A DNA stretch of 32,512 nt from Candidatus Woesearchaeota archaeon (GTDB lineage Archaea; Nanobdellota; Nanobdellia; Woesearchaeales; UBA10216), in NCBI GenBank assembly GCA_016188145.1, contig JACPIJ010000059.1:1-32512 (forward strand). The letters are read 5' to 3'. Under the pieces are notes generated by a model. That model saw nothing but the letters and a program-made list of their open reading frames with translations, was not told where the DNA came from and ran no database searches. Shown in pieces: positions 1-32,512 of the stretch. The translations under genes were made by a program, and so were the position numbers. How positions within the stretch are numbered: the stretch's first letter is position 1; each line of letters begins with the position of its first letter.

Positions 1-2
1 AG

Positions 3-149
3 TATGTTGATTGTTGTATGGGTAAGGCTTATACGCCTATAAAGGCTGAGGCGAGTGTTCCTTCTGCGAAGAATGTGGTTGTTACCAGGAAGCCTGTGGT
101 GTATAAGGGCAGGTTTGTCAACATGGTCATCGTGATGTTCAGAAGGTGA
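3..149 (+). CDS. C-terminal fragment of a protein truncated by the window edge
   Basis: Open frame from base 3 to TGA at 147-149 (YVDCCMGKAYTPIKAEASVPSAKNVVVTRKPVVYKGRFVNMVIVMFRR*), immediately upstream of the pilin-like gene. Confidence 0.45.
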   Translation, partial: YVDCCMGKAYTPIKAEASVPSAKNVVVTRKPVVYKGRFVNMVIVMFRR

Positions 150-155
150 AAAGAG

Positions 156-884
156 TTGCACATTGCACACCGCAGCCAACACAAAAAAGGGGCAATATGG
201 GTCTCTGCGGTCATATACGTTCTCATAGGCATAATCGTTCTGACTGTTGTCATTGAGGCAGGAATACCGTTCATCAAGGGCCTGCAGGAAAGGAGCCATG
301 TCAGCAGGGCAAGGAATACCTTTTCAGCCCTTGACCAGCAGATACAGGACATTGCAAAGGAGGGGCAAGGCTCGCAAAGGGTTGTTCCTCTGGAAGTGTC
401 CGAAGGCACTGTGAAGGTGGAGGAGAACAAGCTAAGGTGGAAGATTGAAACAAGCTCCAAGGTGCTTGAGCCCCGGACCAGGGTGGAGCTGGGCAACCTC
501 GTGATAGCATCTGACGTTGACGTTTCAGCAGCGGACATTTCAGGCTTTCACATAATCCAGAATTCCAGGGTTCTTGCCAACTTCACGAAGTTCGGCAGCA
601 AAACAAACTTTTCAAGCATCAACACCTCTTCGCTGCTGAACTACATAGAGTTCAAGGACACGGGCTCGAAGACAACAGGCACGTTTACCTTCTTCATCAA
701 CCAGAACGCAAGCTCTGTCAGCGGCACGGGCTATACCGAGCTTTTGCAAACAGGCACGGGCTTGGCGAGCGCTACGCTCAAAGCCCACGTCAACAGCACG
801 ATTTACGAGTATGACCTTCTCCTGAGCCTCGACAGCAAGGCGGATTTCCTGCGCGGCCAGATTGAGAACTTCAGGGTTAAGTAG
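156..884 (+). CDS. Pilin-like protein, single N-terminal TM helix with secreted domain
   Basis: N-terminal KKGAIWVSAVIYVLIGIIVLTVVIEAG resembles a class III signal/pilin hydrophobic helix; same strand as the downstream pilus genes; TTG start assumed. Confidence 0.6.
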   Translation: MHIAHRSQHKKGAIWVSAVIYVLIGIIVLTVVIEAGIPFIKGLQERSHVSRARNTFSALDQQIQDIAKEGQGSQRVVPLEVSEGTVKVEENKLRWKIETSSKVLEPRTRVELGNLVIASDVDVSAADISGFHIIQNSRVLANFTKFGSKTNFSSINTSSLLNYIEFKDTGSKTTGTFTFFINQNASSVSGTGYTELLQTGTGLASATLKAHVNSTIYEYDLLLSLDSKADFLRGQIENFRVK

Positions 885-1317
885 GCGGGTTGTCAAGCTC
901 AGCAAGCTTCTTTTTGGCTTCAGGAAGGTGGGCTTTTGCGAACTCCAGCGCTTCTTTCAGAGTTTCTGCAGAAACCTTGTGGGCTTCGTAGACCGACTTG
1001 TTTCTTAAAATCCTGTACCGGTCTAAAGACTTTATAGCGCTTTCGTTAAACAATTTTTCCTTTATCAAAAAGGCTATCAGGGCTTCGTGCGAGTAAGGCT
1101 TAAACCCTTTCAGCTGCATCAAAGCCTGAGACGCCTCCCTCATCGCCTCATAAGCTTCCTCAAACATTATGGAAGAGAATTCCTTCTTAATTTCGCTTTC
1201 AATCAGCCTCTTTAGCCGCAGCTCGGCTTTTTCCATTAGGGATTTTGCCAGGGAAGGGTTAATAACAGACCTCTTCGCCATATTGCCCTTAATGTAAAAT
1301 TCAAAATCGCGTATCAT
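877..1317 (-). CDS. HEPN-domain protein
   Basis: Helical protein with a RYRILRNKSVYEAH motif typical of HEPN proteins; start overlaps the stop of the upstream nucleotidyltransferase gene by 4 nt. Confidence 0.7.
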   Translation of the reverse strand: MIRDFEFYIKGNMAKRSVINPSLAKSLMEKAELRLKRLIESEIKKEFSSIMFEEAYEAMREASQALMQLKGFKPYSHEALIAFLIKEKLFNESAIKSLDRYRILRNKSVYEAHKVSAETLKEALEFAKAHLPEAKKKLAELDNPPT

Positions 1318-1841
1318 TTCATTATCTCCAGGTAGCCGCTTAAGACAATCCCGTTGGCAAGGGAATTTTTAAATTCGGCTGCAGCTTTGTCCAGTGACAA
1401 CGTCATAAGCCTCACCCTCCTGTGCAGCTTTTTTTCGAACTTTTCCATGTTAGGCAGCCCGGTTTTTTTGGTAATGACGGCTATGTCGATGTCGCTTTTT
1501 GAAATATCAGTGCCCTCCGCGTAGCTGCCAAACAGCACTATCGCCTTTGGCTCTTCGAAAAAGTCCCGCAACGCCTTCACCAGCCCTGCGTCGTAAATGG
1601 AAACCAGGTTATAAGCCCTTTTGACGAAAGGGTATCTTCCCTCAAAATCCGCCTCTACCGCCTCAACCATCCTCTCTTTCTTCGACTTAAGCATTCCCTG
1701 CTTCTTCAGCCTTTTAACTATTTTAATCACCCCTGTGCTTGATATGCCGGTGAGCCGGGCTATCTGCCGTATGTGGAACTGCTTTTCAGGGCTCTCAAAA
1801 AACAGCCTCATTACCCTCAACGTGTTATCTTCGGTTATCAT
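1314..1841 (-). CDS. Winged-HTH + MNT-type nucleotidyltransferase
   Basis: N-terminal wHTH (FHIRQIARLTGISSTGVIKIVKRLKKQGML) followed by GSYAEGTDISKSDIDIAV (GSx10DxD signature). Confidence 0.8.
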   Translation of the reverse strand: MITEDNTLRVMRLFFESPEKQFHIRQIARLTGISSTGVIKIVKRLKKQGMLKSKKERMVEAVEADFEGRYPFVKRAYNLVSIYDAGLVKALRDFFEEPKAIVLFGSYAEGTDISKSDIDIAVITKKTGLPNMEKFEKKLHRRVRLMTLSLDKAAAEFKNSLANGIVLSGYLEIMK

Positions 1842-1988
1842 CTGATAACTTTAGTTATCAACTGATATTTAAAGTTTTCGGTTAGAGTGCGGGCAGGCTT
1901 CCTCCAGCTATGGCCTGAGAATTTCAGGGCAGTAAGCGCAAAACAGCACAAACTTTTAAATAATCTTCTGCACCGCTCTCAAAACAGC

Positions 1989-2666
1989 ATGCCTGTGGCG
2001 TATGATTCAGCTGGAAACACTTCAAACGCGAGGAATGAAGTCGCAAGCTTGGTGCGCAGAGGCTCAGCTTCTGCCTATTTTGCACTGCTGAAAAAGCACC
2101 TTGTTGAGGCTGTAAGGAACTCTCTGAAGTCGGTAACTCCGAAAAAGCTGTTTCTGGGTGTTGCTACCGTTGTTGTCATTTTGCTGTTCGGTAGGAACAT
2201 CAAGGACATCCTGCTCGTGGCTGCTTTGGGAATCGCGGCTTCGTATTCCACCATTTACAAACGCACAATCCGCGTGCCCTCAGCTGTTGAGATGGTGACC
2301 TTTGGCACTGTCATTACAGGTGCAGCCTACGGGCCTCTCGTTGGCGCGCTGTTCGGTGTCATAACAACGATTGCGTCCGAAATCATCAGCTCTGGAGTGG
2401 ACGTGAACACGCTTTTTTATGCCATAGCGAGGGGCATTGCCGGAGGGCTTGCCCGGACGATGGTTGTTAGCTTGGGATGGAGCGTTGTCGTGGCAGGCAT
2501 GGCTGCCATGGTAATCTTTCACCTTGTCTCCGACTTCATCTACGTCATCTCAGGCGGCATAGAGGCAGTGCCTAAGATAATTTACTTTATCATCGTCAAC
2601 ACTCTTTTCAACCTGCTTGTTTTCGCGTTCTTTGGCAATCTCGTCCTCAGCGTAGCCCTGCTTTGA
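1989..2666 (+). CDS. Polytopic membrane protein (ECF S-component-like topology)
   Basis: Several TM helices after an ATG at 1989; TATA-like cttttaaataa at about 1950. Confidence 0.55.
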   Translation: MPVAYDSAGNTSNARNEVASLVRRGSASAYFALLKKHLVEAVRNSLKSVTPKKLFLGVATVVVILLFGRNIKDILLVAALGIAASYSTIYKRTIRVPSAVEMVTFGTVITGAAYGPLVGALFGVITTIASEIISSGVDVNTLFYAIARGIAGGLARTMVVSLGWSVVVAGMAAMVIFHLVSDFIYVISGGIEAVPKIIYFIIVNTLFNLLVFAFFGNLVLSVALL

Positions 2667-2894
2667 AAACAGCGAGCTGTCAAGTTTGTGAAGAAGTAGG
2701 CTTAAGAGAACTAAAATCTGCCGAAACGGATAGGCTTTGCGTGCTCTTTCATCGTTGTGAAAACGACTTGTGCAATCTCTTCCAAGCTGCTTGGCACGCT
2801 TCTGAAAAGGGCGCCATTGCTGGATTCGAAAAGAGGGGCCTGCATTTGACTTCCTAAGGTATTGTTGCCAAAGTGTTGGCAGTTTGCAACCTAA

Positions 2895-2950
2895 ACCTTT
2901 AAATATTCCAGTATACAAATATCAACAAATAAGGATTATTGTGTACTGGA
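2895..2950 (+). promoter_or_regulatory. Promoter and inverted repeat upstream of the pilus ATPase operon
   Basis: TATA-like ctttaaatatt followed by CCAGTATACAA(2908-2918)...TTGTGTACTGG(2939-2949), complementary except for one position that is a G-U wobble in RNA. Confidence 0.45.
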
Positions 2951-3041
2951 TAGAGCATCGTATAACTATCGTTCGGCAGCGGTAGCATTAGTTAAATGGC
3001 TGCTGCGGCGCTAAAGTCAGTGAAAAGTGGTGAATGGATGA

Positions 3042-6029
3042 ATGGCTGAGGCGGTTTCTGAGTTTGGGCCGATGGGCCAGCAGCCCGCTGCTGCGGCAGG
3101 GGCAGCAGGTATTCAGCTTACGCCGCAGCCCACCATTACTGCGGGCGAGCAGGGCGCCCCTGAGTTCTTTATTGACCTAAGGCCAAGGTTTGTGAAGCTT
3201 CCTGACATCAGCGTCAAGGAGAGCATCAACATCCGCTATCCGCTGCTGCCGCCGTATGCCTTTGCGCACATTTACTGGGACAATACGGCAAAGGAGCTTC
3301 TTTACTCTGTTGAGGAGGTGCTTCTGACAGATACGGAGAAGGAGCTTCTGAAGCTGATTCAGCTTGGCCTTGAGGAGATGATTAACATAAGCTATGCTTA
3401 CGCTTCCAAGTCCGACCTTCTGATAAAGTACCTTGAGAAGAACGTCCAGTCAATCCTTGCCGAGCTTGGCGCCAAGGTGTCAAGGCAGTCTTACCTCAAG
3501 ATAATGTATTACATCTACAGGGACTTTGTCGGGCTGAATGAGATTGAGCCGATGATGCACGACTTCTACATTGAGGACATAGAATGTAATGGCGTTGAAA
3601 CGCCCATTTACATCGTACACAGGAAGTACCAGAACATGCGGACCAACATCGTGTTCCCTGAGATGAAGAGGATTGTTGATTTTGTTGAAAAGCTCGCCCA
3701 GAAGACCGGCAGGTATGTCAGCTTTGCCAAGCCGCTCCTCGACGGCAGCCTTCCGGATGGAAGCCGTGTCAATGCAACCTACACCAGCGATGTAACTACG
3801 CACGGCCCCACGTTCACGATAAGGAAGTTTACAAAGGACCCGCTGACGCCTGTTCACCTTCTTGGCTACCAGACAGCAAGCGCTGAGATGTTCGGCTTTC
3901 TGTGGCTGGCTGTGGAGAATAAATTTAACATAATGGCTATTGGTGAGACGGCCTCCGGCAAGACAACATTCCTTAACTCAATACTTCAGTTTGTTCCTCC
4001 AGAGGCAAGGATAGTCTCGATAGAGGACACGAGGGAGCTTAACCTGGCTCACGAGAACTGGATTCCCGCCGTTGCCAGGGTGGGGTTTGGCATACCGAAC
4101 ATTCTGGGCAAGCAGTATGGCGAGATAAGCCTCTTTGACCTGCTCAGGGAAACATTCAGGCAGAACCCTGATTACGTTGTAGTTGGCGAGGTGAGGGGAA
4201 AGGAGACTTACGTGCTATTTCAGGGGATGGCTTCCATCCCGGGCGACCAGAAAATAATGGTAGTGCAGGATAACAAGCCAAAGCTGGTAAGGATTGATGA
4301 GATTACCGATGTTAGCAACTGTCAGACAGTAGCTTTTGACCCGGTTACTTGTGAGGCTAAGCTGCTGCGTGTCACAGCTCACATTAGGCATCCTGAACGG
4401 TCTGAGCTGGTCAGGATAAGGACAAAAACGGGAAGGGAAATAATAGCCACTCCTGACCATTCGCTGTTTACCATTGACAGCCAAAACCAAATGGTTGATG
4501 TCCCCGCTGGTGCTTTGAAGTCCGGGGATAAGCTCGCAATAGCAGCGAGAATACCGTGTGGTTATGCTGACATCAGCAAATTGAATCTGATAGAAATCAT
4601 ACCCAACATACGCATTTACGCTCCTGAGCTGATTAAGGAGGCTTCTCACAAGCTTGGCTATTACCAGGCTTCAGCTGTTTGCGGAGTGGCATCAATAACA
4701 GATTATTACGGCAATTTCAGGAGGGCAAGCCCTGCCTCAATGAGAAGGGACATGTTCTTCAGTTTAATGGAGGCTGCCGGTACACCGGTAGAAAAGGCGG
4801 AATTGAGTGTAAAACTTTTAAGAAAAAGCAGGCCTATACGTGCGGAACTGGAAATCACCGATGAATTCCTGAGGCTCCTGGGCTATTTCATTTCAGAAGG
4901 CACTGTCAACTTTTCCGGCAAAAACAGTTCCGTTGCCTTATACAACAAAAATCCGGAAGTGCTTGAAGACATGAGGCGTTGCTTGACTGAAGTAACAGGC
5001 ATTATACCTGCAGAGAGGGTAACGGCTCGCGGTTTTGGAGAGGCGACAGAGCTCAAAATTGGCAACAGGATTTACGCTGAGCTGTTGAAGGCACTATGCG
5101 GCAAAAGCAAGGAAAAGATGATGCCTGACTTTATTTTTGGCTTATCAAAAGAGAAAATAGGGCACTTCCTGTCCGGCTTGTTCACCGGCGATGGCCACAT
5201 AACGACTCAGTCCTTTGGGTACACAACGATTTTAAGGGGACTTGCCCAACAGTTGCAGCAGCTTTTGCTTGTTTACGGGATTGTCGCAGCTGTTTACAAA
5301 AATAAGACAAAAAAGACCTACGGCTTGGCATTTTACAGGGAGGAGGATAAAGAAGAGTTTCTTAAGCACGTTAAGGTTCTTGGCAGAAAGGATTTCAGAA
5401 GGAAGGCAAAGACGCAGAATAGCAAAAAAATAAATGATGTTTATCTCGACACAGTAAAAGAAATAGAGGTGCTGCAGCTGAAAGAGCCTGTGCCTGTGTA
5501 CGACCTGTCTGTTCCGAAGGCTGAAAATTTCCTTAGCGCGACAGGCATAATCCTTCACAACTCCGGGCACCCTTCGTTCAGCACGTTCCACGCGGCATCT
5601 GTGGAAACGATGATTCGCAGGCTTGAAACCCCGCCGATAAACCTGCCTGCCTCGCTTGTTGACTCCCTTGACATTGTCTGCAGCGTTATACACGTCAAGG
5701 ACCAGAGGCGGAACATCAGGAGGGTCAAGGATGTCAAGGAGATAATCGAGGTCAAGCAGCAGGTTGGCACCGTGGATTCCAACACTCTGTTCGAGTGGAA
5801 CAGGATTGAGGACAAGTTCGTTTACAACGGGAACTCGCACATTATGTCGGTAATAAGCAAGAGAACAGGCCGCACGATAAAGGAGCTGGAGGACGATGTC
5901 AGGCTTAGGGGGCTGCTCCTGACGAAGCTGCTTGAGAAGAACATGACGCACTACAAGGACGTCACAAGGATCGTTAACGAGTATTACAAGGACCCCGATG
6001 CGGTTTTGAGGTTTTTTAACATTAAATGA
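3042..6029 (+). CDS. Archaeal type IV pilus/secretion ATPase (FlaI/VirB11 family) with in-frame intein
   Basis: Walker A GETASGKTT, VVVGEVRGKETYVLFQGMA...SGHPSFSTFHAAS; extein halves flank an intein. Confidence 0.93.
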   Translation: MAEAVSEFGPMGQQPAAAAGAAGIQLTPQPTITAGEQGAPEFFIDLRPRFVKLPDISVKESINIRYPLLPPYAFAHIYWDNTAKELLYSVEEVLLTDTEKELLKLIQLGLEEMINISYAYASKSDLLIKYLEKNVQSILAELGAKVSRQSYLKIMYYIYRDFVGLNEIEPMMHDFYIEDIECNGVETPIYIVHRKYQNMRTNIVFPEMKRIVDFVEKLAQKTGRYVSFAKPLLDGSLPDGSRVNATYTSDVTTHGPTFTIRKFTKDPLTPVHLLGYQTASAEMFGFLWLAVENKFNIMAIGETASGKTTFLNSILQFVPPEARIVSIEDTRELNLAHENWIPAVARVGFGIPNILGKQYGEISLFDLLRETFRQNPDYVVVGEVRGKETYVLFQGMASIPGDQKIMVVQDNKPKLVRIDEITDVSNCQTVAFDPVTCEAKLLRVTAHIRHPERSELVRIRTKTGREIIATPDHSLFTIDSQNQMVDVPAGALKSGDKLAIAARIPCGYADISKLNLIEIIPNIRIYAPELIKEASHKLGYYQASAVCGVASITDYYGNFRRASPASMRRDMFFSLMEAAGTPVEKAELSVKLLRKSRPIRAELEITDEFLRLLGYFISEGTVNFSGKNSSVALYNKNPEVLEDMRRCLTEVTGIIPAERVTARGFGEATELKIGNRIYAELLKALCGKSKEKMMPDFIFGLSKEKIGHFLSGLFTGDGHITTQSFGYTTILRGLAQQLQQLLLVYGIVAAVYKNKTKKTYGLAFYREEDKEEFLKHVKVLGRKDFRRKAKTQNSKKINDVYLDTVKEIEVLQLKEPVPVYDLSVPKAENFLSATGIILHNSGHPSFSTFHAASVETMIRRLETPPINLPASLVDSLDIVCSVIHVKDQRRNIRRVKDVKEIIEVKQQVGTVDSNTLFEWNRIEDKFVYNGNSHIMSVISKRTGRTIKELEDDVRLRGLLLTKLLEKNMTHYKDVTRIVNEYYKDPDAVLRFFNIK
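4233..5561 (+). mobile_element. Intein with LAGLIDADG (DOD) homing endonuclease, 443 aa
   Basis: Ser1 N-terminus (SIPGDQKIMVVQDNKPKLVRID), TPDHSLF block B, LLGYFISEGTV and LSGLFTGDGHI endonuclease motifs, C-terminal FLSATGIILHN followed by +1 Ser; removal restores GMA-SGHPSFSTFHAAS. Confidence 0.93.
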
Positions 6030-6073
6030 GTAAGGCGTTATCTGTGGTGAGTAAGGGAAGGAGAAGCTAATGT

Positions 6074-6175
6074 TGCAATCCTGCCGATGCAGGATTTGCA
6101 CATTCCGCATTGCGGAATTGTGCCGGAGAGGCAATGTCAGCGGAGAGCTGACATGCTTCGTCTTTACGACGAAGC
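6074..6175 (+). repeat. Tandem array of four hairpins in the pilus operon
   Basis: TGCAATCCTGC-cgat-GCAGGATTTGCA; GCACATTCCGC-att-GCGGAATTGTGC; GCAATGTCAGC-ggaga-GCTGACATGC; GCTTCGTC-tttac-GACGAAGC. The first three each carry a single-nt bulge. Confidence 0.85.
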
Positions 6176-6195
6176 CAGCAAAAACAGGTCTAAGC

Positions 6196-6444
6196 ATGGC
6201 GAAAGAGAGGGAAAGAGGCGCATTGTCGCTTGAAAGGCTGAATGAGCAGCTTTCAAAGGCAGGTGTGATGATGGAGCTTTACGAAAAGCGTGCCGGTTCG
6301 GTTATAGGGAACAGGGCTGAGCTTGAGCATGTGCAGGGCGAGATGAAAATCATTAGGGATGAGATACTTTCTGCGCTGGCGCATTCAAGGAAAAGCCTGC
6401 AGGCGCTGCAGCAGGAAGTTAAGGAACTGGGATTAAAAGGCTGA
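6196..6444 (+). CDS. Small coiled-coil protein between the pilus ATPase and TadC genes
   Basis: MAKERERGALSLERLNEQLSKAG..., ATG at 6196 after the hairpin array. Confidence 0.6.
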   Translation: MAKERERGALSLERLNEQLSKAGVMMELYEKRAGSVIGNRAELEHVQGEMKIIRDEILSALAHSRKSLQALQQEVKELGLKG

Positions 6445-6465
6445 AAATGGGAGTTAAGGGCTGAG

Positions 6466-8742
6466 ATGCCGCACAAAAACGCGCAACAGCTGCTGGGCGA
6501 GGTTGGTGAGCTGCTCAGGGAGTTTGAGGTCTACCTCGCGCAAAAGGAGTCCTTGTTTACCGAGCTGAAAAAGCTTGGCACTGATTACCAGGCTGGCAAG
6601 TACAGTTACGCCGAGTATGAGGAAAGGCAAAAGGCTGTCCTGAGGGGCAGGAGCAGGGCTGAGTGGGTCAATTATTATAACGCCTACATGTACTCGTTGC
6701 TTAAAAAGGCCGATTTTATCGTCTCACAGGCTTTTGCAATAGTTCATGATGATGATTCTTTCAACAGCTTGGAAGTGGTGGGCGGGGCAAAGCTGCCTAA
6801 ATCCGTGCAAAAATCTGCCGCCTCTGCCCCGGTCTCTGCCGCGGCTGCAGCAACCGATGCGGCAGCAGTTGCAGTTGCTGAAAATTCTGTTGTCCGGAAG
6901 CAGGAGGCGCAGCGGCATGCTGGGGTCTTCAGAATTGACAATGAGATTGAGCGCCTCAGGCAGCTGCTTGCTTCGCGGCCAGTAAGCCAGCAGCAGCTTG
7001 AGAAGGTAGAGCGGGCATTTGGGGGGTTTGAGGGCAGGCTTGAGGGCATAAAGGGAAAAATCAGCGTGAACATACCCAAAGCTGAAGAGCTTGCAGGGGA
7101 GGTTGAGCAATCCGAAAGGAAGGCTTTAAAGGCAAGGGCAGAAAGGAGTAAACAGCTTGCCAAGCAGCTTTCTAAAACAACCTCGGTTTCTCAGCCTTCC
7201 AAAGGCGTTTTTGCAGCAGCGATGAGGTCTGCGGCACTGGTTGCTAATGCTGCGAAGGCCGCGCTAAGATTTGTGGCCGGTGTTCCAGCCACTGCCGCCA
7301 AATCAGTCAGGAATGCTATAAGGAGAATCAGGGCGAGAGCGCCTTCAGTGCCAAAGGAGAAGCCAACAGGGCAGACCATGGAGCCAACCTTTTCAAAGCT
7401 GCCTTCACCGTCTGCCCTTTTCAATCGTAAAGAGCAACAGGTCGGGGTACCAACGCCCCTGCAGAAGGAAGGGATTTTCTCAGCGCTTAAGCAGCTTGTC
7501 AATCCGAAAAGCGCGAAGAAGAAGGGCATATTTGTTGAGGAAATAGTTGCAATGGAGAAACGTGCGAAGAGAAGCGAGATGCTGCCTCTCGAGCAGCGAA
7601 AAGAGCCTGCCGGGCTGGCCTTTGGCTGGTTTTCTGTAAGGGGACTCCTTAATGAGTTCACTGAGAAGTTCAGGTCAAGGCAGGAGCCGATTCTGGCTGA
7701 AAAAACAGCGATTCCAATGCACATGAAAAAGCTGAAGGAGATGCGCAAGAGGCTTTACGAGGAGGAAAAGCTTTCAAGCTTCGATGCTACGCTCCTGGCT
7801 CAGGAGGCCAGAAGGGTAAAGCGCATACTTGAGGTCGAGAAGCCTGAGGTTTACCATGGAAGCTCTGTTGGGCTGATAGCAAACCTTACCGTCAGGAAGA
7901 TAAGCCTGTTTCTTGTTGACGCGTTCCCGGAGTTTTTCGGCTTTCTTTACAACGCCCTTCGGGCAGCGAACGTCAAGGTGCTTTCAAATACCTACGTTAA
8001 CATAATGATTCTTTCGACCATGTTTGTAGTTGGCATTACGTTCGCTATACTGCTGCCATTGTTCCTGATACTGGGCTACCCGATTTACCAGATAGTCCTC
8101 AGAACCCTGATTTTCAGCTTTATTGCAGGATTTGCCTGTGCGACAGTCTTCTACGCCTACCCGTTCGTGAAGATTAAGGAACGGCGCAGGAATATCATGA
8201 CAAACATGCCGTTTGGCGTGAACCACATGGCTGCAGTCGCAACCTCTGGAGTCCCGCCATCTTCAATGTTTGAGCTCATTTCCGCCTCAAGGGAGTATGG
8301 CGAGATTGGAATTGAGGTCAAGAAGATAGTTGACTTTATCAACATTTTCGGCTACGACCTCCTGACCGCTATACGGACTGTTGCGGCTACCACACCTAGT
8401 CAGCAATTCAAGGAGTTTCTGGACGGGATGGTAAGCACTATAGAGACGGGCGGCGACCTTGACAGCTACCTCAGGCAGGAGGCTGACCAGGCTGCACTCA
8501 CTTACAACCTTGAAAGGCAGCGCTACAACGAGACGGTCAGCACCTACTCTGACATTTACACCGGCCTGCTGATTGCAGCGCCATTGTTTTTCGTTGCGGC
8601 AATGGCCCTTGTCAACCTGCTGGGAGGCACACTGGGCGGGATTGGAGTAGATGTAGTGATGGCGTTTGGGGCATACCTTGTGATACCGCTGCTCAACATA
8701 GGATTCCTCGTGTTCCTGCAGGTAACCCAGCCGGAGGTGTGA
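6466..8742 (+). CDS. TadC/FlaJ-like (GspF/T2SSF) pilus assembly membrane protein with long N-terminal extension
   Basis: C-terminal TM bundle and T2SSF-like region (NIMTNMPFGVNHMAAVATSGVPPSSMFELIS...); about 480 aa Ala/Lys-rich N-terminal region. Confidence 0.8.
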   Translation: MPHKNAQQLLGEVGELLREFEVYLAQKESLFTELKKLGTDYQAGKYSYAEYEERQKAVLRGRSRAEWVNYYNAYMYSLLKKADFIVSQAFAIVHDDDSFNSLEVVGGAKLPKSVQKSAASAPVSAAAAATDAAAVAVAENSVVRKQEAQRHAGVFRIDNEIERLRQLLASRPVSQQQLEKVERAFGGFEGRLEGIKGKISVNIPKAEELAGEVEQSERKALKARAERSKQLAKQLSKTTSVSQPSKGVFAAAMRSAALVANAAKAALRFVAGVPATAAKSVRNAIRRIRARAPSVPKEKPTGQTMEPTFSKLPSPSALFNRKEQQVGVPTPLQKEGIFSALKQLVNPKSAKKKGIFVEEIVAMEKRAKRSEMLPLEQRKEPAGLAFGWFSVRGLLNEFTEKFRSRQEPILAEKTAIPMHMKKLKEMRKRLYEEEKLSSFDATLLAQEARRVKRILEVEKPEVYHGSSVGLIANLTVRKISLFLVDAFPEFFGFLYNALRAANVKVLSNTYVNIMILSTMFVVGITFAILLPLFLILGYPIYQIVLRTLIFSFIAGFACATVFYAYPFVKIKERRRNIMTNMPFGVNHMAAVATSGVPPSSMFELISASREYGEIGIEVKKIVDFINIFGYDLLTAIRTVAATTPSQQFKEFLDGMVSTIETGGDLDSYLRQEADQAALTYNLERQRYNETVSTYSDIYTGLLIAAPLFFVAAMALVNLLGGTLGGIGVDVVMAFGAYLVIPLLNIGFLVFLQVTQPEV

Positions 8743-8799
8743 AAGTTAGGTGAAAAGTTTTTTAAAGAGCGCATATGCAAGAATACTTTAAAAGAGGAT

Positions 8800-8820
8800 A
8801 GAACAAAACATTATATAATC
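8800..8820 (+). promoter_or_regulatory. Putative archaeal TATA box for the three-gene cassette
   Basis: gaacaaaacattatataatc upstream of ATG 8850, in AT-rich DNA. Confidence 0.45.
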
Positions 8821-8849
8821 AAAAGGCATTCATAGGAACTGTGGTTTTA

Positions 8850-9050
8850 ATGACTAACGGTAATTATGAACAATTAAAAGCCAAATTTTTAAAAGCCTAT
8901 GCCAACGTGCCAGAAGATGAAAGAGCTCAGCCAATAATCCTTATTAACAGAAAGACTTATAACTGGAATACGGCATTTGACGAAATAACAGCTGATACAG
9001 AGTTAGGGCGTAGCATCATTATAAAAATGCACGATGTTGGTTTACTATGA
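8850..9050 (+). CDS. Small protein, cassette ORF1
   Basis: MTNGNYEQLKAKFLKAYANVPEDERAQPIILINRKTYNWNTAFDEITADTELGRSIIIKMHDVGLL; its stop overlaps the next start (ATGA). Confidence 0.7.
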   Translation: MTNGNYEQLKAKFLKAYANVPEDERAQPIILINRKTYNWNTAFDEITADTELGRSIIIKMHDVGLL

Positions 9051-9277
9051 GTGAGGACTTAATTTTGAAAGAAAGATCTAGAGAAGAGATAAAGGCTATT
9101 GTACTTGCAAGACTTGAAACGTTAAATAAAGACGCCAAAATTATGCTTATGGGTTTTGATAAGCCCTTAACCGTGAAAGACTTGATTAAAGAAGTTGAAA
9201 AAGATACAACACTCGGTAAAAAAGTGGTTGAAGTTCAATTTGCCTTCCTAAAAATGCTCGCGAATGGAGAGATTTAA
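9047..9277 (+). CDS. Small protein, cassette ORF2
   Basis: MSEDLILKERSREEIKAIVLARLETLNKDAKIMLMG...EKDTTLGKKVVEVQFAFLKML; overlaps both neighbours. Confidence 0.7.
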   Translation: MSEDLILKERSREEIKAIVLARLETLNKDAKIMLMGFDKPLTVKDLIKEVEKDTTLGKKVVEVQFAFLKMLANGEI

Positions 9278-9938
9278 GTTGAGGAAAACTATTCTTTTTA
9301 CTCGTCCCTATTATGATCAAGCAACGCAATATTTGCATTTTATTTCTGGGAAATTGGTTGACCAATTGAAGTACGTTAATGAACACACTGTTATTAACTT
9401 AGACGCTAAGACGGTATCAAGGGATTATTTTGAATCGGCTGTTAAAAGTCGCAACCCTAGACTGGTCGTTCTAAATGGCCACGGAAGCAAGGATGCCATA
9501 TACGGTGATGATAGAGAAAAAATATTGGATGAAAATAACGTTCACGTGCTGAATTCAAAAATAGTGTACGCTGTAGCCTGTGATTCGTTAGAAGGACTGG
9601 GAGAATTGGCGGTAAACAAGGGAAAAGCCACCAGTTATATTGGTTATGGGGCTAATTTTATGATAATAATTGACCCATCGCGAACTGCCGTGCCAACTAA
9701 AGATAAAAACGTGCAGCCGTTTATTCAGGTATATGCCATGACTGTTTTGAGCATAATATCTGGCTTAACGATAGCTAAATCGATTGAGAATACCAAGGCA
9801 AAGATAAAAAGCTTAATTAGGGAATATGGCGTATCAGGCATTATGGATAGATATGGTGATGCTCCTCTAATTAGATGGGCGTTACATTGGGATTTATTCT
9901 TTCTTGATATGCAAGGCGATGCGGAGGCATGTTTTTAA
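9264..9938 (+). CDS. CHAT/caspase-like (clan CD) peptidase-like protein
   Basis: Candidate catalytic His in RLVVLNGHGSKDAIYG and Cys in KIVYAVACDSLEGLG with downstream SYIGYGANF; start overlaps ORF2. Confidence 0.65.
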   Translation: MERFKLRKTILFTRPYYDQATQYLHFISGKLVDQLKYVNEHTVINLDAKTVSRDYFESAVKSRNPRLVVLNGHGSKDAIYGDDREKILDENNVHVLNSKIVYAVACDSLEGLGELAVNKGKATSYIGYGANFMIIIDPSRTAVPTKDKNVQPFIQVYAMTVLSIISGLTIAKSIENTKAKIKSLIREYGVSGIMDRYGDAPLIRWALHWDLFFLDMQGDAEACF

Positions 9939-10008
9939 TAGCTGAAATACGCCCAAGGGAACCTCCAAATAGAAAACTAATTAAACTGCTTTTCCGCAAG
10001 TAAATGTT

Positions 10009-10953
10009 ATGGTCAAGATACTGTTTGAGACGAGGCACAAGGCAGCGCTTGGGATTGCACTCCTGCTCCTGCTCGGCGACTTCTATTTTTTCAGCGGAAA
10101 GGTTTTCTTTGTGCCGTTTCTCGCTGTGGTCGCCATTGCCGCCACATTGCCGTACTGGCTTGATATTATGGCGGAAAACAGGAGGCAAAAGGACGTTGAA
10201 ACAAGGTTCCCCGAGTTTGTCAGGAACCTCTCTGGCGCCATAAAGTCTGGTATGCCCGTAGCTCAGGCTGTTGTTCACGTTTCAGAAGGCGACTATGGCT
10301 CACTGACTCAGCATCTTAAAAAGCTTGCCTGGCAGATAGAATGGTCAATCCCTTTCCACAGGGCCTTCATTAACTTTGGGAAGGAAACAGAGAACCCTGT
10401 GATAAGGAGGGCCATAGCGACTGTTATTCAGGCTGAGCAGGCAGGCGGCAACATTGAGGACGTCCTGGTTTCAGTCACGGAATCCTTGCTGCAGATTAAG
10501 AAGATTAAGGAAGAGCGCAAGTCAAGCATACACGCGCAGGTGATGCAGAGCTACATAATCTTTTTCGTGTTCCTGGGCGTTATGATTGTCATACAGAACC
10601 TCCTTATCCCGTACATGATCCAGTTCGGGGCTACGAATACGGAAACGGGAGTTACAGCAGCGCAAATCGGCGGGGGCATAAACCTGCAGGCGCAGCTTGA
10701 CTTTTCCTCGCCTGTGAATTTTTTCATCTCTCTTGGCGGCTGGTTGATGAGCCTTAACGGCATATTCCTGCTGATGTCCATGATTCAGGGATTCTTCGCC
10801 GGCGTTGTGCTCGGCAAGCTTGCCGAGGGCGATTTGACTTCAGGGCTGAAGCATTCGCTTATTATGATGACTGTCGCTTTCATGCTGATAACATTTGCCC
10901 AAAGCATCCTGCAAACTGCTGGTGCCGGTGTGCCAGGGATTGCGGCGGGGTAA
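10009..10953 (+). CDS. TadC/FlaJ-like (GspF/T2SSF) pilus assembly membrane protein
   Basis: FPEFVRNLSGAIKSGMPVAQAVVHVSEGDYGSL...VIRRAIATVIQAEQAGGNIEDVLVSVTESL plus TM helices. Confidence 0.85.
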   Translation: MVKILFETRHKAALGIALLLLLGDFYFFSGKVFFVPFLAVVAIAATLPYWLDIMAENRRQKDVETRFPEFVRNLSGAIKSGMPVAQAVVHVSEGDYGSLTQHLKKLAWQIEWSIPFHRAFINFGKETENPVIRRAIATVIQAEQAGGNIEDVLVSVTESLLQIKKIKEERKSSIHAQVMQSYIIFFVFLGVMIVIQNLLIPYMIQFGATNTETGVTAAQIGGGINLQAQLDFSSPVNFFISLGGWLMSLNGIFLLMSMIQGFFAGVVLGKLAEGDLTSGLKHSLIMMTVAFMLITFAQSILQTAGAGVPGIAAG

Positions 10954-10969
10954 GTGAAGGGTGTGGTAA

Positions 10970-11785
10970 GTGAAGCTTGTCATTGACGTGAGAAATTCTG
11001 TCGAAGCAAATGCGGCAGTTTACTTTGAAAAGGCAAAAAAAGCCAGGAAAAAGCTCGAAGGCGCAAAAGCAGCTCTCGAAAAGACGCAGCAGAAACTGCG
11101 GCAGCTCATATCCCGGAAGGAAATAGCCGATAAAATGTTCGCTGTAGAGGCTGAGGAAAAGAAAACCGCGGCAGCGAGAAACCAGCAAAAAGAGTGGTTT
11201 GAAAAATTCAGGTGGTTTGTAAGCTCTGAGGGCTTTCTCTGCATTGGGGGGAGGGATGCAACCACAAATGAGATAATAATGAAGAAGCATGCTGAAAAAG
11301 ATGACATCGTGTTCCACACAGAGCTTGCAGGCTCGCCTTTCTTTGTCGTAAAAAGCAGTAGCCACGAAGGCCCTATCGGCCCTGCAACAATAGAAGAAGC
11401 GGCAGTCGCAACCGCAAGCTATTCCAGGGCATGGAAAGCCGGCCTTCAGTCTGTCGACGTTTATTGGGTGAAGCCCGAGCAGGTGAGCAAGGAGGCTAAA
11501 GCCGGCGAATACCTTGTGAAGGGCGCTTTCATGATTTACGGCAAAAAGAATTATGTTCCTGTCATGGTTGTGCTTGCCATTGGCATAGCTTCTGAAGGAA
11601 GAATAATGGGCGGGCCGGCAGCCGCCATTTCAAAAAATTGCGCTAAGTCGGTAAAAATCCTGCAAGGCGACAACAGGCCCAGCGATGTAGCAAAGAAGAT
11701 AATAAAAGTTCTGGGCCTCGATAGCAGCTACCTTGACGAAATAATAAGGGCTATGCCTGCCGGGGAATTCAAGGTGGTTGGTTGA
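10970..11785 (+). CDS. Coiled coil + NFACT-R (DUF814) domain protein without an obvious NFACT-N domain
   Basis: EKFRWFVSSEGFLCIGGRDATTNEIIMKKHAEKDDIVFHTELAGSPFFVVKS; GTG start. Confidence 0.85.
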   Translation: MKLVIDVRNSVEANAAVYFEKAKKARKKLEGAKAALEKTQQKLRQLISRKEIADKMFAVEAEEKKTAAARNQQKEWFEKFRWFVSSEGFLCIGGRDATTNEIIMKKHAEKDDIVFHTELAGSPFFVVKSSSHEGPIGPATIEEAAVATASYSRAWKAGLQSVDVYWVKPEQVSKEAKAGEYLVKGAFMIYGKKNYVPVMVVLAIGIASEGRIMGGPAAAISKNCAKSVKILQGDNRPSDVAKKIIKVLGLDSSYLDEIIRAMPAGEFKVVG

Positions 11786-11786
11786 G

Positions 11787-12380
11787 ATGATTTCAGTAAG
11801 GAAAGCGGCTTTGAAAGACATTCCTTCAATTGCCGGTCTTTGGTGCGAATTCATGAAGGAGCACGATAAGATAGTGCTTGTGAGAAATAAAAAGCTTAGC
11901 CGATACACGCCCAGAAAGAAAAATGCGGAGAATAACTACAGGTCATTCATCAAAAAGCAGCTTAAATCCGGAAATGGCGCAATATTCCTTGCAGAAGCAG
12001 AAGACACAGCAGCAGGATATGTCTTCGTAATCATTAAAGACGAAATCCCTGTCTTCAAACTCAAGAAGATAGGCTACATCAGCGACCTGTACGTGAAAAA
12101 AGCATTAAGAGGAATGAAAATCAGCTCAAAGCTTAAAGATGAAGCAATGAAATGGCTCAAGAAGAAAGGTTTGAAGCACATTTCAATCGGATTGTATGTT
12201 GACAATGAATTTGCGCATTCTGTCTATAAGAAGTGGGGCTTCTTTGACTACAAGCTTGAGATGCGAAGAAAGATCGATAAAGTCGTGCTGAAAAAGAAGG
12301 CAAAGAAGCTTTCCCTTAGGAAGTGGAAAGGGTATCTCGGAACTTTTGACACTGATAAGCTGATGGAAGAACTCAGGTAG
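11787..12380 (+). CDS. GNAT-family N-acetyltransferase
   Basis: YISDLYVKKALRGMKISSKLKDEAMKWLKKKGLKHISIGLYVDNEFAHSVYKKWGF. Confidence 0.85.
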   Translation: MISVRKAALKDIPSIAGLWCEFMKEHDKIVLVRNKKLSRYTPRKKNAENNYRSFIKKQLKSGNGAIFLAEAEDTAAGYVFVIIKDEIPVFKLKKIGYISDLYVKKALRGMKISSKLKDEAMKWLKKKGLKHISIGLYVDNEFAHSVYKKWGFFDYKLEMRRKIDKVVLKKKAKKLSLRKWKGYLGTFDTDKLMEELR

Positions 12381-12389
12381 CTGAGCGCC

Positions 12390-13193
12390 TTATTTTACAG
12401 AGTTTTCTTCGCTGCCGGAGTTGTTTAAGCTGGTGTTGCTGCCTTGCTCAGTCCCAAGCCCTTCCCTTAGTATAATGTCTATCTCCCCGAAGTTCTCCTG
12501 CTGCAGCAGGTCAAGCTTCCTGTAGTCAACGTTTGCAAGGTGCAGCAGCGGCATGAACGTGAGAATCTTCGCCTCCTTCGTTGCGTCTTTTGGCAAAAGC
12601 TGTGTGAACGTGAGTTTTCTGCTTGCTTTAAACATGCTTGTGACCTTATCATATACTTCGCCTATGAGTTTTCCCATGTCTGTCTTTCTTCTCGGCACTT
12701 CCATCGTCACATGCGGCATCCTCCTTGCTACCCTCCTGTCCCTTACTTCAAGGGCTTTCTGCAGCGATATGACCAGGTCATAGATTGAGACTTTTCTTTT
12801 TCGCGGCTGCGGCGTTCGCGGCAGCAGTGGGTGAGCTGAGTAGTCTTCATACCCCTGTTTGCCGTAGCTGTCAAGCTCCTCATAAAAGCCCTCATAGGCG
12901 CTTTCCTCATCCTGGGGTGTCATGAGCCTGTCCAGCTCTGCCATTTCCTCCCCAACAAGAAGGTTTGACTTTATTTTCAGCAGTATCGAGGCTGCCAGCA
13001 CCATCTTGCCGGACACCCTGAAGTCAAGCTCCTTGAGCTTCTTGAGCATCTGGACATACCTCTTCGCCAGGACAGAAACGTTTACATCCCAAGGATCCAT
13101 CTGCTCGCTCTTGACAAGCTCGTAAATCATGCTCCTCCAAGTTACCTCGTTGCTTTCCTTGCCCAAAACTATCTGCATGATGCGGTCTTCCAT
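12390..13193 (-). CDS. scpA: Segregation and condensation protein A (kleisin)
   Basis: DPWDVNVSVLAKRYVQMLKKLKELDFRVSGKMVLAASILLKIKSNLL. Confidence 0.85.
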   Translation of the reverse strand: MEDRIMQIVLGKESNEVTWRSMIYELVKSEQMDPWDVNVSVLAKRYVQMLKKLKELDFRVSGKMVLAASILLKIKSNLLVGEEMAELDRLMTPQDEESAYEGFYEELDSYGKQGYEDYSAHPLLPRTPQPRKRKVSIYDLVISLQKALEVRDRRVARRMPHVTMEVPRRKTDMGKLIGEVYDKVTSMFKASRKLTFTQLLPKDATKEAKILTFMPLLHLANVDYRKLDLLQQENFGEIDIILREGLGTEQGSNTSLNNSGSEENSVK

Positions 13194-13307
13194 GCCCCGA
13201 ATTCTCGTACATCAGCTATTTAAATTGCACGGTTTCCGCCACAAAACATAAAACTATTTAAGCCGCTGTTTTTTGCACTTTGGCAATGGGCCCGTGGTCT
13301 AGTGGTT

Positions 13308-13336
13308 AACTTCCCAGCGTCGCTTGGAGTCCACAG
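13308..13336 (+). other. Putative D-loop BHB intron of tRNA-Val (29 nt)
   Basis: Central helix GTGG/CCAC, 5' bulge TT|A, 3' bulge AG|A; contains hairpin CCAGC-gtc-GCTTGG with bulged U. Confidence 0.75.
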
Positions 13337-13375
13337 ATGACGTCTCCCTTACACGGAGAAGGCCGCCAGTTCGAA

Positions 13376-13428
13376 CAGCCCTTTTTTCGCAGCGGCGAAA
13401 AAAGCCCTGGGGGAAACGGCTTCGAAAG
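13376..13428 (+). other. Putative 59/60 BHB intron of tRNA-Val (53 nt)
   Basis: GCCAG-TTCG-AA|C...CGAA-AG|T-CTGGC; hairpin CTTTTTTCGC-agcg-GCGAAAAAAG; closing AGCC/GGCT. Confidence 0.85.
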
Positions 13429-13443
13429 TCTGGCCGGGCCCAC

Positions 13444-13480
13444 TAAACCTTTTTGTTCGCTGCAGCTCCAAAAAGCTTTA
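13444..13480 (+). repeat. Hairpin 3' of tRNA-Val, similar to the tRNA-Ile 59/60 intron hairpin
   Basis: TAAACCTTTTTG ttcgctgcagctc CAAAAAGCTTTA; compare CCTTTTAC-tcgctgcggctc-GTAAAAGC in tRNA-Ile. Confidence 0.7.
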
Positions 13481-13565
13481 CCAAAAAACGGACTTAATAC
13501 AAAAACATTTAAAATACAGTCTTTGTTGTTTTTGATTGACCTTTTTGGCAGAAGGCAGTCGTTTC

Positions 13566-13592
13566 TTGATTGACCTTCTTCCTAAGAAGGTC
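13566..13592 (+). repeat. Leader hairpin directly upstream of tRNA-Gly
   Basis: GACCTTCTT-cct-AAGAAGGTC perfect 9-bp stem ending 2 nt before the mature tRNA; TTGATTGACCTT also occurs at 13532-13543 as a direct repeat. Confidence 0.75.
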
Positions 13593-13630
13593 ATGCGACG
13601 GTGGTCTAGTGGTATGACACGACCTTGCCA

Positions 13631-13737
13631 CAACCCTTTTTCCGCCTGCTGGCGAAACCCAAATCGGCAGCAGCCGATTGGGCCCAGTCGACGCAAGTCG
13701 ACTTGGGAAAGCGTTGACGGAAAACGGGTATGCAAAG
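13631..13737 (+). other. 37/38 BHB intron of tRNA-Gly (107 nt) with two-hairpin module
   Basis: CGACC-TTGC-CA|C...GCAA-AG|A-GGTCG; ACCC/GGGT and TTTTCCG/CGGAAAA basal pairing; hairpins CGCC-tgct-GGCG, 13658-13682, 13683-13707. Confidence 0.9.
13658..13707 (+). repeat. Two-hairpin module, copy 1
   Basis: CCCAAATCGGC-agca-GCCGATTGGG followed directly by CCCAGTCGAC-gcaa-GTCGACTTGGG. Confidence 0.92.
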
Positions 13738-13758
13738 AGGTCGTTACCCGGGTTCGAA

Positions 13759-13862
13759 AAGCCCTTTTTTGCCGCGGGCAAAAAAGCCCTTGGGGAACCA
13801 AATCGAGCAAAAGCTCGATTGGTCCAGTCGTCTAGAAGACGACTTGGAAACGGCTGCGAAAG
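13759..13862 (+). other. 59/60 BHB intron of tRNA-Gly (104 nt) with two-hairpin module
   Basis: CCGGG-TTCG-AA|A...CGAA-AG|T-CCCGG; hairpin CTTTTTTGCC-gcg-GGCAAAAAAG; module copy 2. Confidence 0.9.
13798..13847 (+). repeat. Two-hairpin module, copy 2
   Basis: CCAAATCGAGC-aaaa-GCTCGATTGG then t then CCAGTCGTCT-aga-AGACGACTTGG. Confidence 0.92.
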
Positions 13863-13886
13863 TCCCGGCCGTCGCACTTTTTATTT

Positions 13887-14096
13887 TCAATAGCTTATCT
13901 TCAGTTTTCTTGCTATCTGCTTGAGAATCAGCTTCATTTCTATTTGTTCTAACTTTATTTCTAGATGCTCCTTCCTCATTATGGTAGCTTCTTTCTTAAG
14001 GGAAGAAATATCGGCCAACACTTTACCAACGCCTATTCCAATCCCTACAAGTGCCATTGCCACTGCGCTTAGTGCTTGCAATTCGGTAAAACTCAT
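13887..14096 (-). CDS. Small membrane protein with C-terminal amphipathic helix
   Basis: MSFTELQALSAVAMALVGIGIGVGKVLADISSLKKEATIMRKEHLEIKLEQIEMKLILKQ; start overlaps the upstream ORF by 4 nt. Confidence 0.55.
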   Translation of the reverse strand: MSFTELQALSAVAMALVGIGIGVGKVLADISSLKKEATIMRKEHLEIKLEQIEMKLILKQIARKLKISY

Positions 14097-14332
14097 TTTA
14101 CAATCCCAGTGAGTTGGAGAATCACTAAAACTATTATTATGGTGCCACACCATCTAGGCAGTAAAGCCATCCAAGAATCTCTCACAAAGAACCACATTAT
14201 CAAGTTATAGGTTCTTTTAAGCGCTTTTACCGCTATTGCAGTATCGGTGTTAATGCCTCTGTCCAAGTCGGGGTATTTTCTGTTCTCCTCAACGGCATTT
14301 ACGAATGTCATTCCTTCTTTTATTAGCTGCAC
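14093..14332 (-). CDS. Small membrane protein
   Basis: 79-aa ORF with C-terminal TM (WCGTIIIVLVILQLTGIV). Confidence 0.5.
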   Translation of the reverse strand: MQLIKEGMTFVNAVEENRKYPDLDRGINTDTAIAVKALKRTYNLIMWFFVRDSWMALLPRWCGTIIIVLVILQLTGIVK

Positions 14333-14602
14333 TTCTTAATAAGCTTTGTGCCTTACTTTCCGGAAATTTTCCGACGACAATTGAAAGATTTTCAGCAGTG
14401 CCGTGTGGCTTCCGGAAAACCGGCGTTTTTACGCAATTTTTCCCAGATTTGACGTATTGTGATACATTTGTTTTTGTTGCAGTTCGGCCCAGCAAACAAT
14501 CGGTTTTAGTATAATTTATGCTACTCATAAGTAGTAATAAAATAGAAAGATTTAAATAGGGGAATATCCGGAGTAAATGTAGGTTAAGAAGGGGAAAAGC
14601 GC

Positions 14603-16270
14603 ATGGTACACCTGTTGTTTCCGGGAAGGCACCTTGTCAATACAAGGTTCCAGGAAGATTACCTTAGGCAAGTACTTGGAGTGCCTCTTGGCGGCCTCAA
14701 GTTTCTGCACAGGGCCCAGAACTTGCCGGAGGACGGTACCCTTGACGACATAGTCTTTGCGATAACCTCAAGGAACATGGATAATTCAAGGTTTAACCCT
14801 GTTTCGTTTGTTTACCGCGCCATTGCAGTTGATAGGTTTGGCAGTCAGTTTAATTCTAGGGGGATAAATCACAGGGTTTACGGCATTCCTGACCATGGCG
14901 TAACAGACAAGTTTCCTGAATTAACGCTGAAGGAGATACTTGAGCAGTCCGAGGGCGAGCTTAAGCTCACTCCGGAAAACACGGTTGTTGTGTGCTCAAC
15001 GCCTTCTGTGACTGAGCTTTACAAGAGGCGTGGCTTCAGCATACTGCCTGCTGAGCTGGTGTCGTTGAATCCTGAACGGTACAGCGCTCTGAGGCCAATA
15101 GACGTTGTCAGGCGTATTGCAGAGGCTGGTGAAAACTGGGCAGCTGACCCTGTGGTTATGGAAAACCTTTCTTCTGCTACCCTGAGCACCTTCCTTACCC
15201 ATTCAGAGGTTCCGAAGAAAATTATTCGGTTGTTTACAGACCCGCTGCTTACAGAGGAAGGAAGCCTTACGGAAACCAGGGATTACGGCGCTTACGTTGT
15301 TGGCATGGGCAACAAGGAGATTATAGAGCTCAAATATAATGACATCAGGCATGCGATAAAGCCTGGCAAGATTGTTGACCACGGCTGCGCTGATGGCGCT
15401 TTGATTGCCAGAATGGCCAGGGACTTTCCCGACTCTGACTTTTACGGCATTGACGCTTCTGCCACGATGATAGAGCTTGCTAGGCAGGGTCAGACCCTCA
15501 AGCGCTTTGGTAATGACACGTTTGTGTTTTTCAGGCACGGCAACATAATCAGCCCTCTTTTCAAGGGCCCGGCCGCCGACACGATTACCTCCTTATCATT
15601 GCTGCATGAGGTTTGGTCTTATGGAGCACAGCAAAGGTCAATCGATGACTACTTGGCATCTGTCCGCAGCCAGCTCGTGCCTGGCGGTCGCTTGGTTGTG
15701 AGGGATGTGGTTGGCCCAGAGGACAAGGAGCAGGAGGTTTACCTCTGGTGTAATCCTAATGATGGCTTGAACAGCAACATTGAGGCAAGGCTTGACACAC
15801 CGAGTCAGCTCAAGTCGCATTTGGATGGCTTGTCAACGAGTGCCAGATTCAGGAAGTTTGCAATTGACTTCCTTGCTGGCATGAGGGCAAAAGGCAAGCG
15901 CGGTCCTGAAACAGCAATCAGGTACAGGACTGAACGCATTGGCGGCGTTGACTATTTTGTGCTGAGGCTGAAGGATGCTGCTGAGTTCATGACAACGAAG
16001 GACTACACTGACAACTGGCAGAGCGAGATGAACGAGGAGTTCACAGCAAAGAGCTTTGCAGAGTGGAAGGAAACCTTGGCCAAGGCAGGCTACAGGGTCA
16101 TTGAGAACCCGAACGAGCCTGAAAAAGGCTCCAGGGCTTACACCAATCCGTGGATGATTGAGAAAAGATTTAAGGATAAGGTAGCATTATACGCCAAGGT
16201 CCAGGACGGCACTCTTAAGCCGAGGGCCTGGCCTGTTACAAACATGGTGCTTGTGGGTGAGAAGATATGA
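14603..16270 (+). CDS. SAM-dependent methyltransferase with N-terminal domain of unknown function
   Basis: KIVDHGCADGALIARMARDFPDSDFYGIDASATMIELAR (motif I region), PGGRLVVRDVV; preceded by TATA-like gatttaaatagg. Confidence 0.75.
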   Translation: MVHLLFPGRHLVNTRFQEDYLRQVLGVPLGGLKFLHRAQNLPEDGTLDDIVFAITSRNMDNSRFNPVSFVYRAIAVDRFGSQFNSRGINHRVYGIPDHGVTDKFPELTLKEILEQSEGELKLTPENTVVVCSTPSVTELYKRRGFSILPAELVSLNPERYSALRPIDVVRRIAEAGENWAADPVVMENLSSATLSTFLTHSEVPKKIIRLFTDPLLTEEGSLTETRDYGAYVVGMGNKEIIELKYNDIRHAIKPGKIVDHGCADGALIARMARDFPDSDFYGIDASATMIELARQGQTLKRFGNDTFVFFRHGNIISPLFKGPAADTITSLSLLHEVWSYGAQQRSIDDYLASVRSQLVPGGRLVVRDVVGPEDKEQEVYLWCNPNDGLNSNIEARLDTPSQLKSHLDGLSTSARFRKFAIDFLAGMRAKGKRGPETAIRYRTERIGGVDYFVLRLKDAAEFMTTKDYTDNWQSEMNEEFTAKSFAEWKETLAKAGYRVIENPNEPEKGSRAYTNPWMIEKRFKDKVALYAKVQDGTLKPRAWPVTNMVLVGEKI

Positions 16271-17364
16271 GTACTCCAGTGTTAAGTCCTGAGAAAATAA
16301 TTCGATATTCAGAAACCCGACTTTTTGGGCAGAACGTATCGCCAAGCGACGTGCAGTCTATTACTCTCCACAATGGCGTTCTGCCCTCAAGACTTGAGCA
16401 TATGCTGGAATCAGTTGGTGGGTCGGCGTTTGACCGCGTAATTCAGCAAAATGGCCGTGAGCCAATTTATTTTCAGCATGGCGGGTTGCATATCCCGCAG
16501 TACAGCGGTTTTGGCAGGCGCAGGAGATATGAACAAATGATTTTGGCTTACTTACAGGCAAGCGGTCTTCCTATAGAGTTCCGCTCCCAGGAAGTTGAGG
16601 GAAAAGCGCGAAAAACAAATCACGCTTATGATAACTTCGCCTATGATTTTGTAAAGAAGTTATTTGAAACAGAGCAGATGGATGATATAACCCGAGTTAT
16701 CTTTGGCCCCCTATCAGCCGTTACTAAGCAGGCTCAAGTCCTAAAAGTTAGACCTGACGACTATTTGCCTTCGCAAATTGTTGTTGTGAAGGAAAAGAAA
16801 GTCTTGAATGTGGGCTATGTTTTTTCAGACCAAGCAGGTATCCTTATTGACAAGATGCTTATTGAGTACGCAGCCATTTCACAGCAAAAGCGTGATAAGT
16901 TTGGAATTCAGCTTTTCATGTTTGGTCGAGTTGGAGGTTTGCACGATGATATGAAGCGTCACGACCTTGTTTACCCAACTGGGACTGTTGATGATACCGA
17001 CCTTGAAGAGGGAAGACGCTTTGTCTACCCGATGCATAACGTGCTGGCGTCGGGCCACAAATTTGAAGGCCTTAACCTGAACACAAATGCGGTTATAAAC
17101 CAGAGTATCGAACAGTTAAGAAGAGCGGTCGATTCGAAATGCATCTGTGTTGAAATGGAAACTAGAGAAACAGTTGATGCTGTTAATCAGGGGAGGAGAA
17201 GATATGCTGGAACATTGGGGATTGGGTTTGGCTTTGTCGGTCACGTTTCTGATGTGCCATTGAAAAACGATACAATTGAAAAGGAACTTGATTCTGATGA
17301 AGGTGAACAAGCGGCTCTAGAGCAAATAGTCTCTTACATAACCTCTTCAGAAGCTAATCCGTAG
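16267..17364 (+). CDS. Protein with possible nucleoside phosphorylase-like features
   Basis: FMFGRVGGLHDDMKRHDLVYPTGTVDD and CVEMETRETVDAV resemble phosphorylase-superfamily motifs; ATGA overlap with the upstream methyltransferase gene. Confidence 0.5.
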   Translation: MSTPVLSPEKIIRYSETRLFGQNVSPSDVQSITLHNGVLPSRLEHMLESVGGSAFDRVIQQNGREPIYFQHGGLHIPQYSGFGRRRRYEQMILAYLQASGLPIEFRSQEVEGKARKTNHAYDNFAYDFVKKLFETEQMDDITRVIFGPLSAVTKQAQVLKVRPDDYLPSQIVVVKEKKVLNVGYVFSDQAGILIDKMLIEYAAISQQKRDKFGIQLFMFGRVGGLHDDMKRHDLVYPTGTVDDTDLEEGRRFVYPMHNVLASGHKFEGLNLNTNAVINQSIEQLRRAVDSKCICVEMETRETVDAVNQGRRRYAGTLGIGFGFVGHVSDVPLKNDTIEKELDSDEGEQAALEQIVSYITSSEANP

Positions 17365-17371
17365 GTTAAAA

Positions 17372-18256
17372 TTAAAGATACTTCTGCCTTTTAGCTTCCA
17401 AATTGCCGATAATTGTGAGTTGCGGTCCTGCCTTTAGCCTTATCACGCTCCCTATTGTGAAGTCGTTAGTGAGGTGGGCTCCGTCTATGTATATTCTGCC
17501 CTGTCTTGTGTGGGAATGCACTTCCAACTCTTTGGCAAATCCCGGTTTTTCTCCACGGATGCCTCTTGAAAAATATTGTATCTCTGTTGAGCTTAGCGGC
17601 ATTACTGTACCGTTTTCTTGGTACATCCAGGCTGTCGAGCCTGCTGCTGTGCACACCAAGAGGCCGCTGCTTCTCACTTCCCTTGCATTGCCATCCGCAA
17701 TGAGGGTATACCTTGTCATCGCAGCGGGGTTTGTGTGCGCGACCAGTATGTCGTTGAGCACTGGCTCAGGAATCTTTTTGCCATTTAGCATTATTTCAAG
17801 CCTGTTCAGCATTGTAAGAGGAGCCTTTCCTTCTTCTATTTCCTCCAAAGCCATTTCAAAATTATCGGCTGCCGCATAAGTGAAGAAGCCGGTGCTCGCA
17901 TTCGGGTCTGAGTTCACTCCCAGGATTGGCACATCGGGCGTGACTAGGTAATGTGACACTTCAAGGAAGGTGCCATCTCCTCCTACAGAGATTACAAGGT
18001 CGCTGCTACCGATGCCCTTTTTCTCAAGCTCAGCCCTGTATATGGCATCGTGGCTTATGCCTGCCCTGTTCAGTCCCTGCATTATTGTTTCGAGGCTCCT
18101 TTGCTGGGCTTCGTGGCTGCTCTTCATGCGCTCGACGTCAGTGTTGTTCTCTGCCATGAACTCCTTCAGTTCCTCATCTGGCGAGTTGCTGTACAGCTCG
18201 TACACACTTTTCTTGTAAACGACCAGCACGTTCCTCATATTAAGCACCATCCACAC
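17372..18256 (-). CDS. nadK: NAD kinase
   Basis: VISVGGDGTFLEVSHYL, PILGVNSDPNASTGFFT; start could instead be the Met at about 18238. Confidence 0.88.
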   Translation of the reverse strand: MWMVLNMRNVLVVYKKSVYELYSNSPDEELKEFMAENNTDVERMKSSHEAQQRSLETIMQGLNRAGISHDAIYRAELEKKGIGSSDLVISVGGDGTFLEVSHYLVTPDVPILGVNSDPNASTGFFTYAAADNFEMALEEIEEGKAPLTMLNRLEIMLNGKKIPEPVLNDILVAHTNPAAMTRYTLIADGNAREVRSSGLLVCTAAGSTAWMYQENGTVMPLSSTEIQYFSRGIRGEKPGFAKELEVHSHTRQGRIYIDGAHLTNDFTIGSVIRLKAGPQLTIIGNLEAKRQKYL

Positions 18257-18260
18257 TAAC

Positions 18261-18281
18261 TTAATGTATAAGTAACACTAA
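18261..18281 (-). promoter_or_regulatory. Putative NrtR-type operator upstream of NAD kinase
   Basis: TTAATGT-N7-ACACTAA between TATA (actatttaaa, 18282-18291) and the start codon. Confidence 0.65.
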
Positions 18282-18334
18282 CTACTATTTAAAGTTTTCG
18301 CCAATACTCGCTATAGCCCCCGGTACAGAATAAG

Positions 18335-18496
18335 CTATTCAAGAAGCGTCTTAAGCACGTGCCAGCTGAAGCCGGGCTTGGCATCAGTGGTCACGGCAAC
18401 GTTGCCGTATCTTTGCTGCGTTGTCACGTCTGGCTGGATGTGCTGGCGTATGACAAGCGGGTCGTAAAGGTGGGCGTTATCTTGCTCATTTTTCAT
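18335..18496 (-). CDS. 53-aa small ORF at the 3' end of the NAD operon
   Basis: MKNEQDNAHLYDPLVIRQHIQPDVTTQQRYGNVAVTTDAKPGFSWHVLKTLLE*, overlaps the upstream gene; below the ORF-track cutoff. Confidence 0.5.
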   Translation of the reverse strand: MKNEQDNAHLYDPLVIRQHIQPDVTTQQRYGNVAVTTDAKPGFSWHVLKTLLE

Positions 18497-19394
18497 ACCT
18501 CGCGGCCATTGCTTTCAGCAAATTGAGCCCGCTGATTATGGAGTCCCTTTGCATGCATACGTCATCGCCAAACATCAGGGTCCTGTAGCCCATCCTGAGG
18601 AGGTTGTCCGCGTCTCCAATGTCCTGACTTGCCGGCTCAAGGCTGTAAGCAAGCGATGGGAAAATCCTTGAAGCTGCAATTGCGGTCTTGTCCTTGGCAA
18701 GGATGGCTTCAAGCGCGGGAATTATGTGATGAGGCATTTGCAGCTCAATGAACAGGTCTCCTCTTGCCGCCATGAGCCTTGGCTCTCCTTTCCAGTCATT
18801 GGCAGCATATTCAAGGCCTTTTCGTGATTCTATCTTAGCAACGACTTTGGCTGCCGAATCAAGCTTTTTCAGCTCTTCAACGTCATTCTGGCTTTCGACA
18901 AACGAGAGCATGTAATTGTGCATGCCTGTTTTCACCGCTGCCTCGATGTATCTCTTGTCAGTGTCTGTCAGATTACCTTCAATTTGCAGCGAGTGGTGCG
19001 GTATGTTGACCGCTTCTCCTGGCCCAACAACCCTTTTTGGGCCTTCAAGCATTATCAGCTTGTTGCCATTCACTGCCGCAACTGTTGCTGACTCCTTGCC
19101 ATCTGAGAAGTATGCCTTTGTTCCAGCATCTACACTTATCCTGTGGCTAAGCTCTAGTTCGGTGAATGGTGGCACGCCATATGTTGTTACCCTGAGCTGC
19201 CTTGCCTTGAGGTCAACCCAAAGCTCCTTGCCATGCATTGCAGCCTCGTCTGATAAGCGTTTTAGCACGTCCTCAAGCGAGTCCTTTACTGGCATTACGG
19301 TGTTGAGCCTTATTCCTGAGACTATGCTGTGTCTCAGCACCTCAGCCATGTAAGGCGCATAGGGTGGCATTGTCACAATTGCTGTTATTGGCAT
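18486..19394 (-). CDS. Pyruvate kinase-like (divergent) protein
   Basis: NIPHHSLQIEGNLTDTDKRYIEAAVKTGMHNYMLSFVESQNDVEELKKL...VVAKIESRKGLEYA...MAARGDLFIEL parallels pyruvate kinase barrel motifs. Confidence 0.65.
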   Translation of the reverse strand: MPITAIVTMPPYAPYMAEVLRHSIVSGIRLNTVMPVKDSLEDVLKRLSDEAAMHGKELWVDLKARQLRVTTYGVPPFTELELSHRISVDAGTKAYFSDGKESATVAAVNGNKLIMLEGPKRVVGPGEAVNIPHHSLQIEGNLTDTDKRYIEAAVKTGMHNYMLSFVESQNDVEELKKLDSAAKVVAKIESRKGLEYAANDWKGEPRLMAARGDLFIELQMPHHIIPALEAILAKDKTAIAASRIFPSLAYSLEPASQDIGDADNLLRMGYRTLMFGDDVCMQRDSIISGLNLLKAMAARYEK

Positions 19395-19466
19395 TTTAAG
19401 TCACCATTCCCTTTGTCAGTTCAGCTGCATAAGCCAAAAATGAAAAATAAAATAAAAAATAAGCCG

Positions 19467-20504
19467 CTATGATGCGGCTTTTTTCCCATCGTCTGGGTCT
19501 CTGTCTCCTGGGGGCAGCATCCTGCTCGGCCTTGCCCGGCTGGACTTTCCGGGCGGCAGACCCCGGTCTATGACAGAGTGCGTTGGGGCTGCTGCAGCGT
19601 CAGGCACGTACCTTATTGAGCGGTACACTGCGCTGACGACGTTCGGGTCTGTCTGCCTTGCGCTCAGGTTTCCCTTGAAGTCGCCAAACTGGCCCCACTT
19701 CTTGGCAACTATGCCCATGGCTATGTCAACCACCCTGTCATAGCCGGGCAATGCTATGACCCTTTGCGGCCCTATTGCGTTTGCCCAGTGCTCTCTTACT
19801 TCAGCAGTTGTTCCTGCGTCGCCTCCGCTTCCGTAAGGTTTGTGCAAGAAGTACATGTCGAACTTTTGCAGCAGGCTTTCAAGCACTTTTTTGGAGTCAA
19901 GCGCGCCTTGCAGCTTGTCGCCAATGTAGTGCGCAACCTGCGCTGGGTCAATTGCTGTGTAGAACTTTTCGTCGCCGCATATGAACAAAAACGGCGATAC
20001 AGAGTTTGGCACATTTACATTGTTCAGCGCAAAGTAGCCAAAGAGTTCGTAGCTCTCGCTTACTTGCCCTCCGCCTCCCCCTTCGGGGAACAGGGCGTTG
20101 ATGTGGTCTTCAAGGCTTACGCCTTTGCCAAAGCCGTTGACTTGCAATGGGTAGCTGTCGCATGTCGCATCGCCAATTACACCGAAGCTTACCTCAAGGT
20201 CAGCCCTGTACTGTGACAGCGTCTGGTAGAACAGAGGCAGCCTGTCAAATATCTCTGCCGGCCAGTTGACCATTGAGCCTGTGCCGTCAATCCCGAACAC
20301 TATTACGTTCTTGCTGTCGCTGCTTATGGTCTTGCCCCTTGGGTCAACCAGCTTCATGTCCGGGCTGCTTCCTCTGCTGTAATGCCTTCCTCCCTTTGCC
20401 CTTGAGGCTGCTGCCATGCTATCAAGGTATGGCGCCCTTGCCGAGTCATACTTGTATTCTCCTGGCTTTTTCCAGTCCTTTGTGCTTCCTCCCCAGCTGT
20501 ACAT
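19467..20504 (-). CDS. VWA-like domain protein
   Basis: NVIVFGIDGTGSMVNWPAEIFDRL (MIDAS-like DxTxS). Confidence 0.65.
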   Translation of the reverse strand: MYSWGGSTKDWKKPGEYKYDSARAPYLDSMAAASRAKGGRHYSRGSSPDMKLVDPRGKTISSDSKNVIVFGIDGTGSMVNWPAEIFDRLPLFYQTLSQYRADLEVSFGVIGDATCDSYPLQVNGFGKGVSLEDHINALFPEGGGGGQVSESYELFGYFALNNVNVPNSVSPFLFICGDEKFYTAIDPAQVAHYIGDKLQGALDSKKVLESLLQKFDMYFLHKPYGSGGDAGTTAEVREHWANAIGPQRVIALPGYDRVVDIAMGIVAKKWGQFGDFKGNLSARQTDPNVVSAVYRSIRYVPDAAAAPTHSVIDRGLPPGKSSRARPSRMLPPGDRDPDDGKKAAS

Positions 20505-20602
20505 CTTAGTTCACCTCCTGTCTTAACGCTCGCGGCCAGCTGCCTTTGCATAGCTGCCGCTACCTTGTTGTTTGATTCGCGAATCCTTCACTGTTCAAAC
20601 AG

Positions 20603-21376
20603 TCAGGCAGTGTGTCTTCTTCCGAAAGCTTCCTGCCTTATGTCTGACAGCCTTTGTATCAGGTTTTCCTTATCCCAGTTCGGCCGTTCCCTAGGATCGT
20701 AACGTATGAGGCTGCTTCCAAATTCGGCAAGGGGCTTTGGCGCGTCTGCCGGAAAGTCTTTGCTTAACACAGCAGCTTCCCCACCCAATGCATAAAGCAG
20801 TACCATTCCTGCTCCGTAGATGTCGGTTTCCGGTATTGGTGGCTTGCCACCTGCGAGTTCTGGTGCAGCATATGCGGGTGTTGAGCCTATCGGCCTTGTC
20901 CTGCTTGTTGGCTTGTAAACAGAAAGCCCCCAGTCTATCAGTTTGATGTCATGCTTTTTGTTCTCGACTATGACGTTGCCGGGCTTTACGTCAGAATGCA
21001 CAACGCCGTTTGCATGTGCGTAGTAAAGCGCTCCAAGAAGCCTTTCCAGAATCCAGGATGCGTCTTCTGGATGTATTCTGCCGTTTCTGGCAACGAGGTC
21101 GTCAAGTGTTTTGCCTTCTATCCAGCTCATTACGAGCGCTGCCCTGTGCCTTTCAAGGAGGTAGAAGTCCTTTGCGTTCGGTATGGAGTGGTATTCTCCA
21201 AGCTGCCAGAGCAGCTTTGCCTCTGCCCTCAGCAGTTCCACGTCTTCAGGGTGGGGTTCTTTGTTTATCTTGACGCATGCTGGCTCGTCAAGCAGCTTGT
21301 GCCTTGCCTTGAATATCCTTGCAAATCCGCCCTCCGCAATCTCGTCTGTTATCTCATACTGGTCCAGCATGTTCAT
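20603..21376 (-). CDS. Eukaryotic-type (Hanks) Ser/Thr protein kinase
   Basis: VVHSDVKPGNVIV (HxDxKxxN), IKLIDWGLS (DWG variant), PAYAAPELAGG (APE), IAEGGFARIFKA glycine-rich loop. Confidence 0.9.
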   Translation of the reverse strand: MNMLDQYEITDEIAEGGFARIFKARHKLLDEPACVKINKEPHPEDVELLRAEAKLLWQLGEYHSIPNAKDFYLLERHRAALVMSWIEGKTLDDLVARNGRIHPEDASWILERLLGALYYAHANGVVHSDVKPGNVIVENKKHDIKLIDWGLSVYKPTSRTRPIGSTPAYAAPELAGGKPPIPETDIYGAGMVLLYALGGEAAVLSKDFPADAPKPLAEFGSSLIRYDPRERPNWDKENLIQRLSDIRQEAFGRRHTA

Positions 21377-22416
21377 TTTGCATCCCCCCTCACTTCGCCA
21401 AGCTCGAACATTCTTTCCAAGGCCTTGTAAGCCTTTACTCTGATGTGTTCTGGCACAAGTATCTCTGGCTTCTCATCCCTGAGCGAGTCCCTCAGGTTGC
21501 GCAGCGTTACTGTTTTCATGTAAGGGCAGAGGTTGCACGGCCCTACCATCTCGATATCCTCTCCTTTCTGGGCGTATTCGTTTTTTATCGTGGAAGAAAG
21601 CCCGCACTCCGTCGCCATTAGGAAAGTGAGGTGCTCGCCGCTCTTTTTTGCAGCTGCCGTTTCCCTTGCTATGTACTTGCGCATGTCGTTTGTGCCGCCA
21701 TGGAAGTCGGCTGCCGCTATGATTGAGGGGTCGCATTCGTAGTGCGCCAGAACCCTGAGCCCGGGCATTAGCTTTCTTATGTTGGGAATGTCTAATGCTG
21801 TGAATGTCTCATGCAGGATGCATGCTCCGTCATAAGTGATTATTTCCTTGTCAGGGAGCTCTGCCTTCAGGTTGGCTCCCATGTACTTGTCAGGTATGAA
21901 CAGTATCTGCCTTTGCGGCAGCTTTGAGATTATGGTCTTGACATTTGCTGACGTTACGCAAACATCTGATTCGGCCTTGACTTCCGCTGTTGTGTTTACA
22001 TAGGTTACAACAGCTGCGTCAGGATAGGCTTCCCTCAGCCTTCTCACGTCCTCGCCGGTTATGCTGTCCGCGAGCGAGCATCCAGCTTCAAGCGTGGGCA
22101 GAATTACCTTTTTGGCAGGGTTGAGTATCTTTGCTGTCTCTGCCATGAACTTCACGCCTGCAAATACGATAATGTCTGCGGTTGTTTCCCTTGCCTGCCT
22201 ACTGAGGTCAAGAGAGTCTCCAAGGTAGTCTGCAACTAGCTTTACAGCATCCCTCATGTACCAGTGGCCCAGCACGACTGCGTTTTTCTCCCTTTTCAGG
22301 GCATTGATTGCTTCTATGACTGTAACTGTCTCTTCAAGGTCTGGAATCTGGTCTCTTCCGAAAAGGAGCTGTTTCCTTAGTTCTGCAGGCGTAATCAGCT
22401 TTTGCTCGATTGCCAT
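21373..22416 (-). CDS. nadA: Quinolinate synthase
   Basis: LGHWYMRDAVKLVADYLGDSLDLSRQA, IIVFAGVKFMAETAKILNP, LEAGCSLADS, GPCNLCPYMKTVTL. Confidence 0.95.
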   Translation of the reverse strand: MAIEQKLITPAELRKQLLFGRDQIPDLEETVTVIEAINALKREKNAVVLGHWYMRDAVKLVADYLGDSLDLSRQARETTADIIVFAGVKFMAETAKILNPAKKVILPTLEAGCSLADSITGEDVRRLREAYPDAAVVTYVNTTAEVKAESDVCVTSANVKTIISKLPQRQILFIPDKYMGANLKAELPDKEIITYDGACILHETFTALDIPNIRKLMPGLRVLAHYECDPSIIAAADFHGGTNDMRKYIARETAAAKKSGEHLTFLMATECGLSSTIKNEYAQKGEDIEMVGPCNLCPYMKTVTLRNLRDSLRDEKPEILVPEHIRVKAYKALERMFELGEVRGDAK

Positions 22417-22420
22417 TTTT

Positions 22421-23509
22421 TTACCCCTCTGCCACCCTGAGTTTCTCTGCGGCAGCGTCTCTTCTGTACAGGCCCTCGTCAGCCATCGCTGCTATTGTCT
22501 CAAGCCCGAACTCCTTCCTAAAGCGCCCCACAAGGCCGTTGCGCTCAAGGTAGTCTGCAACAGCTACCGGCACCATTGGCTTCCAAAGGCTGCCTTGGGC
22601 TATTGCCGTCCTTACCATTGTGCCGCTAAGCATTATCCAGCTCTCCCTCGGGATTATTTCGTACGAGTTTATTGCAGGGTAATGCGGTGCAAGAAGCTGC
22701 TTTGCGTACTCGTTTCCTGTAACAAAACAGTCCAGTGTGCCGTATGCAGCAACAGCTTCCTCAGCCCATTTTTTGCCGTCCTTGAATTCGGGGATGTGGC
22801 CATAATCCTGAATGAATGCAAAGCGGTAGTTGCTGAACCTTGGCCCCAGGTGCAGGTCAATCATGTCCCTTGCCTCTTCTGCAGTGAAGGGATTTCTGGA
22901 ATTGTACTTGTTGCTGCTTCCGATGCCGATTACCACTTCATTAGCCTGTCCGCATACGGCTTCAAGCATTAATGCCGAGCCAATGTGTAAAGGCCTGAAC
23001 CTTCCGACGACACCTGCCTTTCCGAGGGGCTTTTCAATGGCGCCTTGCCTGGCTTTTGAAATGTAGTCGCTCAGGATTTTCGCGTGGTCAAACGCCAGCT
23101 TCATGCCGTCTGAGCTGCCGCCGCTAATCAGATGTTTAACTTCGTCAATGCTGTAGACTCTGGCTCCTGCAGCATCATCGCCTGCCCTGAGCTCACCATA
23201 GCCTGTTCCTGCATATGCGATGCTTATCATGTGCCCTCTCGGATCCCTATCTGGCGCGTCGAAAATGGCAAAATGTTTTCTGCCCTTCACTATATACGTC
23301 AAGCTGGTTTCTTCCATTGCTTCCTTTCGCACGTTTTCTTCAAGCGTCAGCCCGCCTTCAGCGAACCCTCCAGGTATTGCTATTCCATGCGGAGGGTTTT
23401 TCCTGGTGATGAGCACAATCCCTCCCCTGTACTCTATAATAGCATCAGTAGTTGGTATTGGGTTGTTGTACCCGCTGCTGTGCACAATCCTCGTTCCTCT
23501 GCTGGTCAT
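22421..23509 (-). CDS. Fusion of N-terminal Nudix hydrolase and C-terminal NMN adenylyltransferase (NadM-like)
   Basis: GGFAEGGLTLEENVRKEAMEETSL (Nudix box) then GVVGRFRPLHIGSALML...MLSGTMVRTAI (nucleotidyltransferase motifs); ATGA overlap with nadE gives start 23509. Confidence 0.85.
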   Translation of the reverse strand: MTSRGTRIVHSSGYNNPIPTTDAIIEYRGGIVLITRKNPPHGIAIPGGFAEGGLTLEENVRKEAMEETSLTYIVKGRKHFAIFDAPDRDPRGHMISIAYAGTGYGELRAGDDAAGARVYSIDEVKHLISGGSSDGMKLAFDHAKILSDYISKARQGAIEKPLGKAGVVGRFRPLHIGSALMLEAVCGQANEVVIGIGSSNKYNSRNPFTAEEARDMIDLHLGPRFSNYRFAFIQDYGHIPEFKDGKKWAEEAVAAYGTLDCFVTGNEYAKQLLAPHYPAINSYEIIPRESWIMLSGTMVRTAIAQGSLWKPMVPVAVADYLERNGLVGRFRKEFGLETIAAMADEGLYRRDAAAEKLRVAEG

Positions 23510-25533
23510 GCTGTCCTCACCTCTGCAGCTGCCCCCAGTGCCACCATCCTTTCTGACTCTGGTTCGTATCTTTCCATACGCAGCACCTTCTCCCTTAGCA
23601 GCTTGTAGCCCTCTGTGATGTGCGGCGGCAGTATGCTTTCCCTCCTGTCGTAGCCAAAGGCTGTTGGGCTTGTAACGATGATTGGCGGGCTTTGGATGCG
23701 CTTGAACACGTTGCCCTGCACCTTTCTCACGACCCACTCAAGGTCTTTGACAAACTCTGCAGGCTTGTCCATTCCCCAGCGCTGCATCAGGGCTGTGCTT
23801 ATGCCGAGGTTTCTCTCCATGGCTCCGTCAAGGTACCACTGCATGATGCCTTCTGGCGTCTTTATCATGTAAGCAGTCATTGCTTCAACCAGAGCGCAGT
23901 GATACCCCAGCTTGATCTGGCTGACCTGCTTTTCCTTGAGCTCAGGTCCTGAGGGAACCTGGTCTGCCCTGTACCTGAACAGCTCGTCAGGAATCAGCTT
24001 TTCAGGGATAACTTCGCGCCTGAAAACCTCCTCGTTGAGGTAGCGCGCGAGCTCAAACACCTCCTTCTTTGTAAGGTCGCCGATTGGAGCTATTGCCCCT
24101 CCCACGTCACCATACAGAGTTGCATACCCGAGCGCGACCTCTGTCTTGTTGCCGTTGTTGGTAAAGAGCGCGCCGTATTTGCCTGCAAGGTTTGACAGTA
24201 TAGATGTTCCCCTGATTTTGGCAGCAACGTTCTCCGCATAGTCGCTGTCTGCCAGCTTCCTTCCGCTGCCGTCCAGGTCAAACCTGTCAATCAGCTCAAC
24301 ATTGGCGTTGACAATGTCTTCAATTGGGATCTGCACGTAGCCAATTCCCAGGCTTTCTGCAATCTGGGCTGCCGCGTTCCTTGTCTTGGCAGTGTTGTGT
24401 CTGGTTGGCATGTTGACAGCAAGCACTTTTTCAGGCCCTACTGCAATGCTGAGCAAAGCTGCAACAACTGCGCTGTCAATCCCGCCAGAAAGCCCTATGA
24501 CGTAGCGCGGCTGCTCTTTCATTCCTGACATGTTCTTGACGTGCCTGATGCCTGCAATGATTGCCTCATACTTTTGCGCTATCCGCGGCTTCTCAACCCT
24601 TTCCACAGCTGCTTTGTTCAGGTCTGCGTCGCTGATTATGATTAGCTCTTCCCTGTACGGGGCTGCGCTGAGCCTCACAGGCTTGCCTTCGCCGTTATAA
24701 ACCGTTGAGCTGCCCTCGAGTGTGATGATGTTCTTGCCGTTGTTCTGGGCGCCTGTGTGGTTAACGTACAGGAATGGCACGAAGTCTTTTCCTGATTCCT
24801 GTGCCAGGAACCGTACCCTCCTGTCCCTCGCATTATTCTTGCCATAAGTCCATGGCGATGATGATATGTTGACTATCATTTGTGCGCCGTTGCTGATGAG
24901 AATCTTCGTTACATTCTCAGCTCCGCCATTTCTCCTGTATTCTGCGCACCACAGGTCTTCGCAGACCTCAAATCCAATAGGCACTTTTTTTCCATTAACC
25001 TCTATGAGGAATGGCTGCACAATTTCTTCCAGTGTTTTCCCGGCATCCTTTGCCACATCTTCAAGAGAAAAGAAGTATCTCTCGTCATCAAAGAAGCGGT
25101 AGTTTGGCAGCAGCGTTTTCGGCTCCACTCCCTGCGGCAGTATGCTCGTTTCCCTCAGCCTGGGCGCTGGCCTGCCGTTCTGGAAAACATAAACAGCATT
25201 GTACTTCCTGCTCCTGCCGTCCTTGTTGGGGTGCGGCCCTTTTTCTCCGGTCCTTTCGTTTATGGCTTTGTCTGTGTCCACAAAGATGTTGCCGTATGCA
25301 ATTGCAATTCCATTGCTTGCTTTTCGAATTTCCTCATTGAATGACATGAACTCGCGCAGGAGGTCTTCCCTGTAGAAGTGGTCTGTGAGCAGGTAGCCCG
25401 GCACGCACATCTCCGGGAAGGCTATGAGGTCAACGCCTTCCCTTTTTGCCCTTTCAACCATCTCCAGCATTGCCTCAAGGTTTTTCCTTGGGCTTCCCGG
25501 AACCACTTCCATCTGAGCTAGGGCTACCTTCAC
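23506..25533 (-). CDS. nadE: Glutamine-dependent NAD+ synthetase
   Basis: N-terminal nitrilase-type glutaminase domain (FPEMCVPGYLL, VCEDLW) and PP-loop synthetase (YVIGLSGGIDSAVVAALL). Confidence 0.95.
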   Translation of the reverse strand: MKVALAQMEVVPGSPRKNLEAMLEMVERAKREGVDLIAFPEMCVPGYLLTDHFYREDLLREFMSFNEEIRKASNGIAIAYGNIFVDTDKAINERTGEKGPHPNKDGRSRKYNAVYVFQNGRPAPRLRETSILPQGVEPKTLLPNYRFFDDERYFFSLEDVAKDAGKTLEEIVQPFLIEVNGKKVPIGFEVCEDLWCAEYRRNGGAENVTKILISNGAQMIVNISSSPWTYGKNNARDRRVRFLAQESGKDFVPFLYVNHTGAQNNGKNIITLEGSSTVYNGEGKPVRLSAAPYREELIIISDADLNKAAVERVEKPRIAQKYEAIIAGIRHVKNMSGMKEQPRYVIGLSGGIDSAVVAALLSIAVGPEKVLAVNMPTRHNTAKTRNAAAQIAESLGIGYVQIPIEDIVNANVELIDRFDLDGSGRKLADSDYAENVAAKIRGTSILSNLAGKYGALFTNNGNKTEVALGYATLYGDVGGAIAPIGDLTKKEVFELARYLNEEVFRREVIPEKLIPDELFRYRADQVPSGPELKEKQVSQIKLGYHCALVEAMTAYMIKTPEGIMQWYLDGAMERNLGISTALMQRWGMDKPAEFVKDLEWVVRKVQGNVFKRIQSPPIIVTSPTAFGYDRRESILPPHITEGYKLLREKVLRMERYEPESERMVALGAAAEVRTA

Positions 25534-25544
25534 TTTTTATCGCC

Positions 25545-26180
25545 TCACTGCAAGTATTTCTCCAGGGTTGCTGCTTCCACAATCTTTGCCCCTCTGCGAA
25601 CCCAATTTGCTGTCGGGTCTGGTATTCCCGGCAGGCCTTTGATTGCGTCTGCGATTACGTAAACTTCTTTGCCCCTGTCAAGCAGGCCCTGGACTGCAAA
25701 GTCCACGCATACATTTGCTGCAACGCCGTAAACAAAAGCCCTGCCGGGTTTCAGGTATGCAAGCACAGCTTCCGCGTGAGGAGAGCCGTGCGTTTTGTGG
25801 AACACGTCAAAGTCGTCCTTTGTCAGTACAATGTTGCGGTGTTCTGCCAGCAGCCTTTCGTCAAGAGTTTTGTCCCTCCAGTCAAGCAGGTAAGCATCCT
25901 CAGGCTTTGTTGCAGGCACGAACTCAGCCCCTGGCGTGCCGTACATGCAGTGCTCCGGAAATGTTGTTACAAAGTCTGGCTTGTCAGAGAGCTCGTGAGA
26001 ATTTTTGTCATGGGAGTCTGCAGTATTGACAACGACAAGCCCGTAACTTGCTGCCAATCCTGTAAGCTTCCTCAATGCTGGCTCTATCTTCTCAGCGTCA
26101 GGCACGTAGAGCTTGCCTTCCTTTCTCATGAAGTCGAACTGCGTGTCAACGTTCCAAAATACGGTACTTACGGTCATCAT
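25545..26180 (-). CDS. pncA: Nicotinamidase/isochorismatase family protein
   Basis: FWNVDTQFDFM, VVNTADSHDKNSHELS, VYGVAANVCVDFAVQGLLDRG. Confidence 0.88.
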   Translation of the reverse strand: MMTVSTVFWNVDTQFDFMRKEGKLYVPDAEKIEPALRKLTGLAASYGLVVVNTADSHDKNSHELSDKPDFVTTFPEHCMYGTPGAEFVPATKPEDAYLLDWRDKTLDERLLAEHRNIVLTKDDFDVFHKTHGSPHAEAVLAYLKPGRAFVYGVAANVCVDFAVQGLLDRGKEVYVIADAIKGLPGIPDPTANWVRRGAKIVEAATLEKYLQ

Positions 26181-26181
26181 C

Positions 26182-26298
26182 TTACTCCACCTCCAGCGGC
26201 AGACCGCCATAAACAATCACCACAGTATACTCGCCTCCCTTGCCCCTGACGGTTCCAACGATTTCCTCGAGCCTTTTGCCATTTCTCGTTCCGATCAT
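26182..26298 (-). CDS. 38-aa small ORF upstream of pncA
   Basis: MIGTRNGKRLEEIVGTVRGKGGEYTVVIVYGGLPLEVE*, stop 1 nt from the pncA start; below ORF-track cutoff. Confidence 0.5.
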   Translation of the reverse strand: MIGTRNGKRLEEIVGTVRGKGGEYTVVIVYGGLPLEVE

Positions 26299-26328
26299 TT
26301 CAATCACATCACATCATTTGAAATTGTG

Positions 26329-26349
26329 TTTTTGTGTTTTTCACACTAA
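26329..26349 (-). promoter_or_regulatory. Weaker putative NrtR-type operator upstream of the pncA-nadE operon
   Basis: TTTTTGT-N7-ACACTAA: one arm identical to the other sites, the second arm degenerate. Confidence 0.4.
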
Positions 26350-27726
26350 CTAGGCCGTTAAAACGGGCTTTGCAGAGTATCTTTCCTTCAGCGATGTCAC
26401 AAGCCTTTGCAGCCCTGACGAAATTTCAATAGTGTAAAGCCTTGCCGCAGCCTTCGTTACCTTAAGTGCGTCAGGAAGCCTTTCAACGCACGCCAGCGCA
26501 TAGCCCCTTATCTCGCTTAGCTGCCTTCTTTCGGCAACTCTTTTGCCATCCAAAACAACAGGTTCAAGCAACGGTGCCCCTTCATGCTCTTCCCCGTCAA
26601 GCGCGATTATGTCGTGCAGGTATTTCCCATCAGTTCCTGTAACCCTGAAAAGCTGCTTCTTTCCAGGCAGTGTCTGCTTTTCAGCCGAGAGCTTGATTTT
26701 GGCGCCGTCAGTATCTTCCACAAGCTTGTAAACTCCTGATATTGCAGCCACAGGCTTTGCTGTTATCATCTCTGTTCCTACACCGTAGCCATCTATCTTC
26801 GCGCCTCTCTTCCTGAGTTCCTCAATCTTGTACTCGTTCAGGTCGTTGCTTGCTACAATTTTGACATACCTGAGGCCGCCCTTGTCAAGTATCTGCCTAA
26901 CCCTTACAGATAAGTCTGCGAGTTCCCCAGAGTCAAGCCTCACAGCACCCAATCTCCCGTCTTTCGCTTCGAGCTCTTTTGCAACAATTGCCGCATTTCT
27001 GGCCCCTTCTATTGTGTCGTAGGTGTCAATCAGCAGCGTTGCGTTATTCGGAAATGTCCTGGCATAAGCCCTGAATGCTTCCAGCTCTGTCGGGAAGCTC
27101 ATCACGAAGCTGTGCGCGTGCGTGCCTGAGATTGGGATGCCAAACTCCATCCCGGCTTTGACGTTGCTTGTCGCGACCGCCCCTCCAATGTAGGCTGCCC
27201 TTGCTCCTTTCATCGCAGCATCCTCTCCCTGTGCCCTTCTCAGCCCGAAGTCAACAACTGCCGCGCCTCCTGCGGCGTTGACCACCCTGTTTGCCTTTGT
27301 CGCAACCATTGTCTGGAAGTTGATTATGTTGAGCAGTGCGGTCTCCAAAAACTGGGCTTCTGTCCTTCTTGCCGTAACCCTGACTATTGGCTCGTTCGGG
27401 AAGACAGGCGTTCCCTCCTTTACAGCGTAGATATTGCCTGTGAACCTGAAGCCTTCCAGGAAGTCTAAGAATGCGTTGGTGAAGAGGCCCTGCCCTCTGA
27501 GGTATTCTATCTCGTTCGGTTTGAAGGCTACGCTGGTTGCATAGTCAATAGCGTCCTCTATACCATTCGCGATGAAATAGCCCCAGTCTTCAGGCAATTT
27601 CCTTATGAACAGGTCAAACGTTGCCACTTCATCCTTATCGTTGTCAAAGTACGCAGCGTTCATTGTAAGCTGGTACAGGTCTGTCAGCATTGTTTTCTCC
27701 CGCATCTTTCCCGCCGCTTCAGACAC
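26350..27726 (-). CDS. pncB: Nicotinate phosphoribosyltransferase
   Basis: MLTDLYQLTMNAAYF, VDFGLRRAQGEDAA, GTHAHSFVMSFP, YGVGTEMITA. Confidence 0.95.
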   Translation of the reverse strand: MSEAAGKMREKTMLTDLYQLTMNAAYFDNDKDEVATFDLFIRKLPEDWGYFIANGIEDAIDYATSVAFKPNEIEYLRGQGLFTNAFLDFLEGFRFTGNIYAVKEGTPVFPNEPIVRVTARRTEAQFLETALLNIINFQTMVATKANRVVNAAGGAAVVDFGLRRAQGEDAAMKGARAAYIGGAVATSNVKAGMEFGIPISGTHAHSFVMSFPTELEAFRAYARTFPNNATLLIDTYDTIEGARNAAIVAKELEAKDGRLGAVRLDSGELADLSVRVRQILDKGGLRYVKIVASNDLNEYKIEELRKRGAKIDGYGVGTEMITAKPVAAISGVYKLVEDTDGAKIKLSAEKQTLPGKKQLFRVTGTDGKYLHDIIALDGEEHEGAPLLEPVVLDGKRVAERRQLSEIRGYALACVERLPDALKVTKAAARLYTIEISSGLQRLVTSLKERYSAKPVLTA

Positions 27727-27815
27727 CTTTTCATCACCTATCAGTTATTGTTATTTTTACACTTACTCCTTTCTTAAAAAAGCCCGTGAAAAGTTTATTA
27801 TCAATATTCACGAGC

Positions 27816-27836
27816 TTAGTGTGTGGTATACACTAA
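27816..27836 (-). promoter_or_regulatory. Putative NrtR operator upstream of pncB
   Basis: Perfect inverted repeat TTAGTGT-gtggtat-ACACTAA adjacent to TATA (actatttaaa). Confidence 0.75.
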
Positions 27837-27946
27837 CTACTATTTAAATGTTTTGCATATGCTTGATATACTCAGCAATCGCACGCGGCAGCGGCTAAAA
27901 TTGGCGTATAAGAACTCAGTACCCAGCACTGGTACTATGATCAATC

Positions 27947-28630
27947 CTAAGTGAATACCTGTATCCTGTCCTTTAGCGGTTGATAGTCTTTGTCCTTGAA
28001 CGTGTAGAGCTGGGCAGGTCTGTGGGCGCCTTCCATCTTGGCTTCGTTAAGCTTTTTTAGAATTCCAAGCTCTTTTATGCGCCTTCTGAAGTTTCTCTTG
28101 TCGAGATCCTTTTTAAGGACAAGTTCGTAAAGGTGTTGCAGTTCGCTAAGTGTAAACTTGCTGGGAAGTATTTGCACGGCAACGTTTGTGGCCTGTATTT
28201 CAAACCTCAGCTCGTTGAGGGCGTCTTCTATTATCCGCTTGTGGTCAAACGCCAGCTCCCTGAGGTCGTCAGCCGAGTGCCATTCTGCCCCGAGCGCGTC
28301 AGCAGTGGAAGCAAGTTCCTGGCCCGGGCTTATCAGTGCAAGGTATGCCACGCTCAGCACCCTCCCCCTGGGGTCTCGTTTCACTTCGCCGTATGCTCCA
28401 AGCTGGTGCAGGTATATCCTGCTAATGTTGGTCTCCTCAGTAAGCTCCCTTTTTACAGCGCCCTCAAGCTCCTCGTTTTCCTCAACAAAACCGCCTGGCA
28501 GTGCCAGCTTGCCTTTGAAAGGCGGCTTGTTGCGCCTTATTAGAAGCACCTTCAGGTCTTCATGGATTACCGAGAAAACCACGGCATCAACTGCCACCCT
28601 CATGTAGCCTTCTGCCTTTTCATTAGCCAT
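27947..28630 (-). CDS. nrtR: NrtR-like regulator (Nudix domain + C-terminal winged helix)
   Basis: GGFVEENEELEGAVKRELTEETNI plus FTLSELQHLYELVLKKDLDKRNFRRRIKELGIL, in an NAD gene neighbourhood. Confidence 0.88.
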   Translation of the reverse strand: MANEKAEGYMRVAVDAVVFSVIHEDLKVLLIRRNKPPFKGKLALPGGFVEENEELEGAVKRELTEETNISRIYLHQLGAYGEVKRDPRGRVLSVAYLALISPGQELASTADALGAEWHSADDLRELAFDHKRIIEDALNELRFEIQATNVAVQILPSKFTLSELQHLYELVLKKDLDKRNFRRRIKELGILKKLNEAKMEGAHRPAQLYTFKDKDYQPLKDRIQVFT

Positions 28631-28641
28631 TTTATCACTAC

Positions 28642-28662
28642 ATAGTGTTTTAATTACACTTA
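28642..28662 (-). promoter_or_regulatory. Putative autoregulatory NrtR operator
   Basis: ATAGTGT-tttaatt-ACACTTA next to TATA (atatttaaa), upstream of nrtR start 28630. Confidence 0.6.
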
Positions 28663-28780
28663 TATTTAAACGTTGCGGTTTGTTGGCGCGATTAAGCATC
28701 CCACAATATTTATAAACAATCTTTTTTGCTCGGTAGCTTGTGGGCCCGTAGCTCAGCTTGGTTAGAGCGCCGGTCTTATA

Positions 28781-28819
28781 TGACCACTATCGGTTCAGCC
28801 ATTGATTTGGCGCTAAGAA
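28781..28819 (+). other. Putative 37/38 intron of tRNA-Ile (39 nt)
   Basis: Central helix CTTA/TAAG, bulges TA|T and AA|A; hairpin GCCA-ttgatt-TGGC. Confidence 0.65.
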
Positions 28820-28841
28820 AGCCGATGGTCACGTGTTCAAA

Positions 28842-28904
28842 CAGCCCTTTTACTCGCTGCGGCTCGTAAAAGCGCTGGCGGAAAACTCCGTCACGGCTTG
28901 GAAG
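28842..28904 (+). other. 59/60 BHB intron of tRNA-Ile (63 nt)
   Basis: ACGTG-TTCA-AA|C-AGCC...GGCT-TGGA-AG|T-CACGT; hairpins CTTTTAC..GTAAAAG and TGGCGGA-aaac-TCCGTCA. Confidence 0.88.
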
Positions 28905-28943
28905 TCACGTCGGGCCCATTCAAGCTTTTTCAGGGTGGTAGAC

Positions 28944-29363
28944 ATGGGAAACTTGTTGGTTCCTAGCAAAATCTCGGAATGGCGGCAGTTGGAAGACCGT
29001 TTGGCAGAGCCAGGTCAGGCTCTTGATGGCACGGGCTTATACCTTCTAAGAGGTAAAATAAAGGTTTTGGATAAAAAACCATTAAATAGTGCGGTTTCTT
29101 ATTATGTTGTGCTTGTTTCTGGCATCACTGGTAGGCAGTCGCCACGCTTTTCCATCTATTTTAGGTTTGGTGGATCCAATACTGCTTCCATGAAAGAGGC
29201 GTTTCGTGATTTGCCTGTAAGCTTGCTTGAATGTGTTGTTGGGATTTCTGTAGTTAGGAAGAGTGAATACCTCACCCAGAGAGTTATTAATTACCTGTCT
29301 TTTCCTGGAAGTTTTTCCCTGGTGATTAAGAATGGCTTAGTTACTGACTACTTGCCAGTTTGA
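28944..29363 (+). CDS. Hypothetical protein
   Basis: 139-aa ORF starting MGNLLVPSKISEWRQLEDRL; start chosen downstream of tRNA-Ile. Confidence 0.5.
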   Translation: MGNLLVPSKISEWRQLEDRLAEPGQALDGTGLYLLRGKIKVLDKKPLNSAVSYYVVLVSGITGRQSPRFSIYFRFGGSNTASMKEAFRDLPVSLLECVVGISVVRKSEYLTQRVINYLSFPGSFSLVIKNGLVTDYLPV

Positions 29364-29487
29364 TTTGTCAGTAACAGAATCTTTTTTACCGCTACAGAAA
29401 ACTTTTTAATAACGCTTTTTAATAGGCTGCTATTGCAAAAGGTGTGTGACGAGCGTGATTTTGAGGTGAAAGTGAGGTGAAAGCGTA

Positions 29488-29760
29488 ATGTCTGGGAATG
29501 GCAAAAGGCTGTTGATGTTTACGGGCACTGAGTGCACTCATTGCCATGAGATGAATCCCCTTGTTGAGAGGCTTGAGAAGGAGCTTAACCTGAAGGTTGA
29601 GAAGCTTGAGGTGTGGCACAACTCTGAGAACATGGCTTTTCTTCAGAAGCTTGACCAAGGAAGATGCGGCGGCATTCCTTTTTTCTTTAGTGAGAAAAGC
29701 GGCAAGTGGATTTGCGGCAACACGAAGTATGAGAAGCTCAAGGAATGGGCTCTTGGCTGA
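29488..29760 (+). CDS. Thioredoxin/glutaredoxin-like protein
   Basis: LLMFTGTECTHCHEMNPLVERL (CxxC) and GGIPFFF cis-Pro-like region. Confidence 0.75.
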   Translation: MSGNGKRLLMFTGTECTHCHEMNPLVERLEKELNLKVEKLEVWHNSENMAFLQKLDQGRCGGIPFFFSEKSGKWICGNTKYEKLKEWALG

Positions 29761-29771
29761 GAGTTTTTGGT

Positions 29772-29795
29772 AAACCTTTTTCGCCAAAAAGGTTT
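29772..29795 (+). repeat. Perfect hairpin in the trx-like/lipA intergenic gap
   Basis: AAACCTTTTT-cgcc-AAAAAGGTTT, 10-bp stem, 11 nt before the lipA ATG. Confidence 0.85.
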
Positions 29796-29806
29796 TGAGG
29801 TATAAC

Positions 29807-30751
29807 ATGCGGATTCAATTGGCAGCAGAATCAACTCACGTTTATGGCGGTAAGCCGGGCTGGCTTAAGATTAGGCCTCCAACCGAGACGTTCTCAGAGC
29901 TAAAGGGGCTTGTTGCGCATTTTGGCATGCACACTGTTTGCCAGGAGGCGCACTGCCCTAACATGTCTGAGTGCTGGAGCGGAGGCACGGCAACCTTCAT
30001 GGTTCTTGGCGATACGTGCACTCGCGGCTGTAAATTCTGCTCTGTAAAAACAGGCAACCCAAAAGGCATTGTCAACAGCGAGGAGCCCTTCATGCTGGCG
30101 CAGTGCGTAAGGGAGATGAACGGCCTGGGCGGCAGCAACAGGATTGATTACATCGTAATTACATCTGTCGACAGGGATGAACTTCCTGACCAGGGAGCAG
30201 GGCACTTTGCAAGCTGCGTGAGGGAGGTGAAGGCGGCTGTCCCTGGCATCATGGTCGAGGTGCTGACTCCGGACTTTCGCGGCAGCAACGAATGCGTACG
30301 AACCGTTGTTGAAGCTGGTCCTGATGTCTTTGGCCACAACATTGAGACAGTCAGGCGGCTTCAGAGAAATGTCCGTGACCCCCGGGCTGGTTACGGGCAG
30401 TCGCTGTCTGTACTGGCCGCTGTGAAAGGAATGAATCCGGGAATATTCACAAAATCCTCCATCATGCTCGGACTGGGAGAAACAGAGGAGGAGGTCATTA
30501 TGGCGATGAATGACCTTCTTGCAGTTGGGGTTGACATCCTCACGCTTGGCCAGTATTTGAGGCCAAGCAGCTGGCACCTGCCCGTTTCGGAGTATGTTTC
30601 CCCAGAAAAGTTTAATAAGCTGAAACTTGCTGGCGAGAGGTTAGGGTTCAAATATGTCGCAGCAGGCCCTTTTGTCCGGAGCTCTTACAGGGCAGGGGAG
30701 CTTTTCGTGAAGAACGTTTTGAAAAAGCAGGGTGTAAACGGCAATGGCTGA
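29807..30751 (+). CDS. lipA: Lipoyl synthase (radical SAM)
   Basis: CQEAHCPNMSECW and CTRGCKFCSVKTG cysteine motifs. Confidence 0.95.
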   Translation: MRIQLAAESTHVYGGKPGWLKIRPPTETFSELKGLVAHFGMHTVCQEAHCPNMSECWSGGTATFMVLGDTCTRGCKFCSVKTGNPKGIVNSEEPFMLAQCVREMNGLGGSNRIDYIVITSVDRDELPDQGAGHFASCVREVKAAVPGIMVEVLTPDFRGSNECVRTVVEAGPDVFGHNIETVRRLQRNVRDPRAGYGQSLSVLAAVKGMNPGIFTKSSIMLGLGETEEEVIMAMNDLLAVGVDILTLGQYLRPSSWHLPVSEYVSPEKFNKLKLAGERLGFKYVAAGPFVRSSYRAGELFVKNVLKKQGVNGNG

Positions 30752-31820
30752 AAAGATTCTGAAGACATTCAGCGTAAAGTATCTGCAGGTTCTTGACGAA
30801 AATGGCAGGTGCGATAAAAAGCTGATGCCTAAGCTGTCTCCCGGTCAGCTTGTTGAGCTTTACGAGCTCATGGTTCTTGGCAGGAGGTTTGACGAGAAGG
30901 CATTAAGCCTGCAAAGGCAGGGAAGGCTGGGAACGTACGCATCGGTCCTTGGGCAGGAGGCAGCCCAGGTTGGCGCTGCTTATGCCTTGCATGATGCCGA
31001 CTGGGTTTTTCCGACTTACCGTGATGTGGCATTGCTTATCGCGAGAAAGCAGCCGATGGTCAGTCTGCTGCAGTATTTTGGCGGCGATGAGCGTGGCAGC
31101 ATCCCTCCGAAAGGAGTTAAGAATTTTCCAATCTCAATTCCAGTGGGAACCCAGGGGCTGCACGCTGTTGGGGTTGCGATGGCCGCAACTGTTACGAAAA
31201 GGAAATACGCCGCTGTTGCCTGCTTGGGAGACGGTGCAAGCTCTGAAGGCGACATGAACGAGGCATTTAACTTTGCAGGAGTTTTCAAGGCTCCGGTGAT
31301 TTTCCTGTGCCAGAACAACCAGTATGCAATTTCTGTTCCGGTAAAGCAGCAGACAGCAGCTGAGACCATTGCCCAGAAAGCCATTGCCTTCGGGTTTGAA
31401 GGCATCAGGGTTGATGGCAATGACATTCTCGCGGTTTATTCGGCAATGGCTGCGGCTTTGAAAAAGGCTTACCGCGGGGAAGGGCCAACGCTTATTGAGT
31501 GTTTCACTTATCGCCTTGGCAACCATACAACCAGCGATGATGCTTCAAAATACAGGTCTGAATCTGAAGTCGCTGCCTGGCGCAAAAAAGAGCCTGTGCT
31601 GCGGCTGCGGAAATACCTTGAAAGCAAAAAGCTGTGGAACAGCAAAAAGGAAGAGCAACTGGCAGCCAAGGTTGACAGGCAGGTTTCCGCTGCAGTGAGC
31701 GAATACGAATCCGTGCCTAAGCCAGGCGTTGAGGATATTTTCAAATACACTTATGCGGAGATGCCGCAGTTTCTGCAGCAACAGCTGGATGAGTATAAGA
31801 AGCTAATCGAGGGCAGGTGA
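30744..31820 (+). CDS. pdhA: Pyruvate (2-oxoacid) dehydrogenase E1 alpha subunit
   Basis: GDGASSEGDMNEAFNFAGVFKAPVIFLCQNNQYAIS (ThDP motif), YRLGNHTTSDD; overlaps lipA by 8 nt. Confidence 0.92.
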   Translation: MAEKILKTFSVKYLQVLDENGRCDKKLMPKLSPGQLVELYELMVLGRRFDEKALSLQRQGRLGTYASVLGQEAAQVGAAYALHDADWVFPTYRDVALLIARKQPMVSLLQYFGGDERGSIPPKGVKNFPISIPVGTQGLHAVGVAMAATVTKRKYAAVACLGDGASSEGDMNEAFNFAGVFKAPVIFLCQNNQYAISVPVKQQTAAETIAQKAIAFGFEGIRVDGNDILAVYSAMAAALKKAYRGEGPTLIECFTYRLGNHTTSDDASKYRSESEVAAWRKKEPVLRLRKYLESKKLWNSKKEEQLAAKVDRQVSAAVSEYESVPKPGVEDIFKYTYAEMPQFLQQQLDEYKKLIEGR

Positions 31821-31821
31821 A

Positions 31822-32512
31822 ATGGTTGTGATGAATCTTGTGCAGGCTGTGAACTCCGGCCTAAGATGCGCTATGGCAGACGATAGCAGGGTTGTCGTGC
31901 TTGGCGAGGACGTTGGAGCTGACGGCGGTGTGTTCAGGGCATCCGATGGCCTGCTTAAGCAGTTCGGCAGAACAAGGGTTATGGACACCCCTCTTGCAGA
32001 ATCAGGAATCATTGGCGTTTCGATAGGCATGGCCGTTGCCGGGCTGAGGCCTGTTCCTGAAATTCAATTCTCGGGCTTCCTTTACATGGCTCTTGCGCAG
32101 CTAATTAACCATGCGGCCAGGATCAGGACGAGAAGCCGCGGGAGTTTCAGCTGCCCGCTTGTTGTAAGGACTCCATACAGTGGTGGTATAAAGGCTTTGG
32201 AGCATCATTCGGAGAGCATGGAAGCGATTTATGCCCACGTTCCAGGCCTGAAGGTTGTCATTCCCTCTTCCCCATACGATGCGAAAGGCCTGTTAATTGC
32301 AGCAATAAAAGGAAATGACCCCGTTATCTTCATGGAGCCATCAAGGCTTTACCGCGCTGTAAAAGAAGAAATCCCGGAGCAGTCATACGCCGTTCCTCTT
32401 GGCAAGGCGAAGATAGTCAAGGAAGGCAGCACAGTTACCGTCATAAGCTGGGGCTCAATGCTGCAGCAGGCTAAGCTTGCACTAGCCCACACTGATGTTG
32501 ATGTTGAGCTCA
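31822..32512 (+). CDS. pdhB: Pyruvate (2-oxoacid) dehydrogenase E1 beta subunit, truncated by window end
   Basis: MVVMNLVQAVNSGLRCAMADDSRVVVLGEDVGADGGVFRASDGLLKQFG...DTPLAESGIIGVSIGMA; absent from the ORF track because no stop lies in the window. Confidence 0.92.
   Translation, partial: MVVMNLVQAVNSGLRCAMADDSRVVVLGEDVGADGGVFRASDGLLKQFGRTRVMDTPLAESGIIGVSIGMAVAGLRPVPEIQFSGFLYMALAQLINHAARIRTRSRGSFSCPLVVRTPYSGGIKALEHHSESMEAIYAHVPGLKVVIPSSPYDAKGLLIAAIKGNDPVIFMEPSRLYRAVKEEIPEQSYAVPLGKAKIVKEGSTVTVISWGSMLQQAKLALAHTDVDVEL

Follow-up and report, generated by a model that had tools for sequence, protein, structure and literature searches.

The three overlapping genes A, B and C that lie between two pilus genes of a Candidatus Woesearchaeota archaeon are, on balance, probably a conflict module of a toxin-antitoxin-like and/or antiviral kind that is self-contained and passes between hosts by horizontal transfer; A and B would form its control unit and C its effector. 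CHAT-fold proteases are already known in conflict systems; what is undescribed, as far as our searches show, is both partner families, the bare form of the cassette and its host range in DPANN archaea. In prokaryotic immunity, caspase-like and CHAT proteases are known mostly from large machines that are multidomain or linked to CRISPR. The CHAT-fold protease predicted here is accompanied by two tiny partners and may represent a minimal form, and its hosts are archaea with reduced genomes in which few described defence systems were found. Furthermore, the cassette is small enough for direct expression and reconstitution, and the control of a stand-alone CHAT protease is therefore testable.

Layout and insertion site of the cassette

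The coordinates of the cassette and its surroundings are given in Table 1, in which "the window" is the whole stretch of 32,512 nucleotides that was analysed. The three overlapping genes of the preliminary description were confirmed as open reading frames at 8850-9938. The overlap between A and B has the sequence ATGA in the window and in 27 of the 33 loci measured. The homologs of C begin at the position of the TTG codon at 9279, and with this start the C protein of the window has 219 aa. The lower GC content attributed to the cassette is real: it is 0.372 for A-B-C, and the flanking stretches of 1 kb have 0.512 and 0.507. The TATA-like element proposed as its own promoter is also present, and such a box is enriched upstream of A across loci: a match of at least 7/8 to TTTAWATA occurs within 70 bases upstream of A in 71% of the homologous loci, compared with 32% of the shuffles.

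Table 1. Positions of the cassette, its predicted functional elements and its flanking genes (window coordinates, except for the last line).
Feature	Position	Strand	Remarks
T2SSF/TadC-type gene, left flank	6466-8742		Pfam
Entire insert separating the tadC-type genes, approximate ends	8743-9967	+	Absent from sister genome G180
TATA-like promoter element ATTATATA	8810-8817	+	About 40 nt upstream of A; 7/8 match to the archaeal TATA consensus
Gene A	8850-9050	+	66 aa; new family; invariant R25, W39, E45 and T50; probable paralog of B
Gene B	9047-9277	+	76 aa; new family; predicted helix, hairpin, helix, helix
Gene C	9264-9938	+	224 aa from ATG; CHAT-fold cysteine protease (predicted)
Predicted catalytic His73 codon (NGHG)	9480-9482	+	Directly after strand 67-71; invariant 47/47
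Predicted catalytic Cys106 codon (ACDS)	9579-9581	+	Directly after strand 100-104; invariant 49/49
Second TadC-type gene, right flank	10009-10953		Pfam T2SSF
Tn7-like cargo of CP065518.1	L141 2457-10167		SIR2_2, cytosine methylase, double GHKL-ATPase, receiver-like, CHAT-like protease, SIR2

Both flanking genes match T2SSF in Pfam, in agreement with the location between two TadC-type genes that had been reported. In the sister genome G180 (L097), the two tadC-type genes are joined by 12 bp and the cassette is absent. The empty site indicates that the inserted segment is larger than had been described and extends over approximately 8743-9967. The tadC-tadC site is also empty in the genomes G176, G024 and G212. 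At the same site, another sister genome (G381; L096, 476-1459) carries a UPF0175 antitoxin-like gene together with a DUF3368/PIN gene, and a VapC-like PIN open reading frame was recognised there by eye in G146 (L099). Given that some relatives have nothing at this site and others have different cargo, we consider it a hot spot of this family for small accessory modules. A functional link between the cassette and the pilus genes was rejected on the same grounds, and the cassette is regarded as an insert at a pilus site with no evident link to the pilus.

Several further observations concern this site and the rest of the window. The cargo of the site at L098 (G384), L100 (G003) and L104 (G380) consists of a 323-aa protein, an AlaX-like gene and a methyltransferase-like gene, the last two read by eye. 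At 3042-6029 of the window, an intein that contains LAGLIDADG endonuclease domains splits the gene of a TadA/PilB-type secretion ATPase (E 3e-26 for Intein_splicing in Pfam). On the minus strand at 877-1841, a nucleotidyltransferase with a winged helix is encoded beside a 146-aa HEPN-like protein, a possible MNT-HEPN toxin-antitoxin pair.

Predicted fold and active-site residues of C

An AF2 model of C, built with 13 homologs, reached a pLDDT of 84.6 and a pTM of 0.86. Its best Foldseek match is the SAVED-CHAT structure 8tl0 (E 5e-6, probability 1.0), and all five PDB matches with E < 0.001 are chains of the SAVED-CHAT protease filament. The next structural matches are gingipain K, gingipain R and caspases (6i9a, 4rbm, 1cvr, 6nag and 6kmt). 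According to the DSSP assignment of the model, His73 and Cys106 follow directly upon two neighbouring core strands, which is the clan CD arrangement; the geometry of the dyad was judged by this secondary-structure position together with the fold match. The GHGS (NGHGS) and ACDS motifs pointed out in the preliminary description are real, and the two residues are invariant in every copy that covers the respective position (47 and 49 copies), at identities that fall below 30%. On the strength of the model, C is thus a predicted CHAT-fold, clan CD cysteine protease, with putative proteolytic activity, as had been expected from the motifs. C is a single-domain protein with no sensor or extra domain. 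The Pfam CHAT family PF12770 matches neither C nor 25 of its homologs, nor anything else in the genome of the window.

Linkage of the three genes and selection

A and B were found directly upstream of C in all 30 of the loci found first, including one with a shortened A that is joined to B in a fusion and one where only part of A is in view. When a profile of C was applied to 360 genomes of the phylum, all 45 near-full copies of C had B directly upstream; the remaining copies of B in these genomes number three and lie beside remnants of C or at a contig end. A was seen at every locus that was read. Moreover, the matrices of pairwise distances between loci are correlated among the three genes, and none of 500 permutations gave a correlation as high. 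The preliminary description had named two outcomes that would speak against it, namely a predicted structure without a His/Cys dyad geometry and three genes that never co-occur elsewhere. The His and Cys are placed as expected and the three genes are strictly linked; therefore, neither outcome was observed.

The intact copies are under purifying selection, with a dN of 0.27 and a dS of 1.8 for A, and with a pN of less than 0.2 for B and C, in which synonymous change is saturated. The surroundings are mainly ordinary housekeeping genes and not clear defence islands: the 100 proteins encoded nearby belong to 78 different Pfam families, and among the families listed for these proteins the only recurrent neighbours are DUF2283 (three) and winged-helix proteins (two).

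The partner proteins A and B

The tail D[T]xLGxx(I/V)(I/V), which the preliminary description had noted in both A and B, is real and extends into a longer similarity. A comparison of the two profiles with hhalign gave a match of 48 columns, which includes the shared D-T-x-L-G-x-x-hydrophobic tail, with a score of 22.8; this score was reached by none of 300 column-shuffled controls (mean 10.0, maximum 19.7). Although the hhalign probability is only 29%, the score exceeds all of the shuffled controls, and we therefore consider the suspected paralogy of A and B to be probable, as judged from these sequence profiles. The characterisation of both proteins as highly charged holds for B (37% charged residues) and less so for A (26%).

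The AF2 model of B (pLDDT 82.7) consists of a helix, a hairpin and two helices, and no fold match with E < 0.1 was found for it in the PDB. The maximum of hydropathy over 19 residues is 1.26 in A and 0.96 in B across all members, and by this measure neither family contains a membrane-spanning or pore-forming segment. Three candidate relationships of B were rejected. A ribbon-helix-helix DNA-binding fold is absent from the model, the prefoldin-like similarity (E 0.5) is attributable to chance, and the match to Cas11a in PADLOC (E 0.011) was likewise read as chance.

Spread, transfer and decay

The cassette occurs in approximately one genome in eight of the phylum, and in some genomes there are two or even three copies that are unrelated to one another. 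The window makes up all of contig 4 of an archaeal MAG of 1.18 Mb, and the relatives of this MAG in named collections are Woesearchaeota/Nanoarchaeota MAGs, which points to a DPANN archaeon of that kind as the host. No C was found in annotated phages. Host families are scattered on the tree of C, in which 24 changes are needed, compared with a minimum of 16 and a shuffled mean of 27.4. The copy in G260, a genome of the same genus, is only 27% identical to that of the window, compared with 69% for the copy in the MAG nzgw63; the 69%-identical copy L031 aligns only over 8792-9938 in a translated search. Furthermore, two genomes of different host families share 90.4% nucleotide identity over 1095 bp, which correspond exactly to A-B-C, and their flanks are unrelated. 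Therefore, what is transferred as a unit is the cassette itself. It includes neither a transposase nor an integrase, and a search for terminal repeats found none.

Stops, deletions or fragments of the cassette were found in approximately 10 genomes, and one of the deletions removes the His. Such common decay is as expected for a dispensable conflict module. Three remnants are worth recording individually. At L094 (5377-5727), a second cassette is reduced to A joined by a deletion to the end of C and lies approximately 1.4 kb upstream of an intact one. At L076 (2483-2839), what appears by eye to be a Cas1-like N-terminal fragment adjoins a decayed B-C remnant, and at L077 (2099-2608), the B gene stands in frame behind a PIN-like fragment, also recognised by eye, and only a remnant of C is left.

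A bacterial relative in transposon cargo

A distant homolog of C (44.7 bits with the C profile) is encoded on the plasmid CP065518.1 of Stenotrophomonas rhizophila as the third and last gene of a set. It is preceded by the gene of a double GHKL-ATPase protein and then by that of a receiver-like protein, whose motifs were read by eye and which has no Pfam match. On one side of the set are TnsD/TniQ, SIR2_2 and cytosine methylase genes, and on the other side are the genes of SIR2, TnsA, a C-terminal fragment of a Mu-type transposase and TniB. The set is thus carried as cargo by a Tn7-like element, where defence genes are typically located, and its C-type protease is placed under a partner pair that may itself be controlled by a signal. 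PADLOC gave no match for the ATPase-receiver-CHAT set, with the ATPase scanned from residue 161 on. The bacterial spread of C is under-sampled, because the profile used for the contig search was derived from a narrower set of sequences.

Homology of the C-terminal tail of the receiver-like protein to B was considered and is not claimed. The resemblance looks convincing by eye; however, 6 of 200 shuffled controls matched it, and in the profile scan the tail was aligned in another register, with other helical segments scoring almost as high.

Proposed mechanism and alternatives

We infer a toxic or antiviral role of the cassette from its mobility, from a hot spot shared with toxin-antitoxin pairs, from its frequent decay and from the bacterial relative in transposon cargo. 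According to the mechanism that we propose for what would be a selfish or antiviral protease module, A and B would act together as a control unit, either by holding C inactive or by directing it. A virus, or the loss of the module, might disturb this control; C would then cleave one or more cell proteins, and growth or infection would be halted. The proteolytic activity of C, the binding of A and B to it, its toxicity, an antiviral role and the trigger are all putative elements of this scheme, and so is the part of adaptor or sensor subunits that the preliminary description had suggested for A and B. A more specific version, in which the cassette would be a toxin-antitoxin-like system with a CHAT-fold protease as toxin and a paralogous pair of small proteins as its control, a bare 1.1-kb DPANN cassette whose effector is shared with a bacterial system of ATPase/receiver control in Tn7-like cargo, is put forward tentatively, as a possibility that falls somewhat short of probable. 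We favour A and B as regulators of C for three reasons: C itself lacks a sensor, the place of A and B is taken by sensor-like proteins in the bacterial relative, and neither A nor B shows a toxic-looking feature such as a membrane segment.

The same linkage could be read in another way, with A and B as the substrates of a signal-activated C that cuts one or both of them and releases a harmful fragment. Csx30 of Craspase and the bacterial gasdermins are precedents for this type of arrangement. The strict linkage of the two partners to C, with their genes ahead of it, would suit such a role, and in both A and B the last two helices are connected by a similar G-(K/R)-(K/R) turn, which would be a plausible basic cleavage site. 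However, the G-K-K turn is not invariant (A of the window has LGRS), a fragment of either protein would bring no membrane-spanning or pore-forming segment with it, and a C without a sensor domain would be missing its own trigger. We consider this arrangement unlikely. A further alternative, which we think quite unlikely, is that A-B-C is a regulatory protease operon of a housekeeping or adaptive kind, passed on by transfer and with no role in conflict. The mainly housekeeping neighbours and the purifying selection on all three genes would agree with such an operon, whereas its patchy occurrence, its multiple unrelated copies per genome, its frequent decay, an insertion hot spot common to toxin-antitoxin pairs and the position of the bacterial relative, which lies next to SIR2 in transposon cargo, would not. 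Finally, dead caspase-like domains are common in the effector position of some conflict systems (PMC7159879), and C might similarly be a catalytically dead CHAT fold that serves as a binding scaffold. Given that the His and Cys persist wherever they are covered, even among the most divergent copies, this is very improbable.

Comparison with known systems

No named system had obviously matched the cassette in the preliminary description, and this assessment stands. Pfam, NCBIfam and PADLOC gave no significant match for A, B or C, the Pfam search extending across 26-31 members of each family (30 for A), and none of the PADLOC system models was matched by the cassette. No description of the A-B-C cassette was found in the open-access literature that was searched.

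The SAVED-CHAT protease of type III CRISPR-type signalling (8tl0), the best structural match of C, shares its fold with C and likewise has its His and Cys placed behind neighbouring strands. C differs from it as a single domain without SAVED or another sensor and in having A and B as partners. There is no sequence-level match between C and the solved SAVED-CHAT chains, neither a SAVED fusion nor a nearby Cas10/cyclase was found, and no cas gene recurs among the neighbours in the families listed. Gingipain (C25), C11 and caspases of clan CD, to which the next structural matches belong, are related to C by fold, whereas C is short, consists of the one domain and comes with the genes of two small partners.

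The EACC1-caspase two-gene conflict system, in which a small-protein gene is followed by a caspase-superfamily gene (PMC7159879), resembles the cassette in this order of genes; however, EACC1 has a transmembrane helix, whereas A and B have none. Neither A nor B matches a Pfam EAD, DLD or EACC1 family. With regard to the effector-associated and Death-like adaptors, the model of B is a hairpin with three helices and not a six-helix bundle, and it has no Pfam match. The set of S. rhizophila shares with the cassette a C homolog as the last of three genes, and has a double GHKL-ATPase and a receiver-like protein where A and B stand in the cassette.

In its layout, the cassette corresponds to a toxin-antitoxin system: a compact, overlapping operon with a small partner upstream of the effector, mobile and patchy. 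As in type II systems such as UPF0175 with DUF3368/PIN, small upstream partners overlap the effector gene and decay is frequent, and the two kinds of module use the same insertion site. The cassette differs from these systems in that its effector is a predicted protease and in that it has two partner genes, not one, which is unusual for a classic toxin-antitoxin pair.

Follow-up and report, generated by a model that had tools for sequence, protein, structure and literature searches.

Predicted NrtR control of NAD metabolism through operators beside TATA boxes in a Woesearchaeota archaeon and its relatives

The studied NrtR repressors are bacterial, among them those of Shewanella (SoNrtR; PDB 3GZ5/3GZ6), Mycobacterium (MsNrtR), and Synechocystis. 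They combine a Nudix domain with a C-terminal winged helix-turn-helix (wHTH), bind palindromes of 21-23 bp, and control NAD genes as well as their own gene. Characterised bacterial NrtRs have been described as enzymatically impaired (PMC4666351, PMC6800001), and the same two papers cite NdnR of Corynebacterium, a member of the NrtR family, as responding to NAD. In SoNrtR, Arg98 contacts the ADP-ribose phosphate according to the paper on AraR, and BtAraR itself (PDB 5BS6 and related entries) is an L-arabinose-responsive NrtR paralogue that controls arabinose genes. On the archaeal side, one paper reports that the Nudix proteins of Sulfolobus acidocaldarius have no HTH, and we found no description of archaeal NrtR control of NAD synthesis in the open-licence literature. 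For a family known from bacteria, the archaeal domain and the TATA-linked promoter context described below appear to be new.

We analysed a 32,512-nucleotide stretch of DNA (the window) from Candidatus Woesearchaeota archaeon, whose genome is archaeal by a 1249.9-bit match to the archaeal SSU rRNA model, the top of its clan; its order comprises many families with small genomes, which may point to a DPANN lineage. The nrtR gene (27947..28630, minus strand) encodes a 227 AA protein, starting MANEK, with a Nudix sensor domain and a C-terminal winged helix; on this one chain Pfam NrtR_WHD scored 89.2 bits (cut-off 27) and NUDIX 70.7 bits. Searched against the PDB with phmmer, the protein matched BtAraR best (2e-41) and SoNrtR at 6e-32, with both domains aligned over residues 10-217. 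These domains and matches bear out the initial annotation, which had recognised an NrtR-like Nudix-wHTH protein in the cluster. The DKRNFR motif is common to BtAraR and the archaeal protein, and its first arginine is the counterpart of the DNA-intercalating Arg180 of BtAraR. Also conserved, as in bacterial NrtRs, is the arginine aligned with SoNrtR Arg98, the first of a DPRGR motif, in an alignment for which a numbering offset of 3 (tagged chain) was deduced from the residue numbers in the AraR paper. BtAraR lacks this ADP-ribose arginine and has Gly89 in its place in the effector pocket; with an arginine there and a regulon of NAD genes, the archaeal protein shows neither the sugar-binding pocket nor the pentose regulon of the AraR/XylR branch. 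In one family (f37, three loci), NrtR is about 400 AA long, and its extra N-terminal part resembles a second Nudix domain.

Among the traits associated with NrtRs, palindromic operators upstream of nrtR and of NAD genes were found here, and an impaired Nudix motif, which is common in the characterised proteins without defining them, was not. The Nudix box (GFVEENEELEGAVKRELTEETNI) keeps R-E-x-x-E-E and misses only the final G, which is changed to N. The complete REUXEEXG motif occurs in most archaeal NrtRs, whereas SoNrtR and the Melainabacteria proteins no longer possess catalytic glutamates. Since the Nudix residues are nearly intact, unlike those of characterised NrtRs, the repressor might hydrolyse its own inducer: as an active ADP-ribose pyrophosphatase it would leave the DNA, destroy the inducer, and reset itself in the manner of a trigger enzyme. 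We judge this addition to the repressor role possible but somewhat improbable, as an intact box is no proof of activity, the paralogous copies in families f2, f62, and f80 are degenerate, and a separate Nudix domain in the same operon could hydrolyse ADP-ribose.

The NAD genes of the cluster, all on the minus strand, are pncB for nicotinate phosphoribosyltransferase (26350..27726; Pfam NAPRTase_N, 118 bits), pncA with a nicotinamidase-type isochorismatase fold (25545..26180; Isochorismatase, 52.7 bits), nadE for glutamine-dependent NAD synthetase (23506..25533; CN_hydrolase and NAD_synthase), a Nudix-NMN adenylyltransferase fusion (22421..23509; NUDIX, 44.7 bits, and CTP_transf_like, 24 bits), nadA for quinolinate synthase (21373..22416; NadA, 346 bits), and the cluster copy of nadK for NAD kinase (17372..18256; NAD_kinase, 46 bits).

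The window contains several other reading frames of note. A Ser/Thr kinase, an unannotated protein that is vWA-like by eye, and a pyruvate-kinase-barrel-like protein are encoded at 18486-21376 (minus strand), and this trio accompanies the NAD cluster in several families (four loci, and partly a fifth). The plus-strand gene at 14603-16270 encodes a two-part protein with a C-terminal methyltransferase; a model that was poor overall (pLDDT 56.5) suggests a weak fold likeness of its N-terminal part (residues ~1-210) to archaeal NMN adenylyltransferase, the best PDB matches all being M. thermautotrophicum NMNAT (E ~1e-4). In other families, homologues of this protein are found next to either NrtR sites or NAD genes (four loci). 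The product of 16267-17364 (plus strand) matched no Pfam family above the cut-off; its model, of good quality (pLDDT 85), has the fold of a nucleoside phosphorylase/nucleosidase. Several further families have homologues adjacent to nrtR or nadK, and the protein may act in nucleoside salvage within the NAD cycle. The pncB-pncA interval holds a possible 38-AA ORF (MIGTRNGKRLEEIVGTVRGKGGEYTVVIVYGGLPLEVE; 26182-26298, minus strand), and at 3042-6029 (plus strand) lies a 995-AA secretion/archaellum-type ATPase ORF with what appears by eye to be an intein interruption.

A motif scan for TTAGTGT-N7-ACACTAA with at most two mismatches revealed five sites in the window, which we describe as predicted operators on the minus strand. 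The initial annotation had listed inverted repeats at 18261, 26329, 27816, and 28642, and all four are present at these coordinates; its list was incomplete, however, as it omitted a fifth site upstream of pncB (27745-27765). The site at 27816..27836, O1 of pncB, is a perfect palindrome (TTAGTGTATACCACACACTAA) whose position before pncB is kept in relatives, and it lies 4 bp downstream of a TATA box (TTTAAATA, 27841..27848, minus strand). The second predicted operator of this gene, O2 (27745..27765; TAAGTGTAAAAATAACAATAA, 2 mismatches), falls in the leader directly before the start codon. Similarly, the operator of nadK (18261..18281, 1 mismatch) is preceded at 4 bp by TTTAAATA (18286..18293, minus strand), and a relative (G002) has a perfect site in the same place. 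The operator of nrtR (28642..28662, 2 mismatches) is flush with its TATA box (28663..28670, minus strand; again TTTAAATA) and has the start codon about 11 nt downstream, a position that would serve autoregulation. The site at 26329..26349 abuts the pncB stop codon, between pncB and pncA, and no TATA-like element stands alongside it; it has 2 mismatches and is the weaker site it had been called, and three of the four listed sites do sit beside TATA-like elements. The same pncB-pncA junction carries sites in G031 (1 mismatch), G071 (1), and G008 (3). A second, stand-alone nadK of this genome (contig C47) has no operator, nor have the stand-alone nadK copies of the relatives.

With up to three mismatches, 0.91 sites would be expected in the window by chance, compared with the 5 found, and 0 of 100 shuffles reached 5. 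The whole genome (1,177,126 bp) contains six sites with at most two mismatches, five of them in the window (binomial P ~5e-10); the remaining one (C18:6770) overlaps the beginning of a predicted coding gene without evident NAD connection. Sites with three mismatches are at background genome-wide, so the strong sites carry the signal and weak matches elsewhere are to be ignored. It is hardly credible that chance repetition or RNA hairpin formation accounts for the palindromes: two sites do fall in transcribed leaders or intergenic spacer, but we rejected this reading on the enrichment in both window and genome, the fixed position relative to TATA, and the conservation of the arms next to a variable spacer.

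Biosynthetic promoters are arranged as a BRE-like stretch (cgaaa), TTTAWATA, 4 bp, and the operator, a layout seen at pncB and nadK of the window and at most aligned sites of other families. Archaeal TATA boxes are usually positioned near -27, and with the 4-bp gap the operator would therefore span about -19 to +1. The nrtR promoters differ in having the TATA box flush with the operator, which is also the case in seven other genomes, and the start codon within ~2-12 nt downstream. Many pncB-type promoters have a second operator before the start codon, with an asymmetric consensus of its own (TAAGTGTAAAAAATACAATAA) that recurs across families. In 10 of 15 operator pairs O2 lies 49-55 bp downstream, far from a uniform spread; the distance in the pncB pair of the window is 71 bp. 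Helical phasing of the pairs was considered and rejected, as the overall Rayleigh p of 0.009 was due to the 49-55-bp cluster and became 0.46 once the pairs at 50-56 bp were taken out; we therefore claim only a preferred spacing.

Based on these sequence comparisons, we propose with a probability of about 0.9 that the NAD cluster is controlled by NrtR, which would repress the genes of NAD salvage, synthesis, and phosphorylation together with its own gene and be released by ADP-ribose. An NrtR dimer would bind the 21-bp operator through both of its winged helices; when bound at pncB or nadK it would block recruitment of RNA polymerase after TBP/TFB, or compete with assembly, whereas at nrtR, a gene with hardly any leader, an operator that abuts the TATA box and nearly reaches the start codon would provide negative autoregulation. 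O2 in the pncB leader may strengthen or hold repression. Upon a rise in ADP-ribose from NAD turnover, the Nudix domain would bind this ligand, the wings would move, and the operator would be released, inducing the salvage, synthesis, and phosphorylation genes. What the analysis shows directly is the identity of the protein, the enrichment, placement, and conservation of the sites, and their co-occurrence with NrtR; we infer binding and repression, and also ADP-ribose as the probable effector, by analogy with the studied bacterial NrtRs and from the conserved arginine.

The comparison across related archaea covered 118 genomes, including that of the window. Genomes were counted as NrtR-bearing when a full-length match better than 1e-40 reached the winged helix, and 19 of the 118, in the same order, were so classified. 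Sites with at most one mismatch were present in 17 of the NrtR-bearing genomes, against 14 of the 99 without NrtR (Fisher P 2e-10); the two exceptions (G098 and G105) have only two-mismatch sites, beside nrtR or pnc genes. In the NrtR-bearing genomes 36 of 41 such sites were assigned to NAD or ADP-ribose genes, compared with 1 of 14 (in G073) for a control in which one site was taken from each of 14 genomes without NrtR (Fisher P 7e-8). The motif was thus not equally frequent away from NAD genes, in this genome or in the relatives, and pncB in two genomes without NrtR (G061 and G095) has no operator. The archaeal NrtR regulon predicted in the initial annotation gains support from this footprinting of NrtR-bearing genomes and controls. 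The sites persist over ~17 families although leader sequences have otherwise diverged, a conservation that could be inflated by co-inheritance of the cluster as an island.

The genes with sites in NrtR-bearing genomes are pncB, pncA, nadA or nadBA, nadK, nadE, and nrtR, and the relatives add pnuC-nadR (three loci), CoaE-nadE (one), a NAMPT-like gene (one), and ADP-ribosylglycohydrolase (three, of which two were identified by Pfam, one of them the NAMPT-like locus, and the third by eye). The presence of pnuC-nadR, ADP-ribosylglycohydrolase, the NAMPT-like gene, and nadBA fits an ADP-ribose/NAD theme. It also bears on the effector: NAD could act as co-repressor instead of ADP-ribose as inducer, for which NdnR is the precedent, but the regulated ADP-ribosylglycohydrolase and the conserved counterpart of SoNrtR Arg98 make this improbable. 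Some sites are not beside recognisable NAD genes, namely 3 of 6 strong ones in G033, one in G025, and one in G026. Some of the six strong operators of G033 precede genes for a 193-AA protein, a 134-AA protein, and a member of the inositol-monophosphatase family; these targets, without an obvious link to NAD, may be additions to the regulon, for instance an NADP phosphatase. In G073, where no NrtR was detected, the full TATA-operator layout precedes a relative of the 14603-16270 gene and pncA, perhaps owing to a gap in the assembly or to recent loss.

Within the phylum, 51 of 371 genomes have NrtR_WHD; it was absent from all three archaea named among the control genomes (Methanocaldococcus, Haloferax, and Methanosarcina). 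The pncB gene is present in 11 of the 19 NrtR-bearing genomes and in 2 of the 99 others, and most genus mates have neither pncB nor NrtR; the cluster and its regulator thus behave like an island that is retained patchily or exchanged. Among named bacteria, the proteins closest to the archaeal NrtR come from Leptolyngbya (46% identity), Melainabacteria (44-45%), and Gracilibacteria (39-40%). A perfect operator copy lies ~40 nt before nrtR of Leptolyngbya, at a plasmid locus without NAD neighbours, sites with 2 and 3 mismatches precede the pncA-pncB-nadE operon of Gracilibacteria, and related tandem sites precede nrtR in Rhizobium. These operator copies at bacterial nrtR and pnc loci indicate one DNA code common to bacteria and archaea. 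They also weigh on the reading in which some other regulator binds the palindromes and NrtR is merely a neighbour: G073, with its operator and no detected NrtR, would suit it, but the sites co-occur with NrtR across the 118 genomes and precede nrtR itself, even on a cyanobacterial plasmid, and we consider this very unlikely compared with recognition by NrtR.

The NrtR-like proteins of cyanobacteria, Gracilibacteria, and Rhizobium (39-46% identity) thus have in common with the archaeal NrtRs an identical or similar operator upstream of nrtR or of the pnc operon. Their promoters are bacterial, and the archaeal group differs in its distribution over many families and in its TATA-linked geometry. 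In the tree, archaeal NrtRs grouped with these bacteria, but no single branch set them apart as a whole; forks were open and the bacterial branches long, so we claim neither a direction of transfer nor a single transfer. It is plausible that the archaeal NrtR came from bacteria. No relative was found on viral contigs. Relative to the characterised bacterial systems, the 7-nt spacer of the operator also occurs in Mycobacterium, but the arms differ from those of Mycobacterium and Streptococcus NrtRs. The archaeal system further differs in its host, the operators adjoining TATA boxes, the largely intact Nudix catalytic residues, and a regulon that includes nadK and, in relatives, ADP-ribosylglycohydrolase. 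Taken as a whole, the picture of an archaeal trigger-enzyme NrtR acting at paired TATA-linked operators, as a NAD-homeostasis switch on an exchangeable island with an operator code that crosses domains, is tentative, and we think it unlikely to hold in every part.

If the proposed regulon is real, a repressor family familiar from bacteria acts on an unchanged operator sequence at a TBP/TFB promoter, and it would become directly testable whether an entire regulatory circuit moved between domains and how its operators were fitted to archaeal TATA boxes. It would also be a source of ready-made, ligand-controlled promoter parts and offer a way to study NAD physiology in small archaea that are largely uncultured.
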